Shown: positions 1 to 64,000 of the stretch, piece after piece | Layout of the letters: each line of letters opens with the position of its first letter | How positions within the stretch are numbered: the first letter of the stretch is position 1 | Origin: Methanomassiliicoccus luminyensis B10 | GTDB taxonomy: Archaea > Thermoplasmatota > Thermoplasmata > Methanomassiliicoccales > Methanomassiliicoccaceae | Assembly: GCF_000308215.1 (NCBI RefSeq) | Contig: NZ_CAJE01000020.1 | Span: 1-64,000 of the forward strand | Direction of reading: 5' to 3' | Length of the DNA stretch: 64,000 nucleotides | Program-made: the position numbers and the translations under genes | Notes under the pieces: generated by a model | The model's database searches: none | The model's input: only the letters and a program-made list of their open reading frames with translations | What the model was told of the DNA's origin: nothing

Positions 1-190
1 TCACCGACGGCAGCTTCAGGGACGAGAGGACGAACACGAACGCCCCCGACACCGCCAGGATCATCTTCTGCTCCGGATGCTCTCTCAATGTTCTGATCAC
101 TTTGATCGCCCCCCATGCCACGATGGGTATGGAGATGGCGAACCATACCAGGCACCACTCCAGCGGCAGGAATCCTTCCATGATGTGCAT
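1..190 (-). CDS. cbiM: CbiM-type cobalt/nickel ECF transporter substrate-binding membrane subunit (N-terminal part)
   Basis: Only the first 63 residues are in the window; the gene continues beyond base 1. The protein opens with MHIMEGFLP, the signature N-terminus of CbiM/NikM, in which the free amino end and His2 form part of the metal site. A first membrane helix (about residues 13-30) follows, then a second starts near residue 43. CbiM is the integral membrane subunit that selects Co2+ or Ni2+ in CbiMNQO-type ECF importers. A GAGGAGAG ribosome-binding site lies about 12 nt upstream of the ATG. The leader of about 140 nt carries the TTGGA/TCCAA palindrome also found before the BtuF-like gene. 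Cobalt versus nickel specificity cannot be decided from this piece. Confidence 0.9.
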   Translation of the reverse strand, partial: MHIMEGFLPLEWCLVWFAISIPIVAWGAIKVIRTLREHPEQKMILAVSGAFVFVLSSLKLPSV

Positions 191-289
191 TTTATTTACA
201 CTCTCCTCGTGATCTGCTGCGGACTTAGGCGCGAAGAGAGCATCTGGATGCCGCTCCGGCCAATTCCCTCATCCCTTGCTTCATCCCCA

Positions 290-306
290 TTGGACGATAC
301 ATCCAA
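290..306. promoter_or_regulatory. Operator-like palindrome TTGGA-N7-TCCAA upstream of cbiM
   Basis: The site reads TTGGACGATACATCCAA, and a further TGGATG half-site follows at 309-314. It matches three sites around the BtuF-like promoter (18263, 18630, 18660) with the same 7-nt spacing between the TTGGA and TCCAA arms. It lies between the likely cbiM TATA element (about 352-358, minus strand) and the start codon. A DNA-binding metal or corrinoid regulator is the simplest reading. Bases 300-314 could also fold in RNA as a CATCCA-ACC-TGGATG hairpin. Confidence 0.6.
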
Positions 307-330
307 CCTGGATGCTAATGAGATGAATTA

Positions 331-350
331 CTAATAAAGCTTCTTATTAG
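331..350. repeat. Perfect inverted repeat (7-6-7) between fur-like gene 1 and cbiM
   Basis: CTAATAA at 331-337 is mirrored by TTATTAG at 344-350 around six bases. It sits 17 nt after the stop of the first fur-like gene and near the predicted cbiM promoter. It could be an operator for one of the adjacent Fur proteins or a 3' hairpin of the upstream transcript. The sequence alone does not choose between these. Confidence 0.5.
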
Positions 351-367
351 AAGTATATAGGCGGAGG

Positions 368-760
368 TCAATCCTCACTCGCCTTCTCTTCGCATTCCTT
401 GCAGATGCCGCTCATGTTCAGGGAGCACCGGTTGACCTGGAAGCCGCTCTTCCTGGACAGGTCGTAAACGCTCATGTCCATGGGTATGCAGTACAGCCGG
501 TGGCATTTCTCGCACTCGAAATGGGCATTGCTGTCGGGATGCTTGGCATATGTATTGAGGGGCCCTTTGGGGACCTCGGACACCATCCCCTGCGCCTTCA
601 GCTTGTTGAGGTTCCGATATACGGTCCCCAGGCTGATGTTGGGCAGGACCTTTCTCGCTTCAACGTAGATCTCGTCGGCAGTGAGGTGGACATTGCTGTT
701 GTAGACGATGTCGATTATCGTCTTCATCTGCTTGGTCCACCGCCTGATGCTCGCGCCCAT
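368..760 (-). CDS. Fur/PerR-family metal-responsive transcriptional repressor (copy 1)
   Basis: A 130-residue winged-helix regulator. The N-terminal DNA-binding half carries the family motif LTADEIY (about residues 27-33) followed by ISLGTVYRNLNKL (about 42-54). The C-terminal half has two CxxC pairs (CEKC and CKEC) expected to hold structural zinc, with a His next to the first pair. Fur-family proteins bind Fe2+, Zn2+, Ni2+ or peroxide-sensing metal and repress uptake genes. It is a close paralogue of the next gene, in the same orientation, and lies between that gene and cbiM. A TATA-like element near 785-792 on the minus strand suggests its own promoter with almost no leader. The metal sensed is unknown. 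Confidence 0.9.
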   Translation of the reverse strand: MGASIRRWTKQMKTIIDIVYNSNVHLTADEIYVEARKVLPNISLGTVYRNLNKLKAQGMVSEVPKGPLNTYAKHPDSNAHFECEKCHRLYCIPMDMSVYDLSRKSGFQVNRCSLNMSGICKECEEKASED

Positions 761-767
761 AAAGAGC

Positions 768-786
768 GGTAGTAATTGCTGCTACC
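768..786. promoter_or_regulatory. Imperfect palindrome at the predicted start of fur-like gene 1
   Basis: GGTAG at 768-772 is mirrored by CTACC at 782-786 with 9 bases between. It sits between the TATA-like element and the ATG at 760, where an autoregulatory operator would be expected. No second copy was found, so this is a weak call. Confidence 0.3.
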
Positions 787-826
787 TATAATATCCTCTT
801 GAACGTGGACGGCGATCAAAGGACCG

Positions 827-1270
827 TCAGTGCATATCAACGGCCACCGGCGGGCGCGGCTCGCCCTCGACGGACATTTTCTTCAGGCATTCCCTGCACA
901 CGCCGCTCATGTTCAAGGTGGTCTTCCCGACCCTGAAGCCGCTCTTCCTGGACAGATCCGATACGTTCAGCCCGAAAGTGCTGTAGGGGATGCGGTAAAG
1001 CTTGTGGCACCTGTCGCACTCGAAGTAGGCACTGCTGTCATGAGGCTTCGAAAAGGTGTTCACCGCCCCCCTGGGCACGATCGATATCATATTCTGCGCG
1101 CTCAGCCTGTTTAGGTTCCGGTATACGGTCCCCAGGCTGATGTTGGGGAGGGTCTTCTTGGACTCCAGGAATATCTCGTCGGCCGTCAGGTGAACGTCGC
1201 TCGCGTAGACGATGTCGATTATCGTCTTCATCTGCTTGGTCCATCTCACTATGTCCTCTTCCGGGTACAC
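827..1270 (-). CDS. Fur/PerR-family metal-responsive transcriptional repressor (copy 2)
   Basis: A 147-residue paralogue of the neighbouring fur-like gene: residues from VRWTKQMKTIIDIVY to the TVYRNLN helix are almost identical, which points to tandem duplication. It keeps both CxxC zinc motifs (CDRC and CREC) and differs by an insertion near FGLNVSDLS and by its C-terminal tail. The start is a GTG at 1270 preceded by a GGGGATGA ribosome-binding site. It is transcribed divergently from the CobN-like gene, whose promoter holds a perfect Fur-type box at 1401-1415, so it is the most likely regulator of that promoter. Which of the two paralogues binds which site cannot be told. Confidence 0.9.
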   Translation of the reverse strand: MYPEEDIVRWTKQMKTIIDIVYASDVHLTADEIFLESKKTLPNISLGTVYRNLNRLSAQNMISIVPRGAVNTFSKPHDSSAYFECDRCHKLYRIPYSTFGLNVSDLSRKSGFRVGKTTLNMSGVCRECLKKMSVEGEPRPPVAVDMH

Positions 1271-1378
1271 CCTGTATCATCCCCTTCGTGCCCGCCGCGG
1301 GGTACTAACTAGGCCACTGCCGATAGCTCCCCTCCCTATCACCAGATATCGCGCTTCGGATTCCGCATGGGTGGGTCT

Positions 1379-1415
1379 CTACATATAATTGCCCAATAAA
1401 TGATAATCATTATCA
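1379..1415 (+). promoter_or_regulatory. Promoter with perfect Fur-type box in front of the CobN-like gene
   Basis: A TATA element (TACATATAAT, 1379-1388) is followed by the 15-bp palindrome TGATAATCATTATCA at 1401-1415, a perfect 7-1-7 inverted repeat that resembles the classical Fur/PerR 7-1-7 operator. Archaeal initiation about 25 bp after the TATA centre would place the start site inside the palindrome, so a bound repressor would block it. Confidence 0.8.
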
Positions 1416-1545
1416 TCAATTGAGAAGCATTAATAAGCTGGACGATATATCCCACTTTCGGTCCAGAACTCACTGGAGAAGGTTTCACGGGGACCGCTTC
1501 AGGTTCTTCGGCAAAAGGGCCGATCATCGCTCCTTCGCTGAAGCG

Positions 1546-4500
1546 ATGAGGGGAGATGAGCGGGTTTCCCGCGGCGGGGGCGTGGAGAGCGTGAAGATCG
1601 TCAACATCGCGGCCGGAGCGAGGGACAGCTCCAACATTCTGCCACCTGCAAGATCGCTGAGAGATGTGGGGATGGACATCGAGGTCCATTGCGCCGATTC
1701 CGAGGACCTCGATGCGAACGAGAGGTCCTTCATCGAGATGCTGAAGCTGGTCGCGGAGGCCGACCTCGTGATAGTTCGCCTGCACAGCGACACCACGCAT
1801 TTCAAGAAATGGGACCGCTTCAGGGCGGCGGCGGAAAGGGCGAAAGGGCTGGTGTTCATCAACAGCGGCATGCCCGAGGTGGCGGCGGAGGTACGCGGCC
1901 TGTTCAAGGGGACCTCGGAGGACTACGGGCTTCTGAGGTCCTACATAGAGCTGGGCGGCGGCGAGAATGAGCGGGGCCTGCTGCTGTGGGCGTGCCGCGT
2001 CATCAGCGGGCTCGATGTGGAGGTCCCGCCCCCCCAGAGGCAGAGGACCGAGGGGATCTATCACCCGGACCATCCCAGGGATGTCGACCTCCCGACCTAC
2101 TTGGGGACCCTGGACCCGGCCCGCCCCACCGTGGGAGTCATGTTCTTCCAGGGATACTGGCTGTCGAACGACCTGGAGCCCATGGACGCGCTGATCAGGG
2201 AGCTTGAGCGGATAGGAGCGAACGTCATCCCGGTGTTCTTCATCGCCTCCCCCAACCCCGTTTCTGGATCGATCGGCATCAGGGCAGTGGTGGACCGATA
2301 TTTCATGGACGGAAATGCATCGCGAGTCGACGCGGTCATCCTGAACATGGGCTTTTCCCAGCTGTCTCTGTCGACCCCCGGGGACGGGAGCGTCCGGGCG
2401 GCCGTCCACAACTTCTTCGGGGACCTGAACGTCCCGGTCCTTCAGGCCATGACGTTGTGGAAGCCTCGGACCGAATGGGAGGGAAGCCTCACCGGCCTGG
2501 GGGCCGTGGAGATATCTACGAACGTGGTGTGGCCGGAGTACGATGGGCAGATCATCGCCGTCCCCATAGCCTGCACCGAAACCGCCGCCGACGGCAAGCG
2601 AAAGTTCGTGCCCATGCCGGACAGGATAGAGAGGGTTGCCTCCATGGCCAAGGCATGGGGGGACTTGAGGCGGACGCCGGTCGCTCAGAGGAAGGTGGCC
2701 ATCCTGCTGTACATGTACCCTCCCAAGAACGACCGCGTGGGGGGCGCCGCCGGACTGGACACCTTCGAGAGCGTGGCCTCGATCCTCCGGGCCATGAAGG
2801 ACCGCGGCTACACGCTGGACAGAACGCTCTCCCACGGCAAGGAGCTGTTGGACGAGATCATGAAGGGAGTGACCAACGACGTCGAGTGGCTCTCCTCCCA
2901 GGAAATAAAGGAACGGGCCGCAGACTCCGTCGAAGAGGGCCGGTACCGTCAATGGTTCGATGCCGTCCCCGCCCGGGCCAGGGAAGCAATGTGCCGCGAC
3001 TGGGGGCAGCCCCCGGGGGAACTGTACAACGTGGACGGGCGCCTGATCGTGCCGGGGGTACGCAACGGGAACGTGTTCATCGGCTTCCAGCCCAATCGCG
3101 GGTATCATGCGCAGGCGGAGACGCTCTACCACAGTACAGACGTGGTGATGCCCCACCAGTACCTGGCGTATTACCGGTGGCTCAAGGAGGTCTTCGGGGC
3201 GCACGCCATCATACACATGGGCTGCCACGGGACCCTTGAATGGCTCCCCGGTAAGAACGTGGGGCTTTCGAAAGAGTGCTATCCCGACGTGGTGCTGGGC
3301 AGTGTCCCCAACCTCAACCCCTACATCATGGACAATCCGGGGGAGGGGGTCCAGGCCAAGCGGAGGAGCTCGGCGGCCATCGTGGACCACCTGATCCCTG
3401 CCATGACCAGGGCGGGGAGCTATGACGAGCTGATGGATCTCGATGCTGACCTGCAGGCCTATCTGCACGCCGCCAACGGGGGGCAGGGCGACAAGGCGCG
3501 GGCCCTCGCCGAGAGCATCCACGGCCTGGTGAGAAGGATCTCCATGCTCGAGGAGATCGGGCTGTCCGCGGACGCGTCCCCGGAGGACCTGACCGAGCGA
3601 ATGGACCGGCTGTACGACTACGTGCTGGAGACCAAGGACGCCCTGATCAAGGACGGCCTGCACATCATGGGCAGGCCGCCCGAAGGGGCGAGGCTGGAGG
3701 AGATGCTCTACTCCCTGACCCGCCTGCAGAACGGGCCGGTGCCTTCCCTCCGGGCCGCGGTGGCCGGGGCCAAGGGGCTCGACCTCAGGGACCTCCAGGA
3801 CCATCCATCAGAAGTGCACCTTGGCAGCGGGGCGCTGAAAGGCTCGCTCCTGGACGAGGTCGACGGGGACTGCCATCGGCTTTTGGAAAAGATGATGGGG
3901 GCGGGGTTCGAAAAGGGGCCATGTCTGGACATGGTGAAGGCATCGTTCCCCGGTGGCAGCGGGCTGCTCGATGTCGCCTTGTACATCTGCGACAGGATCT
4001 ATCCCGACATCATGGGCACGAAGGATGAGATCGGGAATCTGCTCCGGGGACTCGACGGCGGGTATGTCCCCCCGGGACCGTCCGGGTGCCCCACCAGGGG
4101 CAACGCGCATCTGCTGCCGACCGGGCGCAACTTCTACTCCATCGATCCGAATGCCATCCCCGGCCCGGCCTGCTGGGAGCTGGGCAGGAAGATGGCCGAT
4201 CAGATGATAGAGCGCCATGTGAAGGAGATGGGGTGCTACCCCAAGAACGTGGGGATGGTGGTCTGGGCCACCGACACCATGAAGACGGGAGGGGACGACA
4301 TTGCCTACATCCTGTGGCTCATGGGGCTGCGGCCGAGATGGAGCGCCTCCGGCGGGCGCGTCACCGGTCTCGAGGTCATACCCATCCCCGAGCTCGGCCG
4401 GCCTCGCATCGACGTGACCCTGCGCATCAGCGGCCTGTTCAGGGACACCTTTCCCAACCTCATCGACATGATCGATGAGGGCGTGGAGACCATCGCTTCC

Positions 4501-5337
4501 CTGGACGAGTCGGACGAGGAGAACTACCTGGCCATGCACCTGAGGGAGGACATTCAAGCGGCCTTGCGCAGGGGCCTCGCCCCCCGGGAGGCCCGGGCCA
4601 GGGCCATGGTCCGCATATTCGGCGACCCGCCCGGGGACCACGGGGCGGGGGTGGATGTGCTCATCGAGTCCTCGAAGTGGTCCACCACCGAGGACCTCGC
4701 CGAGACCTATGTCACCTGGGGCTGCCACGCCTACGGGAGGGAGTGGCGGGGAGAGAAGGTGCCCGAGGTCTTCAAGGAAAAGCTCTCCCGGCTCAACGTC
4801 ACGGTCAAGAACCACGAGGACCGGGAGTTCGATCTTCTGGACATAGATGACGACTACACCATGCTGGGCGGCATGAACGCCGCGGTGAGGGCGTTCGGCG
4901 GAAGGAAGCCGCTGTCGATAATGGGGGACAGCTCGGACCCCCAGCGCCTCAAGACCAGGACGGTGGAGGAGGAGAGCAAGTTCGTCTTCCGCAGCAGGGT
5001 GCTCAACCCCAAGTGGCTTGACGGCCTGAAGGAGCACGGTTTCAGGGGGGCGCAGGAGCTGTCCAAGCTGGTGGAGTATGTCATCGGCTGGGACGCCACC
5101 TCGGACATCATCGAGCCGTGGATGTACCGGTCCATCACGGAGCGCTTCCTGTTCGATGAGGAGACCAGGAAGTGGATCGAGGAGAGCAACCCCTACGCCC
5201 TCAGGGAGATGGCCAGCCGATTGCTGGAAGCGATCCAGAGAGGGTTGTGGGAGGCGGACGAGGAAATGAGGCGGAGGATACAGTCCGTCTACCTCGACGC
5301 CGAGACGGCCCTGGAAGAGATCAACGAGCCAAAATGA
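1546..5337 (+). CDS. cobN: CobN/BchH-type metallo-tetrapyrrole chelatase large subunit
   Basis: About 1260 residues, the usual size of archaeal CobN-like proteins. The body shows the CobN/BchH signature HMGCHGTLEWLPGKN followed by a glycine- and proline-rich metal/porphyrin domain. The family is the porphyrin-binding subunit of ATP-dependent class I chelatases, which insert Co2+ or Mg2+ with ChlI/ChlD (BchI/BchD) partners; both partners are encoded at 11.1-14.0 kb. The reading frame is open from 1420. I favour ATG 1546, with GTG 1582 or GTG 1591 (immediately before KIVNIAA) as good alternatives. It is the first gene of a plus-strand operon controlled by a Fur-type box. Archaea normally make cobalamin with small CbiK/CbiX chelatases, so the real metal and tetrapyrrole here are open questions. 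Confidence 0.88.
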   Translation: MRGDERVSRGGGVESVKIVNIAAGARDSSNILPPARSLRDVGMDIEVHCADSEDLDANERSFIEMLKLVAEADLVIVRLHSDTTHFKKWDRFRAAAERAKGLVFINSGMPEVAAEVRGLFKGTSEDYGLLRSYIELGGGENERGLLLWACRVISGLDVEVPPPQRQRTEGIYHPDHPRDVDLPTYLGTLDPARPTVGVMFFQGYWLSNDLEPMDALIRELERIGANVIPVFFIASPNPVSGSIGIRAVVDRYFMDGNASRVDAVILNMGFSQLSLSTPGDGSVRAAVHNFFGDLNVPVLQAMTLWKPRTEWEGSLTGLGAVEISTNVVWPEYDGQIIAVPIACTETAADGKRKFVPMPDRIERVASMAKAWGDLRRTPVAQRKVAILLYMYPPKNDRVGGAAGLDTFESVASILRAMKDRGYTLDRTLSHGKELLDEIMKGVTNDVEWLSSQEIKERAADSVEEGRYRQWFDAVPARAREAMCRDWGQPPGELYNVDGRLIVPGVRNGNVFIGFQPNRGYHAQAETLYHSTDVVMPHQYLAYYRWLKEVFGAHAIIHMGCHGTLEWLPGKNVGLSKECYPDVVLGSVPNLNPYIMDNPGEGVQAKRRSSAAIVDHLIPAMTRAGSYDELMDLDADLQAYLHAANGGQGDKARALAESIHGLVRRISMLEEIGLSADASPEDLTERMDRLYDYVLETKDALIKDGLHIMGRPPEGARLEEMLYSLTRLQNGPVPSLRAAVAGAKGLDLRDLQDHPSEVHLGSGALKGSLLDEVDGDCHRLLEKMMGAGFEKGPCLDMVKASFPGGSGLLDVALYICDRIYPDIMGTKDEIGNLLRGLDGGYVPPGPSGCPTRGNAHLLPTGRNFYSIDPNAIPGPACWELGRKMADQMIERHVKEMGCYPKNVGMVVWATDTMKTGGDDIAYILWLMGLRPRWSASGGRVTGLEVIPIPELGRPRIDVTLRISGLFRDTFPNLIDMIDEGVETIASLDESDEENYLAMHLREDIQAALRRGLAPREARARAMVRIFGDPPGDHGAGVDVLIESSKWSTTEDLAETYVTWGCHAYGREWRGEKVPEVFKEKLSRLNVTVKNHEDREFDLLDIDDDYTMLGGMNAAVRAFGGRKPLSIMGDSSDPQRLKTRTVEEESKFVFRSRVLNPKWLDGLKEHGFRGAQELSKLVEYVIGWDATSDIIEPWMYRSITERFLFDEETRKWIEESNPYALREMASRLLEAIQRGLWEADEEMRRRIQSVYLDAETALEEINEPK

Positions 5338-5350
5338 GGGAGGGAAGGGA

Positions 5351-6214
5351 TTGGAGGACTACATCGTTATCGAGAAGCTGACGAAGCAGTATGGGGACGT
5401 CACCGCCGTTAAAGGATTGGACCTGTCCGTCCGCGCCGGGGAGATATTCGGGTTCCTGGGGCCCAACGGGGCCGGCAAGACCACCACCATCAGGATGATG
5501 ACCACGCTGACCAAGCCGACGTCCGGGAGCGTCCGCATCGGCGGCCTTGACACGGTGAGGGATGCGGAGGGGATGAAGAGCCTCATCGGCGTGGTGCAGC
5601 AGCACAACAGCCTGGACCGCGACCTGACCGTCAGGGAGAACATGGTGTTCCATGCCCGCCTCCGCCACATCGGGCGTCCTGAGCGCGACAAGCGCATCGA
5701 CGAACTCATCGGGTACGTGGGGCTGGAGGACCATGTGGATAAGATGGTCGACAGCCTGTCGGGAGGGATGAAGAAGCGGGCGGCGGTGGTCTGCGCGCTG
5801 ATCCACCGGCCCAAGGTTCTCTTCCTGGACGAGCCGACGGTGGGGCTGGACGCCCAAAGCCGGCGGCGGCTCTGGGACCTGGTGCGCCGCCTGAACCTCG
5901 ACGGCACCACGGTGTTCCTCACCACTCACTACATCGAGGAGGCGGAGGCCCTGTGCCACCGCGTGGGCATAATGGACCACGGGCGCCTGATCGCCCTGGG
6001 CACTCCCATGGAGCTGCGGCAGAAGCTGGGCATGGCCACCGTGGAGCTGCTCGGGGAGAACAAGGAGACCAATTACCACTATTTCGCCGACCGGGCGGGG
6101 GCCACCAGCTATGTCCAGGAACTTTCCGACGAGGAGAAGACCATCATCATACGCGATTCCAACCTAGAGGATGTCTTCGTGGAACTGACCGGACAGAAGG
6201 TCGGTGATGCCTGA
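5351..6214 (+). CDS. ABC transporter ATP-binding protein, DrrA/NodI-type (ABC-2 exporter)
   Basis: A 287-residue nucleotide-binding subunit with Walker A GPNGAGKTT (about residues 38-46), the signature LSGGMKKR, Walker B VLFLDEPTVGLD and a switch His in TTHYIEEAE. The sequence groups by eye with DrrA/NodI/CcmA subunits that drive ABC-2 exporters. The start is TTG 5351, 13 nt after the CobN-like stop and behind a GGAGGGAAGGGA ribosome-binding site, so it is in the same operon. The stop overlaps the next ATG by one base. In context it probably powers export of a small molecule or cofactor related to the chelatase. Substrate unknown. Confidence 0.92.
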   Translation: MEDYIVIEKLTKQYGDVTAVKGLDLSVRAGEIFGFLGPNGAGKTTTIRMMTTLTKPTSGSVRIGGLDTVRDAEGMKSLIGVVQQHNSLDRDLTVRENMVFHARLRHIGRPERDKRIDELIGYVGLEDHVDKMVDSLSGGMKKRAAVVCALIHRPKVLFLDEPTVGLDAQSRRRLWDLVRRLNLDGTTVFLTTHYIEEAEALCHRVGIMDHGRLIALGTPMELRQKLGMATVELLGENKETNYHYFADRAGATSYVQELSDEEKTIIIRDSNLEDVFVELTGQKVGDA

Positions 6215-6963
6215 TGGCGTTCTCGCTCCGGGACGTCTACTCGGTGCTGTGGCCCGAGCTGCGCTTCCTCAGGCGAAATTGGGCCTCCATACTGGTCACC
6301 AGCCTGATCACCCCGGTCCTGTACCTCCTGGCGTTCGGCTACGGCCTGGGCCAGGGCGTCACCGTCGATGGCGTCAGCTACCTCGCCTTCATCATACCGG
6401 GGATAGTCGCCCTTACCTCCATGTCGGTGAGCTTCAGCGGCGCGGCGATGAAGCTGAACGTGGACCGGCTATACTACAAGAGCTTCGACGAGATCCTGAT
6501 GTCCCCGGTCAGCTTCTCCTCCATAATAGTCGGGAAGGCCCTCCTGGGAGTGCTCCGCGGCCTGCTGAGCTGCGGTGCCATCATTATCATGGGCGCCTTC
6601 ATATCCCCGAAGCTGATCATCGATCCCCTCTTCATCCTCGCCCTGATCACCTCGTGCCTGGCGTTCTCCTTTCTGGGGGTCTTCGCCGCGCTGGTGGTGA
6701 GATCGCACCAGAGCATGTCCACCTTCAACAGCATGGTCATATTGCCCATGACCTTCCTGTGCGGCACCTTCTTCTCCCTGAGCCAGGTCCCTGATTTCCT
6801 GAAGGCGGTGCTGTACGCGCTCCCCCTCACCCACGCCAGCGAATGCATACGGTCGGCGGCCCTGGGGCAGCCGTTCCCATGGATCTCCCTGGTGGTCCTG
6901 GTCGGGTTCGGGGCGTTCTTCTATCTCGCCAGCATGCACGTGCTGAGGAAGAGCAGCATCTGA
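6214..6963 (+). CDS. ABC-2 type transporter permease
   Basis: A 249-residue integral membrane protein with about six hydrophobic segments and the ABC-2 permease pattern (LITPVLYLLAFGYGLG near the N-terminus, then LPMTFLCGTFFSLSQVP near residue 180). Its ATG shares one base with the stop of the ATPase gene, so the two are translationally coupled and form one exporter. It keeps full family length. The direction of transport is inferred from family membership; the cargo is not known. Confidence 0.92.
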   Translation: MAFSLRDVYSVLWPELRFLRRNWASILVTSLITPVLYLLAFGYGLGQGVTVDGVSYLAFIIPGIVALTSMSVSFSGAAMKLNVDRLYYKSFDEILMSPVSFSSIIVGKALLGVLRGLLSCGAIIIMGAFISPKLIIDPLFILALITSCLAFSFLGVFAALVVRSHQSMSTFNSMVILPMTFLCGTFFSLSQVPDFLKAVLYALPLTHASECIRSAALGQPFPWISLVVLVGFGAFFYLASMHVLRKSSI

Positions 6964-6988
6964 GGAGCGATGAAAAGGAGTTGAAAAT

Positions 6989-7549
6989 ATGAAAGCGGCA
7001 TTGGTCATAATAGACGTACAGAACGGATGGCTGGACATGTCCAGCGGACTGAAGCGCTCGGTGGAGGAACGCCTGGGGTACATGCGCGAGGCGGTCTCGC
7101 TGTTCAGAGCGGCGGGGGCGCCGGTGATATTTACCTACCACGCATGCCCGGCCCTGGGCCTTGAGCCCGGCGGCAAGGGGTTCGAACTCCATCCTGGCCT
7201 GGCGGCCGCGGAGGCCGACGGCAAAGTGGTCAAGGACCAGATGAACGCGTTCAACGGGACGGACCTGGAGCGCATCGTCCGGGAAAGAGGGTGCGACACC
7301 GTGGTCCTCATGGGCCTGAGCGCCACGCAATGCGTCCTGGCCACATACTACGGGGCCTTCGACAAGAGCCTCTCCCCGTACCTGGTGAGGGACGCGGTGT
7401 GCAGCGCCAAAGAGGAGAACGTCCAGCTTGCGGAGAGGCTCTGCGACACCTTGAGCCTGAAGGCCCTGTCGCAGATCCTCGGGAACGACGGGAACAAGCT
7501 GGTGGGCCACGGGGACAACTATGCGCCCGCGGCAGAGGGGCGCGCATGA
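6989..7549 (+). CDS. Isochorismatase-family cysteine hydrolase
   Basis: A 186-residue protein with the full catalytic triad of the family: Asp9 in VIIDVQNGW, Lys82 in VVKDQMNAF and Cys115 in SATQCV. The family includes isochorismatases, nicotinamidases and N-carbamoyl hydrolases; nothing seen fixes the substrate. A strong ribosome-binding site (AAAAGGAGTTG) precedes the ATG, and the gene lies 25 nt after the exporter, as the last gene of the plus-strand operon. Under Fur control next to a transporter, a role in siderophore-like or cofactor side-chain chemistry is possible but unproven. It converges on the NifK-like gene with a 56-nt gap. Confidence 0.88.
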   Translation: MKAALVIIDVQNGWLDMSSGLKRSVEERLGYMREAVSLFRAAGAPVIFTYHACPALGLEPGGKGFELHPGLAAAEADGKVVKDQMNAFNGTDLERIVRERGCDTVVLMGLSATQCVLATYYGAFDKSLSPYLVRDAVCSAKEENVQLAERLCDTLSLKALSQILGNDGNKLVGHGDNYAPAAEGRA

Positions 7550-7605
7550 ACGGGGATGACCGGCGTTAAGCCGGCCGGCATCATCCGGGAGGTCGCGGCC
7601 GGAGC

Positions 7606-8871
7606 TCAGAGGCCGTTCACGATCTCGTCCAGCAGGTACATCGCCCCCTGGGGCCCGAAGATGGAACGGGGGATGAAATCGAACTTGTCCAGGGACGGCA
7701 GCGAGATGTCCGCCCCTACGCGGCAGGCGCCCATCCCCTTCATCAGCCTGGCGGTGTGGCCGTCGGCGAGCGCCACATCCGGCCTGGCCTCGTCGATGCT
7801 CTTCTCCCAGGCGTCCCCGAACCCGCTGTCCTCCAGGAACGAGCGCAGGGCGCCGGCCATCGGCCGGCATGCCCCTGGGCTCAGCTGCACCGACGCCGGC
7901 ACCATCCCCAGATAGTTGAGGAGCCACTTGACGAGGGGCAGCGCCACCGAGCTGTCCGCCTTGACCGCGAACGTAGCTCCCTTGGGCAGGGTAGTGTGGG
8001 ACTGGAACTCCCTGAGCAGCTGGACCGAGATCTCCCGGTGGTGCTTGACATTGACCAGCGCCTCAGAGGGATCGGCCCCCGTCGCCGAGGCCGCCGCGCG
8101 GAGCCAGCTCTCCGTGGCGCTGAAGCCTACGGGGGCCCCCTCTTCGCATGTGACGCAGGGTATGCCGTACCTCTCTCGGTAGAGGTCAGCGGTGGCGGAG
8201 GCGTATTCCGGCGATACCACGATGTTGCAGGAGGCCTTCACCGAACCGCGCAGCTCCTCGACGGTGCACCCGGCCCCCGGTGCCGATATCACCTTCAGGC
8301 CCATCAGGCCGAGCAGCAGGCGGAGCCCGGCCACGGCATGCTTCCAGTCCTTGTTGGTGATGGGCAGGCCGAGGAGGTTGACGCACCCCGCCTCCCTCCG
8401 GACGCGGGGAGGGTCGAGCCACTCCAGCACCGAACGGATGGTGGCGTCGTAGCTGGTCGAGAGGGGGGCAGAGAAGGTCGATCCTTCGATGGCCAGCACC
8501 TTCTCGGAGAGACCGCTCCGGGCGATCACGCCTTCCAGGTCGTCGCCGATCAGGGCCGCCCCCGGGGCGTTTATCACCACTGCCAGGCTGTCCCCCTTCC
8601 TCTCCACAGAGGGCAGGATGCATTCCATCTTCTCCGCCGAGCCCTGTATATAGTCGTCCTCGTCGAGATAGGTGCAGGGGACCCTGGGCTGCCCGAAGAA
8701 GAACGGCTCTATGAACTCAGGACGGTCTCGGGAGGACCGGGGATGGTGAACCTCGGACAGGAAAGAGTGATAGTGCCGGCAACCCCCCGGCCCGTTCAAT
8801 ACGACGCGGGCGTCGGGTATGCTCTCCACCGCCAGCAGGCTGCCCGTGAGGCCGTCGGGGTCGACGCCCAT
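7606..8871 (-). CDS. Nitrogenase component 1-like protein, NifK/NifN/BchB-type beta subunit
   Basis: A 421-residue protein of the oxidoreductase/nitrogenase component 1 family. Near the N-terminus it has LNGPGGCRHYHS (Cys31), then VPCTYLDEDDYIQG (Cys66), both at places where NifK/BchB-type subunits hold an Fe-S cluster. The third usual cysteine, before the conserved IGDD, is replaced (INAPGAALIGDD). ATG 8871 overlaps the stop of the NifH-NifD fusion by one base (TGATG), so the two are coupled and most likely form a complex. The open frame extends upstream to 8997 but only as overlap. Known relatives reduce N2, protochlorophyllide, chlorophyllide or Ni-sirohydrochlorin diamide; next to chelatase genes a tetrapyrrole substrate is the best guess. 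Confidence 0.85.
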   Translation of the reverse strand: MGVDPDGLTGSLLAVESIPDARVVLNGPGGCRHYHSFLSEVHHPRSSRDRPEFIEPFFFGQPRVPCTYLDEDDYIQGSAEKMECILPSVERKGDSLAVVINAPGAALIGDDLEGVIARSGLSEKVLAIEGSTFSAPLSTSYDATIRSVLEWLDPPRVRREAGCVNLLGLPITNKDWKHAVAGLRLLLGLMGLKVISAPGAGCTVEELRGSVKASCNIVVSPEYASATADLYRERYGIPCVTCEEGAPVGFSATESWLRAAASATGADPSEALVNVKHHREISVQLLREFQSHTTLPKGATFAVKADSSVALPLVKWLLNYLGMVPASVQLSPGACRPMAGALRSFLEDSGFGDAWEKSIDEARPDVALADGHTARLMKGMGACRVGADISLPSLDKFDFIPRSIFGPQGAMYLLDEIVNGL

Positions 8872-11060
8872 CAGAGCTCCTCCCCGTCCTTCCAACCCTC
8901 CACCGCCGGAAGCCTGATTATGTCGGCCCACCGCTTGGCCAGCGCGATCGACGAGCGTACCCCCACATCGGGACGGTGAACGATATCGCAGCGGCATGCC
9001 AGGTCCTGGGGGAGCCTATGGTCCGCCAGTATCAGGTCTGGGCGCATCGCGTCAATGTCCGGCCTCATGTCCTCCGGCGAATAATCCTCCTGGAACACTA
9101 TCGAGCTCCGGTGCCGCGACCTGTCCGGCATGTGCTTCGGGCCCAGGCCCGCCTTCAGAACGACCATGTCCAGGTCCAGGAGCAGGTCCAGCAGCCAGTC
9201 GATGTCCTGGGAGTAGTTGTCGGATACCAGGACCTTCCTGCCCTTGAGCAGGGGCCGGAGCTCGGACGTTCCCTTCCGATACTCCTCCCTTATCTCCGTG
9301 ACCATGGACCTGCCTGCCGCCTCCCTCCCCATCTGACCCGCCAGCTTCTCGACCCAGGCCACGGTCTCGTGGAGGCCGACCGGCAGCGGAAGATCGAAGA
9401 TGCGCGCGCCCAGCCGGTCCCTGAGCATCTCGCATATCTGCCGGGACATGGCGTCGTCCTGGGCCATGATGCTGAGGCCGCCCCGCTGGAACCACCTGAT
9501 GGAGGGGATGTCGCACTCGCACAGGAACCGACAGTTCACCTCCAGGCCCAGGCCCCCGAGCACTTCCCGGGCGGCCTTGAAATTGCTCTCCCGGTTGTAG
9601 TTGAAGAAATCCCTCTCCGCGATGATGTTGACCATGCCGCTCTCGGCGGGGACGGCGCGGTCGACCAGCTCGATGGCCTTCCCCACTGCGTCCAGGTATC
9701 CCTGGTCCCACTCCCCGGTGATGTTCCCGTCGGACTCGATGACCTTCACCTCCGCCCCCTCGAACTCGCCCTCTACACGTTTGGCCATGGACGCGACGTC
9801 GTCGCCGATTATACCCGAGGCGCAGGTCGTCACCACGAACACGGTCCGGAAGCCCTTATCCAGTTCTTCCCTGATCAGGCGCTCCAGCTCCGCGACCCCG
9901 CCGAAGATGGACAGGTGGTCGTCCATGTCCGTGGAGGCCACCCTGGCGGCCGCCGGACCGAACTGGACCTCGCCGTTCCTCTTCCAGGAGCTCAGAGTGT
10001 AGTAGTCGCTGCTGGATGACATTATGTGCGCGCAGCTCCGGGGCCCGTGCACTATCGTCACCGCGCCGTCGATCTGGGAGGTGCAGTAGACCGCCCCGTT
10101 GGTGGCGCAGGTGTGCACGACCTTCCGGTCCTGCGGGGCCGCGGGGAGCTGCGGCGGCTCGCACCGCGCCAACGCGGCCTTTGGGCACGCCTGTTCGTCC
10201 GCGGGCCGAGGGGGCTCTTCCCGCACCTCCGCCATGGGGACGGGCCTGCCGGCGGCCAGGGCATTCAGCTGATCGTCGTCCAAAGGCCTGGCCGCCCTCA
10301 GCACGCTGGGGTCCTCGGAGGCTCGGATGACGTGCCGGGACAGCGTCCCGATGACCTTGGCCAGAACGGAATCGGGGAACATCTCCATGACCGTGCGGGC
10401 CTCCTTCTCGGCCTGGGCGAACAGCGCGCTGCGGGGGATCCTGGCCAGTATGGGGAGGTCCACGGCCCGGGCGAACCGCTCCACCATCTCGTCCTCTCCC
10501 TCCAGCCCGCGCCCGTTAAAGATAAGGCCGGCCACCCTGGCCGAGCTCCCGTCGAAGTTCCGGACGCCCTTCAGGATGTTATTGGCCGCGTATATCGACA
10601 TGAACTCCCCGGAGGTCACCAGGCAGACGGCATCGGCGTACTCCCTCCGCAGGGGAACAGCGAAGCCCCCGCAGACCACGTCGCCCAGGACGTCATATAC
10701 CTTGATGTCGAACTCATGATCGTCCAGGCCGAGCTTCTTCAGCACATCGAAGGTGGTCAATATCCCCCTCCCCGCGCAGCCTACCCCGGGCTCGGGACCG
10801 CCGGCCTCCACGCACTTGATGCCCAGGGCCCCCTCCTGGAGAACATCCTCCAGGCGGCGCTGGACTGGCGGGACATCCCTGATGTAGCCCAATACCGTCC
10901 GCTGGGCCGCTCCCCCCAACAGCAGCCTGGTAGAATCGTGCTTGGGGTCGCAGCCGACCTGAAGCACCCTGTTGCCCTCCTTGGCCAGAGCGTAGGACAG
11001 GTTGGCCGAGACGGTCGACTTCCCTATGCCCCCTTTGCCGTATATCGCGATCTGGAACAT
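8871..11060 (-). CDS. NifH-NifD fusion: nitrogenase-like reductase plus catalytic subunit in one chain
   Basis: One 729-residue open frame joins two proteins that are normally separate. Residues 1-265 are a NifH/BchL/CfbC-type ATPase with P-loop GKGGIGKST (8-16) and the two 4Fe-4S ligands Cys95 (VGCAGRG) and Cys130 (VVCGGF). A Pro/Ala-rich linker of about 50 residues follows. From about 316 on is a NifD/BchN/CfbD-type domain with Cys318, Cys326, Cys343 (HGPRSCAH) and Cys413 (TTCASGIIGDD). It would deliver ATP-gated electrons to its own active site and pair with the NifK-like product of the next gene. It starts 20 nt after chlD and ends overlapping the NifK-like gene. Fusion by sequencing error is unlikely because no stop or frame change occurs across the linker. 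Confidence 0.9.
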   Translation of the reverse strand: MFQIAIYGKGGIGKSTVSANLSYALAKEGNRVLQVGCDPKHDSTRLLLGGAAQRTVLGYIRDVPPVQRRLEDVLQEGALGIKCVEAGGPEPGVGCAGRGILTTFDVLKKLGLDDHEFDIKVYDVLGDVVCGGFAVPLRREYADAVCLVTSGEFMSIYAANNILKGVRNFDGSSARVAGLIFNGRGLEGEDEMVERFARAVDLPILARIPRSALFAQAEKEARTVMEMFPDSVLAKVIGTLSRHVIRASEDPSVLRAARPLDDDQLNALAAGRPVPMAEVREEPPRPADEQACPKAALARCEPPQLPAAPQDRKVVHTCATNGAVYCTSQIDGAVTIVHGPRSCAHIMSSSSDYYTLSSWKRNGEVQFGPAAARVASTDMDDHLSIFGGVAELERLIREELDKGFRTVFVVTTCASGIIGDDVASMAKRVEGEFEGAEVKVIESDGNITGEWDQGYLDAVGKAIELVDRAVPAESGMVNIIAERDFFNYNRESNFKAAREVLGGLGLEVNCRFLCECDIPSIRWFQRGGLSIMAQDDAMSRQICEMLRDRLGARIFDLPLPVGLHETVAWVEKLAGQMGREAAGRSMVTEIREEYRKGTSELRPLLKGRKVLVSDNYSQDIDWLLDLLLDLDMVVLKAGLGPKHMPDRSRHRSSIVFQEDYSPEDMRPDIDAMRPDLILADHRLPQDLACRCDIVHRPDVGVRSSIALAKRWADIIRLPAVEGWKDGEEL

Positions 11061-11080
11061 TTTCTCTCACCTGAGTTCGT

Positions 11081-12943
11081 TCATTTTCCCACCACCGCCC
11101 TCACCGAGGAAGCCAGATAGTCGGCGTCCAGCTCTTCGAGGCGGAAGTACGTGCCCTCCAGGGCTCCGCACAAGCGCATCGCCAGGTCCAGGCGGGGCCA
11201 GCCGGAGCCAGTGTCGACGACCACGAAGCGTATGCCCGAGCCCGCCATCCTCCGAGCGACGGAAAGAGCCTCCTGGAAGGGCTCGCCGCCCCCCATGGGC
11301 ACGTTGGCCCTGCCATCGGTCAGGATGACCATGACCGGGCGCTCCCGGGGCCCCCGCGGGTCGTCCTTCATCAGCAGCTCGCAGCCCTTGGCAAGGCCCA
11401 ACGCCAGAGGAGTCCGGCCCCCGGTAGGCATCTGCTCCAGCTTCCGGGAGGCCAGATATACGCTCCGGGTCAGGGGGAGCACCAGGTCGGCGCTCTCCTT
11501 GCGGAAGGCCATCATGCCCACCTCGTCCCTCTTCTGGTAGGCGTCCTGCAGCAGGGCCAGTATGGCCCCCTTCACCGCGGTCATCCTCTGACGGGCCCCC
11601 ATGGACCCACTGGCATCCACTAGGAACAATATCTTGGTCCCCTGCTTCCTCTCTCTTACTTTCTCCCGCAGGTCCTGCACGTCCAGCGCTACCGCCAGGT
11701 CCCCGCGGGGCCTGGACCGCTGGTATGGCGCCGCCGCCCGGATGCTGGCATCGAAAGCGATGTCCCTCACCGGCCCCTGAGGGACCCGGAACCGGGTGTA
11801 CCGGCCCGAGCGGTCCGAGGTGACGGTCCGGTCCCTTTTGCCGTGACCCGAGGGAACGTCCCTCCTCTTCCCGCCGTCCCCGATGTAGTCGATGACCGTG
11901 AAGGGCCTGCCGACGGTAAAGACGCGCTCCTGGGGGCCGCTGCTGGGAGATGGCGGCGGAGAGGGTTCGGCCTCCGGGGGCGGACCAGTTTCCCGGTCCT
12001 CGCTGCGACCTTTATTACTGTCTCTGGGCCCCTCGTCCGGGGACGGTTCGGAAGGATCGCTCCGGTCACCCGGGGGCGGGGGAGGGTCATCCCGGGCCTG
12101 GTCGTTCCTGCGGTGCTCCAGGCACAGCGGGGCGGCCTCCTGGAGATCGTCCAGGACGACCTGGTCCCTTCCCCTCAGTGCCGCCAGCGCGGACGCCGTG
12201 CGGGCCAGGGCGATGTCGCCGCGGTGGCCTTCCACGCCCAGATCGTGGCACAGTTTGGCGATGGCGTCGTAGTGCCCCGGGGGGATGATCACATATGGGA
12301 CCCTTTCCCGGGCCTTCAGCACCGAGGCGCTGACCTCCTCCTCGCTATTGCAGTAATCTTTCCGGAAAGCGGCGGGGTCGCGCTCATAGCTGAGGCCGCG
12401 CCGGAGTATCTCCACCCTCTCCTCGACGCGGTCGGCCGCAGAAACGGACACGCAGATGTCGAACCGGTCCATCAGGTGCGGGGACAGCTCCCCTTCCCGG
12501 GGGTCCATGGTGCCCACGAGAAGGAAGCGGCATTCGTGGCTCCAGGAGATCCCTTCCCTCTCCACCAGGTTGTGCTGGCGGCAGGACGCGTCGAGCACGG
12601 TGTGCACGAGCCTTTCCGGCAGGAGATTGATCCCGTCGACATAGAGTATGTTGCCGTCCGCCCTGTGAAGGATGCCGGCCTGGGCCTTCTTCTCGCCCGA
12701 TACCAGCGCCGCCTCCAGGTCCATGCCCCCGACGATCTGCTCCTCGGTGGCGTTGAGGGGAAGGTTGATCACCCTCGAGCCGGGCACCAGGCCGTCCAGG
12801 GCCCTGGCGATGGTGGTCTTGGCGGTGCCGGCGGGGCCCGTGATGAGGACGGCGCTGATGCTGTTGGAGGCGAGGGCGCACAGCAACGCCTTTTTTACCG
12901 TGTCCTGGCCCACCACGGCGGTGAAGGGGTAGGAGCGCCTCAC
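11081..12943 (-). CDS. chlD: Magnesium chelatase-type subunit D (AAA+ plus von Willebrand factor A domain)
   Basis: 620 residues from GTG 12943, which overlaps the ChlI stop by four bases (GTGA). The N-terminal 300 residues are a ChlI-like AAA+ domain with P-loop GPAGTAKTT and a degenerate Walker B ([10 protein letters not shown] rather than DEVNLL). A Pro- and acid-rich linker of about 70 residues follows. The C-terminus is a vWA domain with the MIDAS motif DASGSMG near residue 440. This is the D-subunit plan of Mg and Co chelatases, where D bridges the AAA+ ring of ChlI to the large CobN/BchH subunit. The open frame runs upstream to 13774 across chlI but has no D-like content there. Confidence 0.9.
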
Positions 12944-13983
12944 GCCGGCAGGAAGCGTTCCTGAAGCCAATCTCCCAGCTCCTTCATGTCCAGCTTGGAG
13001 TCCTGGAACGGGCCTCTCCGCATGCGGTGCGGAAGGACCAGAGGGGACACTTTTATCACGTCCTCCCGCCCCACCTGCTCCTTTCCCCACAGGGCAGCGG
13101 ACGCGAGGGCGGCCTTCACCAGGGTCAGGTCGGCGCGGTGGCCGTCCACCCCCAGGTGCAGAGAGATCTCCACCGCCGTCTCCAGGACCTCGTCGCTGAC
13201 GGCCAGGTCGGCCAGCCTCCGCTGGGCCGCCAGTATCTCGCTCCGGAGGTCTTCCTGCGCTTCCCTGTGCTCCTCGCAAAAACCCTCGGGGTCCCTCTCG
13301 AAAACGATCCGCCTCCTGATTACCTCCATCCTGTTCGTGGCGTCCTGCTCGGCCTTCACGTCCACCAGGAGGCCGAACCGGTCCAGCAGCTGAGGGCGAA
13401 GGTCGCCCTCCTCGGGGTTCATGGTGCCCACGAGGGTGAAGCGGGCGGGATGGGCGAAGGACACTCCCTCCCTTTCCACGAAGTTCGTCCCCATGGCCGC
13501 GGCGTCCAGGAGCAGATCGACCAGGTGGTCGTCCAGCAGGTTCACCTCGTCGACATAGAGGATATTCCCGTTGGCCTTGGCCAGCACTCCCGGCTCGAAC
13601 TTCTTCTTCCCGGTCTTCAGGGCGTGCTCTATGTCCAGCGTCCCCGCCACCCGGTCCTCGGTGGAGCTGAGCGGCAGCTCTACGACCTTCATCGGCACCG
13701 CCATCTCCTTCAGCTCCTCGCCCCCCTCCCTCCTTTCGATGCAGATGGGGCAGGCCCGGTCCCAGTCCCCCCACTTACAGCCGCAGGGACAGCCTGCGAC
13801 CACCTTCCTCTCTGGGAGAAGATCGGCCAGGGCCCTCACGGCGGTCGACTTCGCGGTCCCCTTCTCTCCCCTGATGAGGACGCCCCCTATCGAGGGGTTG
13901 ATGACGTTCAGCAGCAGCGCTTCCTTCATCCCTTCCTGCCCGACTATCGCCGAGAAGGGATATACCGGCCTGGTCTTGGTCAT
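12940..13983 (-). CDS. chlI: Magnesium chelatase-type AAA+ ATPase subunit I
   Basis: 347 residues. Walker A is GEKGTAKST, Walker B is [13 protein letters not shown] and sensor 1 is [11 protein letters not shown], all standard for ChlI/Bch[19 protein letters not shown] cysteine cluster lies between Walker A and Walker B. It forms the ATP-driven hexamer that works with ChlD and the CobN-like subunit. ATG 13983 overlaps the CbiZ stop by four bases (ATGA), and the 3' end overlaps chlD by four bases, so the three are one tightly coupled operon. An in-frame GTG at 13992 is less likely. Confidence 0.93.
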
Positions 13984-15173
13984 GTGCACCACCGGCCGTA
14001 CTTCGCCATCTGGGCCAGTCCGTCGACCAGATTGGGGACGGGATCCGCAGTCTCATCCACCATGAGGTCCGGGAGGCCTTCATGGGGTGCGCTCAGCGTC
14101 CGGGGGAGGTCTTTCACCAGCGCGGCCCCCATGCGCCTTCCGACATCTTCGGGTATGAGGCCCCATGATATCTCGTCCATGAGGTGGAGGATGGAGCCGG
14201 TCGCCGCCACCACGTCGGGCCTTCCCGCGAGAGCGCTCAGGGAGCGCAGGAAGTCCTGCTCCCCGCAGCTGCCGGGGAACTTCTGGGAGGACATCCATAT
14301 GTCCCGTTCCGTGACGCGGAACCGCTGCAGGCGGACCAGGGCGTTCCTCTGGGATAGGGGGTTGAGCCCGTTCTGCTTGTCCAGCGCTTGAGAGGTGGCC
14401 TCGATGACGCACTGGCCGACCAGCTCGCCCAGCTTGGAGTGCTTTCCCGCGTCGGTGAGGCGGTTGCTGCTGCCGGGATCGGCGATGATGGCTATCTGAT
14501 CGGTCCCCGAGCCCGTGGCTATCCCCGTCGAATAGCGGCTGTGGGCCATGAGCTGCTGCAGCGCGCAGGTCTTCGCCTCGGTAGCGGTCATGATCGCCCT
14601 GGCCATGGTCTGCCGGGGGAGGTCGCCGTTGATCAGCAGCATGGTGACGATCGTTCCTCCCAGGAATTCCACTCCCCTCACCTCATTGTAGGCTGCGGGG
14701 TCGCCGGCCCTGCCGCCGTTGCATTCGATACCCGCGGTGACGATGGCCGTCACCTCGGTGGCCTTGAACCTCTTGGTCACGAGGGCGGCATTGTCCATGC
14801 GCGCCGCGGTGGACAGGCCGGCGCAGCGTTCGGGGTCCAGACCCACTTGTTCCGCCGTCGCCCTCAGGAATTGGGAATAGTCCTCGATCTTCACCAGCGC
14901 GTGGTCGCCGTCGATGGTCTGGCTGTTGAAAACGGCCTGAAGGCCCTCCTGGTACCCGCCGTTCATGTACGAGGTCACCAGGGTGCGCCTTCCTTCGGGC
15001 AGGATGAGCATCAGGACCCGGCCCTGCCGATAGAGACATTCCCCGCTCTGGAACCTGCGGATGAGCCTTCGTTCCTTCTCCACCACTTCCTGCTCCATTA
15101 CGCTTTGCCATGTGACTGCAGTCATTGTAACCCTCTTCGTAACATTCACAGCGGTCTTTTGTTCCCCATTCAT
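13980..15173 (-). CDS. cbiZ: CbiZ-type adenosylcobinamide amidohydrolase with C-terminal extension
   Basis: 397 residues. The first 250 or so match the CbiZ fold by motifs: [18 protein letters not shown], the [14 protein letters not shown] stretch and [11 protein letters not shown]. CbiZ removes the aminopropanol side chain from adenosylcobinamide or pseudocobalamin to give cobyric acid for salvage. The last 150 residues (from about [10 protein letters not shown]) are not part of the CbiZ core as I know it and have no assignment. ATG 15173 lies one base after the BtuD-like stop, with GGGTGAG as ribosome-binding site inside that overlap. It ties the importer to corrinoid or related tetrapyrrole salvage. 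Confidence 0.85.
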
Positions 15174-15174
15174 C

Positions 15175-15993
15175 TCACCCAGATGGGGGCATGCTTCCCT
15201 CGCGCGACGGCTTCAGCGGCAGAACGAACAGGGTGCCGTCCTTGGTGACCATGGAGACCTCCACCCCATAGACGGCTTTGATGACCTCCTCGTTGACCAC
15301 ATCGCTGGGGGCACCGTAGTCCACTATCCCTCCCTTGCTCAGCAGGATGACCTTGTCGCAGTACTTGGTGAGCAGGTTGATGTCGTGCGACGCAGTGATC
15401 ACGGTGATGCCTTTCCGGGAGAGGGCCTGGAGGGACTCCATCACCTGCAGCTTGTACTTGAGGTCCAGGTGAGCGGACGGCTCGTCAACCAGCATGACCC
15501 GGGGCCTCTGCACCACGCCCTTCGCCAGGAGCACTCTCGCCTTTTCCCCGCTGCTTAGTTCATTCAGCCTGCGGTCGGCGAAATCGGTGACCTTGAACTC
15601 TTCCAGCGCGTCGTTGACGATCTTCTCGTCCTCGTCGCCCTCCCACCACCAATTGCTTACATACGGGGTCCTGCCCAGGGTCACGAAGTCCCTTACCACC
15701 AGGGAAAAGTCGTCAGGCACGTCCGCCGGGATGGTCGTGCACAGCCTGGCTATGTCCATCATGGTCAGGGTGCGAACGTCCTTGTGGCATAGAAGGACCA
15801 GCCCCTCCTGGATGGACAGCAGCCTGTTGATGCACCTCATCAGGGTGGTCTTGCCCGAACCGTTCGGACCCATCAGGCCGATGAACTCACCCTTCCCCGC
15901 CTCGATCTTGATGTCCTTCAGCGTCTTCTTCGTCGATGTGTAGCCAAAGGATATGTTGTCCAGCTTCACCGTTATCTCTTCTTCACATTGCAT
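15175..15993 (-). CDS. btuD: BtuD/FecE-type ABC importer ATPase
   Basis: 272 residues with Walker A GPNGSGKTT (about 42-50), signature LSSGEKAR (one residue off the usual LSGGQ), Walker B VMLVDEPSAHLDLK and switch His in ASHDINLL. This is the ATPase subunit of class II importers for cobalamin, haem or ferric siderophores. It overlaps the permease gene by 11 nt and is followed one base later by cbiZ, which favours a corrinoid substrate. Iron-chelate uptake is the alternative, given the Fur-type box at the operon promoter. Confidence 0.92.
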   Translation of the reverse strand: MQCEEEITVKLDNISFGYTSTKKTLKDIKIEAGKGEFIGLMGPNGSGKTTLMRCINRLLSIQEGLVLLCHKDVRTLTMMDIARLCTTIPADVPDDFSLVVRDFVTLGRTPYVSNWWWEGDEDEKIVNDALEEFKVTDFADRRLNELSSGEKARVLLAKGVVQRPRVMLVDEPSAHLDLKYKLQVMESLQALSRKGITVITASHDINLLTKYCDKVILLSKGGIVDYGAPSDVVNEEVIKAVYGVEVSMVTKDGTLFVLPLKPSREGSMPPSG

Positions 15994-17098
15994 ACCGCTT
16001 TCCCTCCCTCAACATAAGATAAGCAAAGAACGGGACCCCGATCACCGCGATGATCGCGCCGATGGGCAGCTCCGCCGGGCTCATCAGGGTCTTGCACGCT
16101 ATGTCCGCGACCAGCAGGACGTTGGCCCCGATCATCATGGACGCCGGAAGCAGCAGCCGGTGGTCGCCTCCAATGATGATCCTGGCGACGTGGGGCACGA
16201 TGAGGCCGACGAAGCCGATGACACCGCAGAACGCCACGCACATAGCCGTGAGGACGGAGACCAGAATCACCATGGCCAGTTTCAGTCTCCTCGTGTTGAG
16301 CCCCAGCTGCTGGGCCTGCTCGTCGCCCAGCAGGACGGTGTTCAGGTCCCTGGCGAAGAACAGCAGGATGAGAAGGCAGATAGCTATAGGGATGCTGATG
16401 AACAGCGCGTCGGTCCAGTCTATGCCGGCAAACGAGCCGAACATCCAGAACAAGGTCATGTGGACGTTTTCAGCGTTGAAGGTCATCAGCAGGGTCGTTC
16501 CAGCGCTGAGCCCTATCCCGATGATTACGCCAGAGAGGACATAGCTCATCGCCTTTCCGCCCGCCCCCTCAGCAAGGACCATGGTAAGGAAGAACGCCCC
16601 TATCGCCCCGATGATCGCCGAGATCGGGATGGTGAAGTAGGAGAAAGCCCCTCCTAGGAACACTCCCCCCAGCATGGCCAGGGTGACCGCGAAGCTGGCG
16701 CCGGACGAGACCCCGGTGATATACGGGTCCACCAAGGGGTTGCGTATGAGGGCCTGCATGACCGCGCCTGCGGCCGAGAGGCCCGCCCCCACCGCGATGA
16801 CGGCCAGCGCCCTGGGCATGCGGAGGTGGTAGATCACCAGCTCGTTCAAGTTTCCCGGTGCTGGGTTCCCGAATTTTAGGATGAGCGAGGTGGTCGAGCT
16901 CAACGCGTCGAGGAAGGAGATCTGTATCGTCCCGAAGGTCAAGGACATGATCACCAGGATCCCCAAGCTCACCGAGCCCATGAGGAGTATGACGAGGAGC
17001 TTTGCCTTCGCATGCTTGACCCCCCGGACGGTGCGTATGGCACCCTCGCCGGAGGCTGACCTGCGGCCCCACCCCCCGAACACGCCCTCTGAGCTCAT
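15983..17098 (-). CDS. btuC: BtuC/FecCD-type ABC importer permease
   Basis: 371 residues with about ten hydrophobic segments and the FecCD family hallmarks: LRMPRALAVIAVGAGLSAAGAVMQ, then NPLVDPYITGVSSGASF, and the coupling-helix region GFVGLIVPHVAR near the C-terminus. The first 35 residues are a basic cytoplasmic tail. The gene lies 14 nt after the substrate-binding protein stop and overlaps btuD by 11 nt, giving a complete BtuF-C-D importer. Confidence 0.95.
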   Translation of the reverse strand: MSSEGVFGGWGRRSASGEGAIRTVRGVKHAKAKLLVILLMGSVSLGILVIMSLTFGTIQISFLDALSSTTSLILKFGNPAPGNLNELVIYHLRMPRALAVIAVGAGLSAAGAVMQALIRNPLVDPYITGVSSGASFAVTLAMLGGVFLGGAFSYFTIPISAIIGAIGAFFLTMVLAEGAGGKAMSYVLSGVIIGIGLSAGTTLLMTFNAENVHMTLFWMFGSFAGIDWTDALFISIPIAICLLILLFFARDLNTVLLGDEQAQQLGLNTRRLKLAMVILVSVLTAMCVAFCGVIGFVGLIVPHVARIIIGGDHRLLLPASMMIGANVLLVADIACKTLMSPAELPIGAIIAVIGVPFFAYLMLREGKRYAM

Positions 17099-17112
17099 TG
17101 TTTTATGCCTCC

Positions 17113-18210
17113 CTAATCAAGGTACTCTTGGTACTCATCACCGATGATCTGCGGGAGGTCCTCTTCGTACAGCTCGGGGTGCAGGATCATGGCCATAAGC
17201 GCCGCCCCCTCAACGATCCGGAGGGAAGCGTTCTCGGTCACCGCCCTGGCCGATCCCGTGAGGAAGTATACATCCCCGTTCTTGACCGCGTTTATCTGGC
17301 TCCATATGGGGTCTGCCTGCATGGACGCCCACATCGCACCATAGTCGGGGCTGGAACCAATTCCCATATCCATGTCGACGATGATTATGTCAGGGTTCAC
17401 GCTGAGCACTCCCTCCTTTGCGGTCTCTGCCCACCCGGACAGGGCCCCGAAAGCGTTCTGACCGCCTGCAAGCTCTATCTGGGAATGCATGAAGGTGCCG
17501 CTGGCGATCGCATAGTAGGGCTCCGCAGCCATGAACAGGAACGCCACCTTCGGCTCCGTGGTGGCGCTCTTGACCTTGTTGTTGATCGAGCTCATGACCT
17601 CTTTCATCTCATCGATCACCTTCTCGGCGGTCGCGCTCCTGCCGAGGGCCTGCCCAAGAAGCTTGACGTTATCCAAAATATCATCCAGGTCCATCTCTTC
17701 GCCCGTGACGATGTATTCAATGCCGAAGTCGCTCAGCCGGTCCTTTATCCCAGAATATGTGTAGGAGTTGTAGTCAAGTACGACAAGATCGGGACCCATG
17801 GATGCTAGTGTCTCCACGTTCTGGCCCCAAGTATCTCCTACGCTCTTGATCGTGCTGGACTTTCCCTCCTTCTCCTTCGCCAGCTCTTCCCTCACGACCT
17901 TAGGAAAGTCGCCGGTCGTAGTCAAACCTATGACCGTGTCGGGAACGTTGTAATTGCCGTCCCCGTTGACCCCTATGACCCTGCTCCCCAGGCCCAGCGC
18001 GAATATCATCGCTGTGGTCGTATCGCTCGTAGAGATTATCTTGGACGGCTGCTGGTCCAACTTGACGGTCCTCCCAATGCCATCCGTGATAGCTGCTGGC
18101 GTGTTGTTGTCCCCTTTCATGCTTTCATATAGAACGAATGCCGTCGCGCTTAGCACCAGCGCGGCGACCAGAACAATAGCTATCACGGCATTCCTAGTCT
18201 TCACGTTCAT
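17113..18210 (-). CDS. btuF: BtuF/FepB-type ABC importer substrate-binding protein
   Basis: About 365 residues from ATG 18210, chosen because GAGGTGAGGGG lies just upstream; the frame extends 12 codons further to 18246 without a ribosome-binding site. An N-terminal hydrophobic helix (AVIAIVLVAALVLSATAFVLY) works as signal or anchor; there is no lipobox cysteine. The periplasmic-binding type 2 fold is shown by VKLDQQPSKIISTSDTTTAM, the paired GPDLVVLDYNSY stretch and NPDIIIVDMD. It captures the ligand outside the membrane for BtuCD. First gene of the minus-strand operon that ends in the nitrogenase-like subunits. Confidence 0.93.
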   Translation of the reverse strand: MNVKTRNAVIAIVLVAALVLSATAFVLYESMKGDNNTPAAITDGIGRTVKLDQQPSKIISTSDTTTAMIFALGLGSRVIGVNGDGNYNVPDTVIGLTTTGDFPKVVREELAKEKEGKSSTIKSVGDTWGQNVETLASMGPDLVVLDYNSYTYSGIKDRLSDFGIEYIVTGEEMDLDDILDNVKLLGQALGRSATAEKVIDEMKEVMSSINNKVKSATTEPKVAFLFMAAEPYYAIASGTFMHSQIELAGGQNAFGALSGWAETAKEGVLSVNPDIIIVDMDMGIGSSPDYGAMWASMQADPIWSQINAVKNGDVYFLTGSARAVTENASLRIVEGAALMAMILHPELYEEDLPQIIGDEYQEYLD

Positions 18211-18261
18211 TGAACCCCTCACCTCGACACTGGATGAGATCGTCATCCAACCAAAGATTCA

Positions 18262-18280
18262 ATTGGATATTACATCCAAT
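18262..18280. promoter_or_regulatory. Perfect palindrome ATTGGAT-N5-ATCCAAT at the btuF promoter
   Basis: A 19-bp perfect inverted repeat. On the minus strand a TATA element (TAAATATATA, about 18306-18316) lies about 30 bp upstream, so the repeat would cover the first transcribed bases. An extra ATCCAA half-site is at 18245-18250. The same motif occurs upstream of cbiM (290-306) and twice at 18630-18674. This looks like the binding site of a second regulator beside Fur. Confidence 0.65.
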
Positions 18281-18326
18281 AGCAGTGAGCTAATGCTGCT
18301 ACGCGTATATATTTATGACTAGTAAT

Positions 18327-18341
18327 TGATAATGATTATTA
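18327..18341. promoter_or_regulatory. Fur-type box upstream of the btuF promoter
   Basis: TGATAATGATTATTA differs in one arm base from the perfect palindrome at 1401-1415, aside from the central base. It lies directly upstream of the minus-strand TATA element for the importer operon, where a repressor could block TFB/TBP. Together with the box at 1401 it places both outer promoters of the island under the same regulator. Confidence 0.65.
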
Positions 18342-18629
18342 TTAGATGTCAACATGGATATCGTCCGGTTTCAATCCCGGCGGACGTCGAGGGAACATCT
18401 CACATGCCAGCGCCTTGTCCGCTGACGGATTTTGGGCTTTCGTGGGGCCCCAGCCGATGGTAAATGCGGTAGAACGATGCCGTGGATCGATCCTTTAGCC
18501 GAGCCGTGCTCATCTACATGCCGCCCTTCCTCCAAGAACGGGCCACTACTGCCACGGATATTTTTGGACCGTCGGCGACAGCATCGTTGCAATTAAAAAC
18601 CATTAAATAATCGTAGAGCCGATACACTA
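18342..18629. other. Intergenic stretch without convincing genes
   Basis: About 290 bp between the importer promoter and a second cluster of palindromes. Short frames on both strands have no recognisable motif or ribosome-binding site. The last 40 bp are AT-rich (TTAAATAA near 18603-18610), which could be a plus-strand TATA element. I see no tRNA or known riboswitch here. Confidence 0.4.
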
Positions 18630-18680
18630 TTGGAGATATAATCCAACTTAGCTCATGGGTTGGATATATCATCCTTCCAA
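18630..18680. promoter_or_regulatory. Two further TTGGA/TCCAA operator-like sites, 30 bp apart
   Basis: TTGGAGATATAATCCAA at 18630-18646 and TTGGATATATCATCC at 18660-18674, the second with an imperfect right arm followed by TTCCAA. The 30-bp start-to-start spacing is about three helical turns. A plus-strand TATA candidate at 18603-18610 would put the transcription start on the first site, so the small ORF at 18709 is the likely target. Confidence 0.55.
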
Positions 18681-18708
18681 TAACTTGGTAATCGACTTGG
18701 TGAGCCAC

Positions 18709-18936
18709 ATGTGGAGAAAGAGGAACGGGGCCAGAAAGCCGTACGACGGCGAAGGTGCGGCAGAAGGCCCGTTCCGCATGTCGTCCCTCGAGCTGGGGGG
18801 ATTGGGGCCGCAAGGACCAGAAGGAGGGATGCCCACGGAGGCGGAGAGCGCTAGGCATATCGCCTATCACTACCGGCCATGGGGCTACGGCCAGGCCATC
18901 CCGTTGCCTTGCATGAGGTGGGATGAGATGCTGTGA
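18709..18936 (+). CDS. Small unknown ORF (75 residues) behind the double operator
   Basis: ATG 18709 follows TTGGTGAG at a sensible distance and lies 29 nt after the operator pair. The product has a basic N-terminus (MWRKRNGARK), a Gly/Pro/Glu-rich middle and an aromatic tail with HIAYHYRPWGYGQ. No membrane helix or known domain was recognised. Promoter position and operator overlap support transcription, but coding status is uncertain; it could also be an RNA leader or a decayed gene. Confidence 0.35.
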   Translation: MWRKRNGARKPYDGEGAAEGPFRMSSLELGGLGPQGPEGGMPTEAESARHIAYHYRPWGYGQAIPLPCMRWDEML

Positions 18937-19206
18937 TATTGCTCTCTGGCGGCCGATGGGGTCATCAGCAATCATCTGATATCAAGGTCTGACAACCGGG
19001 CGGAAGTTTGGCTTGTTTCTTCTGCCTGAATCCTCCTATGGTCCCATCGGCCGAAGCCACAGTTTCCCAAATTGGCCTGGCTTCTGGCTCATTGTTCTCT
19101 TGCGTCCGAACGCGTTTCCCGTCTTCCGTTCCTCGATGATGTCGTCCCTTTAGCCCGTCCAGATCATGTCGGCATCCTGAAATAATCCACCGCGATTGTA
19201 GCCGGC

Positions 19207-20406
19207 ATGCCCATCGGCCCCCGGCCGAACCGAGTGCCCCTGATAATTGCAGTGGTAGCTGTGGCCCTGTTCATGGAGGCGGTGACATATGGCCTCATTG
19301 TCCCCGTCGTGCCATCGTACGCCTACAGCCTGGGGGCGTCGGACCTGGAGGTCGGCATCATCTTCGCGACATACCCCGCGGCCCAGATGGTCTCGATGAT
19401 GCCCATCGGCATACTGTCCGACCGGTACGGCCGGAGCAGGTTCATCGTCCTCGGGCTGGTAGCAATGGCCGCCTCCACCCTGGCCTTCGCCATGTCCACG
19501 GAAAAATGGGAGCTTGTCCTCACCAGGGGGCTCCAGGGGCTGGCCTCCTCGTGCACCATGACCGCCGGCCTGGCGCTGGTCTCGGAGAAGGCCGCCTCCG
19601 GCAGCATGGGAGGGAGCCTGGGGATCGTCACCGCCACCCAGGGGGGCGGCTATGTCGCCGGTCCCGTGATGGGGGGCCTGCTGATGGAATGGGGCGGCTA
19701 TGCCCTGCCGTTCCTTGTCACTACGACAGTGGTCATCGCGGTCGCGGTGTTCGCCTACTTCGCCCTGCGCTCCGTCGACGAGGAGGGCCGAGGGAGGATC
19801 GCTCCCAGCAGGGGCCTTCCGTGGAGGAAGCTGTTCAGGGACCGCACCGTGCTGTCCGCCGTCCTGGTCATCGTGGCGTGGGCGGTGGGGTTCGGTTTCC
19901 TGGAACCTGCCTACGCCGTCTACCTCCCCGAGAGGTTCGCCGCCAACGCCGTGATGGTGGGGGTGTTCTTCGCCGCCGTTAGCATCCCCTACGCGTTCTC
20001 CCAGCCCCTGTTCGGGAGGCTGTCCGACCGCATCGGCAGAAAGTGGCCGATGATCGTCTCGAGCATCGTGTACGCCATGCTGTTCTCCCTGCTGGTGGTC
20101 CCGGACGATTTCGTAGCTACTACCGGGGTGGGCGCGCTCATGGGCCTTTCCCAAGGCATACTCTTTGCCACCAGCCTTCCGCTGCTGATCAGCGCCCTGG
20201 GCCGCATCGAGCAGGGCACCGAGGGTATGGCCACGGGGCTGTACAACACCTGCTTCGCCGTCGGCATAGTGGCCGGCCTGATGGCCTTCGGGCTCTTCAT
20301 CGGCACCCTGGGGCTGGCGAACCTCTCCCTGATCTACTCGGCCCTGGTGGCGGTCAGCGCCATCGCCGCGGCGTTCCTGGCCGTGGAGCATAAAAGGTCC
20401 AATTGA
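19207..20406 (+). CDS. Major facilitator superfamily transporter
   Basis: 399 residues with twelve hydrophobic segments. The MFS loop 2-3 signature is present as GILSDRYGRSRF (about residues 73-84) and repeated in the second half as GRLSDRIGRKWP. The fold and length match drug:H+ antiporter-type exporters; substrate unknown. No ribosome-binding site is visible before ATG 19207, so the transcript may be leaderless. It is a single gene separated by 72 nt from the DUF1015 gene downstream. Confidence 0.9.
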   Translation: MPIGPRPNRVPLIIAVVAVALFMEAVTYGLIVPVVPSYAYSLGASDLEVGIIFATYPAAQMVSMMPIGILSDRYGRSRFIVLGLVAMAASTLAFAMSTEKWELVLTRGLQGLASSCTMTAGLALVSEKAASGSMGGSLGIVTATQGGGYVAGPVMGGLLMEWGGYALPFLVTTTVVIAVAVFAYFALRSVDEEGRGRIAPSRGLPWRKLFRDRTVLSAVLVIVAWAVGFGFLEPAYAVYLPERFAANAVMVGVFFAAVSIPYAFSQPLFGRLSDRIGRKWPMIVSSIVYAMLFSLLVVPDDFVATTGVGALMGLSQGILFATSLPLLISALGRIEQGTEGMATGLYNTCFAVGIVAGLMAFGLFIGTLGLANLSLIYSALVAVSAIAAAFLAVEHKRSN

Positions 20407-20478
20407 GGCGCTCCGGGACCGCGCCTGATGGCGCAACCATATTGAGGGGATGAACGTTATCCCCCAGGCGATACGCAC

Positions 20479-21684
20479 ATGGTCGACTTCCAGCCGTTCC
20501 GCGGGTTCGTGCCCGCTCTTGACAAGGACGAGGGCATCGGGGAGCGGGTATCCCCGCCGTACGATATCATCTCCCCTGCGGAGCTGAAACGCTACCAGTC
20601 GCACCGGTACAACATCACCAGGATCACCCTGGGAGGGGTGGACGGGAAGTACGTCCAGGCGGCCGAGGAACTGGACTCCTGGATCTCCTCCGGGAAGCTG
20701 GTGCAGGACGAGGCGCCCTGCTACTACATTTATCGGCAGAGCTTTCAGGACCGCGGGAAGTGGCTGGTGCGGAACGGCATCATCGGGGCGCTGAGAGCGG
20801 AAGGCTACGAGGCCGGGAACATCATACCTCACGAGGAAACGTTCCCCAAGGTCAAGGAGGACCGCCTGAACCTGCTGAGGGCGACGGCCACGCATTGCGA
20901 GTCCATCTTCGGGCTGTTCGACCGGTCGGAGATCGACCTCAACGATGTTGCCAAGACCGCCGGGAAGCTGTTCGAGCACACCGACGCGTCGGGCACCGTC
21001 CATGAGCTGTACCGCATCTCCGACCGGGAAACGGTGGACGCCATCAGGAAGATGCTGCGCGGCAAGAGGATCCTCATCGCCGACGGACACCACCGCTATG
21101 AGACCTCGTACCGGTACTCCCAGGAGAACCCCGGGGACGAGAGGAAAGCGTACGTACTGTGCACCATGGTGTCTTCTCAGGATACGGGCATGTTCGTGCG
21201 TCCGACCCATCGCATGGTCAGGAACCTCAAGGTGAACGAGGGGGAGCTGCTGGACTCCCTGGCCGCGCAGTTCTCCGTGCGCGAACTGAAGGACGTGGAG
21301 GAGATGAACGCGGCGATGGCCGCGGCCAAGGAGCCTACCTTCGGCATTATATTGCCATCCGGAGAGGTCGTCGTCGCCAGGTTCACCGCCCCGCCGGAGG
21401 ATATCCTGTGGACCGTGGACACCTATGTGGGTCAGGAGGTCCTGCTCAAGTGCGTGCAGCGGGCCCTGCCCCCGGACGAGGAGCTGGACCTCGTGTACGA
21501 CCACGACCTGGGGTCGGTGGAGAAGCAGGTGAGGGCAGGGGAGGCGGGCCTCGGCATCGCGGTGCGCGCGCCGTCGCTGGACCAGACCTGGGAAGTGGCC
21601 ATGGCCGGGCGCAAGATGCCCAAGAAGACCACCTACTTCTGGCCGAAGATATGGTCAGGGTTCGTGCTGTACAGGATGAAGTGA
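20479..21684 (+). CDS. DUF1015 family protein
   Basis: 401 residues, full family length. The N-terminus VDFQPFRGF with SPPYDIISPAE and the central IADGHHRYETSYRY are the recurring motifs of DUF1015. The family is widespread in bacteria and archaea and its biochemical role is not settled to my knowledge. No signal peptide or membrane segment is present, so it is cytoplasmic. Nothing in its neighbours (MFS transporter, small membrane peptide) explains its role. Confidence 0.85.
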   Translation: MVDFQPFRGFVPALDKDEGIGERVSPPYDIISPAELKRYQSHRYNITRITLGGVDGKYVQAAEELDSWISSGKLVQDEAPCYYIYRQSFQDRGKWLVRNGIIGALRAEGYEAGNIIPHEETFPKVKEDRLNLLRATATHCESIFGLFDRSEIDLNDVAKTAGKLFEHTDASGTVHELYRISDRETVDAIRKMLRGKRILIADGHHRYETSYRYSQENPGDERKAYVLCTMVSSQDTGMFVRPTHRMVRNLKVNEGELLDSLAAQFSVRELKDVEEMNAAMAAAKEPTFGIILPSGEVVVARFTAPPEDILWTVDTYVGQEVLLKCVQRALPPDEELDLVYDHDLGSVEKQVRAGEAGLGIAVRAPSLDQTWEVAMAGRKMPKKTTYFWPKIWSGFVLYRMK

Positions 21685-21701
21685 GGCAGCTGTTCAAAAG
21701 A

Positions 21702-21731
21702 TGATTATCATAGAAGATAATTATTTTATCA
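21702..21731. promoter_or_regulatory. Fur-like double site upstream of a small membrane peptide gene
   Basis: TGATTATCA at 21702-21710 is followed by GATAATTATTTTATC at 21716-21730, whose outer five bases form an inverted repeat. The second element overlaps a plausible TATA region for the ORF at 21810. The similarity to the boxes at 1401 and 18327 suggests the same regulator, although neither arm is perfect. Confidence 0.5.
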
Positions 21732-21809
21732 TGACAATCTATTTGTATCGGTCTTTACAAAAGCGTTAGCGCAGGGGGTTCTCGGGCACAGCGAAAGGTG
21801 GGGAAGAGC

Positions 21810-21923
21810 ATGTACGGCGGTATGGTGGGGAACATGGTGCAGAAAGGGAGGGACATCCTCCTTCTGCTGTTGTACGTCTGCCTGCTCGTGGTGATGCTCG
21901 TCGTTGTGCCCGGGTCCGCCTGA
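21810..21923 (+). CDS. Putative single-pass membrane peptide, 37 residues
   Basis: An ATG preceded by GGTGGGGAAGA opens a 37-codon frame. Residues 1-15 are polar and end in QKGRD; residues 16-33 are one unbroken hydrophobic helix (ILLLLLYVCLLVVMLVVV) closed by PGSA. A Fur-like double site lies about 80-110 bp upstream, so the peptide may be made under metal limitation. Small one-helix proteins of this kind often bind transporters. No homologue is recognised. Coding status rests on start context, composition and promoter. Confidence 0.5.
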   Translation: MYGGMVGNMVQKGRDILLLLLYVCLLVVMLVVVPGSA

Positions 21924-22023
21924 ACCAGCTCAACTCGTCCTCTTTTCGTGCTGTTAGCGTTAGGCCGAGCCCCGGTGGTCCGGTCGGGCCACCGGCGGAA
22001 GAGAATATGCGGAAAAGGTTGGG

Positions 22024-23652
22024 TCACAGCCGGTCCAGGCCGTCGAGGCCGTCGTCATCGTCGTCGATGCGCCGGCTGTTCTGCATGGCCCTCCTCTGCA
22101 GGTCGGACATTCCCCTCCGGGAACGGACGGGGGCGCGGGCCGGGGGGCGCCGTCTGCCGCCCTTGCGGTGCCGGCCGAGGTAGACCATGATGCCCACGAT
22201 GACCACCGCGATCACGGCCGCCACTATGCCTAGCATGGTGAGGATATCGTTGGGGGCCATGGTCAGGTCGCCCATCTCGCAGAACTGCCCTGCCGCCAGG
22301 TCGACCTGCAGGGTCTGGGAGGCCCAGCCGGACTTGGCGATGGTCAGCTCGTGGGTTCCGGCGGAGGCCTGGAAGTAGTACCTGCCAGTGGCGTTGGTGA
22401 CGAACGACTGGCCGTCGTCCAGGGTCACGGTCGCCCCCTCCAGGGGGTTCCCGTTGCTGTTCCTGACGATGCCGGTGATGGTGCCCAGGTCAGTGGTAGT
22501 GAACGACCACGAGAACGTTATGGGGTTGCCCACCAGGTCCTCTCCCGTGACAGTGGCGGTGTATCCAGTCCCGTAAGACAGCGCAGAGGACGGGACGAAT
22601 GTAGCGATGAGGCCGTCCCACTGCATCGTGCCGGCGACCCCGCTGACCGTAATGGCAGTGGCGCTGTGGTCCATCTCCTTAGAGAACTGCACGGCTATGA
22701 GGACGTCGATTGCCTCGCTGCCGCCGGTGGGAGTGTGGGCCATGAGGCTGAGCTCGGTGGTGTCCACAAAGAAGGTGACGGAGTCGGAGACGGTATTGCC
22801 GGCCTTGTCCACCGCCACGATAGTGACGGTATGGTGCCCATCAGAGTAGCCATGGGTGAATTGACGCGCGGTCGTGGCGGCGTCGATGTTCTTCACCCCA
22901 TCGACCCATATCTGATACCCGACCAGTGTCGTATCGGTACTGGAGCCTGACCAGGACACGGTGACGTCATCGTGGTTGAACCCCGTCCCATTGTCAGGAC
23001 TCGTTATCTCCACGGCCGGAGCGATCGTATCGACGGTGAAGGAGACCGTTCGGACGGCGGTGTTGCCAATCCTGTCATGAGCTTCTATGACGAAAGTGTG
23101 GGGACCGTCTTCGAGATCAATCGCCATGTATGTTTTGGAAGGTGGGAGCAACTGGCCGTCCCCGCCGTCCAGGCTGACATTGAAGAAGGCGATCAGCGAC
23201 GGATCGGTGGCGCTCCAGGTCACGTTCGTCGTGGAGCTGCTCAGCCACGCACCGTTGGCCGGCGAGGTTATGCTAAGCGAGGGATCGGACGTATCTACGA
23301 TGAAGTTTACCGAGTCGAACGCCCTCTCCCCGGTCTGGTTGTAGATCCACACCTTGACCGTATGGTACCCTTCGGGGACACCCTGGAACAGGTGGCCTTC
23401 GGTGGTCTGGGCCACCAGTATGGGGTTTTGATCCAATTGTACCTCGCAGAACCACACGTCCCCATCAGGAACGCTACTCGTCCAGGTCACCGGCACCAGC
23501 GGGGAAGCGAGGACCGCGTTGTGCGCCGGGCTGGCGATGGTGACCGTCAGGTCACCTGATGCGGCCGCCGCTTGCGTGGAGAGGCCTGGGGCAGCCACCC
23601 ACGCACCGCTGAACATCAATACAGCTAAGACTAGAGCTAAAGAACGTCTCAT
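22024..23652 (-). CDS. Secreted, membrane-anchored Ig-like repeat protein
   Basis: 542 residues. A signal peptide (MRRSLALVLAVLMFSGAWVAAPG) is followed by three Ig/cadherin-like repeats, each with a TVTIASPAHN / SITSPANGAWL / EITSPDNGTGF type strand and a closing V(S/N)F.VDT strand. A Big_5-like domain follows (about residues 295-390), then a carboxypeptidase-regulatory-like domain (GTITGIVRNSNGNPLEGATV). A transmembrane helix near residue 475-495 and a basic C-terminal tail hold it in the membrane. A surface or cell-envelope protein. Monocistronic. Confidence 0.85.
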   Translation of the reverse strand: MRRSLALVLAVLMFSGAWVAAPGLSTQAAAASGDLTVTIASPAHNAVLASPLVPVTWTSSVPDGDVWFCEVQLDQNPILVAQTTEGHLFQGVPEGYHTVKVWIYNQTGERAFDSVNFIVDTSDPSLSITSPANGAWLSSSTTNVTWSATDPSLIAFFNVSLDGGDGQLLPPSKTYMAIDLEDGPHTFVIEAHDRIGNTAVRTVSFTVDTIAPAVEITSPDNGTGFNHDDVTVSWSGSSTDTTLVGYQIWVDGVKNIDAATTARQFTHGYSDGHHTVTIVAVDKAGNTVSDSVTFFVDTTELSLMAHTPTGGSEAIDVLIAVQFSKEMDHSATAITVSGVAGTMQWDGLIATFVPSSALSYGTGYTATVTGEDLVGNPITFSWSFTTTDLGTITGIVRNSNGNPLEGATVTLDDGQSFVTNATGRYYFQASAGTHELTIAKSGWASQTLQVDLAAGQFCEMGDLTMAPNDILTMLGIVAAVIAVVIVGIMVYLGRHRKGGRRRPPARAPVRSRRGMSDLQRRAMQNSRRIDDDDDGLDGLDRL

Positions 23653-23748
23653 CCCGATCCCATCCCTTGACTGGGAACGGAATCGGAATCATTGATATAA
23701 AAACCGAGCCGGTTGAGAAACAAAACCCACAATGATAATGAGTTGTGG

Positions 23749-23820
23749 AGCCACTGGAGGGAATTGAACCCTCGACCTACGCCTTACCAAGGCGTCGCTA
23801 TACCACTAAGCCACAGTGGC
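23749..23820 (-). tRNA. tRNA-Thr (anticodon GGU)
   Basis: The minus strand folds into a full cloverleaf: acceptor GCCACTG/CAGTGGC, D-arm GCTTAGTGGTATAGC, anticodon stem ACGCC/GGCGT around loop TTGGTAA with anticodon GGT, and T-arm GAGGG-TTCAATT-CCCTC. The discriminator is U, as in archaeal tRNA-Thr. CCA is not encoded. Confidence 0.97.
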
Positions 23821-23890
23821 GGATGGAGACCATCAATAGGGTTGACCTACATAATGTTTTCGACAGCCCTGGCACGGGAAATATTGACAG

Positions 23891-24280
23891 TCACCCCGCC
23901 ATGGGCGTGGACAGTATCCCCAGGGATTCGTAGCTGTACACCACGATGTTCTCCCGGCCCTGCTTGTTCACCCGGTCCATTATGGCGAAGAACGCTTCGT
24001 TGGGGACGATGACCGCCACGTAGAGGCCCTCGTCGGCGGCATCATTATATTCCTCCACCGCATCGCCGCGCTCCCAGCTGAGGTCCGATTCCACGAACTC
24101 GGCGCCGATGGTGACATCGTCGCTGCTTATCGTGATCACCCCCCGATTGCCCTCCACGACCAGATCATAGTCGGTCTCCAGATCGGGGTCGTCCTCTTCC
24201 AGCTGTTCTATCCGTTGCAGCATCACGTCCTCGATGTCGATCAACGTTCCACCTAACCGACCTGATACTAAATTAATCAT
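23891..24280 (-). CDS. Uncharacterised acidic cytoplasmic protein, 129 residues
   Basis: No family recognised. The protein is strongly acidic with an alpha start (LIDIEDVMLQRIEQLEEDDPDLE), a central beta-rich part (YDLVVEGNRGVITISSDDVTIGAEFVE) and a C-terminal segment beginning VAVIVPNEAFFAI. No signal peptide, cysteine or metal motif. The ATG 24280 lies 21 nt from the end of the GNAT gene upstream in the same orientation, so the two may be cotranscribed. Codon use is like its neighbours, which supports a real gene. Confidence 0.65.
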   Translation of the reverse strand: MINLVSGRLGGTLIDIEDVMLQRIEQLEEDDPDLETDYDLVVEGNRGVITISSDDVTIGAEFVESDLSWERGDAVEEYNDAADEGLYVAVIVPNEAFFAIMDRVNKQGRENIVVYSYESLGILSTPMAG

Positions 24281-24300
24281 GTTGGTGAACGCATCGGGCC

Positions 24301-24753
24301 CTATGCCCTCTCCTTCCTCAGATGCACGAAGCTCAGGGCGTCGGTCACCTTCTCCGTCTTGAACGGAAGGTACCCGAGCTTGGCGTAGAACGGCCTGGTC
24401 CTGGGATGGTCAGCCCGGGTGAACAGCTCGAACGCTTGGGCCTCCGGAAAGCGGGACTCGACCTCTATCATCAGGGCCTTCCCGATCCCCTTGCTCCAGC
24501 GGTCCGGGAGCACCACCAAGCGGCCGATATGGCAGGTATCGCCCTCCATCCTGGCCCTGACGGAGCCGATGATCTTCCCGTCCTCGACGTAGTTGAGGAC
24601 GATGGATGTCCTCAACTCCTCCCCTATCCCCTCGACGGTCTGGGTCATCGGCTTGATCTCGGTATCGTTGACATGCTCGGCCTCCTCCTTGAATGCCGCC
24701 CTTTGAAGCCGTTGTATCTCTGGCAGGTCCTCTTCGGTCGCTCGCCGGATCAT
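24301..24753 (-). CDS. GNAT-family N-acetyltransferase
   Basis: 150 residues with the GNAT core: beta strands ending in IGRLVVLPDRWSKGIGKALM, where the R/Q-x-x-G-x-G/A acetyl-CoA loop is WSKGIGKA, and a late FYAKLGYLP motif. The protein transfers acetyl from acetyl-CoA to an unknown amine; the substrate cannot be read from sequence. It is divergent from rqcH with a 92-nt gap. Confidence 0.88.
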   Translation of the reverse strand: MIRRATEEDLPEIQRLQRAAFKEEAEHVNDTEIKPMTQTVEGIGEELRTSIVLNYVEDGKIIGSVRARMEGDTCHIGRLVVLPDRWSKGIGKALMIEVESRFPEAQAFELFTRADHPRTRPFYAKLGYLPFKTEKVTDALSFVHLRKERA

Positions 24754-24845
24754 CGGGACGGAAAAGCCGTAGCGCAGGGATAAGCGTTTTCTCGCCGTCC
24801 GCGGACCAGCAAAGCTTATCTTCGCAAAATCGTAGTGGGTAGGAC

Positions 24846-26789
24846 ATGAAGGACGAGATGAGCGCGTTCGATATCCTGGCCATGACCACCGAGATGCAGT
24901 CCCTGGTCGGCGGCTATCTGGACAAGGTGTTCCACTGGGAGGGCAAGAACGTTCTCCTGCGCGTCAACTCGCCCGGCCAGGGGAGGAAGGAGGTCATGCT
25001 CCAGGACCTCCAGTGGCTCTATCTCGCCCCCGAGCGCCCGGAGATGCCGGACATCCCCTCCCAGTTCGCGGTGAACCTGCGCAAGTATCTCACCAACTGC
25101 CGCATCGCTTCGGTCCGCCAGCGGGAGTTCGACCGCATCGTGGTCATGGAACTGGAGAAGGGGCCGTCGAGGTACCAGGTGATCATCGAGCTGTTCGGGG
25201 ACGGGAATCTGATCGTGGTATCGGAGGGAAAGGTGCTGAACGCGGTCATCTCGCGCAAGTGGCGCCACAGGGAGGTCCGTCCGGGCGTGGAGTACGTGTT
25301 CCCCCAGCCCCGGTTCAACCCCCGGGAGATGGACGAGGCCTCCTTCCGCAAGACCGTGCTGAACTCCTCCTCCGACGCGGTGCGTACCCTCGCCACCGCC
25401 GTGAACGTGGGAGGGCAGTACGCCGAGGAAGCGTGCCTCCGGGCGGGAGTGGAGAAGAACCGCAAGGCCAAGGAGCTGAGCGAGGACGACGTCCACAAGA
25501 TATACGAGGCGCTGTCCATGATGCTCGCCGAGGCGTCATCGAAGCTGCGGCCGAGAGAAGTGATGGAAGGAGGCAAGGCTGTGGACGTGACGCCGATACC
25601 TCTGATGCAGTACGCTACCAAGGAAGCGAGGGAACATGGGACTTTCTCGGACGCGCTGCACACCTACGTTTCCAATCTGGAGGGGCCGGAGGAGAAGGAG
25701 GACCCCGAGGCCAAGAGGCTGCAGAGGCAGCTGGACCAGCAGAGGACGGCCATCGAGGCCCAGCTGGCCGAGGCTCGAGGGTACACGGAGCAGGCGGAAG
25801 CTATCTACTCCGACTACATGGGCACCGACGCCATGCTGAAAAAGCTGGCCAAGATCACCCAGGGACTGAACTGGGAGAGGACCGTGGAGGCGGTGAAACC
25901 GCTCCCGGACATACTGTCGGTCGATCCGGAGAAGCACAGCGTCACCGCCACCATCGCCGAGAAGAGCGTGCTGCTGGACTACACCCTCGGAGTGGAGGGG
26001 AACGCCAACGCCCTGTACCAGAGGGCCAAGGAGGCTAAAGACAAGATGCAGGGGGCCAAGGAGGCGATGGCGGAGACGGAGAAGAAGCTGGCCAAGGTCC
26101 TCAAGGAGGGCGAGATGCGCCGCCAGGCGGTCAAGAAGGCCGTCCGCAAGACCAAGGAGTTCTGGTTCGAGCGGTACAAGTGGTTCATCACCTCCGGAGG
26201 GCGCCTGGTGCTGGCCGGCCGCGACGCGCACTCCAACGACCAGCTGGTCAAGAAGCATCTCAAGGCTACCGAGCGGTTCGCCCACGCCGACGTGCACGGG
26301 GCGCCCAGCGTGGTAGTCACGGACGGCAACAACGCCTCCGAGGAGGAGATGAGGGAGGCGTGCGCCTTCGCTCTTGCTCATTCGAAAGCGTGGACCGCCG
26401 GGGCCTCGGAGGGGACCGCGTACTGGGTGCTGCCGGACCAGGTCAGCAAGATGGCCCAGGCCGGGGAGTTCGTGCCCCGGGGCGCCTTCGTCATCAGGGG
26501 AAAGAGGAACTACCTGTACCACCTGCCCCTGGAGCTCGCGGTCGGGGAGATCGACTACGAGGGGGAGCGGAAGATCATGTGCGGGCCGGTGTCCAGCATA
26601 GAAGAGCGTTCGGTCAAGTACGCTATCATCGTTCCGGGGAAGTCTGAGCGCAGCAAGGCGTCGTCGCAGCTGGCCAAGGCGTTCGAGGTCCCGGAGGAGG
26701 AGATATCGAGGATACTGCCCCCCGGGGATGTGGTGATCGCGGAGACCGAGGGCCTGAGGATCGAAGGCATGGCGCAATACGCGCATTGA
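24846..26789 (+). CDS. rqcH: Ribosome-associated quality control factor RqcH (NFACT family, Rqc2/NEMF homologue)
   Basis: 647 residues. The NFACT-N domain opens with MSAFDILAMTTEMQSLVGGYLDKVF and includes the FAVNLRKYL stretch. Two HhH-like segments and a long coiled coil (about 290-440) follow, then NFACT-R with FWFERYKWFITSGGRLVLAGRDAHSND and KKHLKATERFAHADVHGAP. The family binds 50S subunits carrying stalled peptidyl-tRNA and can add C-terminal alanine tails. Start ATG 24846; the internal ATG 24858 is possible. It stands alone on the plus strand. Confidence 0.93.
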   Translation: MKDEMSAFDILAMTTEMQSLVGGYLDKVFHWEGKNVLLRVNSPGQGRKEVMLQDLQWLYLAPERPEMPDIPSQFAVNLRKYLTNCRIASVRQREFDRIVVMELEKGPSRYQVIIELFGDGNLIVVSEGKVLNAVISRKWRHREVRPGVEYVFPQPRFNPREMDEASFRKTVLNSSSDAVRTLATAVNVGGQYAEEACLRAGVEKNRKAKELSEDDVHKIYEALSMMLAEASSKLRPREVMEGGKAVDVTPIPLMQYATKEAREHGTFSDALHTYVSNLEGPEEKEDPEAKRLQRQLDQQRTAIEAQLAEARGYTEQAEAIYSDYMGTDAMLKKLAKITQGLNWERTVEAVKPLPDILSVDPEKHSVTATIAEKSVLLDYTLGVEGNANALYQRAKEAKDKMQGAKEAMAETEKKLAKVLKEGEMRRQAVKKAVRKTKEFWFERYKWFITSGGRLVLAGRDAHSNDQLVKKHLKATERFAHADVHGAPSVVVTDGNNASEEEMREACAFALAHSKAWTAGASEGTAYWVLPDQVSKMAQAGEFVPRGAFVIRGKRNYLYHLPLELAVGEIDYEGERKIMCGPVSSIEERSVKYAIIVPGKSERSKASSQLAKAFEVPEEEISRILPPGDVVIAETEGLRIEGMAQYAH

Positions 26790-26894
26790 GTGGAGCTCAG
26801 AAGGTCCCCAGATCTCGGGGGCATCCCTGATAACGTGGCCATGAATCCACTTATTCATGCTTAAGCGCTGAGTTCAGAAGGATGTGGGGAGATG

Positions 26895-26968
26895 CGCCCG
26901 AGCCGGGATTCGAACCCGGGTCTAAAGATCCGCAATCTCTTAGGATATCCAAGCTACCCCACTCGGGC
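26895..26968 (-). tRNA. tRNA-Arg (anticodon GCG)
   Basis: Cloverleaf on the minus strand: acceptor GCCCGAG/CTCGGGC, T-arm CCGGG-TTCGAAT-CCCGG, anticodon stem AGAGA/TCTTT with one G-U pair around loop TTGCGGA (anticodon GCG, reads CGC/CGU), and discriminator G. CCA is not encoded. The lower-GC restriction-modification genes begin about 130 bp away. Confidence 0.95.
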
Positions 26969-27101
26969 AATCTTCCTGTATATTGTCTCCATATAACTCT
27001 TTTTCCGTCGCGTTTTCTGCGATGGTGAGATGGCCAGCTTTTTTCTAAGGCAGACCTCGATGCAGGCATTTCTTGGGCTATGAGCTGAGTTCCGGATCCC
27101 A

Positions 27102-27719
27102 TTAGGATGAGAATCCTTGCTGAACAACATTGTTAGGTGACGTTTGCAGTGTCGATGAAAGTGGAGGAGATACGATTGTACTTCCACTTTCAGCAGAAGA
27201 CGTATCCGAAATCAGCAGATTTTCCAAAGAGTCTGACCAACGACAGTCGCCCTCCTCGCAACGCACCACTTTCTTCAAACAGTCCTCCCCGGCACTTACG
27301 TCCAGTGGAAGGTCTTTTGTCCGGATGAAGCGGAAGTCCCACCTCTCGTTCTTGTTGTAGGTGCAAGCGGCCAATATATCAAAGCTAGACCTTCGATAAA
27401 AGCGCGATAGCTTGTCATCCTGGGCATTGCGGGTCTTTTGGAAGTCGACCTCGTAGCCCTTCTTGTTGCTCCTGAACATCTTGCACTCCATGAGCAACGT
27501 ACCGTTCTTAGTAACCAAAGTGAAGTCTGGATCCTTATCCTTGACTGGCCCGTGAAAATCGAGGATGATGCCCTTTGACTTGAGGACCTTGAGAATCTTC
27601 TCCAAGTGATACTCGGCCACGAACCCCTTCACCATCTGTTCGCAACGTGGGTTGTCTTCGATGATCTTTAGGACCTCTTCCGGGGTGAGATTGTATTTAT
27701 CAGCAAGAGATGAGGGCAT
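27102..27719 (-). CDS. Predicted PD-(D/E)XK restriction endonuclease
   Basis: 205 residues without an exact family match, but the core of a PD-(D/E)XK nuclease is visible: an N-terminal Glu helix (FVAEYHLEKIL, about 33-43), then Asp in DKDPDFTLV and the E-x-K of LLMECKMF (about 75-82). The product would cut DNA. The gene is clearly poorer in GC than its neighbours, a sign of recent transfer. It is divergent from an RHH regulator and a TSPPY methylase, giving a likely Type II restriction-modification module. The C-terminal 40 residues are Ser/Thr-rich and low-complexity. The recognition site is unknown. Confidence 0.72.
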   Translation of the reverse strand: MPSSLADKYNLTPEEVLKIIEDNPRCEQMVKGFVAEYHLEKILKVLKSKGIILDFHGPVKDKDPDFTLVTKNGTLLMECKMFRSNKKGYEVDFQKTRNAQDDKLSRFYRRSSFDILAACTYNKNERWDFRFIRTKDLPLDVSAGEDCLKKVVRCEEGDCRWSDSLENLLISDTSSAESGSTIVSPPLSSTLQTSPNNVVQQGFSS

Positions 27720-27831
27720 TAGGTCCGACGTTCCGTGAGGGTAGTGATTAAATTCATTAACCAGAATGCCATCTTAAGCAAGCGTAGCTGAACTGTGTCC
27801 CATATGTGTCGTTAAAGAGTAGGGGAACAAA

Positions 27832-28023
27832 ATGTCCAGAAAGAGAGTGCAGGTCGTGTTCACCCAGGACCAGTGGTCCATGATCGAGAACCTTCGAGGA
27901 GAGTTCGGAGAAGGGGATGCCGAGATCGTGAGAAACATCGTGCTTGCGTGGCTCGCAGAGAAATCGTTCGTGTCCACTATCGCCAAGGACCGAATGCTGA
28001 ACAACAACCACAGGGAGAGGTAG
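27832..28023 (+). CDS. Ribbon-helix-helix (CopG-like) DNA-binding protein
   Basis: 63 residues: a short basic beta strand (RKRVQVVFT) then two helices (DQWSMIENLRGEF and DAEIVRNIVLAWLAEKSF), the RHH plan. Its stop is two bases before the methylase ATG, so the pair is cotranscribed. By position it probably sets expression of the restriction-modification genes, the job C-proteins do elsewhere; that role is inferred. Confidence 0.75.
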   Translation: MSRKRVQVVFTQDQWSMIENLRGEFGEGDAEIVRNIVLAWLAEKSFVSTIAKDRMLNNNHRER

Positions 28024-28025
28024 GC

Positions 28026-28955
28026 ATGCGCATAGAGCCTCTGCCCCTGGAGTCGACGAACCCCGTCGCCGAGCTCGTGCCCGGACGGGATGCTTATTAC
28101 CATACCGACCTGGGAGCCACATATCTAGGCGACTCTTCAGAACTGCTCAAGCTCGTGCCGGACGATTCGATAGATCTTGTGGTCACCTCGCCCCCGTACG
28201 CCCTAGTGTTCAAGAAGAAGTACGGGAACGTGGATGCAGAGGAATATACCAGATGGTTCCTGACATTCTCAGATGAAATCTTCAGGGTTCTGAAGCCAAC
28301 CGGCAGCTTCGTCCTCAATATCGGTGGGTGCTGGAACAAGGGCTCGCCTACACGATCCCTCTATCAATTCGAGCTATTGCTCAACCTGACCAAGAAGTTC
28401 AAACTGGCTCAGGAGTTCTTCTGGTATAACCCGGCCAAGCTGCCTGCTCCCGCGGAATGGGTCACGGTACAGAGGATCAGAGTGAAGGATTCCGTGGAGT
28501 ACGTATGGTGGCTGTCCAAGACCGAACGGCCGAAAGCTGATAACCGCAAGGTCCTCCAACCCTACAGCCCGGACCAGCTCCGGCTCATCGAAAACGGCTA
28601 CCGGGCCAAGAAGCGGCCGTCAGGCCACAACATCACCAATGGGTTCCAGAAAGACCATGGCGGCTCCATCCCGCCGAACGTGCTACAAATGGGCAACAAT
28701 GATTCGAACGGCGACTATCTGAAGAAATGCAGTGAGTTCGGCCTGGACCCCCATCCCGCGAGGTTTCCCTCAGATCTACCTGGATTCTTCATCAAGTTCC
28801 TGACCGACCCTGGAGACGTGGTTCTGGACCCGTTCTGTGGGAGCAACGTCACCGGCAGGACCGCCGAGGACCTCAAGCGGAAGTGGCTGGGATTCGAGCT
28901 GGTGCAGGACTACCTGGACGGGTCGAAGTATCGCTTTGACTACATCAATGAATGA
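28026..28955 (+). CDS. DNA methyltransferase of a restriction-modification system (TSPPY, beta class)
   Basis: 309 residues. The catalytic motif IV is LVVTSPPYAL (about residues 52-61) and the S-adenosylmethionine motif I is near the C-terminus, HPARFPSDLP...VVLDPFCGSNVTG. Motif IV before motif I is the beta arrangement of N4-cytosine and N6-adenine methylases. TSPPY leans towards N4-cytosine but does not exclude adenine. The start is ATG 28026; the longer frame from 27873 only overlaps the RHH gene. It protects host DNA from the adjacent PD-(D/E)XK nuclease. Confidence 0.88.
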   Translation: MRIEPLPLESTNPVAELVPGRDAYYHTDLGATYLGDSSELLKLVPDDSIDLVVTSPPYALVFKKKYGNVDAEEYTRWFLTFSDEIFRVLKPTGSFVLNIGGCWNKGSPTRSLYQFELLLNLTKKFKLAQEFFWYNPAKLPAPAEWVTVQRIRVKDSVEYVWWLSKTERPKADNRKVLQPYSPDQLRLIENGYRAKKRPSGHNITNGFQKDHGGSIPPNVLQMGNNDSNGDYLKKCSEFGLDPHPARFPSDLPGFFIKFLTDPGDVVLDPFCGSNVTGRTAEDLKRKWLGFELVQDYLDGSKYRFDYINE

Positions 28956-29047
28956 AAGCCCGGTCCGTCCTTCCTATCCTCTCTGATGTTCAAAATGCGG
29001 TCCCCTCCTACCAATAGCTTTAACCCGGCTCCCCGTTCGGCCCCCTC

Positions 29048-29308
29048 ATGGCCCGGCGCAAGTTCCCGAAGACCCTGGACGAGCTCTTCTTTGCTCTCGG
29101 AGGGATACTCTACTTCATCTCCCTCATCCCCATCGCCCGCCTTCTGGGCCACGTGATCCATCTTAACTCGCTGGGGCTTTGCGTGGGAGGCCTTGGCTTT
29201 GCCAGCCTCGGCCTGGTCGTCAACAAGGGAAGAATCAACGAGCGCGTCCTGCTGCATATAGTGGTCCTGTGGCTGTTCGGCCTGATCGTGTGGGCGAGCA
29301 TCGGCTGA
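29048..29308 (+). CDS. Small membrane protein, 86 residues
   Basis: Three hydrophobic stretches (about residues 13-28, 38-57 and 66-85) after a short basic N-terminus MARRKFPKT. No family recognised. A TATA-like sequence (GCTTTAACC, about 29018) lies 25-30 bp before ATG 29048, so the transcript is probably leaderless. Single gene. Confidence 0.6.
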   Translation: MARRKFPKTLDELFFALGGILYFISLIPIARLLGHVIHLNSLGLCVGGLGFASLGLVVNKGRINERVLLHIVVLWLFGLIVWASIG

Positions 29309-29441
29309 TGTCGCTCCCGCGACGCCGGAAGGGGTCCCGCGTCCGTCATCGTACGACATCTGGCCAATCTATTATCATTCCGAATAATTAGACACAAAAT
29401 CTCCTTAACCACGGCGGCGGTGATGTGACGAGGCAGGCGCA

Positions 29442-29768
29442 GTGAAAGACCTAAGCATGTGGATCGAGCAGGCGCACAGGAAGCGGAAGTGCCACCGTTG
29501 CGGCGGGGCCATCGAGAAGGACCTGATGTTCGTCAGGGTCGGGGAGAAAGAGAGACCAGCACGCTCCACCTGCGTGTGCCCGCTGTGCTTCGAGAAGATC
29601 ATGGACGACCTCTCCCAGAACTTCCAGGAGGTCAAGGAGCATATGCTCCCCGCCGAGCATGCAGAGAACGGGCCGGAGTTGCAGCACGACGATAGCCAAG
29701 GCCCCCGCTGCTTCGCCTGCGGCCTCGCCCCCGAGAAGTGCAAGTGCGGTTGGGAAGCGTACCGCTGA
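29442..29768 (+). CDS. Small protein with two zinc-binding cysteine clusters
   Basis: 108 residues from GTG 29442. The N-terminal half has CHRC...CVCPLC, spaced like a treble-clef or rubredoxin-like zinc site; the C-terminus has CFACGLAPEKCKC. A zinc- or nucleic-acid-binding role is plausible, but no named family is recognised. Confidence 0.6.
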   Translation: MKDLSMWIEQAHRKRKCHRCGGAIEKDLMFVRVGEKERPARSTCVCPLCFEKIMDDLSQNFQEVKEHMLPAEHAENGPELQHDDSQGPRCFACGLAPEKCKCGWEAYR

Positions 29769-29824
29769 TCAGTACGTGGCGGTCATGTCAATCTTGCCTT
29801 CCCTCCGGGCCAGGCGGTCGGCGC

Positions 29825-29976
29825 AGCGGAATGAACGGCCTTGCCCGCCCGTTCGGCCCGAAAAGTCCGAACGGCTCCGCCCCCTTGACACGCAGATCGA
29901 TGCCGCTCAGGGCAACGGTTTCCTTCTTGCTAGAGAACAACCGGAAGAAGGACCTGACCTCGATGGCAAGGGCCAT
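29825..29976 (-). pseudogene. Remnant of an ABC transporter ATPase gene, frameshifted at Walker A
   Basis: Minus-strand translation from 29976 reads like the start of an ABC ATPase: AIEVRSFFRLFSSKKETVALSGIDLRVKG then FGLFGPNG, after which the expected AGKT becomes RARP. Restoring one G in the local G-run gives GPNGAGK, so a single-base deletion broke the frame. No signature or Walker B follows; the gene is also truncated, and rps17e begins 40 nt upstream. A clear decayed fragment. Confidence 0.7.
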
Positions 29977-30019
29977 GAGGCCGGCCTAACCATGGAGCTA
30001 GAATAGATACCGTACCGGT

Positions 30020-30211
30020 TCAGGTTTCCATGTGCTGCCAGTACCTGGTGACGTAGCCGGCGATGCGGTTTCTCATGGTGATCGACTCTACGTTGGTCAA
30101 CTTGGAGACCAGGGCCTTGTTGTTCTCGAAATCGTCGTTGAAGACGGTGGGGTACTGCTTAACGAGGTCAAGTGCGATCCTCTTGATGTAAGTGGGTCTG
30201 ATATTTCCCAT
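30020..30211 (-). CDS. rps17e: 30S ribosomal protein S17e
   Basis: 63 residues with the S17e pattern: [31 protein letters not shown] and [13 protein letters not shown] small-subunit protein found in archaea and eukaryotes but not bacteria. Minus-strand TATA-like sequence (TTTATATATCC) near 30250-30260 supports a promoter with a leader of about 20 nt. Confidence 0.95.
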
Positions 30212-30341
30212 ATTGACACCTAATGCAACTAGCCGGTTAAGTTTGAAAGGATATATAAATCCTCTTCCCTAGGCCCCCTTGCCGCCCAGACGTCCGAGGG
30301 AGGCGTCGGTTTTATGTGCTGGCCGATGCGTAGAAAAGAAG

Positions 30342-31217
30342 GTGGAAGTACGAGGCGAGGAGAGGGGTGGGGGGAAGCGCCGGGGGAGGTCCAGGGGGCT
30401 AATAGTGGCCGGGACGCTGGTCGGAGCCATGGTGGTCCTGTCGGCGCTGCTGCTGTCCAACGGGATGCTGGCCCCGCCGATGGTCATAGAATCGAGGAGC
30501 ATGCAGCACGACGATGACCTCAGCGCCCTGGGGGTGCTGGACACCGGGGACATGGTGGTCATCGGCCGCGGCGAGCAGGAGGTGAGGAGCTACCTTGCCT
30601 CGGAGCCCCTCGACCACCGGAGCTTCGGGGAGCTGGGCGACGTTATCGTGTTCCAGACCCCTCAGGCTCCCATGCCCATAATCCACCGGGCCCTGGTCAA
30701 GATCGAGTATAACGCCAGCGGCGGGTTCGACATCCCCGAGCTGGCCGGCCTGCCGCCGGACCGGTGGGAGGCAGAGGGAAGAGGGAACGAGTGGTGGAAC
30801 CTGCAGGAGACGGTGACCATCCGCGACATCGGCTATGCCGGGGTGGACGTCCACATCGACCTGTGGCAGATACTCAGGAACATGGACGACGAGCCCCACG
30901 GGGGTTTCCTGACCATGGGGGACAATAATTGGTACGCTCGAGGCGGCGAGCGCACCGGGGCGGTGGACCAGACCTCCCTGTCCGACGTGCCGGAGCCCAT
31001 CAAGGACGAGTGGATCCTGGGGAAGGCAGTGGCGGAGATCCCGTGGATCGGGCTGCTGAAGCTGACGGTGAGCAACAACCTGCCGCACTACACCCCCCTG
31101 AACAGCGTGGCCTCCCTGCTCGGGGTGATCACACTGATGTCGGTGGTGTCGATGGTGATAGCATCGAGGTACAAGATCGAGCCGGAGGACCCCGCCGACA
31201 AGAGGAAGAGGACCTAA
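30342..31217 (+). CDS. Archaeal-type signal peptidase I (S26 family)
   Basis: About 290 residues. After a basic N-terminus one membrane helix (GLIVAGTLVGAMVVLSALLLSNG) leads to the catalytic Ser in ESRSMQHDD. The second catalytic residue is His in PMPIIHRALVKIEY, the archaeal/ER replacement of the bacterial Lys, and FLTMGDNN is the conserved box E. A second helix near the C-terminus anchors the other end. It would remove signal peptides from the surface proteins encoded elsewhere in the window. I favour GTG 30342; an upstream TTG at 30279 is possible. The 3' end overlaps thyX by four bases, convergent. Confidence 0.85.
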   Translation: MEVRGEERGGGKRRGRSRGLIVAGTLVGAMVVLSALLLSNGMLAPPMVIESRSMQHDDDLSALGVLDTGDMVVIGRGEQEVRSYLASEPLDHRSFGELGDVIVFQTPQAPMPIIHRALVKIEYNASGGFDIPELAGLPPDRWEAEGRGNEWWNLQETVTIRDIGYAGVDVHIDLWQILRNMDDEPHGGFLTMGDNNWYARGGERTGAVDQTSLSDVPEPIKDEWILGKAVAEIPWIGLLKLTVSNNLPHYTPLNSVASLLGVITLMSVVSMVIASRYKIEPEDPADKRKRT

Positions 31218-31891
31218 GCCCTCTTCAGCTCGGTGCGGGGCTTCCCGCAGGACATCCTGCCCTCCGAGCACTTGCCCTTCGATATGCACGGAGGCCCGGC
31301 CCTCTTGAAGATGAACGGGGACGCCTCCTGGGCCAGGCGGAGCATCTCATCGGCCACGGCGCGTATCTCATCTTGGGCGCGGCGGCAGGTTCTGAGCTCG
31401 AAGAAGTGCCACAGCTCTCGGGCGTTCATTGTCACGGTGATGTTGGTGGTGCAGGCATTGGGCAGAACGTATCTGGCATCCTCTACCGGGACCTTCTCGC
31501 TCAGAGCCCGGTACTCCTCCCAGATCTTGTCCATCAGGGCGCGGAACCGCTTTTCGAGCTCGGGATCGGCGGCGATGCTCTCCGGCACCACGTACTCAGC
31601 GTTCTTCATGTCCACGTAGCGCTGGGACTGCTGAGAGAATGAGGCGAGCCTATGGCGAACGAGCTGATGAGTGGTCGCGCGAGACACCCCCTCGATGGAG
31701 AAAGTATAGTTGGCGTGCTCGATGACCGAATGGTGGCCGCTGTCCAGAGGAGAGCCGAGCCACCGCTCCCCCTTCTTCTCCGTCCACTCGTCCATCAGCT
31801 CGCTGGCCGGCTTCTCGGAATAGCAGGAGTGGGCCGCGGCGGCGCACAGCCGCTCCGCGTCCTTGGTGTATGAGAGAAGGGTGACGCGCAC
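31214..31891 (-). CDS. thyX: FAD-dependent thymidylate synthase ThyX
   Basis: 225 residues. The ThyX motif RHRLASFSQQSQRY is complete (Arg-His-Arg and Ser-x-x-Ser-x-Arg), and SGHHSVIEHANYTF upstream is the other conserved block. It makes dTMP from dUMP with methylene-tetrahydrofolate or a pterin analogue and reduced FAD. I start at GTG 31891 because homologues begin with a (K/R)VTLLSYT strand at their first residues; the frame is open well upstream across the TraB gene. Confidence 0.93.
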   Translation of the reverse strand: MRVTLLSYTKDAERLCAAAAHSCYSEKPASELMDEWTEKKGERWLGSPLDSGHHSVIEHANYTFSIEGVSRATTHQLVRHRLASFSQQSQRYVDMKNAEYVVPESIAADPELEKRFRALMDKIWEEYRALSEKVPVEDARYVLPNACTTNITVTMNARELWHFFELRTCRRAQDEIRAVADEMLRLAQEASPFIFKRAGPPCISKGKCSEGRMSCGKPRTELKRA

Positions 31892-31935
31892 GACAAGGGA
31901 ATGGGGGACGGCACTAAAAAGGATAGCATCCACGT

Positions 31936-32643
31936 TCAGTACTCGTAGTGGAAGGATGCCTGGGAGTTGTTCTCCACGCTCTTGGCCTGGGAGCCCCGCC
32001 CTTTCTCGCGGATGTCCCGCAGACGGTACACCCTGACGTCGTCCCGGTCCAGCAGGCGCATTATGCCGTCCACGTGGCCGTCCCCGACCACCGCCAGGAC
32101 GGTGGGGTACCGGGAGGCGGCGCTGTTGATCCGCTTGGTCATCAGCTCGTTCCGCTCGTCCACCAGGACGCGCTTCAGCGTGGGGAACTGGCCCCCCATC
32201 TGGTCCATATAGGTGCCCTCGTTCTCCTGGTAGTTCTCCAGCTCCTTCTCCACCTTCTTGGAGCTGACGAAGAGGGAGGTGAAGGCCGACAGGCCCAGTT
32301 TGACCTTCTCGGCGAAGGGCATCTCGCGGTACATCCTCTGGAACAGCTTGCTGGCGTCCGCGTCGATGAACAGCAGGTCCGCCCCGATGTCCTTGGCGGC
32401 CTTGGCGGCCTCCAGCATCTCCGCGCCGGCCTCGCTTCCGTACTGTCCGGCCAGCCGCTTCTGGAACGCCGCCAGGAGGCGATAGGTCAGGGGGGCGTTG
32501 GTCTGTCCTCCGGGGTGGAGGAGGGCGTGGTACCTGGCGGGATCGAGCTCCACGCCCACCACGTCGGGGCGCTCCTCCTCGATTATGCGCCGCACTTCCG
32601 AGGCGATGTCGAAGACGTGGCCCACGCCCAGTATGACTATCAT
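31936..32643 (-). CDS. TraB/PrgY-family protein
   Basis: 235 residues with the TraB hallmarks: N-terminal VILGVGHVFDIASEVRRII, then RPDVVGVELDPARY, and late VVGDGHVDGI. TraB proteins are thought to belong to a metalloprotease-like fold; archaeal members are not characterised in detail. The usual C-terminal membrane part of longer homologues is absent, so this is a soluble short form. It shares a 53-nt intergenic region with the divergent HAD gene. Confidence 0.85.
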   Translation of the reverse strand: MIVILGVGHVFDIASEVRRIIEEERPDVVGVELDPARYHALLHPGGQTNAPLTYRLLAAFQKRLAGQYGSEAGAEMLEAAKAAKDIGADLLFIDADASKLFQRMYREMPFAEKVKLGLSAFTSLFVSSKKVEKELENYQENEGTYMDQMGGQFPTLKRVLVDERNELMTKRINSAASRYPTVLAVVGDGHVDGIMRLLDRDDVRVYRLRDIREKGRGSQAKSVENNSQASFHYEY

Positions 32644-32665
32644 CGCGAAAGCAACAGCCGAAGGC

Positions 32666-32676
32666 ACTATATAATG
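32666..32676 (+). promoter_or_regulatory. TATA element giving a leaderless HAD transcript
   Basis: CTATATAATG around 32668-32675 is centred about 26 bp before ATG 32697, so initiation falls on the start codon itself. No ribosome-binding site is present, in line with a leaderless mRNA. Confidence 0.55.
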
Positions 32677-32696
32677 TTTTGATTTTGCTCCAGGCC

Positions 32697-33368
32697 ATGG
32701 AACGCGCCTTCGACCTGGTGGCCTTCGACATGGACGGCGTGCTGGTCGATTTTGCCAGCTCGTGGACCTGGGTGCACGAGCACTTCAAGGTGAGCAACGA
32801 GGTCTCCCTCGACGACTACATAGAAGGCCGCATCGACGACCTGGAGTTCATGCGCCGGGACATCGCGCTGTGGATGAGGAAGAAGGACGGCCTCTGCATG
32901 ATGGACATCGACGAGATCCTGAGGCCGGTGCCGATCGTCGCCGGGATCGCCGAGACCGTCAGCACCCTGCGGCGCCAGGGCACCAAGTGCGTCATCATCA
33001 GCGGCGGGCTGGACATGGCCGCCCGGCGCATCGCGGAGGAGTTCGGCTTCGACGACTTCATGGCCAACAGCCTGGAATGCGACCCGCAGGGACGGCTCAC
33101 CGGCAACGGCGTGCTGCGGGTGGAGCTGTCGAACAAGAGGAGGGCCTTGCAGCGGTTCCAGGCTTTGTACGGGGCGCCGGAGGAGCGGACCGCGGCCATC
33201 GGCAACAGCTTCGTGGACGTGTCCATGTTCGCGGGGTCCGGCCTGTCCATAGCTTTCAATCCCATCGATGACCTGGTGGAGAAGAGAGCGAACGTGGTGC
33301 TGCGCTCCCGGGACCTGCGGGATGTGCTGCCCCCGCTGCTCAATCACGGTAGCCGTGCTTCCCGATGA
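32697..33368 (+). CDS. HAD-superfamily phosphatase, SerB-like
   Basis: 223 residues. Motif I is VAFDMDGVLVDF with the nucleophile Asp, motif II is CVIISGGLDMAARRIA, and motif III/IV is AAIGNSFVDVSMF. Between them is a C1 helical cap of the SerB/PSPase type. Phosphoserine phosphatase is a good guess from the cap, but other small phosphomonoesters are possible. The end overlaps the pcm gene by 29 nt, convergent. Confidence 0.85.
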   Translation: MERAFDLVAFDMDGVLVDFASSWTWVHEHFKVSNEVSLDDYIEGRIDDLEFMRRDIALWMRKKDGLCMMDIDEILRPVPIVAGIAETVSTLRRQGTKCVIISGGLDMAARRIAEEFGFDDFMANSLECDPQGRLTGNGVLRVELSNKRRALQRFQALYGAPEERTAAIGNSFVDVSMFAGSGLSIAFNPIDDLVEKRANVVLRSRDLRDVLPPLLNHGSRASR

Positions 33369-33990
33369 GGGGCACGAACATCACCCCGCCCAGCTCCTGC
33401 CGGCGGTACTCGTCCCCATGCCGGGTCACCATCACCAGCTCCTGCATGGCCCTGGTGCCCAGAGGCAGCAGCAACCGCCCCCCGTCGGCTAACTGCTCCT
33501 TGAGCGGTTGGGGGACCGACGGCGCGGCCGCGGTCACCAGTATGCGGTCGTACGGCGCGTGCTCCTTCAGCCCCTCGGTGCCGTCGGCGATGACAACCTC
33601 CACCACGTCGCCGAAGCCCAGCCTCTCCAGGGTCCCCCGGGCGCTCGTGCCGAGCTCCTCGATCCTCTCGACAGTATACACCCTCCCGTTCGGACGGACC
33701 AGGTACCCCATCAGCGAGGCGTGGTAGCCGGAGCCGGTCCCGATCTCCAGGACCTTCATCCCCGGCCTCAGCTCCAGAGCGTCGAGCATCATGCCCACCA
33801 TGTGCGGCGCCGAGATGGTCTGCCCCTTCCCGATGCTCAGGGGGGTGTCCTGGTAAGCTAGCCTCCTCTGGTCAGCGGGGAGGAACTCCTCCCGGGGTAC
33901 CGAACCCATGGCCTCCAGGACCTTCCGGTCCGTCACGTACCCGTAGCGCCGCAACCTCTCTATCAGCTGGCCCCGCTCGTCCTCATGCAT
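33340..33990 (-). CDS. pcm: Protein-L-isoaspartate O-methyltransferase
   Basis: 216 residues. GQTISAPHMVGMMLDAL and the SAM-binding LEIGTGSGYHASLMG are the PCMT signature blocks, followed by DRILVTAAAPSVP. It methylates isoaspartyl residues so that damaged proteins can be repaired. It lies 7 nt after the zinc-finger gene in the same orientation, probably cotranscribed. Confidence 0.95.
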   Translation of the reverse strand: MHEDERGQLIERLRRYGYVTDRKVLEAMGSVPREEFLPADQRRLAYQDTPLSIGKGQTISAPHMVGMMLDALELRPGMKVLEIGTGSGYHASLMGYLVRPNGRVYTVERIEELGTSARGTLERLGFGDVVEVVIADGTEGLKEHAPYDRILVTAAAPSVPQPLKEQLADGGRLLLPLGTRAMQELVMVTRHGDEYRRQELGGVMFVPLIGKHGYRD

Positions 33991-33997
33991 CGCTTCC

Positions 33998-34597
33998 TCA
34001 GGCGTTGGTGGTCCTCACCGCTTTGGTGTAGATCCGTACTATATCGCGGGCCGGCACGCTGCCCCGGCGGACGGTGCCTTCCCTGGACTTGATGTTGTGG
34101 ATCACCACGTCCTCGTTCCCTACCTTCATCAGGTCGCCCACGTAGAACTCCTCGTCTGGCATCGCCTCTATCTGCGTCGGGATGGTCCGGGTGTGCTTGT
34201 TGACCGATATCTTCACGATGACCTTATCGAACTTCTTGGCCCAGATGGTGGAGATGTTCGCGGTGTCGCAGCTCTCCACCCTCCTGCCGTCGCTCTCTAT
34301 CGCCGTTACAAGAAGATGGCCCTCTCCCAGGAACAGTTCGTCGTTGACGCTGACCCGCTCCCCCGCCTCCAGCTCGATCTCGCTCTTCTTAGAGCTGCCG
34401 AGCTCGGACACGATTATGGGAATCTTGAGCATTTCCGGCTCGCGGACCACCGTGGAGTAGGTGTGCCCGCATTCCTGGCACTTCACCGTGGCCTCCAAGA
34501 CCTCCTGCTTCTTGCCTATCTTGCCTTTCAGGACCTCGTGCACAGCATGCTCCCCGCAGGAGGGGCAGTCCAGGTAAAGCGCGTTTGGTACAGACAT
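33998..34597 (-). CDS. HVO_0476-family zinc finger protein
   Basis: 199 residues. Two Cys pairs at the N-terminus (LDCPSCGEH and KCQECGHTYS) form a zinc ribbon; the remainder is beta-rich with ERVSVNDELFLGEGHLLVTAIE and a late KSREGTVRRGSVPARDIVRIY. This matches an archaeal family known only by conservation. It is followed after 7 nt by pcm. Confidence 0.82.
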   Translation of the reverse strand: MSVPNALYLDCPSCGEHAVHEVLKGKIGKKQEVLEATVKCQECGHTYSTVVREPEMLKIPIIVSELGSSKKSEIELEAGERVSVNDELFLGEGHLLVTAIESDGRRVESCDTANISTIWAKKFDKVIVKISVNKHTRTIPTQIEAMPDEEFYVGDLMKVGNEDVVIHNIKSREGTVRRGSVPARDIVRIYTKAVRTTNA

Positions 34598-34637
34598 CTG
34601 AATCCGCCCAAACCATGTGCCTTACTTGCGGATAAAA

Positions 34638-35222
34638 TTATCGCTTCTCCCCGTAGGTCCTGAAGGCGGGCCCGTGCCCGGGCACGATGACCGCGGCCAT
34701 GTCAGCGATGCGGCGCATGCTGTCCAGGGCCACGGACTCATCGAACCTGATCATGGGCGGGACCCACTGCTCGAAGTTCTCCCGGGTGGGGACGGCGTCC
34801 CCGGCCACCACGTGCACGCCGTCGGGGGCCCTCACCACCACGCTCATGGAGCCCCTGGTATGGCCGGGGGTGTGCACCAGGCGGACGTCCAGGCATAGGT
34901 CGGTGTCCTCCCTCACCGCCTGCATGCCGGGGCTGGGATCTTCCTCGACGCGCGCGTAGAACGTGGCATTGGGGAAGAGATCGTTGTTGGAGCAGTGATC
35001 GTGATGGAGATGGGTGTTGACGACCATGTCCACTTTGAGCGGGTCGACGCCCAGCCGCCTCAGTCCGTCCAGCAGCAGGGGCCGGAACTGCGGGCTGGAA
35101 GTATCCACCACGATGATGTGGTCCTCGCTGGTGACCAGCGTGGAGGTGGAGTGCGCCTCCACCAGCACCCCGTTCTTGTTGCGCAGGACGCCGGGGAAGA
35201 TGACCTTGCTGACCGCGTTCAT
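34638..35222 (-). CDS. Metallo-beta-lactamase-fold hydrolase
   Basis: 194 residues. The metal-binding motif is VVNTHLHHDHCSNN (HxHxDH), with further ligands in VHTPGHTRGSMS, VVAGDAV and IVPGHGPAF. A small soluble hydrolase of the glyoxalase II/lactonase group; substrate unknown. ATG 35222 overlaps the rhomboid stop by four bases, so the two are coupled. Confidence 0.9.
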   Translation of the reverse strand: MNAVSKVIFPGVLRNKNGVLVEAHSTSTLVTSEDHIIVVDTSSPQFRPLLLDGLRRLGVDPLKVDMVVNTHLHHDHCSNNDLFPNATFYARVEEDPSPGMQAVREDTDLCLDVRLVHTPGHTRGSMSVVVRAPDGVHVVAGDAVPTRENFEQWVPPMIRFDESVALDSMRRIADMAAVIVPGHGPAFRTYGEKR

Positions 35223-36097
35223 CGGATCTCCATCTCGAAGTGGCAGGGGCACACGATCTTGTTGCCCTTGTACTTCAGCTTCCCATCCTTGCAGTTGGGG
35301 CAGGTGGCGTGATCGGCGAAGTACTCCAGCCAGGCCCTGCGGATGTCCGGCTGCTTCTCGGTCTTGATGGTCTCCAGCGCGTTCCGCAGCGCGGCGGTGG
35401 TGGCCAGAGGCTCCAGCTTGGAGTAGTCCACTGGGGCCCTTTCCCGGGCCCGCTGCTCCTGCACCCCTCTCCCTATGACCAGGCCGATGGCCAGGCCCGC
35501 CAGGAGGCCGCCGACGTGGGCTTCCCAGGCCACGTTGCCGCCGCCGATGGCGGCGAACAGGACCGCGAACACCAGCCAAGATATGGCCCCGGCCCATACC
35601 GGCACCTTGGGCAGGAGTATGGGGCCGAGCATCATGGGGATCTCGTCCCTCGGGTACAGCACCAGAAGGGCGCCTACCAGGCCGGAGATGGCGCCCGACG
35701 CGCCGAGGACGTATACCCAGGGGGTATCCCAGCGCACCACCGCTGCCATGAGCGCGCCGGCGATGCCTGCGGCGAAGTACACCAGGGCGAAGCGCTTCTT
35801 CCCGATGCGCTGCTCCAGGGGGATCCCCAGGAGGAACAGGAACAGCATATTGCCCAGCACGTGCACGAAGCCGGCGTGGACGAACATCTGAGTGAACAGC
35901 GTGTAGAGGTTCTCCCCGGTGCTGAGATATCCCGGCCGGAAGGCCAGGTCTAACTTGGCGGCGGGGGAGATTATGTCCACGAACAATATGGCCAGGTTCC
36001 CCAGGACCAGCAGGTAGACCAGGTCGAACCTTTTCCTGGTCCCCAGCGCCAGTATGACCACGATTATGCCGATTATCACGAGGGAGTAAGGGTCCAT
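35219..36097 (-). CDS. Rhomboid-family intramembrane serine protease with zinc-ribbon tail
   Basis: 292 residues with about seven hydrophobic helices. Catalytic Ser is in VLGASGAISGL and catalytic His in EAHVGGLLAG; FVHAGFVHVLGNMLFL is the L1/TM2 block. A cytoplasmic tail carries CPNC...CPCH, a zinc ribbon not part of the protease core. It cuts membrane-anchored proteins. Coupled to the downstream metallo-hydrolase. Confidence 0.93.
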   Translation of the reverse strand: MDPYSLVIIGIIVVILALGTRKRFDLVYLLVLGNLAILFVDIISPAAKLDLAFRPGYLSTGENLYTLFTQMFVHAGFVHVLGNMLFLFLLGIPLEQRIGKKRFALVYFAAGIAGALMAAVVRWDTPWVYVLGASGAISGLVGALLVLYPRDEIPMMLGPILLPKVPVWAGAISWLVFAVLFAAIGGGNVAWEAHVGGLLAGLAIGLVIGRGVQEQRARERAPVDYSKLEPLATTAALRNALETIKTEKQPDIRRAWLEYFADHATCPNCKDGKLKYKGNKIVCPCHFEMEIR

Positions 36098-36152
36098 TTC
36101 GGGGGCGCATGACCGGAGGGGGTTATCTTATTTTTGCCGGACCGTTCGACTT

Positions 36153-36941
36153 ATGGGCGAGAGCATCTTTATGTGCGTACATTTCGATAGGCCGCGCCTG
36201 AGGGATAGCCTGGAGGATAGTGGCCTGAAGGGATGGAAGGTCGAGGCCGGCGATGGGGCCGCCCCATGGCAGATAGAATATGCCAAAAAAGCGCCGGTCC
36301 GCGCTACGGACGGAAATGCCTCGGCCGAGAAGCGCTGCCCCACCTGCGGCACCGGGACCGCGTCCTTCGCCCGGTTCTGCCCGTCCTGCGGGCACCGGTT
36401 CGAGGACCGGCCGGCGGGAGCGAGGGAGCTGTTCCGATCCGGCCCCGCCCCGGGCCCTTCCCCTGCTGCCGGTCCCGCCGGGTACTCCCCATTTCCCGGC
36501 CCTGAGACAGAGCACCAAGGGATGCTGCGCCGTGAGCATGCCCATCCCGTCCCGGCTCCCGCGCCGGTCCCGCCGCCTGGCCAATGGGCGCCGCGGCCCG
36601 CCACGCCGTACCAGGTGGCGCCGGTGCAGGGGATGGACCGGAAGAACCCCCGCCTGGCGATGTTCCTGGCGCTGGTGCCGGGGCTCCTCCTGTTCATGGG
36701 CATGGGCCAGTTCTATACCCGCCGCTGGCTCAAGGGCATCATATTCTTTGTGGCGGGCGGGTTCCTGGGGACCATGTCTTATGTCGCCCTGTACGTCCTG
36801 CTCGACCCCGGCAATGCTGATATTTTCTTCGGGACCGTCCTGGTCACGGCCATGTTCATGGTGCCCTGGCTGGGCTTGCTGGCGTGGTCGGCCGTTGATG
36901 CGGTCGAGGCGGCCAAAAGGATAAATGCAGGCCCGCCGTGA
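36153..36941 (+). CDS. Zinc-ribbon membrane protein with Pro-rich linker
   Basis: 262 residues. An N-terminal soluble part with CPTCGTGTASFARFCPSCG (double zinc ribbon, residues about 62-80) leads through a long Pro/Ala linker to three membrane helices (about 170-245). The C-terminal part resembles TM2/DUF5683-like membrane modules by eye (FLALVPGLLLFMGMGQFYTRRWLKGIIFF). Function unknown. It is followed by the HemK2-like gene 13 nt later. Confidence 0.7.
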   Translation: MGESIFMCVHFDRPRLRDSLEDSGLKGWKVEAGDGAAPWQIEYAKKAPVRATDGNASAEKRCPTCGTGTASFARFCPSCGHRFEDRPAGARELFRSGPAPGPSPAAGPAGYSPFPGPETEHQGMLRREHAHPVPAPAPVPPPGQWAPRPATPYQVAPVQGMDRKNPRLAMFLALVPGLLLFMGMGQFYTRRWLKGIIFFVAGGFLGTMSYVALYVLLDPGNADIFFGTVLVTAMFMVPWLGLLAWSAVDAVEAAKRINAGPP

Positions 36942-36954
36942 GCTCGGTGCGGAC

Positions 36955-37521
36955 ATGAAGTACGACGCGGGCATCGACATAACGGAGTGCGAGGGGGTGT
37001 ACCCTCCGGCAGAGGACACCTTCCTCCTGCTGGACTGCATCGGCGACGTCCGCGGCATGGAGGTCCTGGAAATGGGATGCGGCACCGGGCTCATCAGCTG
37101 CCACGTGGCCTCGGCCGGCGCCTGCCTCACCGCCGCGGACATCAATCCCAAGGCGGCCGAGTGCACCAGGCGCAACCTCGAACGGAACCGCCTCCCGGGA
37201 AAGGTGGTCCTGTCCGATCTCTTCTCCGGCGTCCGCGGCCGCTTTGACCTGATCCTGTTCAACCCCCCGTACCTGGCGGTGGAGGAAGAAGGCGATCTGG
37301 AGCTGGCGTGGGCCGGGGGGAGGACCGGGGTCGAGGTACTGGCCCGATTCCTCGAGGGGGCGCCGGAGCGCCTGCGGCCGAACGGCAAGGTCCTCCTGCT
37401 GCTGTCATCGGAGATGGAGACCGAATCCCTTGACCGCGCTCTCGCGCCGTTCCCCCGCCGGAGGGTGGGCACCCGGCGCGTCTTCTTCGAGGAGCTATGG
37501 GTGGAGGAGATCGCTCCCTGA
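36955..37521 (+). CDS. HemK2/Mtq2-type protein glutamine methyltransferase
   Basis: 188 residues from ATG 36955; an in-frame ATG 36925 is possible. Early VYPPAEDTFLLLD, the SAM motif VLEMGCGTGLIS and the catalytic LILFNPPYL are those of HemK2/Mtq2, which in archaea and eukaryotes methylates the GGQ glutamine of release factor aRF1/eRF1. Short length (no extra N-terminal domain) also favours this over bacterial PrmC. Confidence 0.85.
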   Translation: MKYDAGIDITECEGVYPPAEDTFLLLDCIGDVRGMEVLEMGCGTGLISCHVASAGACLTAADINPKAAECTRRNLERNRLPGKVVLSDLFSGVRGRFDLILFNPPYLAVEEEGDLELAWAGGRTGVEVLARFLEGAPERLRPNGKVLLLLSSEMETESLDRALAPFPRRRVGTRRVFFEELWVEEIAP

Positions 37522-37827
37522 TCACACTCTCCAGACGATGGCCAGGATCCCCCCGCCGACGCCCATGGCCGAGCCGATGATGAACCCTCCTCCCGCCAGC
37601 ACCAGGCTGGCGAGGGAGAGGACTATCACCGCCGCGCCCAGGCGCACGTGCTCGGCCGGCCTCGAGTTCAGCCGCGACGCCGCGAGGAGCATTCCCGCCC
37701 CCATGAGCACACCGGCCACGCCGACGAGCGCCCCCGCCTCGAAGATTGCAACGTCGAGGGACCGCCCCACCGCGATGGACATCATGCCGTTGATGATCAC
37801 CAGCACTCCGGCGAGCAGCATGAGCAC
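37522..37827 (-). CDS. Small four-helix membrane protein (paralogue of next gene)
   Basis: 101 residues, almost all hydrophobic. It ends LVLAGGGFIIGSAMGVGGGILAIVW, nearly the same as LLAGGGFIIGSVLGIVGGGWAMM in the upstream gene, so the two are tandem paralogues. The start is GTG 37827, with no alternative ATG in frame. No function known. Its stop abuts the end of the HemK2-like gene. Confidence 0.65.
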   Translation of the reverse strand: MLMLLAGVLVIINGMMSIAVGRSLDVAIFEAGALVGVAGVLMGAGMLLAASRLNSRPAEHVRLGAAVIVLSLASLVLAGGGFIIGSAMGVGGGILAIVWRV

Positions 37828-37903
37828 GTACGCCGCGGCCGGGGGCGTGGCGATGGCGGTCCGCTCCGCAGGGATGCTTAGCTCATCCCCCGCAGGGGCC
37901 GCT

Positions 37904-38314
37904 TCACTCCCCCCACTCGTTCTTGGCGGTCGGCTCGAACGACATCATGGCCCAGCCTCCGCCGACGATCCCCAGCACCGAGCCGATGATGAAGCCGCCG
38001 CCGGCCAGAAGCATGGAGACCATCGAGAGGACCACTATCACCACTCCCAAAACGACGTGCCGGTTCGGGAACCTGCGAAGGCCCCAGCCCGCCCAGATGA
38101 TGATGAGGCCCTGCACTATGACGGCCACGCCGAACAGGAGGGCATCGGGCCCGATGCCCCCCTCGGTGGCGATAAAGGGGCTCACCACGGCGACCACCAC
38201 CCCCTCGATGAGGATGAGCAGGCCGCCCAGGATGGAAATGACGTAGGGCCACGTCACCCGCTTCACCCCCGCCGCGTAGCCGGCCCCATCCAGGTCCCTG
38301 TCCATCGCCGCCAC
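37904..38314 (-). CDS. Small four-helix membrane protein
   Basis: 136 residues with four membrane helices. It shares the AGGGFIIGS...G..GG motif with the downstream gene and carries a longer cytoplasmic N-terminus. No known family is recognised. Possibly cotranscribed with its paralogue (76-nt gap). Confidence 0.68.
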   Translation of the reverse strand: MAAMDRDLDGAGYAAGVKRVTWPYVISILGGLLILIEGVVVAVVSPFIATEGGIGPDALLFGVAVIVQGLIIIWAGWGLRRFPNRHVVLGVVIVVLSMVSMLLAGGGFIIGSVLGIVGGGWAMMSFEPTAKNEWGE

Positions 38315-38334
38315 CTTCTTCCCCGCACGCGGTG

Positions 38335-38363
38335 GCCCAGGACGGGCTCCCGCCGTCCTGGGC
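38335..38363. repeat. Strong hairpin: 11-bp perfect stem, 7-nt loop
   Basis: GCCCAGGACGG at 38335-38345 pairs with CCGTCCTGGGC at 38353-38363. It lies between the gatE stop and the start of the small membrane protein gene. No T-run follows on the minus strand, so it may be an mRNA 3'-end stabiliser or processing signal rather than a classic terminator. Confidence 0.55.
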
Positions 38364-38480
38364 AGAGAGCTAACTATGGCAACGGAAGCTTGAAAAACAT
38401 TATTGGCACCGGGAGCGGGGAGAGCGGCCCCCGATGAGGAAAATGTCGGGAAAAGGAAGGAAAACCGTTCCGGGGCGCTG

Positions 38481-40352
38481 TCAGCTCTGCCCCAGAAGCT
38501 TCCGGATCTCCTTCTTGAGCAGCTCGCTGGACGCCTTCCCGTCCAGCTTGCCCCGCAGCTCGGTCATGACCACGCCCATGAGCGGTCCCACCGCGCCCAG
38601 CTCCTTCTCCCGGACGAAAGCCTCGCGCTCCTTGACGATGCGCGCCACGACCGCCGAGGCCTCGTCAGCGCTGACCATCGAGAGGCCCAGCTCCTTCACC
38701 GCCTCCTCCACCTTCTTGCCCTGGGCGATATGGCGGAGGATGTCCGGCACCGCCTCCTTGGCGAAGTGGCCTTCAGAGAGGGAGAGGAACACCTCGCGGA
38801 GAGAGCCTTCGCTGATCTTGGCCAGGTCCACCCCGGTCCTCTCCAGCTCGGGCAGGGTGGACAGGAAGGTACGGGCCGCCGTGGCCGCCAGGTCCTTGGA
38901 CGTGGCGACCTCCTCGAACAGGTCGTCCCACCCCTCGCGGACGAGCTGGCGGGCCTGCTGCTCATGGACGCCGTAGGTCGAGGCGATGCGGGCGGTGCGG
39001 GCCTCCGGCAGCTCCGGGAGCTTGGAGGCGATGCGTTCCAGGCGTCCGGCGTCCAGGGTGATCGGCGGGACATCGGTCTCGGGATACATCCTGGCCGCCC
39101 CGGGGAGCGGGCGGGAGTAGGAGCTGGAGCCGTCCGGCTGGGGGTCCCTCGTTTCCTCGGGCACTCCTTCCAGCGCCTCGTTCGCTCTCAGCACCGCCGC
39201 GCCCAGCGCGGCCTGGGCCTTCCTGGTATCATCGGCGCACAGCACGAAGGCGTCCTCGGGCCTGATCTCCAAGGCATCGCGGACCTTGTCCACATACTCT
39301 TGATCGATGCCGTAGTTGGGCAGCTCGTCCGAATGGAATATGCCGGCCACGCCCTTGGCGCGGGCGCGCTGGGCCATCTCCGCGCCCAGGCGGAGCTTGG
39401 CGTCAGGCGAGCGAAGAACGCCGGCGAAGCCCGGAAGGCGCACGCCCAACACCTTGCCGCCCTTCTTCAGGGCGCCGGATATTACCTTGGAGGAGGAAGA
39501 GGAGAACATCTCAGTGAGGTCCTTCACCTCCACGGCGGCGGGCGCGGTCCCGCGCTTCAGCAGGATGTCCTTGATCTGCAGCAGCGACCGCTGCCGCTCC
39601 ACTTCCTTCTCCACGTAGGTAGGAAGAAGGCGGAGTTCCTGCACTCCCTTGATCTCGACCCTGGCCCCCCCGGGAATGGAGATGTTGAGGTCCTCCCTGA
39701 TGGTTCCGATGCCCCTCTTGACCCGGCGGGTGGCGCGCATTATGGAGCCGAGGCGCAACGCGGCCTCCTTGACCTCCTCCGCGGAGTGGAGCTCGGGGCC
39801 GGTGGCGACCTCGATCAGAGGTATGCCCAGGCGATCCAGGCGGTAGGTGACCTCACCGGCCTTGGTGTCGACCTTGCGGGCGGCATCCTCCTCCAGGCAG
39901 AAGGTGGGCACCGATATCTTGCGCCCGTTGATCTCGATGAAGCCGTCCATGGCCACCATGGCGGTCCTCTGGAAGCCGGTGGTGTTGGAGCCGTCGATGA
40001 CGATCTTGCGCATGAAGTGGACCTCGTCGACCGGGCGGGCCTGCATCATGGCGGCGACGGTAAGAACGATGTCCAGGGCGTCGGCGTTGGCGCGGTGGGG
40101 CGGTTCCTCGTCGGCATCCACCAGGCAGGAGGACCCCGGAGGCGCCTGATAGCGGAACCTCATCTTCCTCTCCGCCTGCGCGAGCGCGGCGCGGTCTATC
40201 TCGCCTAATTCGGACTGCGTGGGCCTCAGCCGCCGGAAGAAGGTCATGCCCTCTTCCTCCACCAGCGCGGTGGCGCAGTCGCAGAACAGCTTCTTGGTGT
40301 CGAGCTGCTGGTGTATCTCCAGCCCGCATATCACTTCGTGCTGCTCACTCAT
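38481..40352 (-). CDS. gatE: Glu-tRNA(Gln) amidotransferase subunit E
   Basis: 623 residues. It opens with VICGLEIHQQLDTKKLFC, the GatB/GatE signature, and contains the AspRS-like insert (about 280-410) that separates GatE from bacterial GatB, then a YqeY-like tail. With GatD it converts Glu-tRNA(Gln) to Gln-tRNA(Gln); the GatDE form is archaeal only. Its start overlaps gatD by eight bases. Confidence 0.96.
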   Translation of the reverse strand: MSEQHEVICGLEIHQQLDTKKLFCDCATALVEEEGMTFFRRLRPTQSELGEIDRAALAQAERKMRFRYQAPPGSSCLVDADEEPPHRANADALDIVLTVAAMMQARPVDEVHFMRKIVIDGSNTTGFQRTAMVAMDGFIEINGRKISVPTFCLEEDAARKVDTKAGEVTYRLDRLGIPLIEVATGPELHSAEEVKEAALRLGSIMRATRRVKRGIGTIREDLNISIPGGARVEIKGVQELRLLPTYVEKEVERQRSLLQIKDILLKRGTAPAAVEVKDLTEMFSSSSSKVISGALKKGGKVLGVRLPGFAGVLRSPDAKLRLGAEMAQRARAKGVAGIFHSDELPNYGIDQEYVDKVRDALEIRPEDAFVLCADDTRKAQAALGAAVLRANEALEGVPEETRDPQPDGSSSYSRPLPGAARMYPETDVPPITLDAGRLERIASKLPELPEARTARIASTYGVHEQQARQLVREGWDDLFEEVATSKDLAATAARTFLSTLPELERTGVDLAKISEGSLREVFLSLSEGHFAKEAVPDILRHIAQGKKVEEAVKELGLSMVSADEASAVVARIVKEREAFVREKELGAVGPLMGVVMTELRGKLDGKASSELLKKEIRKLLGQS

Positions 40353-41643
40353 CGAGCTCCCTCCTGTCGGATATCTCGCCTCTCAGGTCCGAGCACATCA
40401 GCTCCCTCACCTTCTTGCCGTCGTTCGTTTGCCCCAACACCCACATCAGCTTCACGTACGCGGTCTCCGGCAGCATGTCCTCCCCAGGGATGGCGCCGGC
40501 GGAAATGAGGTCCCTGCCGGTGTCGTAGACGTTCAAGTTCACCCTCCCGCTCAGGCACTGGGAGGTCATGACCACGGCCGTGCCTCCCTTTACGGCCTTG
40601 GCGATGGCCTTCACCATGTCCGAGGACACGTGGCCGAGGCCGGAGCCGGCGAACACCGCTCCCCTGCTCTTCGACAGCACGCCCTCGAACAGGGAGGGGC
40701 TCATGCCAGGATAGAACTGCAGCAGCGCGACATTGGTCTCCATCTCCGTCCTCGCCGCTACCTTCCCGGAGGATTTCTTGCGGTATGGGGAGATGGGCAC
40801 TATGCCACCCTCGAAGTCGACCCTGGCCAGGGGGCGGGAGTTGATGCTGCGGAAGGCGTCCCTTCGAGAGGTGTGCATCTTCCTGACCCTGGTGCCGCGG
40901 TGCACCGCCGCGCTGAGGTCCGAGGGCGAGTCGTGCATCAGCGCCACCACTTCTGCGGCGTCAGAGTCGACAATGAATCGCGCCGCCGACAGCAGGTTGG
41001 TGTAGGCGTCCGAGGAGGGGCGGTCCGAGGAGCGCTGAGCTCCCACCAGCACCACCGGCCTGGTCAGGTCCTCGAGCATGAACGAGAGCGCCGCGGAAGT
41101 GTATCCCAGGGTGTCGGTGCCGTGGGGGATGATGCACCCCTCCGCGCCGGCGTTGATGCGGTCGGCGACCGCCCCCGCCAGCGCCTGCCACCGGTCCACC
41201 GACATGTTCTCCGAGAAGATGGAGAACAGCACTTCCGCCTTGACGTCGCATATGTCCGCGATCTCGGGGACCGCGGCCACCAGGTCGCCGGCGGCCAGGG
41301 CGGGGTGGACCGCGCCGGTGCGGTAGTCCACGTAGCTCGCTATCGTGCCTCCGGTCCCGAGCACCGCCACCTCCTTCTTGCCTTTCCCCCCGGCCTGGGG
41401 GCGGGGCTTCTTCTCCCTCGCCTCGCCCTTGCGGACCACGGATACCTCCGAGGACGGGGTGATCTTGATGCCCACGTTATAGCCGCTCTTCAGCTTGAGG
41501 ACCACGACGTCGGGATGACTGAACTCATGATGGGGCATCAGGGTGCCGTTGTGCTCGCGGCCCTCGCTCTTGATGTTGAGCAGGTCGCCCTCCGCGGCGC
41601 CCAGGCGCTTCAGCAGATCATTGACGTGAGATGAGTAGCTCAT
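40345..41643 (-). CDS. gatD: Glu-tRNA(Gln) amidotransferase subunit D (asparaginase-like)
   Basis: 432 residues. After an N-terminal beta-barrel domain (about 1-80), the L-asparaginase-type domain shows both catalytic threonine motifs, LGTGGTIASYVDY and IIPHGTDTLGYT. It releases ammonia from glutamine and channels it to GatE. Upstream gene of the gatDE operon. Confidence 0.96.
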   Translation of the reverse strand: MSYSSHVNDLLKRLGAAEGDLLNIKSEGREHNGTLMPHHEFSHPDVVVLKLKSGYNVGIKITPSSEVSVVRKGEAREKKPRPQAGGKGKKEVAVLGTGGTIASYVDYRTGAVHPALAAGDLVAAVPEIADICDVKAEVLFSIFSENMSVDRWQALAGAVADRINAGAEGCIIPHGTDTLGYTSAALSFMLEDLTRPVVLVGAQRSSDRPSSDAYTNLLSAARFIVDSDAAEVVALMHDSPSDLSAAVHRGTRVRKMHTSRRDAFRSINSRPLARVDFEGGIVPISPYRKKSSGKVAARTEMETNVALLQFYPGMSPSLFEGVLSKSRGAVFAGSGLGHVSSDMVKAIAKAVKGGTAVVMTSQCLSGRVNLNVYDTGRDLISAGAIPGEDMLPETAYVKLMWVLGQTNDGKKVRELMCSDLRGEISDRRELDE

Positions 41644-41774
41644 TGGAACGCACTGAGCGTGAGATGGCGTTCAACATTTAATTGTTGTTTGTCGTCCCTG
41701 GCCGCCGACGTTGAGATGCATGAAGATAGGGAGCAGGACGTTAGTGACGGGAGGGTTTGGAACGCGGCGAGGGC

Positions 41775-42050
41775 TCAGCCGCGCTTCTCCTTCCTGGTGT
41801 GCAGGGATATCGCCAGCGCTCCCAGCGCGCAGAGCGCTATGGTGCCCAATATCACGTATGGCCTGGCGGCGTCGTCCACGTCCCACTCCGATGCCGGCGC
41901 CGAGGGATCCTCGTCCGCCTCGTGCCCTTCCGCTCCGGCATCGCCCGAACACAAAAACAGTGATGATACCAGCAACAGGATCAGTGCGGATGCCAATGCC
42001 CATTTGACCTTGGCGGCCTTCAGCGCGTCCGCTGGATCACCAGCCATCAT
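41775..42050 (-). CDS. Small two-helix membrane protein, 91 residues
   Basis: A hydrophobic helix at residues 16-33, ending with an LFLCSG stretch like a signal sequence, an acidic extracellular loop (EGHEADEDPSAPASEWDVDD), then a second helix (YVILGTIALCALGALAISL) and a basic tail. No family recognised. The 180 bp on its upstream side contain nothing evident. Confidence 0.55.
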   Translation of the reverse strand: MMAGDPADALKAAKVKWALASALILLLVSSLFLCSGDAGAEGHEADEDPSAPASEWDVDDAARPYVILGTIALCALGALAISLHTRKEKRG

Positions 42051-42231
42051 ATGACCGAACCTCCCCTGGCATCCAGAGCATCGTCAGACGAATGATGCTG
42101 TTGTCAGCGGCGGGTATTTAGCCGTTATCAGGAAGAACGAGCGAGAGGGAGTCGATGGCGTTCCAGCTATCACCGGCGCCGCATCCAGAACAAAATAAGG
42201 AGGGAAAGAGTTTAGAACCGAGGTGCCAGCC

Positions 42232-45200
42232 TCAGTTCTGCCGCTTCCTGCTGTACAGGGCCACGCCGAGCACCCCGGCCGCAATGACCACCGCCAGGAT
42301 GCCGAGGCCTAGCGGGGTGTCGCCGCCAGCCTTCCCCAGGGCCTGCAGGCTCAGGGTCCCCAGGTCCCTGCCCTCGCCCACCGCGGCGGAAAGGTTCTGC
42401 GATAAGACCTTGTAGCCGTCCTTGGTGACCGTCAGGGTGTACGTCCCAGAAGCGATCTCATCGAACTCGAAATGGCCGTTCGCGTCGGTGGTGGCCGTCC
42501 TTCCATCGCTCAGCTCGACGGTCGCACCGGCGATAGGGCTGCCTCCCTCGTCCTTGATGATCCCACAGATGACGCCCCACAGGTGCGAAACGGAGGAGGT
42601 GGCATCCTGCTGCACGGTGCCGATGTCGGAGCCGTCCACCGTTGCGGCGGAGGCGCGGAACAGGAAGAGACCGACGCCGGAGGCGGAGAGGCTGCTGTCT
42701 GTGATGGTCGCTCGAGAAGTATCGAGGAAGATGGCGATGTTCAGCACCTGTATCGTGCTGCCGGAGACGTGCACCTCCGAGCCAGCGGCGGAGATGCCGT
42801 TCTTTATGGCCAAGGGAAGCGAAGCGTTCCCAAAGGTCCAGAGATTGATCGCCGCCCTCGCTATCGGGCTGTTGTCCATGGAATAGTACGGCACCTTGAC
42901 CATCTCGTTCGGATCGCTCGGGAGCAGTATATCATCGCCGAAGTAGAGCACCGAGCCGGTCGCGCTGATGGCGGTGACCAGCATCCCGTAGCTGTTGCCG
43001 CTCGTGGTCACGGTGGAATCGGTCATGCTGATGCCCACGTGGCTGGTCATCAGGTCATAGATCATTTCCGCGCTGCCCGAGTATAGCAGTACATTGCCGT
43101 GCTCCGGGTACCCGAGAAGGGTCATGGCGCTGAAGATCGCGTACATGTCGAACGACGGCGAGTACCCGATCCTGTTGCCGGTTATGCTCACGGTGCTGCC
43201 GTCCACCGATATCTCCACCTTGTTCAGCAGGAAGGTGTTGCCGACGATGTTCCCGCTGGCGGTGTTCACGACGCTGATGCCGTCCAGGGCGTTCATGAAG
43301 AAGATATTGCCTATCACGTTCCCCAGGTCGGCATCGTTCGCCAGTATCCCGTGCTGGTTCATGATGAACATATTGCCCACGATCAGGGGATCGGCCCCCT
43401 CACCAGTGATGAACACTCCGGCGGCGCCATTGCTGGCAAAGCTGCTGTCCAGTATGATCGGCGCGCACCCGTCGATCATGATGCCGTGGCCGAGGTTCGA
43501 GTACACCGAGGAACTCCTGATGCTCGCCACCGCAGTGGGGCCGAGGTACAGCTCGACGGCGTAGCCTACCTTGACCGAGTTGAGGTCCAGGGCGCCGTAG
43601 ACGTCGAAGCCGTAGTAGCCGAGGTACCCTTCGAGGATGCCGCTGTCGCTCCCGAAGGACAGGCCCGCGGCAGTGGTGCCGATGTTCGAGTTAAGCACGT
43701 TCAGCGTGCCGGCCTCGTTCACGGTTATGCTTCCGTTATCATTCTCGTAGTTGACGAGGAAGTGCTCCACGCCCTTCAGCGACATGGTCCCGTCGATTAT
43801 GACATCGCCGCTGAACAGCACGCCGTTGTTCCTGACCATCGCGGACAGATCGATGAACCAGTGCGCCTCCTTTACGTCAGAGGCATACACTCCCCAGCCG
43901 AGGTTGTTGTTGATCTCTCCGTTGTACAGGTCGAGGTGCTCGATGAAGAGGACATAGATGCCGTCGCCGTGATTGCTCAGGACGGTATTGTTGCCGATGA
44001 CGACGTTTGAAGGGTATCCGTCCGAGCCGTCGATGCAAATGCCGTCCCCATTGCTGTTCTCCACGATGTTGCGCTCGATGGCGATGCTATGCGAGAATAT
44101 GGACCCGCTCGCCTCGATGCCGTCATCGCCGCTGCCGTTGATCTCATTTTCGCATATGGCGATAGTGTCGAGGTAGGCGTCCTCGCCGCCGAGGCGGATC
44201 CCGCCGCCCCCATTGCTGCAGATGACGTTGCTGCAAATGGTCAGGTCCCATATGTTGCTGAGTTCAGCCCATATCCCGATGCCGTCATCGCCGCTGTTCA
44301 TGACGGTGTTGCCCCTTATGAGCAGACCCCCGACGTAAGAACGGTAGGTGAAGGTTTCGTTCGTACCGTAAATATCTACGAATATGCCGCGATCCTGGCT
44401 GCCGATGACCTCGTTGCAGGTGATGTTCAGGTAATCGATCCCCGCCAACCATGCGTACACGCGGATGCCTGAACCTACCCCGCCATAATCCTCGACCCCG
44501 TTGCTCTCCAGGATGTTGTTCGCGATGACTATCTCGCCGATGATGCTGAAGAAGTAGCTACCGCCTGAGGTATAGCCCGAGATATAGACGGCTATGCCTC
44601 CACGGCAGTTGTTCCTGACCTCGTTGCGCTCGATGATCACGCGGTCGGTGCTTTCCCGGCCGAAATTCAGGTCGATGCCGTCATCGCCGTTGTTCTCGAT
44701 TGCGTTGCTAGCGATCAGGACGCCGTAGAAGGCCCCTCCCGCGCAGACGCCGTCGCCTCCGTTGCCCTCTACGATGTTGTTCACGACGGTGAGGTTCCCT
44801 GTATTATCGGCCCAATAAAAGATGCCGGACCCGTAGGCGCAGTCCGCCACGCAGTTGTTCGATACGGTGGCGTTCCCGACACGGCCGCAAGAGACGAAGA
44901 TGCCTCCGCCATCGTTTGAGTGGAAGTGGTTGGACCCTATGAACACCTCATGGGCGTAGTAGATGGTGAAGAGGATCCCGTTGTAGCCGTTCTCGGTCAC
45001 GATGTTGCCGGTGGCGGTGACATTGCCTACGGCAAGGTCAACGGAGAGATAAATGCCATAGCCGGCGCTGCCGCCGATGATGTTGTCCAAGACCTTGACA
45101 TTGTGGATGTCCCCGCTGGACGCGATGTGCATGCCGTCATCGCCGCTGTTCATGACGGTGTTGCTGCGGAAGGTCACGTTCCCGAACTCGCTGCCCTCGA

Positions 45201-48051
45201 ACCATATGCCATGGTTCTCGCTGTTCTCCACCGTGTTGTGCCGGACCGTAACGTTGGTGAAGGTGCCGCCGGCAAACTGGACACCATATCCCTTGCTGTC
45301 CCAGATCTTGTTGTCCGCCACGGTGACATTGCCGAAGACGTCGCCTTCGAACCGAATGCCTGCGTTGGAGTTGTTCCAGGCCTGATTGTTCCGGATATCA
45401 ACGTTACCGACAGTATCGAATTTGAGGCCGATCCCGAACACGGTGTTGTTCCCGACCCTGTTATTCTCGATCGACACGTCGCCGGAGGCGTTCCCGCGGA
45501 AGCGGATGCCGGAGCGAGAGTTGTTGCTGGCAGTGTTGTCATGTACGGTGACATTGCCGAAGACGTCGCCTTCGAAGTACACTCCGTCCCCGGTACTGTT
45601 CTGGAAGGTGTTGTGCCGGATGATGATGTCGCCGATGCCCTGGGTCTCGTACTGCAAATCAAATATGTCGCCCCCGCCAATGCGGAACCCTGCGCCGCCG
45701 TTGCCGTTCAGGGCGTTGTCCTCGATGGCAACGTCCCCGATGCTGCCATTATAGGCAAGGACGAAGATGCCCCCCTCGTCGTTGCCCGTCACGACATTGT
45801 CTCTGACCATGACGTCTCCGAGGCCGATCCCGCTGTCGACCCTGATGCCGATCTCGCCGTTGTCCTCGATGACATTGCCCAGCAGGGTGACGTCCCCGAT
45901 GCGTCCGAAGGTGCTGTAGAAATCTATACCATAGTCGTCGTTCTCGCTCACGGTATTGTGCGCGGCGGTGATGCTGCCTATGTCCAGGTTGGCCTGTAAA
46001 CAGATGCCCGTATCGGCGTTGCCCCGCACCTTGTTATCCCGGAGGATCACATCGCCGATGGTGCCAGTACTCGTGAAGACTGCTATCCCACAACCGTCGT
46101 TGCCGTTGGCGGTGTTCCCATCGATGAGGACATCGCCGAGAACGATGGCAAGAACGCCGATGCCGTCATAGCTGTTGGAGCTGAAATTGTTCCCTGTTAT
46201 GTTGATGTCTCCGAGAGTGCCGCCCTCGACGTAAAGGCCGGCAAACGAGCCGCCGATGCCGTTGCCGGTGATGATATTGTTCTTAATGATGATTATGCCG
46301 TCGAACTCATTCCCGCCCACTTTGATGCCGTTGTAGTGGTTGCCCCGGACCTTGTTGTCCAGGATGGTGACTTTTCCGAAGCCGCCATTGTAGCAGTAGC
46401 CTGAACCCCAGTTGCCGAGGCCCGCTTGGATGCCGTCGCCGCCGTTGCCGTCAAGGACATTGCCTGCTATGGTGACGTCCCGGAACCCGTTGTTCCGGTA
46501 AGTATTCGGGGCGATCTCTTCGCCGCCGCCGACATATATGCCGTCGTTCCCATTTCTGCTGGCCGTGTTTCCAGTTATGGTCACATTGCCATACCCATAG
46601 CCCCAAAAGGCCATGCCCGCGTTGCCGTTGTCGCTGGCGGTGTTCCCGAAGATCTCAATTTTGCTGAAATTGCCGAAGCACCAAATGCCCAGTCCGTTCC
46701 AGCCGTTGGCGCTGATGTTGTTGCCGGCAACGGAGATGTTGCCGCAGTAGGTCCCTTCCATGTAGAAGCCAGTGTACTTCTTGATGCCGCCGATGCCGTT
46801 GCCGGTCACGATGTTGCCATTGATCGTTACGCTGCCGAACCCGTTGCCGGTGAAAATAACGCCGTTGCCACGGTTGTTTTCGACGATGTTTCCCTCTATG
46901 ATGACGTCTCCGAAGGCGCCGCCGTTAACTACGGTGCCGTTTCCTACGTTGTTCCAGATATAGTTCCCTGATATGGTGACATCACCCAGGCCGACCGGGG
47001 CAAAGATGGTAATGCCGTAGCTGTCAACAGGCGCACCGGTGCTGTTCCAGATCTCGTTGCCGATGACATCGATTCTGTCGAAGCTGCCGGAAGTGGAAAG
47101 ATAGACCCCCGAAGTGCCGTTCCATACGTAGTTGCCTTCGATGGTGACGCCGCCGAAGTTGTAGGCGAAGATGAACATGCCGATGCCAGTACTGTTACCG
47201 ACCCGGTTGTCCGATATGATGACATTGCCAACGTCGCTGTTGGCATAGATCCGGATGCCGTAACCGTCGCTGGCCTCTATAATGTTGCCGGCGATGGTGA
47301 TGTCCCCGAGCGTGCCGCCGGTGCCGTCCATGGATATGGCGTACGGGCCGGACCTCGTGATGGTGTTCTCGCTAACTGCCGCACCGCTGCAGTTGTGCAG
47401 GGTGATAGCGCGGAGAACGTACGGGTGCACGGGGTAGGTGCCTGGAGCGGGGGCATCGGGCCCCACGATGGTGTTCCCGCTGACGACCGCATCGTCACAG
47501 CTGGACAGCACGATGGCGTATGGGACGTCCATGAACGTGGAGTTGAGCACGCTGATGCCGTCCGAACCCGTCGCGTTGACGGCCGCCGCGGCGGCCCTGA
47601 AGTTGGCGAAGCTTATCGATGTTTGGCCGCCGTTGATCCTGATGCCGTCCCAATAGCCAGGGTAAATTACCTTCTCGGAGACGGACCCATCCGGGCCGGA
47701 GGTCGGTCTAGGGTTGCCGTCGAAGATGACGGGGTGGCCATCGATGCCGGCCACGACCAGGGTGCCGTTTACGACGATCCCGGCATACTCATCGAACAGT
47801 ACCGTCACGTCCTGGGGTATCGTCAGGGTAGCTCCGGCCTGAACATACAGCATGCCGGTGATGTTGTAGGTGTCGCCCTCGACCCACATGGTATCGGAGG
47901 TTATTGTCCCGGCCTCTTCGTGCGAATCCGCCGCGACGCCCCCCATGCATAGGAGGAACGAGAGCGCGAGCAACGTGGCACACAAGAACACAGTGGTCCG
48001 CTTTCCCAGACTAAAACAGTTGAATGAGCACACCGCAGCCGACGAAGTCAT
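42232..48051 (-). CDS. Giant secreted right-handed beta-helix (NosD/PbH1-type) surface protein
   Basis: 1939 residues. A signal peptide (VFLCATLLALSFLLCMGGVAA) is followed by a long parallel beta-helix of roughly 60 coils with the PbH1 pattern I.(G/D)N...N..GI. (repeated DNxxxxNxxxGI and GNxVTxN units). Near residue 1825 a carboxypeptidase-regulatory-like domain (GIIKDEGGSPIAGATVELSDG) begins, then one membrane helix (LGLGILAVVIAAGVLGVALY) and a basic end. It is thus a membrane-anchored extracellular rod; such proteins bind or modify polysaccharides or act in adhesion. Start ATG 48051 has GGAGG upstream. Tandem duplication within the coil units is evident. Confidence 0.88.
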   Translation of the reverse strand: MTSSAAVCSFNCFSLGKRTTVFLCATLLALSFLLCMGGVAADSHEEAGTITSDTMWVEGDTYNITGMLYVQAGATLTIPQDVTVLFDEYAGIVVNGTLVVAGIDGHPVIFDGNPRPTSGPDGSVSEKVIYPGYWDGIRINGGQTSISFANFRAAAAAVNATGSDGISVLNSTFMDVPYAIVLSSCDDAVVSGNTIVGPDAPAPGTYPVHPYVLRAITLHNCSGAAVSENTITRSGPYAISMDGTGGTLGDITIAGNIIEASDGYGIRIYANSDVGNVIISDNRVGNSTGIGMFIFAYNFGGVTIEGNYVWNGTSGVYLSTSGSFDRIDVIGNEIWNSTGAPVDSYGITIFAPVGLGDVTISGNYIWNNVGNGTVVNGGAFGDVIIEGNIVENNRGNGVIFTGNGFGSVTINGNIVTGNGIGGIKKYTGFYMEGTYCGNISVAGNNISANGWNGLGIWCFGNFSKIEIFGNTASDNGNAGMAFWGYGYGNVTITGNTASRNGNDGIYVGGGEEIAPNTYRNNGFRDVTIAGNVLDGNGGDGIQAGLGNWGSGYCYNGGFGKVTILDNKVRGNHYNGIKVGGNEFDGIIIIKNNIITGNGIGGSFAGLYVEGGTLGDINITGNNFSSNSYDGIGVLAIVLGDVLIDGNTANGNDGCGIAVFTSTGTIGDVILRDNKVRGNADTGICLQANLDIGSITAAHNTVSENDDYGIDFYSTFGRIGDVTLLGNVIEDNGEIGIRVDSGIGLGDVMVRDNVVTGNDEGGIFVLAYNGSIGDVAIEDNALNGNGGAGFRIGGGDIFDLQYETQGIGDIIIRHNTFQNSTGDGVYFEGDVFGNVTVHDNTASNNSRSGIRFRGNASGDVSIENNRVGNNTVFGIGLKFDTVGNVDIRNNQAWNNSNAGIRFEGDVFGNVTVADNKIWDSKGYGVQFAGGTFTNVTVRHNTVENSENHGIWFEGSEFGNVTFRSNTVMNSGDDGMHIASSGDIHNVKVLDNIIGGSAGYGIYLSVDLAVGNVTATGNIVTENGYNGILFTIYYAHEVFIGSNHFHSNDGGGIFVSCGRVGNATVSNNCVADCAYGSGIFYWADNTGNLTVVNNIVEGNGGDGVCAGGAFYGVLIASNAIENNGDDGIDLNFGRESTDRVIIERNEVRNNCRGGIAVYISGYTSGGSYFFSIIGEIVIANNILESNGVEDYGGVGSGIRVYAWLAGIDYLNITCNEVIGSQDRGIFVDIYGTNETFTYRSYVGGLLIRGNTVMNSGDDGIGIWAELSNIWDLTICSNVICSNGGGGIRLGGEDAYLDTIAICENEINGSGDDGIEASGSIFSHSIAIERNIVENSNGDGICIDGSDGYPSNVVIGNNTVLSNHGDGIYVLFIEHLDLYNGEINNNLGWGVYASDVKEAHWFIDLSAMVRNNGVLFSGDVIIDGTMSLKGVEHFLVNYENDNGSITVNEAGTLNVLNSNIGTTAAGLSFGSDSGILEGYLGYYGFDVYGALDLNSVKVGYAVELYLGPTAVASIRSSSVYSNLGHGIMIDGCAPIILDSSFASNGAAGVFITGEGADPLIVGNMFIMNQHGILANDADLGNVIGNIFFMNALDGISVVNTASGNIVGNTFLLNKVEISVDGSTVSITGNRIGYSPSFDMYAIFSAMTLLGYPEHGNVLLYSGSAEMIYDLMTSHVGISMTDSTVTTSGNSYGMLVTAISATGSVLYFGDDILLPSDPNEMVKVPYYSMDNSPIARAAINLWTFGNASLPLAIKNGISAAGSEVHVSGSTIQVLNIAIFLDTSRATITDSSLSASGVGLFLFRASAATVDGSDIGTVQQDATSSVSHLWGVICGIIKDEGGSPIAGATVELSDGRTATTDANGHFEFDEIASGTYTLTVTKDGYKVLSQNLSAAVGEGRDLGTLSLQALGKAGGDTPLGLGILAVVIAAGVLGVALYSRKRQN

Positions 48052-48373
48052 TGTTTAGAACCTCCAAAATCATAAATGGATGGACATTTGTCTTTATTTA
48101 AATAAGAGAATAGATTTTGACTATTTAATCATATTTCAAGCTTTAAAATCTGATAATATTAACAGAGTGATACCCCCGGAAGGTGGAACCTCCCGGAAAT
48201 ATTGCCGAGCTCGGAAGGAGGGCTCCAAACATGCTTTCGGAGCGTGTGACAGGATGCATTGTACTCGATCTGCTGGTGCATCACAAGTTACGGCCCCGCG
48301 CCGCTCCCTCCGTTCGCCCGGGGCGATCGGGAACGGGAAAACGGTTAAGTGGTCGCCCCCGATACATACGCTC
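48052..48373. other. AT-rich divergent promoter region between beta-helix gene and hypB
   Basis: About 320 bp. The first 110 bp are strongly AT-rich with several TATA-like stretches (TTATTTAAATAAG, 48095-48107). At 48176-48196 there is a hairpin, CCGG-A-AGGT/ACCT-C-CCGG around GGA with one mismatch. Short frames here look non-coding. It probably holds both promoters plus a structured 5' leader for hypB. Confidence 0.4.
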
Positions 48374-49030
48374 GTGCACAAGGTCTCTGATATCAGCATA
48401 GAGGCGGACGTGCTGGCCGAGAACCGCAAGCTCGGACAGGACAATCTCCGCCATCTCCGCTCGCACGGGGTGCGGTCCCTCGACGTCATGGGCTCCATAG
48501 GTTCCGGGAAGACCCTCCTGATCACCAAGATGGCCGTGGAGATGAAAAAGAAGGGGTTGCGACCAGCGGTGCTGGCCGGTGACGTCACCGGGGAGGATGA
48601 CTTCAGCCGGTTCCAGGCCGCGGGCATACCCGCGGTCAACGTGAACACCGGGAAGGAGTGCCACCTGGACGCGCATCTGGTCGACCATGCCCTGGACAAG
48701 CTGGACCTGGACAGCATCGACTTCCTGTTCATCGAGAACGTCGGCAACCTGGTATGTCCGGCCGACTTCCCTCTGGGGACGGACATGCGCATGGTGGTCA
48801 TCTCCGTCACGGAGGGCGACGACATGATCCGCAAGCAGCCCCTGATCTTCGTGGATTCGGACATCGCCGTCCTTAACAAGATAGACCTCCTGCCGTACGT
48901 GGACATCAACGTCGACCTTCTGGACCGCGACTATTCCAAGGTCAAGAACGGAGCGAAGCTGCACCGCACCAGCGCCAAGACGCTGGAGGGCCTGGACCAG
49001 CTGTTCAGGGCGATCGATATCGACCTGTGA
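48374..49030 (+). CDS. hypB: Hydrogenase/urease nickel incorporation GTPase HypB
   Basis: 218 residues. P-loop GSIGSGKTLL, the metal-site region GKECHLDAHLV and ENVGNLVCPADFPLG, then the G4 motif LNKIDLLP are HypB hallmarks. It uses GTP to deliver Ni to NiFe hydrogenase with HypA, which is not in the window. The start is GTG 48374, which gives the usual family length; the open frame begins far upstream at 48080 but reads as leader. Confidence 0.92.
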   Translation: MHKVSDISIEADVLAENRKLGQDNLRHLRSHGVRSLDVMGSIGSGKTLLITKMAVEMKKKGLRPAVLAGDVTGEDDFSRFQAAGIPAVNVNTGKECHLDAHLVDHALDKLDLDSIDFLFIENVGNLVCPADFPLGTDMRMVVISVTEGDDMIRKQPLIFVDSDIAVLNKIDLLPYVDINVDLLDRDYSKVKNGAKLHRTSAKTLEGLDQLFRAIDIDL

Positions 49031-49044
49031 GAGCTCCCGCCATC

Positions 49045-49050
49045 TTTTTT
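49045..49050 (+). terminator. T-run after hypB
   Basis: Six T residues 15 nt past the hypB stop fit an archaeal oligo-T terminator. The same AT-rich stretch (CTTTTTTAA) might also be the TATA element of purD, whose ATG is 36 nt downstream, so the assignment is tentative. Confidence 0.35.
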
Positions 49051-49085
49051 AACCCCTTTCCATTACCATTTCGAAAGGTGCTCCC

Positions 49086-50411
49086 ATGAAAGCGTTGGTA
49101 GTTGGAGGCGGCGGGCGCGAGCATGCCATCGCCGCGGCCCTGTCCGAGAGCGGTTCCGATGTGTATTCGGTCATGAAGAACCACAACCCCGGCATCGCCA
49201 GGCTGTCCAAGCAGTACAGGCTTGCGCCGGAGACCGACATCCAGAAAGTGGTGGGGACGGCCGTGCAGTGGGGCATAGACCTCGCCGTCATCGGGCCGGA
49301 GACCCCGCTGGAGGCGGGACTGGTCGACGCGCTGGACGACGAGGGCATCGGGTGCGTCGGACCGACCAAGGCGGCCGCAAGGCTGGAGACGTCCAAATCC
49401 TTCACCCGGGCGCTCATGCGCAAGCACCAGGTCCCCGGCAACATCGGCTTCGCCGCGTTCAGCTCCTTCCCCGAGGCCAGGAGGTACGTCCAGGATACCG
49501 ACCGCGAGCTCGTGGTCAAGCCCATCGGGTTGACCGGCGGCAAGGGGGTCAAGGTCATGGGGGAGCACCTCAAGACCAAGAAGGAAACGATCGAGTACCT
49601 CGAAGAGATCTTCAGCAAGAACATCGGCGGCGGAGGCGTCGTTCTGGAGGAGCGCGCCATCGGCGAGGAGCTGACCCTGATGGCCTTCTGCGACGGAAGG
49701 AACGTCATCCCCATGCCCATGGTCCAGGACCACAAGCGCGCCTACGAGGGCGACGTGGGGCCGAACACGGGTGGCATGGGCTCGTACTCCATGGAGGACC
49801 ACCTGATGCCCTTTGCCACCCCTGCGGACAGGGAGGCGTCGCTGGACATCATGCGCCGGATCGTCAAGGCCATGGGCTCGGAAGGATTTCCGTACCGCGG
49901 CATCATGTACGGGCAGTTCATGCTCACGAGCGAGGGACCGAAGGTCATAGAGTTCAACGCCCGCTTCGGCGACCCCGAGGCGATGAACGTGCTGTCCATC
50001 ATCTCCTCCTCCTTCACCGACATCTGCTCCGGCATCGCCTCCGGGCGGCTTACGGAGAATCGCGTTTCCTTCGAGAAGAAGGCCACCGTATGCAAGTACG
50101 TCGTGCCCGCAGGCTACGGCACCGAACCCCAGGCGGGCAAGGAGGTCAGGGTCGACGAGAAGGCGGTGGCCTCGGAGGGAGCGAAGCTCTACTATGCCAT
50201 GGTCAACGAGGAGAACGGGAAGATCGTCACCACCACCTCGCGCGCTGTCGGCGTTGTAGGCATCGCCGACGACCTGGACTCCGCCGAGAAGGCGTGCGAG
50301 AGGGCTCTGGAGCATGTTCAAGGCGAGGCCATCTACGTGCGCCACGACATCGGCAGGCCGGAAGTTGTCCGCAAGAGAGTGGAGCACATGATGCAGGTGA
50401 GAAAAAGGTAG
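49086..50411 (+). CDS. purD: Phosphoribosylamine-glycine ligase
   Basis: 441 residues. ALVVGGGGREHAIA at the start, the ATP-grasp core KPIGLTGGKGVKVM and EFNARFGDPEAMNVL are the PurD signature blocks. The enzyme joins glycine to phosphoribosylamine in purine synthesis. AAAGGTG precedes ATG 49086. A translin-family gene follows after 29 nt. Confidence 0.96.
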   Translation: MKALVVGGGGREHAIAAALSESGSDVYSVMKNHNPGIARLSKQYRLAPETDIQKVVGTAVQWGIDLAVIGPETPLEAGLVDALDDEGIGCVGPTKAAARLETSKSFTRALMRKHQVPGNIGFAAFSSFPEARRYVQDTDRELVVKPIGLTGGKGVKVMGEHLKTKKETIEYLEEIFSKNIGGGGVVLEERAIGEELTLMAFCDGRNVIPMPMVQDHKRAYEGDVGPNTGGMGSYSMEDHLMPFATPADREASLDIMRRIVKAMGSEGFPYRGIMYGQFMLTSEGPKVIEFNARFGDPEAMNVLSIISSSFTDICSGIASGRLTENRVSFEKKATVCKYVVPAGYGTEPQAGKEVRVDEKAVASEGAKLYYAMVNEENGKIVTTTSRAVGVVGIADDLDSAEKACERALEHVQGEAIYVRHDIGRPEVVRKRVEHMMQVRKR

Positions 50412-50440
50412 AAGTACACCCCACCCTTTCCATGTAGCTC

Positions 50441-51058
50441 ATGAAGAACCTGGAAGACATCGCGAACCGCATCGAGTCCCGATTGGAAGAGAAGGACCAG
50501 GTCCGCGAGGTCGCCATCAAGTCCTCCCGGGCCATCAACCGCCTCTCGGGGAGCATCGTCCACGCCATCCACAAGGGAGAGGACGTCAGGGCGATGATGC
50601 ACGAGGCGCTCGACGAAACGCACCGTCTGAGATCGCTGCTGGAGGACTACCCCGAGATCTGGGAGTCCGGGCTGGTGGAGGGGGCGCTCCAGGAGCTGGC
50701 CGAGGCGGCCATTCTTCTCGCTTTGATAAAGGATGAGGCGTTCCCGGACCCCGACGAGATGGGCATTCCGGGCGCGGCGTACCTTCTCGGCCTCGCCGAC
50801 GCCGTGGGCGAACTCAGGAGGTTCGTGCTGGAGAAGCTTCGCGAGGGCGACATCGAGCAGGCCAGGAAGCACCTCGACCTCATGGAGGATATGTTCCTGG
50901 TGCTCATGCGCTTCGACTACCCGGACGCCCTGGTGCCGATACGCCGCAAGCAGGACGTGGCCCGCTCCCTGCTGGAGAAGACCAGGGGCGACGTGGCCGT
51001 CGCCGTCAACTCCGCGCGCCTGCAGGCGAAGATCGACGAGCTGTCCCGGAAGCTCTGA
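50441..51058 (+). CDS. Translin-family protein
   Basis: 205 residues, all alpha-helical. The family pattern is seen in the early REVAIKSSRAINRLSGSIVHAIH, the middle EAAILLALIKDEAFPDPDEMGIPGAAYLLGLADAVGELRRFVL and the late DYPDALVPIRRKQDVARSLLEKTRGDV. Translins bind single-stranded nucleic acid; archaeal members may act with TRAX-like RNases. Probably cotranscribed with purD. Confidence 0.88.
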   Translation: MKNLEDIANRIESRLEEKDQVREVAIKSSRAINRLSGSIVHAIHKGEDVRAMMHEALDETHRLRSLLEDYPEIWESGLVEGALQELAEAAILLALIKDEAFPDPDEMGIPGAAYLLGLADAVGELRRFVLEKLREGDIEQARKHLDLMEDMFLVLMRFDYPDALVPIRRKQDVARSLLEKTRGDVAVAVNSARLQAKIDELSRKL

Positions 51059-51065
51059 GCCTGGC

Positions 51066-51389
51066 TCAGAAGTGCTTCTTCATCTTGGCCTCGATATCCT
51101 CACGGGGCACCAGGCCGACGCTCTGGTCCACCAGCTCCCCGTTCTTGAAGAACAGCAGGGTAGGGATGGCCATGACCTTGAACTGCTGGGCCGCCTTCTG
51201 GTTCTGGTCCACGTTGAGCTTGCCGAATGACACTTTTCCCTTGTAGTCGTCGGCCAGCTTGTCGATCACCGGGCCCATCATGCGGCAGGGGCCGCACCAC
51301 GCGGCCCAGCAATCCACTATCAGGTTGGAGTTGTCCTTCTTGACGGCATCGAAACTGTCCTGGGTGACCTCTATCACGTTATCGGCCAT
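51066..51389 (-). CDS. trxA: Thioredoxin
   Basis: 107 residues with the redox motif WAAWCGPCRMMGP, the cis-proline MAIPTLLFF and the full Trx fold. It reduces disulfides in the cytoplasm. I start at ATG 51389 (MADNVIEV), as typical thioredoxins have no extension; an upstream start at 51404 would add five residues. Convergent to the translin gene. Confidence 0.94.
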   Translation of the reverse strand: MADNVIEVTQDSFDAVKKDNSNLIVDCWAAWCGPCRMMGPVIDKLADDYKGKVSFGKLNVDQNQKAAQQFKVMAIPTLLFFKNGELVDQSVGLVPREDIEAKMKKHF

Positions 51390-51569
51390 ATGTATCGTCC
51401 GCAACTATCAACCTAAGACTATTTGTTGATTATTCCTGAAAGAGCGGCTCCAGAGCATGCTTCAGGCGGCGGGGACCTGAGGATAGGGGGAAGAAGCGGG
51501 CGAACGATGGAATAGATATGGAAAAATGGGAGAAAGGGAGGCATGAGCCTCGTTCCCTCGGGTTTGGCT

Positions 51570-52307
51570 TCACCTTCTCTTCCGGTTCTTCCTGCCCCCG
51601 TAGGTCAGGATCAGGATGAAGACCGTCAGGCCCAGGACCAAGGCCAGCACCAGGTTGATGATGCCCCACCCGGAGTCGCCGATGTAGAACTTGCCGGTGT
51701 ACTCGAGGGACCCGTCGGCGAAGCTCAGGAACTGGAACTTCTTATCGGGATCGATGACCACCTTGAAGGTGTGCTCCCCCTTCGACAGGTCAGAGGGGGC
51801 CCAGCGGTACGTGACCTCCTTGGTGGAGTTCGCATCGATGTCGAAGGTGGTGGCGTTGACCATGGTGCCGTCGACGTAGAACTGCACCGGGACGCCCTTG
51901 AGGGTCAGGTTCCCGGAGTTCTTGACGGTCGCCGAGATCACCACCGGCTCCACCACGTGGATGACGTACTTGGCGGTGGTGTTGTCCGTCCCGTTGCTCA
52001 GCTTCACCGTAACGGTCATGTCCCCCGTGGTGGCGGGAGCGATGACCGTCAGGGTGAAATTGTCATCGGAGATGGGGCCGTTCTTGGACGGTGTCACCGA
52101 GCCCTTGTCGGCGGTGGCAGTGTAGTTGTAGCTGCCTTCGGGGCTGCCGTCGCCCACGTTCACGATGACCTTCCCCGTCCCGCCAGTGGGCAGGTACTGG
52201 ACGCTCCCGTCGAAGTTTATCTTGTAGGCAACGTCCCCCGCTGCCGCCGGCAGGGCCGCGAAGGTTGCCATCAATAGCAGCGAGGCGATCGCTGCGGCCG
52301 ATATCAC
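51570..52307 (-). CDS. Secreted CARDB-like protein anchored by a C-terminal helix
   Basis: 245 residues. A signal peptide (AAAIASLLLMATFAALPAAAG) is followed by two Ig-like domains; the second (VVEPVVISATVKNSGNLTLKGVPVQFYVDG) is CARDB-like. A C-terminal membrane helix (GIINLVLALVLGLTVFILILTY) and a basic tail anchor it. Start GTG 52307 overlaps the AglB stop by four bases (GTGA), so it is translationally coupled to the giant oligosaccharyltransferase and may be its partner or substrate. Confidence 0.8.
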   Translation of the reverse strand: MISAAAIASLLLMATFAALPAAAGDVAYKINFDGSVQYLPTGGTGKVIVNVGDGSPEGSYNYTATADKGSVTPSKNGPISDDNFTLTVIAPATTGDMTVTVKLSNGTDNTTAKYVIHVVEPVVISATVKNSGNLTLKGVPVQFYVDGTMVNATTFDIDANSTKEVTYRWAPSDLSKGEHTFKVVIDPDKKFQFLSFADGSLEYTGKFYIGDSGWGIINLVLALVLGLTVFILILTYGGRKNRKRR

Positions 52308-55300
52308 CGCTTTCTTCTGCGTCCAAACACCCCCTTGTTAACTCTAAGGATGACCACGCTGGCGAGTGCGAGCACGATCAGCGCGATCAGGAGCCAGGTG
52401 GTCCCGGTCATGCCCGGCATGATCATGCTCGCCCCGCGGCCGGAAGCGGTCAGTTTGTCGTCGGCCACGCTCAGGTCGGCATCGTTCAGGGCCAGGCTGG
52501 CCGTGGCGGGGGTCCCGCCGTGGTTCTTGCTCTGGGCCGTCACATTCAGCACGATGTCGGCGGTGAAGGCGGACGAGTTGGTCCGGGTCAGGGTCACCGA
52601 CACCGTCTGGGAGGCGCCTGCGGCTATGGTCAGGTTCTGAGTATGCTTGCTGGTCCCGGTTATTGTGGCGTTCCAGCCGTCCCTCCTCAGGTCATCGGGG
52701 TTGGTCAGGCTGAACACGAAGATGTCACTGGAGGTCCCGGTGTTCTTCACCAGCACTTTGTAGGTCACGGTGGACCCATCGGTGCTGGGCGCGGAGGGCT
52801 GGCTGACGACGACGCTGTACGTGGGAGTGATGTCCACATCCACGCTGACCGTTCCCTGGCTCCCGGTGCGGTTCGTCGACTTGGCGACTATCTTTATGGG
52901 GGAGTGGGAGACCTTGGCGTCCGCCGGGGCGGTTATGGTCACTTGGACCGTTTGCCCGGTCCCGGTGCCCCAGGGCAGTGAAACGGTCTTCTGCGAGAAC
53001 TCCACGCCCCAGTCGGAGGTGGTGCTAAGCTCGTAGGTGTCGTTGACGTTGCCGCGGTTGTATATGGTAACGTTATACACGACGCTCTCGCCGGGGGCGA
53101 TGGTCGGTATCGAGTTCGCCTCGCTCCAGACCAGCTCCACCACGGCGCTGTCCACCAGCTCCAAGGCCGTGTCCTTGGCGGGGACAGCGGTGCCGTTCAC
53201 CTCAAGGTCGAAGGACCTGGCGTAGGTCATGTTCACCGGACCGGGATGGTTCTCCGCCACCACGACCTTGGCGGTGACGTTGTAGTAGCCCCGGGGCAGG
53301 AACACGGAGTAATCACCGTTCGCGTCGGTGGTGGTCCTGACCATGGCGTTGTCGGCGAAGGTTATGGTGGCGCCGGACTTGGCCTCGCCGCCGATGGTCA
53401 CGTGGCCGCTGACCTCGGTCCCGGCCGCCAGCGTCACGCTCAGGGTGTTGCCCACGTCGGGCTTCACGTCGACGATGCCCAGGTACACGTTCCCGGAGGC
53501 GTCATGGGCGTACACGCTGTATACGCCGGGAGCCAGGGAGACGGAGCTGGGCGACGAGCCGACGGTGTGATCGATGGCGGTGTCCGACAGGCCGATGAAC
53601 TGCCAGGTGACGTCGGAAACGGCCCCGTTGGCGGTCAGGCTCACGGTGGAGTTGTTGAGATCCCTGAGAAGCTCAAAGTCCTCTATCTCCTCGGCGTCGA
53701 CCGTCACCGGCATGCTGGAGTTATAATACCTGACGTACCGGGCGCTGCCGTCCTCCAGGGTGGCCTTGGTGGTGTATTCGGCCGAGACGGTGTAGTCGCC
53801 GGCCGGCAGGTACACGCTGAAGATGCCGCGCGAGCTGGCCGTCACCGGCAGGACCGCCGGGCCGTAGGTTATGTTCACGGCCGCGGGGATCGAGAGGTCC
53901 TCGCCGTCGTGCTGCAGCTGGCCGCGCAGGTTATGGGCAACCTTTGCCTCCAGATCGCCCAGGTCGTTGAGGCCCGGGGCTACGATCACAGAGCCGAGGT
54001 AGACGTAGTGGTCATCCTCGTCGGTCAGGTCGATATATATCGTGTAGGTGCCTGGCTTCAGGTACAGCGGGAGGTCGTTGACCCCCACGGTCCTGTTCTC
54101 CGGACCGATGATGCGGATCGTGGAGTCCGAATCATACGTGCTGGGACCGGTGATGTCCAGAACGACCTTGTGCTGCACGGCGGCTTCTATGTCAAGGGCG
54201 TCGGGGTCCCTGGAGATGGGCACGGTCAGGGTGCTGTTGTAGTAGTACCTCGAGGAGTCGTCACCTGAGGAAATGTTCTGGTCGATCACTACCCAATAGG
54301 TCCCCGGTTCCAGGGACGCGATGAACCTGCCTGAGGCATCGGTGATCGCGCTGTCCTCCTGGCCGCTGCTGCCGGTGGGCTTGAAGTTCACCGTCACGCC
54401 GCCTATGGAGATGCCGTCCTCGTCAGTGACCGTACCGGTCACCTCGCGGTCCTCCGCCTCCAAGGCGATGCTAACACCGGTGCCGGCGTCGCCCTGCCAG
54501 GTAGAGTAGCCCTCTATAGTGGCGTTGATTATGTAGGAGCCAGCGGGAACGGAGATGTTGTAGTTGCCGTTGGAGCCGGTGACGAAGCGCACCTTCTCCC
54601 CGGGCTCATCGGAGTTCCATATGCTCAGCAGGACGCCGGATATGCCGGACTCCCCGCTGTCCTGTTCGCCGTCCCCGTCGAGGTCCCTGAAGACCTTGCC
54701 GGTGAGATACACGGAATCGCCCAGGGCGATGTCCGTGGTGGCGTCGGCGAGGATCTGGACGTCGCTGGCCCAGTAGGACCTGCCCCCTCCGGACGCATAC
54801 ATGAAGTAGGTGCCGGTTGGCACTATCACGTTATACTCGCCCTTCGCATTGGCGACGGCCTTGACATAGGAGCCGTCAGGGAGGGTATAGACCACGATGG
54901 CGCCGCTGACGGCGCTCTCGTTGGTGTCCTGTTCGCCGTCCCCGTCGAGATCCTTGAAGACCGTGCCGGAGAGCACGGCCGCAGGGCCCAGCTCGATGTT
55001 CAGTGGCGGGACGGTGTCGGCATCACCGGTGCTGAAAGATTCCAGTGCGGCGCACTTGTTCCCGTCGCCGTCGACGGTCAGGACGTACACGCTGTACTCC
55101 CCACGGGGCAGGGATACCAGGTACCCGCCGCTGGCGTTCGTCATTACGGAGATCTCCCTCTGCTCGGAGCGGAAGACCACCGACACGTTAGCCTGCGGGA
55201 CCCCGCCGATGGTCACGGTCCCGGAGACGGTGGTCGCCTGGACCAGCTTGAGGTCCTGGGTAGCGGACTGCCCCTGGGTCAGGGTGATGCTCTGGGTGCC

Positions 55301-58300
55301 CACGCTCAGGCTCGAGTCCGTGGTGGTAAGGGTGTAGTCGCCGGGCAGCAGGTTCGAGAAGGTGTACTTCCCGCTACTGTCGCTGGTGGCGTAGTACTTG
55401 TTGCCGTTGACCTTGTCCACCAGGGTCAGGCCCACCCCGCCGGCGGCGCTCCCTGATTGGAGCTTTATGGTGCCGGTTAGCGAGGCGGGCATGATGGCGA
55501 TGCTGCGATTGGAGTTTCCGGACGCGGTCAGCGTGACCGTGGTCTCCCCCAGCCTATGGCCGTTGTAGGTGGCGTAGAGGACCTGTGAGCTGCCAGCCAG
55601 GCCGAGGATCCGGTAGGATCCCGTCGTGGAGGTGGTCACGGTCTCGTTGAACCCGGTGGAGGGGTTCGTCAGGGTCACCTGGGCGTCGCTGATGAGCTCG
55701 TCGGTCCCGGCGTCGTAGCGGCCGTTGCCGTTGTTGTCATAGAATACGCTGCCGGTGACGAGGGCCGCCGAGAGGGTGATGTCGCCGTCGAAGTGGTAGG
55801 GCTCCTCTCTCATGGCCTGAGCGTAGGTGACGTACAGGTCCACGCGGTCGAGCTCGGAGGCGATCTTGGTCGCATTGTTCAGGGTGCCAGAGGAATAGAC
55901 CACGCTGACGTTGCCGAAGGGGAGGATCGCACTGTAGCGACCCTCCGAGTCGGTCTTGACGACCTGGTGGGGTATGCCGTACTCGTCCAGCACGGTGACG
56001 TAGATGTCGGCGTAGGGCGTGCCGTCAGTGGCGCGCGCGACGCCTTCCATGATCGCTCCGTCATAGTACTGCATGAACACCACGCCGGACTGCAGGGCCG
56101 AGACGGACATGTCCACGGTCCCTTCCGCACCGGCTTCGATCTGCTCTTGCAGGTACAGCGCTTCCTCCCACGACACCGCCTTCCAGGCGTCGGAGTGGTT
56201 GGTCGCGTCGGTGTAGGGGTTGTAGTACGCGGTGCGGTAGACCTGCTTGAAGTGAGTCAGGTTGTACCCGGGCATGGCGCCGTACGACGCCATCTGGTTG
56301 TAGCCTGGGAAGCTTTGCATGTTGGTCGACCCGATGTCCGCCGGGCTCAGGCCCATGAAGGAGCAGTATAGCATGGAGTTGTAGAACGCCTCCTTGTACA
56401 CGATGGTGTAGGTTATGATCGGATAATCACTCGCCGTGAGGTCCGATATCCGCTTGGTCTCGTAATTCTGAGTGACCGCCAGGATCTCGTAGTAATCGGT
56501 CGGCGCGTTGGTGGTCGAATCGATCACGCGGTCGGACAGCTTGGCCGGGGCATAGAAGATGGTCTGAGAGGTCGCGCTCCAGGGGAACAGGCGGCCGTCC
56601 ACGGCGAAGTAGCCGATGTCGATGCCGGTAGCTGCCCTCAGCTGGTTGTATATCTCGACCATATCCTCCAGCCCTACCTTCTGCAGCTCGATCCTCGCCG
56701 CGGCATACTTGGCGTTGTTGGCGCTGAGCTCGGAGTCATAGGCCCCGTAGATCAGGGGGTTGTTCTTGACCTCGTCCACGTAGTTCTGGGGGTTGTTCAT
56801 TATGTCCTCCAGCTTCACTACGTCCACGCCGCCGTCCTGAAGGATCTGGCGGGTGGCGTCGGTGAACTTGGCCTTTTCCAGGACCCTGACTATGAACAGG
56901 GCCACCGCGTCGCTCTCGTTCTGCGAAGTGATGAACGAACCGGCGTACTCGTAGCCGTTCTGGAAGTTATCCGCGACGGTGGGATGCTGCCCTTCCTGTA
57001 TCGCCTCGAACCCGTAGTCCCACCACGATAGGAAGGCCGGGCGGTCCTCCAGGTCCGCTATATCGGCGTCCTGCGTCTTGAACCATGACCAGGCAGTGGG
57101 CCAGTACGTGTTCGGCATGGGCAGGGAGTACCCGAAGGCCCCGAAGTACCAGTAGGTGCCGTTCTGGACATCGTACCCGTCAGGGCGAAGGAAGGACGGC
57201 ATGGCCTCGTACACTTCCCTGTCGTAGTCGGTCTTGGTCTGCGAAGGGATGCCCGCGTCCAGGGCCGTCCATACGTTGGGCAGGACGATCAGGAACGCCA
57301 GGAACAGCGCGACGGCCACGTGTTTGAGCTTGAAGGCCTTCCGGAGGGTGCTCTTGGGATTGGACCAGAAGCCGGCCCACAGCCGGGGCACTTCGCTGAA
57401 CTTTACCTTGCTGATGAGCAGCGCGAGGATCCATCCCGCGGCCATGGCGAAGGCCGGGGAGGCGTTGAACACGAACCTGCCCGCGGAAGCGGCCATGTAC
57501 ATGCTGACGGCCATCCACACCACGATGAACACGAGGTAGGGGGACTGGTCCTTGGGTATCTTGATCGCGGCCCACACCAGACCAATTATGGCGAGCCAGA
57601 ACGACACCACCCCGAAGCTGAAGACCAGGGTGGAGAACTCCGGCGCGGACGCCTCATCGATGGTGGAGTACAGCTTGCTCTTGACCAGGTAGCCCTGCCC
57701 GGAGATGATGGCCTCGAACAGGTTGGGGGCGATGAAGAACACGCCGACCAGGGCGACGGCCACTATGGCGACCAGGATGGGTATGGTCAAGGTCCAGGGA
57801 TAGTCCCTGGTGACGGTGAAGAACCCGCCGATGAACATGGAGCCCAGGAACAGGTAGAACGGAACGTCGAACCACTGGCTCCAGTAGCTGAGCTGCCAGT
57901 ACAGCGGGGCCGCCAGCACGAACGCGGTCAGGAGCATGATCCCCACGATGAAGAACTCGCCCATGGAGTCCGCGTTGCGGAAGCGGTTGATGACGACCTG
58001 GACCAGGAAGTATACCAGTATGATTACCAGTATGTAGGTGTACCCGGTCCATGCCATGGCCACTGTGGCTATGCACACGCCGCCCAGGGCCGAGTATATT
58101 AGTGATCTTTGATTCTGTTGGAAATAGGACCTGATGCCTGTACGTATGGAGTCCGTCTTCTTCCACGAGGAGACCCATTTCGTCCCTTTCATGGACTGCA
58201 GGGCCTTCATCAAGAAGTACAGGGCGAACACCACGAAGAACAGGATGAAAGCGTCGTGGTCGGCGTTGGCGAACACGCTGCGGCTGATGTGACCGGGCAT

Positions 58301-58825
58301 GAACGCGAACAGCAGCGCGGCTAGTATGCCGGCGCGGTTGCCGAAGGCGCCCCTGGTGATCAGGTAGACGGGGATGCAGGTGAGGGAACCCCAGATGGCA
58401 GAGGAGGCCAGCAGGGAGTATCCCGCGGCGTCGGAGATGGCCATACCGGAGATGCCGGACAGTACCTGGCTGCCTATGGCTACGGACCAATCGAACATCG
58501 GCGGACGGGCGTTCCTCATCCCGAAGGGATAGTTGAGCGCGGGGTCCTGAACGAGGTGGGAGCCTTCTGAGTTGACGTAGTCGATGACGCGCTGATGATA
58601 ATATGAGTCTGAACCGCCAGCGACCAAAAAGCCATTGTCCACCGCGGTGGAGAATCCGAAGTAGCTACGCACGAATAATGCGAGCAAAACGATAGCTACC
58701 AGGATGAGGACAGTGCTCCAATTCCTCCCCAGCCAAGTATCCTTGGGACCAGAGCGGGAGCTACCTCTTACAGGCTTTAGTTCCCTCAGGGATCGGCCCA
58801 ACGACCTACCCTCATTCGATTCCAT
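52304..58825 (-). CDS. aglB: AglB/STT3-type oligosaccharyltransferase with a 1200-residue extracellular repeat extension
   Basis: 2173 residues. The N-terminal third is a GT-C oligosaccharyltransferase: about a dozen membrane helices up to residue 530, the first D-x-x motif in GGSDSYYHQ (Asp73), a second in FANADHDAF and the catalytic-site motif WWDYG at 601-605. It moves lipid-linked glycan to Asn in N-x-S/T. AglB normally ends near residue 900. Here, from about residue 920, come at least eight carboxypeptidase-regulatory-like and SdrD B-type repeats (units with DLDGDGEQD), then NEW3/CARDB-like domains, and a final membrane helix (TTWLLIALIVLALASVVILRV) with a basic end. The frame is continuous throughout. 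The extension must face the outside. Confidence 0.92.
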   Translation of the reverse strand: MESNEGRSLGRSLRELKPVRGSSRSGPKDTWLGRNWSTVLILVAIVLLALFVRSYFGFSTAVDNGFLVAGGSDSYYHQRVIDYVNSEGSHLVQDPALNYPFGMRNARPPMFDWSVAIGSQVLSGISGMAISDAAGYSLLASSAIWGSLTCIPVYLITRGAFGNRAGILAALLFAFMPGHISRSVFANADHDAFILFFVVFALYFLMKALQSMKGTKWVSSWKKTDSIRTGIRSYFQQNQRSLIYSALGGVCIATVAMAWTGYTYILVIILVYFLVQVVINRFRNADSMGEFFIVGIMLLTAFVLAAPLYWQLSYWSQWFDVPFYLFLGSMFIGGFFTVTRDYPWTLTIPILVAIVAVALVGVFFIAPNLFEAIISGQGYLVKSKLYSTIDEASAPEFSTLVFSFGVVSFWLAIIGLVWAAIKIPKDQSPYLVFIVVWMAVSMYMAASAGRFVFNASPAFAMAAGWILALLISKVKFSEVPRLWAGFWSNPKSTLRKAFKLKHVAVALFLAFLIVLPNVWTALDAGIPSQTKTDYDREVYEAMPSFLRPDGYDVQNGTYWYFGAFGYSLPMPNTYWPTAWSWFKTQDADIADLEDRPAFLSWWDYGFEAIQEGQHPTVADNFQNGYEYAGSFITSQNESDAVALFIVRVLEKAKFTDATRQILQDGGVDVVKLEDIMNNPQNYVDEVKNNPLIYGAYDSELSANNAKYAAARIELQKVGLEDMVEIYNQLRAATGIDIGYFAVDGRLFPWSATSQTIFYAPAKLSDRVIDSTTNAPTDYYEILAVTQNYETKRISDLTASDYPIITYTIVYKEAFYNSMLYCSFMGLSPADIGSTNMQSFPGYNQMASYGAMPGYNLTHFKQVYRTAYYNPYTDATNHSDAWKAVSWEEALYLQEQIEAGAEGTVDMSVSALQSGVVFMQYYDGAIMEGVARATDGTPYADIYVTVLDEYGIPHQVVKTDSEGRYSAILPFGNVSVVYSSGTLNNATKIASELDRVDLYVTYAQAMREEPYHFDGDITLSAALVTGSVFYDNNGNGRYDAGTDELISDAQVTLTNPSTGFNETVTTSTTGSYRILGLAGSSQVLYATYNGHRLGETTVTLTASGNSNRSIAIMPASLTGTIKLQSGSAAGGVGLTLVDKVNGNKYYATSDSSGKYTFSNLLPGDYTLTTTDSSLSVGTQSITLTQGQSATQDLKLVQATTVSGTVTIGGVPQANVSVVFRSEQREISVMTNASGGYLVSLPRGEYSVYVLTVDGDGNKCAALESFSTGDADTVPPLNIELGPAAVLSGTVFKDLDGDGEQDTNESAVSGAIVVYTLPDGSYVKAVANAKGEYNVIVPTGTYFMYASGGGRSYWASDVQILADATTDIALGDSVYLTGKVFRDLDGDGEQDSGESGISGVLLSIWNSDEPGEKVRFVTGSNGNYNISVPAGSYIINATIEGYSTWQGDAGTGVSIALEAEDREVTGTVTDEDGISIGGVTVNFKPTGSSGQEDSAITDASGRFIASLEPGTYWVVIDQNISSGDDSSRYYYNSTLTVPISRDPDALDIEAAVQHKVVLDITGPSTYDSDSTIRIIGPENRTVGVNDLPLYLKPGTYTIYIDLTDEDDHYVYLGSVIVAPGLNDLGDLEAKVAHNLRGQLQHDGEDLSIPAAVNITYGPAVLPVTASSRGIFSVYLPAGDYTVSAEYTTKATLEDGSARYVRYYNSSMPVTVDAEEIEDFELLRDLNNSTVSLTANGAVSDVTWQFIGLSDTAIDHTVGSSPSSVSLAPGVYSVYAHDASGNVYLGIVDVKPDVGNTLSVTLAAGTEVSGHVTIGGEAKSGATITFADNAMVRTTTDANGDYSVFLPRGYYNVTAKVVVAENHPGPVNMTYARSFDLEVNGTAVPAKDTALELVDSAVVELVWSEANSIPTIAPGESVVYNVTIYNRGNVNDTYELSTTSDWGVEFSQKTVSLPWGTGTGQTVQVTITAPADAKVSHSPIKIVAKSTNRTGSQGTVSVDVDITPTYSVVVSQPSAPSTDGSTVTYKVLVKNTGTSSDIFVFSLTNPDDLRRDGWNATITGTSKHTQNLTIAAGASQTVSVTLTRTNSSAFTADIVLNVTAQSKNHGGTPATASLALNDADLSVADDKLTASGRGASMIMPGMTGTTWLLIALIVLALASVVILRVNKGVFGRRRKR
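54655..54956. repeat. Direct repeat encoding the SdrD-like DLDGDGEQD units of AglB
   Basis: A stretch of about 40 bp beginning near 54657 is repeated near 54914 with few changes; both encode a F(R/K)DLDGDGEQD unit. A third, more divergent unit (FYDNNGNGRYD) lies near 55730. Such units in other proteins bind calcium and rigidify rods. Confidence 0.7.
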
Positions 58826-58933
58826 TTATTAGGTCTCCTAAGAGAATCGCCCAACAATTACGGGCCCAATATAAATAGTCTATCCTAGGAAATCCTGGGC
58901 CTGACGTTCTCGGCAGGTATTGCTGGAGGTCAG

Positions 58934-58939
58934 AAAAAA
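58934..58939 (-). terminator. Oligo-T terminator after pyrF
   Basis: On the minus strand a run of six T residues lies 25 nt past the pyrF stop, preceded by a GC-rich stretch. It separates pyrF from the following aglB promoter. Confidence 0.45.
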
Positions 58940-58963
58940 CCTCCTCGGCGGACCCTTTTTGCA

Positions 58964-59638
58964 CTAAAGAGGCGGGGAGATTTCTCCTCGGGGAGAGAGG
59001 GCGTGGGCGATCTCCGCGGCCAACCGCTCCGCGGCGCCCCGGGGGTCCCTGTCACCGTAGATGGAACGGCCCACGATGACGTAGTCCGCACCCATAGCGA
59101 TGGCGTCCGAGGCGCTGCCGCCCTGTGCCCCCACTCCGGGGGACAGGATGAGCAGATCGCCCACGATGGACCTGATCTTCCTTATCCGCTCGGGCCGGGT
59201 GGCCGGGGCGATGACCCCCGCCGCGCCGCAGTCCACGGCCATCTGGGCGAACCGCTCGGCGTGGGGGGCGGTGAACTCCTGCCCCCCCGGATGGGACATC
59301 TCGGTGACCACGAACACCTGGCGGTCCCCGGCGGCCTGCACCGCCGCCTGCAGGGAGTCGGTCCCAGTGAAGGCATGCACGATGACCGCGGAAGCTCCTC
59401 TTCCGACCGCCTGCTCCACGATGAGGCGGGCGGTGTTGGGGATGTCCGCGATCTTGAAGTCGCAGATGACCTCGGAGTACCGGGAAAGCTTGGTGATCAT
59501 CTCGGGGGAGGATGACAGGACCAGGGGCCAATTTATCTTGATGGCGTCCACCAGTCCGCCCACGTCCTCCGCCACTTTCAGCGCCTTGGCCTCGTCCGTC
59601 TCGTCCAGGGCCAGGACCATCCGGGTCTTCTTCCTCAA
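58964..59638 (-). CDS. pyrF: Orotidine 5'-phosphate decarboxylase
   Basis: 224 residues. LALDETDEAKAL, then the catalytic Lys/Asp cluster VICDFKIADIPNTA, and LSPGVGAQGG with DYVIVGRSIY for phosphate binding. It makes UMP in pyrimidine synthesis. The archaeal short form. A 48-nt gap separates it from the upstream unknown gene. Confidence 0.96.
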   Translation of the reverse strand: MRKKTRMVLALDETDEAKALKVAEDVGGLVDAIKINWPLVLSSSPEMITKLSRYSEVICDFKIADIPNTARLIVEQAVGRGASAVIVHAFTGTDSLQAAVQAAGDRQVFVVTEMSHPGGQEFTAPHAERFAQMAVDCGAAGVIAPATRPERIRKIRSIVGDLLILSPGVGAQGGSASDAIAMGADYVIVGRSIYGDRDPRGAAERLAAEIAHALSPRGEISPPL

Positions 59639-59686
59639 ATCAGTGCACCGGGACGAGGATGGCCCTTTCCGATATAATAGTGTAGC

Positions 59687-60205
59687 TCAGTGCATGCGGG
59701 AGACCATGAGCCTGGCCATGGAGATCAGCCAGGAATCGGATACGACGCTGTCCTTGGCATGGGAGAGGAGTATGAGCCCGAACACGTTCCGCTCGGCGAA
59801 GAGCACCGCGCGGAGCCTGCGGGACGGCTGACCAGGCACTTCCACCATAGCTCCCATGTCCCCCACCTGCAGTTTGGAGAGGTTCAGGAAGCCCAAGCTC
59901 TTCAAGGTGCCCACGAACACGCCGGAGGCGGTGGGGGCGTCCTTGTACACCACGGTCTCGAAGGATACGATGGCCTTCTCCAACCCTCCCTCCTCGATGC
60001 AGAAACGGGCGCTCGCGTAGTCCCTCTGCCCGAACCGGGGCTGGTTCATCACACTGACCCTCTTCTCGACCCATCTGGTGGGGATGTCCTCGGTCCTGAT
60101 GCACATCAGCTTGGCAGGGGTGGTTATCACCCTCTCCCCGTCCATCGTCGAAAATGAGTTACCTTCCACTAAGAAGGTCTCCGAATCGCCCGCTCTGATC
60201 GACAC
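59687..60205 (-). CDS. Uncharacterised beta-rich protein, about 172 residues
   Basis: No family recognised with confidence. No membrane segment or metal motif; alternating strands such as KAIVSFETVVYKDAP and GAMVEVPGQPSRRLRAVLFAERNVFGLILLSHA suggest a beta-barrel fold of the flavin-reductase or PilZ type, a guess only. GGAGG lies upstream and fits GTG 60205 (VSIRAG) better than GTG 60214. Likely transcribed with pyrF. Confidence 0.7.
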   Translation of the reverse strand: MSIRAGDSETFLVEGNSFSTMDGERVITTPAKLMCIRTEDIPTRWVEKRVSVMNQPRFGQRDYASARFCIEEGGLEKAIVSFETVVYKDAPTASGVFVGTLKSLGFLNLSKLQVGDMGAMVEVPGQPSRRLRAVLFAERNVFGLILLSHAKDSVVSDSWLISMARLMVSRMH

Positions 60206-60356
60206 GTTTCCCACTTCCTCCGCGATTTAATTTGAGCCGCTTGTATTTAATCTTTTCAATCGTCCTATCGAACGCGCCTGTTCTTAACGGTCGTAAGAAA
60301 TGCCGGCCCCCAAGCGAAGGGAAGGTTTATAGCGTGAGGCGGCCTCCTTCGGCCAG

Positions 60357-61421
60357 ATGAGGGTCGAGGATATGGAGGCGGGCTCCGCGTACACCGGCCG
60401 CCTGCCCAGGGGGTGCGTGCTGTGCCGGAAAGGGGCCAAAATGGTGCTCCTGGTGTCCGGCCGGTGCTCCACCGGCTGCTTCTACTGCCCCCTGTCCCTG
60501 GAGAAGAAGGGCAAGGACGTCCTGTACGCCAACGAGCTGAAGGCGTCCGGCGATGAGGCGGTGCTCAAGGAGGCGGAGATGATCGGGGCCGAGGGCACCG
60601 GCATAACCGGAGGGGACCCTGCAGCGTGCCTCGACCGCACCGTCCATTATATCCGGCTGCTCAAGGAGCGCTTCGGGAAGAGGCACCATATCCACCTGTA
60701 TACCTCGTCCCTCGACACCAAGGCGTTCACGGCCTTGGAGGAGGCGGGCCTCGACGAGTTAAGGATCCACCCGGCCGCGGAGATGTGGACCCGGATGGAA
60801 GGGACCGATATCGCATCCTTCGTCAAGAGGACCAAGATGAAGGTGGGGTTCGAGGTGCCCGCGCTCCCGGACAAGGAAGCGGAGCTGGCGGCGCTGATCG
60901 CGTACGCCCGGGACGCCGGCCTCGATTTCGTCAACCTCAACGAGCTGGAGTTCTCGGAAGGCAACTGGGACCGGCTGAGCGAGAAAGGGTATGAGGTCAA
61001 GGACGACATCTCCAGCGCGGTGAGGGGGAGCGATGAGACGGCCCTCCGCCTGGTCGCTTCGAGCCATGGCATTCCGGTGCACTATTGCTCATCGAGCTTC
61101 AAGGACGCCGTGCAGCTGCGCAAGAGGATCAAGCGCCGAGCTCAGCGCGTGGCGCTGCCGTCCGATGTCATCACCGCCGAGGGCACGCTGCTCAAGGGAG
61201 TGGTGGAGGGGCCGTCGGAGGAGATCATGGCCCTGCTGCGCAGCGAGCATGACGTGCCGGACGAACTTATGAGAATAGATAAAGAAAAGAAAAGGGTGGA
61301 GGTGGCGCCGTGGGTCCTGGAGGAGATCGCTCCCCTCCTCCCCTACGACTCCTTCCTGGTGGAGGAGTACCCCACCGCCGATAGGCTCGAGGTCGAGCGC
61401 GAGCCGCTCAGGCCACGCTGA
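60357..61421 (+). CDS. Radical SAM enzyme of unknown substrate
   Basis: 354 residues. The cluster motif is CSTGCFYC, a CxxxCxxC form, at about residues 38-45, after an N-terminal CVLC pair that may hold zinc or another cluster. GITGGDPAACLDR is the GGE-like SAM motif. C-terminal half beyond residue 230 is helical and unassigned. The overall plan resembles archaeal pyruvate-formate-lyase-activating-like proteins. TATA-like element at 60331-60337 is close to ATG 60357. Its end overlaps the nusA-like gene by 14 nt, convergent. Confidence 0.85.
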   Translation: MRVEDMEAGSAYTGRLPRGCVLCRKGAKMVLLVSGRCSTGCFYCPLSLEKKGKDVLYANELKASGDEAVLKEAEMIGAEGTGITGGDPAACLDRTVHYIRLLKERFGKRHHIHLYTSSLDTKAFTALEEAGLDELRIHPAAEMWTRMEGTDIASFVKRTKMKVGFEVPALPDKEAELAALIAYARDAGLDFVNLNELEFSEGNWDRLSEKGYEVKDDISSAVRGSDETALRLVASSHGIPVHYCSSSFKDAVQLRKRIKRRAQRVALPSDVITAEGTLLKGVVEGPSEEIMALLRSEHDVPDELMRIDKEKKRVEVAPWVLEEIAPLLPYDSFLVEEYPTADRLEVEREPLRPR

Positions 61422-61836
61422 TGCTCTGGACGTTGTGGTGCCGATTCACGATGTCCCTGGCGATCTTGAGGTTGCGCCCGTTCTTGCCGATGGCGCGCCC
61501 CTTGACCTTGGGGTCCACCGTTACGGTGGCATGGACGACGTTCCCCCGGTTCTCGATGACCACGTTCTGCACGTTGTAGTTGTAGAACACGTTCCGGATG
61601 AACTTTTCGGGCTCGTCCGAGTACTCGATGACCTGGATGTTCTTGCCGGTCTGGTTCTTCAGGCGGATGACGTTCTCCCCGCCCTTGCCCACGGCCCGGT
61701 TGGCCTGGCCAGGCTCTACCACGAACACCAGCTTCTCTTCGGTCTCCATGCAGTCCTTCACCCTGGTCTTGGTCACCTGCTCGAACAGGTTGATGTACCT
61801 CAGGGTATCCTCAGTGAAAGTGATTTCCGCTGGCAT
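61408..61836 (-). CDS. nusA: NusA-like transcription termination factor (KH domains)
   Basis: 142 residues with two KH domains: GKGGENVIRLKNQTGKNIQVIEY and GRAIGKNGRNLKIARDIVNRH. Archaeal NusA lacks the bacterial N-terminal and S1 domains, and this protein fits that. It follows L30e by four bases in the RNA polymerase operon. In many archaea S12 and S7 follow; here the operon ends against the convergent radical SAM gene. Confidence 0.95.
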   Translation of the reverse strand: MPAEITFTEDTLRYINLFEQVTKTRVKDCMETEEKLVFVVEPGQANRAVGKGGENVIRLKNQTGKNIQVIEYSDEPEKFIRNVFYNYNVQNVVIENRGNVVHATVTVDPKVKGRAIGKNGRNLKIARDIVNRHHNVQSISVA

Positions 61837-61840
61837 GATA

Positions 61841-64000
<2,160 letters not shown>

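Follow-up and report, generated by a model that had tools for sequence, protein, structure and literature searches.

A repeat-armed oligosaccharyltransferase of Methanomassiliicoccus luminyensis, its recurrence in the phylum and apparent active-site loss in two related lineages

The fused protein and its surroundings

The window, a stretch of 64,000 nucleotides, belongs to the genome (2,620,233 bases, 26 contigs) of the human-gut archaeon Methanomassiliicoccus luminyensis. Its minus strand carries an ATG-initiated open reading frame (ORF) of 2,173 aa at 58825..52304, stop included, without an internal stop (Table 1). Pfam assigned residues 39-477 to the oligosaccharyltransferase (OST) family STT3 (PF02516, E 3.6e-20), and a search of the genome identified this as its single STT3 gene. 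Archaeoglobus fulgidus AglB was the top match in a PDB sequence search, and an AF2 model of residues 1-1160, computed with relatives included, was recognizable as AglB (Foldseek to 7e9s, A. fulgidus AglB, E 2e-23). Alignment located the EL1 Asp in GGSDSYY, the EL2 acids in ADHD, TIDE and SWWDYG, and these motifs, the STT3 fold and the globular core are shared with A. fulgidus AglB (PDB 3waj, 7e9s). Inspection of residues 712-735 did not lead to assignment of a clear DK/MI motif, and the protein scores under the TIGR04154 cut-off.

Compared with A. fulgidus AglB, the M. luminyensis protein carries about 1,250 additional residues, folded into repeat modules, plus a second anchor. Pfam matches in the C-terminal half comprised eight stretches of CarboxypepD_reg and four of SdrD_B, and further matches past STT3 belonged to NOMO_5th and C-terminal Ig-like families. 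In the AF2 models, this arm starts immediately past the AglB core, and residues 975-2173 form a chain of beta-sandwiches with one terminal helix (mean pLDDT 84). Motifs marking module ends recur at a spacing of 80-95 residues and suggest ~11 transthyretin (TTR)-like and two Ig-like modules. Foldseek searches with the arm returned only generic Ig/TTR arrays. A pattern search yielded three SdrD-type D-x-D/N-G loops; bacterial SdrD/CnaB-type stalks (PDB 10ps, 6fwv) likewise combine a tandem stalk with SdrD_B modules bearing D-x-D-G-D-G loops, whereas the arm studied here is fused to a membrane enzyme and has a membrane helix plus basic tail as its anchor. By hydropathy, membrane segments end at residue 521 except for a single one at 2144-2162, which precedes the basic tail. 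The sequence-only reading had described an in-frame continuation of an OST into surface repeats that end in a second membrane anchor; the intact ORF, the Pfam domains and the AF2 models bear out the first part, and the hydropathy profile and modeled terminal helix the second. Between residues 521 and 2144, hydropathy revealed no membrane segment that would hint at processing into two halves.

Table 1 Features of the giant AglB-like protein in the window.
Feature	Window position	Strand	Evidence
Whole ORF, AglB plus repeat arm, 2,173 aa	52304..58825	-	ORF, Pfam
STT3 membrane domain, residues 31-524	57254..58735	-	Pfam STT3; AF2/Foldseek to AglB
EL1 motif GGSDSYY, residues 70-76	58598..58618	-	Alignment
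EL2 motif ADHD, residues 188-191	58253..58264	-	Alignment
TIxE motif TIDE, residues 388-391	57653..57664	-	Alignment
WWDYG motif, residues 601-605	57011..57025	-	Alignment
AglB globular core, residues about 530-900	56126..57238	-	Weak AglB_core-like match; model
About 11 transthyretin/SdrD-like modules, residues about 901-1870	53216..56125	-	Pfam, AF2, module-end motifs
SdrD-type putative calcium loop DNNGNGRYD	55712..55738	-	Pattern
SdrD-type putative calcium loop DLDGDGEQDTNES	54914..54952	-	Pattern
SdrD-type putative calcium loop DLDGDGEQDSGES	54647..54685	-	Pattern
Sequon N855 (NLT), conserved	56255..56263	-	20/22 motif-intact, 0/14 motif-less
Sequon N1725 (NST), conserved	53645..53653	-	22/22 motif-intact, 0/14 motif-less
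Two Ig-like modules, residues about 1905-2105	52511..53113	-	Pfam FixG_C/NPCBM_assoc, HYDIN-type matches; model
C-terminal membrane helix plus basic tail, residues 2144-2173	52307..52396	-	Hydropathy; helix in model

The neighboring genes encode HypB, PurD, a translin-family protein, a radical SAM protein, RpoA'' and two unknowns, and no glycosylation cluster was found in this neighborhood. Elsewhere on the minus strand of the window, a 729-aa ORF (8871-11060) joins NifH-like and nitrogenase-component-1-like domains in one chain, which may represent a CfbC-CfbD fusion acting in coenzyme F430 synthesis. Another surface protein is probably encoded at 42232-48051, where a NosD-type parallel beta-helix protein of 1,939 aa has one C-terminal CarboxypepD_reg module, and a 542-aa ORF (22024-23652) has a CarboxypepD_reg module in addition to several Ig-like modules of the bacterial type.

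Distribution in the order and phylum

Homologues were detected in 135 of 147 genomes of the order, including all 74 of good quality; on sufficiently long contigs, most of them were ORFs of 1,830-2,550 aa. They occur as single ORFs on many independent contigs, several of which are single-contig genomes (such as G135 and G300). An assembly join or misread frame is ruled out by this repeated layout. Scanning 284 genomes of the phylum for PF02516 yielded ORFs of about 2,050-2,400 aa within the class Thermoplasmata and of about 1,150-3,300 aa in other classes, the same families of repeat modules following STT3 in every deep lineage sampled, bar one 916-aa copy. The architecture is common to free-living and acidophilic classes, and the second anchor is missing from the shortest forms seen in other classes. 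By these comparisons, the long, repeat-bearing AglB is the phylum standard and no oddity of M. luminyensis. The protein had been singled out as unusual in the sequence-only reading; its long repeat arm is real, but ORFs of this length are the rule in the phylum. A search of the open-access literature, with incomplete coverage, turned up no earlier account of either the fused architecture or the motif loss reported below.

Two observations concern individual copies. Genome G226 encodes two STT3 proteins, the 916-aa L046 of the AglB_L1 type without repeats and the 1,288-aa, repeat-bearing L047. The giant AglB L041, from another class, ends in PGF, a helix and RRRR, resembling the archaeosortase signal PGF-CTERM.

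Catalytic motifs and acceptor sequons

An alignment of full-length proteins revealed that TIxE, the RF pair and WWDYG are gone in most genera of Ca. Methanomethylophilaceae, a family whose members include Methanomicula labiotermitis, Methanomethylophilus sp. UBA78 and UBA381. EL2 is broken in these motif-less proteins, with ADHD replaced by NGTE or similar, and in most of them the EL1 Asp has disappeared as well (GGSDSYY to GGxSAS or GGTGAS), a few members such as L072 and L235 retaining it. Two genera of the family, g19 and g22, have kept the catalytic motifs. A further case is L070 from G015, a Methanomassiliicoccus relative in the same family as M. luminyensis itself, with a GC content of 41.5% that resembles the 41.3% of 'Ca. 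M. intestinalis'. Here TIxE, RF and WWDYG are gone, one half of the EL2 pair is missing too, and the EL1 Asp is retained (GGYDAY). A tree calculated without the motif columns requires two losses, forced by its starred branches, and the motifs were thus lost at least twice, in L070 independently of Ca. Methanomethylophilaceae. Having relatives without the active site is a further difference between the M. luminyensis protein and A. fulgidus AglB.

In other families of the class (L205-L211, L226-L227 and L229-L233), the EL2 acidic pair is replaced by DGRMHTPE or ANYLSF, and EL1, TIxE and WWDYG are kept. The OST of these families may bind metal differently. Since just the EL2 pair is altered there, wholesale motif loss is peculiar, among the lineages read, to Ca. 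Methanomethylophilaceae and that of L070.

Complete ORFs of motif-less proteins remain open at 1,830-2,550 aa with C-terminal anchor and basic tail present, and neither BLAST nor PF02516 scans found a second STT3 in these genomes. For close motif-less pairs, dN/dS values of the former STT3 domain were 0.09-0.30 (NG86, composition bias uncorrected), and the membrane domain was the most constrained region. Such purifying selection after active-site loss makes a second, structural job probable. One competing explanation treats the protein as an ordinary OST with an extended substrate-handling domain, the arm just capturing acceptors and the motif-less proteins being enzymes of another kind or relics. 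It accommodates the retention of every catalytic motif in motif-intact copies and the arm directly abutting the AglB core; joint loss of the metal-binding motifs in an ORF that stayed open and constrained, however, is at odds with a relic and with a normal metal-dependent OST alike, and we consider this explanation improbable.

Sequence change is faster in the arm than in the catalytic half. Arm dN/dS was 0.12-0.14 in g23 versus 0.5-0.8 in a UBA71-related group (NG86, composition bias uncorrected). Values as high as the latter, together with SdrD-like and adhesin-like modules, would suit a fast-evolving surface receptor or adhesin for host, partner or virus contact that became fused to an OST by chance. 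Constraint on the g23 arm argues against this, as does the same architecture in free-living and acidophilic classes, and we regard a receptor or adhesin arm as highly improbable.

Acceptor sites were assessed as N-x-S/T sequons. The arm of M. luminyensis contains 26 such sites versus 12.5 in shuffled sequences (z 4.6). Across the arms of 22 related motif-intact sequences, the observed/expected ratio was 2.22 for NxT, 0.94 for NxS and 1.08 for reversed TxN, while 14 related motif-less sequences gave 1.16 for NxT and 1.15 for the reversed pattern. Three proteins with intact motifs, L071, L085 and L088, nevertheless have arms without NxT enrichment. In L070, 0 of 11 conserved sequon Asn residues are kept versus 10 of 22 other conserved Asn residues (Fisher p 0.013). 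Exported proteins followed the same trend when up to about 0.45 Mb of a genome was sampled, with few proteins and crude export calls: two motif-intact genomes had NxT observed/expected ratios of 1.91 (1.35-2.54) and 1.83 (1.26-2.39), three motif-less genomes had 0.88, 1.26 and 1.16, and the cytosolic proteins of these samples stayed near 1. In these data acceptor sites track the enzyme, with NxT about 2-fold over expectation alongside intact motifs and close to background without them. The M. luminyensis arm is probably N-glycosylated. The suggestion that the enzyme presents its own glycosylation substrate survives in this weaker form, backed by the doubled site count, the 2.2-fold NxT excess and one sequon present in 22/22 sequences, with the three unenriched arms standing against it.

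A scan for retention of the glycan pathway by PF00953 (ALG7/AglH type) matched 0 of 147 genomes of the order. With the family absent everywhere, the scan cannot separate motif-intact from motif-less lineages, and glycan assembly must begin with another kind of transferase.

Roles of the enzyme and its arm

The reading that we favor, at slightly less than an even chance, is a dual-role envelope protein: the OST of the cell and, at the same time, a coat arm that bears N-glycans, is anchored twice and keeps a non-catalytic role after catalysis has gone. The N-terminal half would act as the sole cellular OST, transferring a lipid-linked glycan to N-x-T, and less to N-x-S, of exported proteins. The C-terminal 1,250 residues would leave the catalytic domain on the cell exterior as an arm of about 13 beta-sandwich modules, its SdrD-like modules probably stiffened by calcium, which would carry N-glycans and rejoin the membrane through the second anchor. 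Tethered at both ends, a chain of ~13 modules could arch on the scale of a ~20 nm layer. In archaea mostly without an S-layer, the enzyme itself would be a coat component, and this role would be independent of catalysis: in Ca. Methanomethylophilaceae and the second lineage the active site is lost and the whole protein retained. The basis for this reading lies at the sequence level, in the architecture, its recurrence in the phylum, motif loss, subsequent purifying selection, and sequon enrichment and co-loss; from it we infer enzymatic activity, arm glycosylation, calcium binding and the coat role.

Background on the cell surface is compatible with such a coat. Thermoplasmatales mostly lack an S-layer and have an unordered layer of ~20 nm containing protein of unknown identity, and their surface filaments carry N-glycans (PMC12448462). 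For M. luminyensis, a prominent wall is absent (PMC4153887). The Thermoplasmatales exterior layer (PMC12448462) shares with our system the phylum, the missing S-layer and an N-glycosylated surface, the link to AglB being our proposal. The envelope-scaffold role put forward in the sequence-only reading gains indirect backing through the two lineages that lost the active site and kept the whole protein under purifying selection. Counting against the dual-role reading are the unenriched arms of L071, L085 and L088, the shortest forms without a second anchor and the small sequon samples.

What argues most strongly against a pure coat role is the dead multi-pass domain, which is the most constrained part of the motif-less proteins and would be expected to erode if the arm alone were needed. 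This constraint favors a membrane partner and adds weight to the main rival, a translocon-associated folding platform, in which the arm would sit like a NOMO ectodomain over the SecY exit beside the glycosylation site and receive nascent exported and membrane proteins; docking at the translocon would persist in motif-less lineages through the dead STT3 domain. Searched against the PDB, the arm profile ranked NOMO2 first (E 8e-27), before SdrD, and NOMO, a BOS-complex subunit at the multipass translocon, is built from prealbumin-like domains (PMC11186639). Both proteins thus have tandem prealbumin/TTR-like modules on the outer side, but NOMO is no enzyme, is single-pass and forms a complex with Nicalin and TMEM147, whereas the M. 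luminyensis protein is multi-pass with an OST. The NOMO match is also unspecific, the module family being widespread and SdrD and pilin-like stalks matching too, and a fast-evolving, sequon-rich arm would be odd for a chaperone surface. Overall, we regard the folding platform as rather unlikely, and the dual-role envelope protein remains our preferred reading.

At an even chance, in our estimate, a mostly gut-associated methanogen family has given up OST catalysis, and probably protein N-glycosylation, and keeps the giant OST as a pseudoenzyme that selection preserves for a structural or translocon role, the acceptor sequons being lost together with the enzyme, independently in two lineages. 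Archaeal N-glycosylation has AglB as its signature enzyme, and the process is inferred from the presence of the gene; in much of Ca. Methanomethylophilaceae, that presence is no evidence of catalysis. The phylum-wide recurrence and natural pseudoenzymes that part the two roles are what the present analysis adds. Motif-intact and motif-less relatives in one order serve as natural knock-outs in which catalysis and the structural role come apart. By uniting an OST with a NOMO-like array in a single chain, the protein may offer a lead on the origin of translocon accessories and, if the arm is a coat component, it would be a candidate for the protein layer of S-layer-less Thermoplasmatota.
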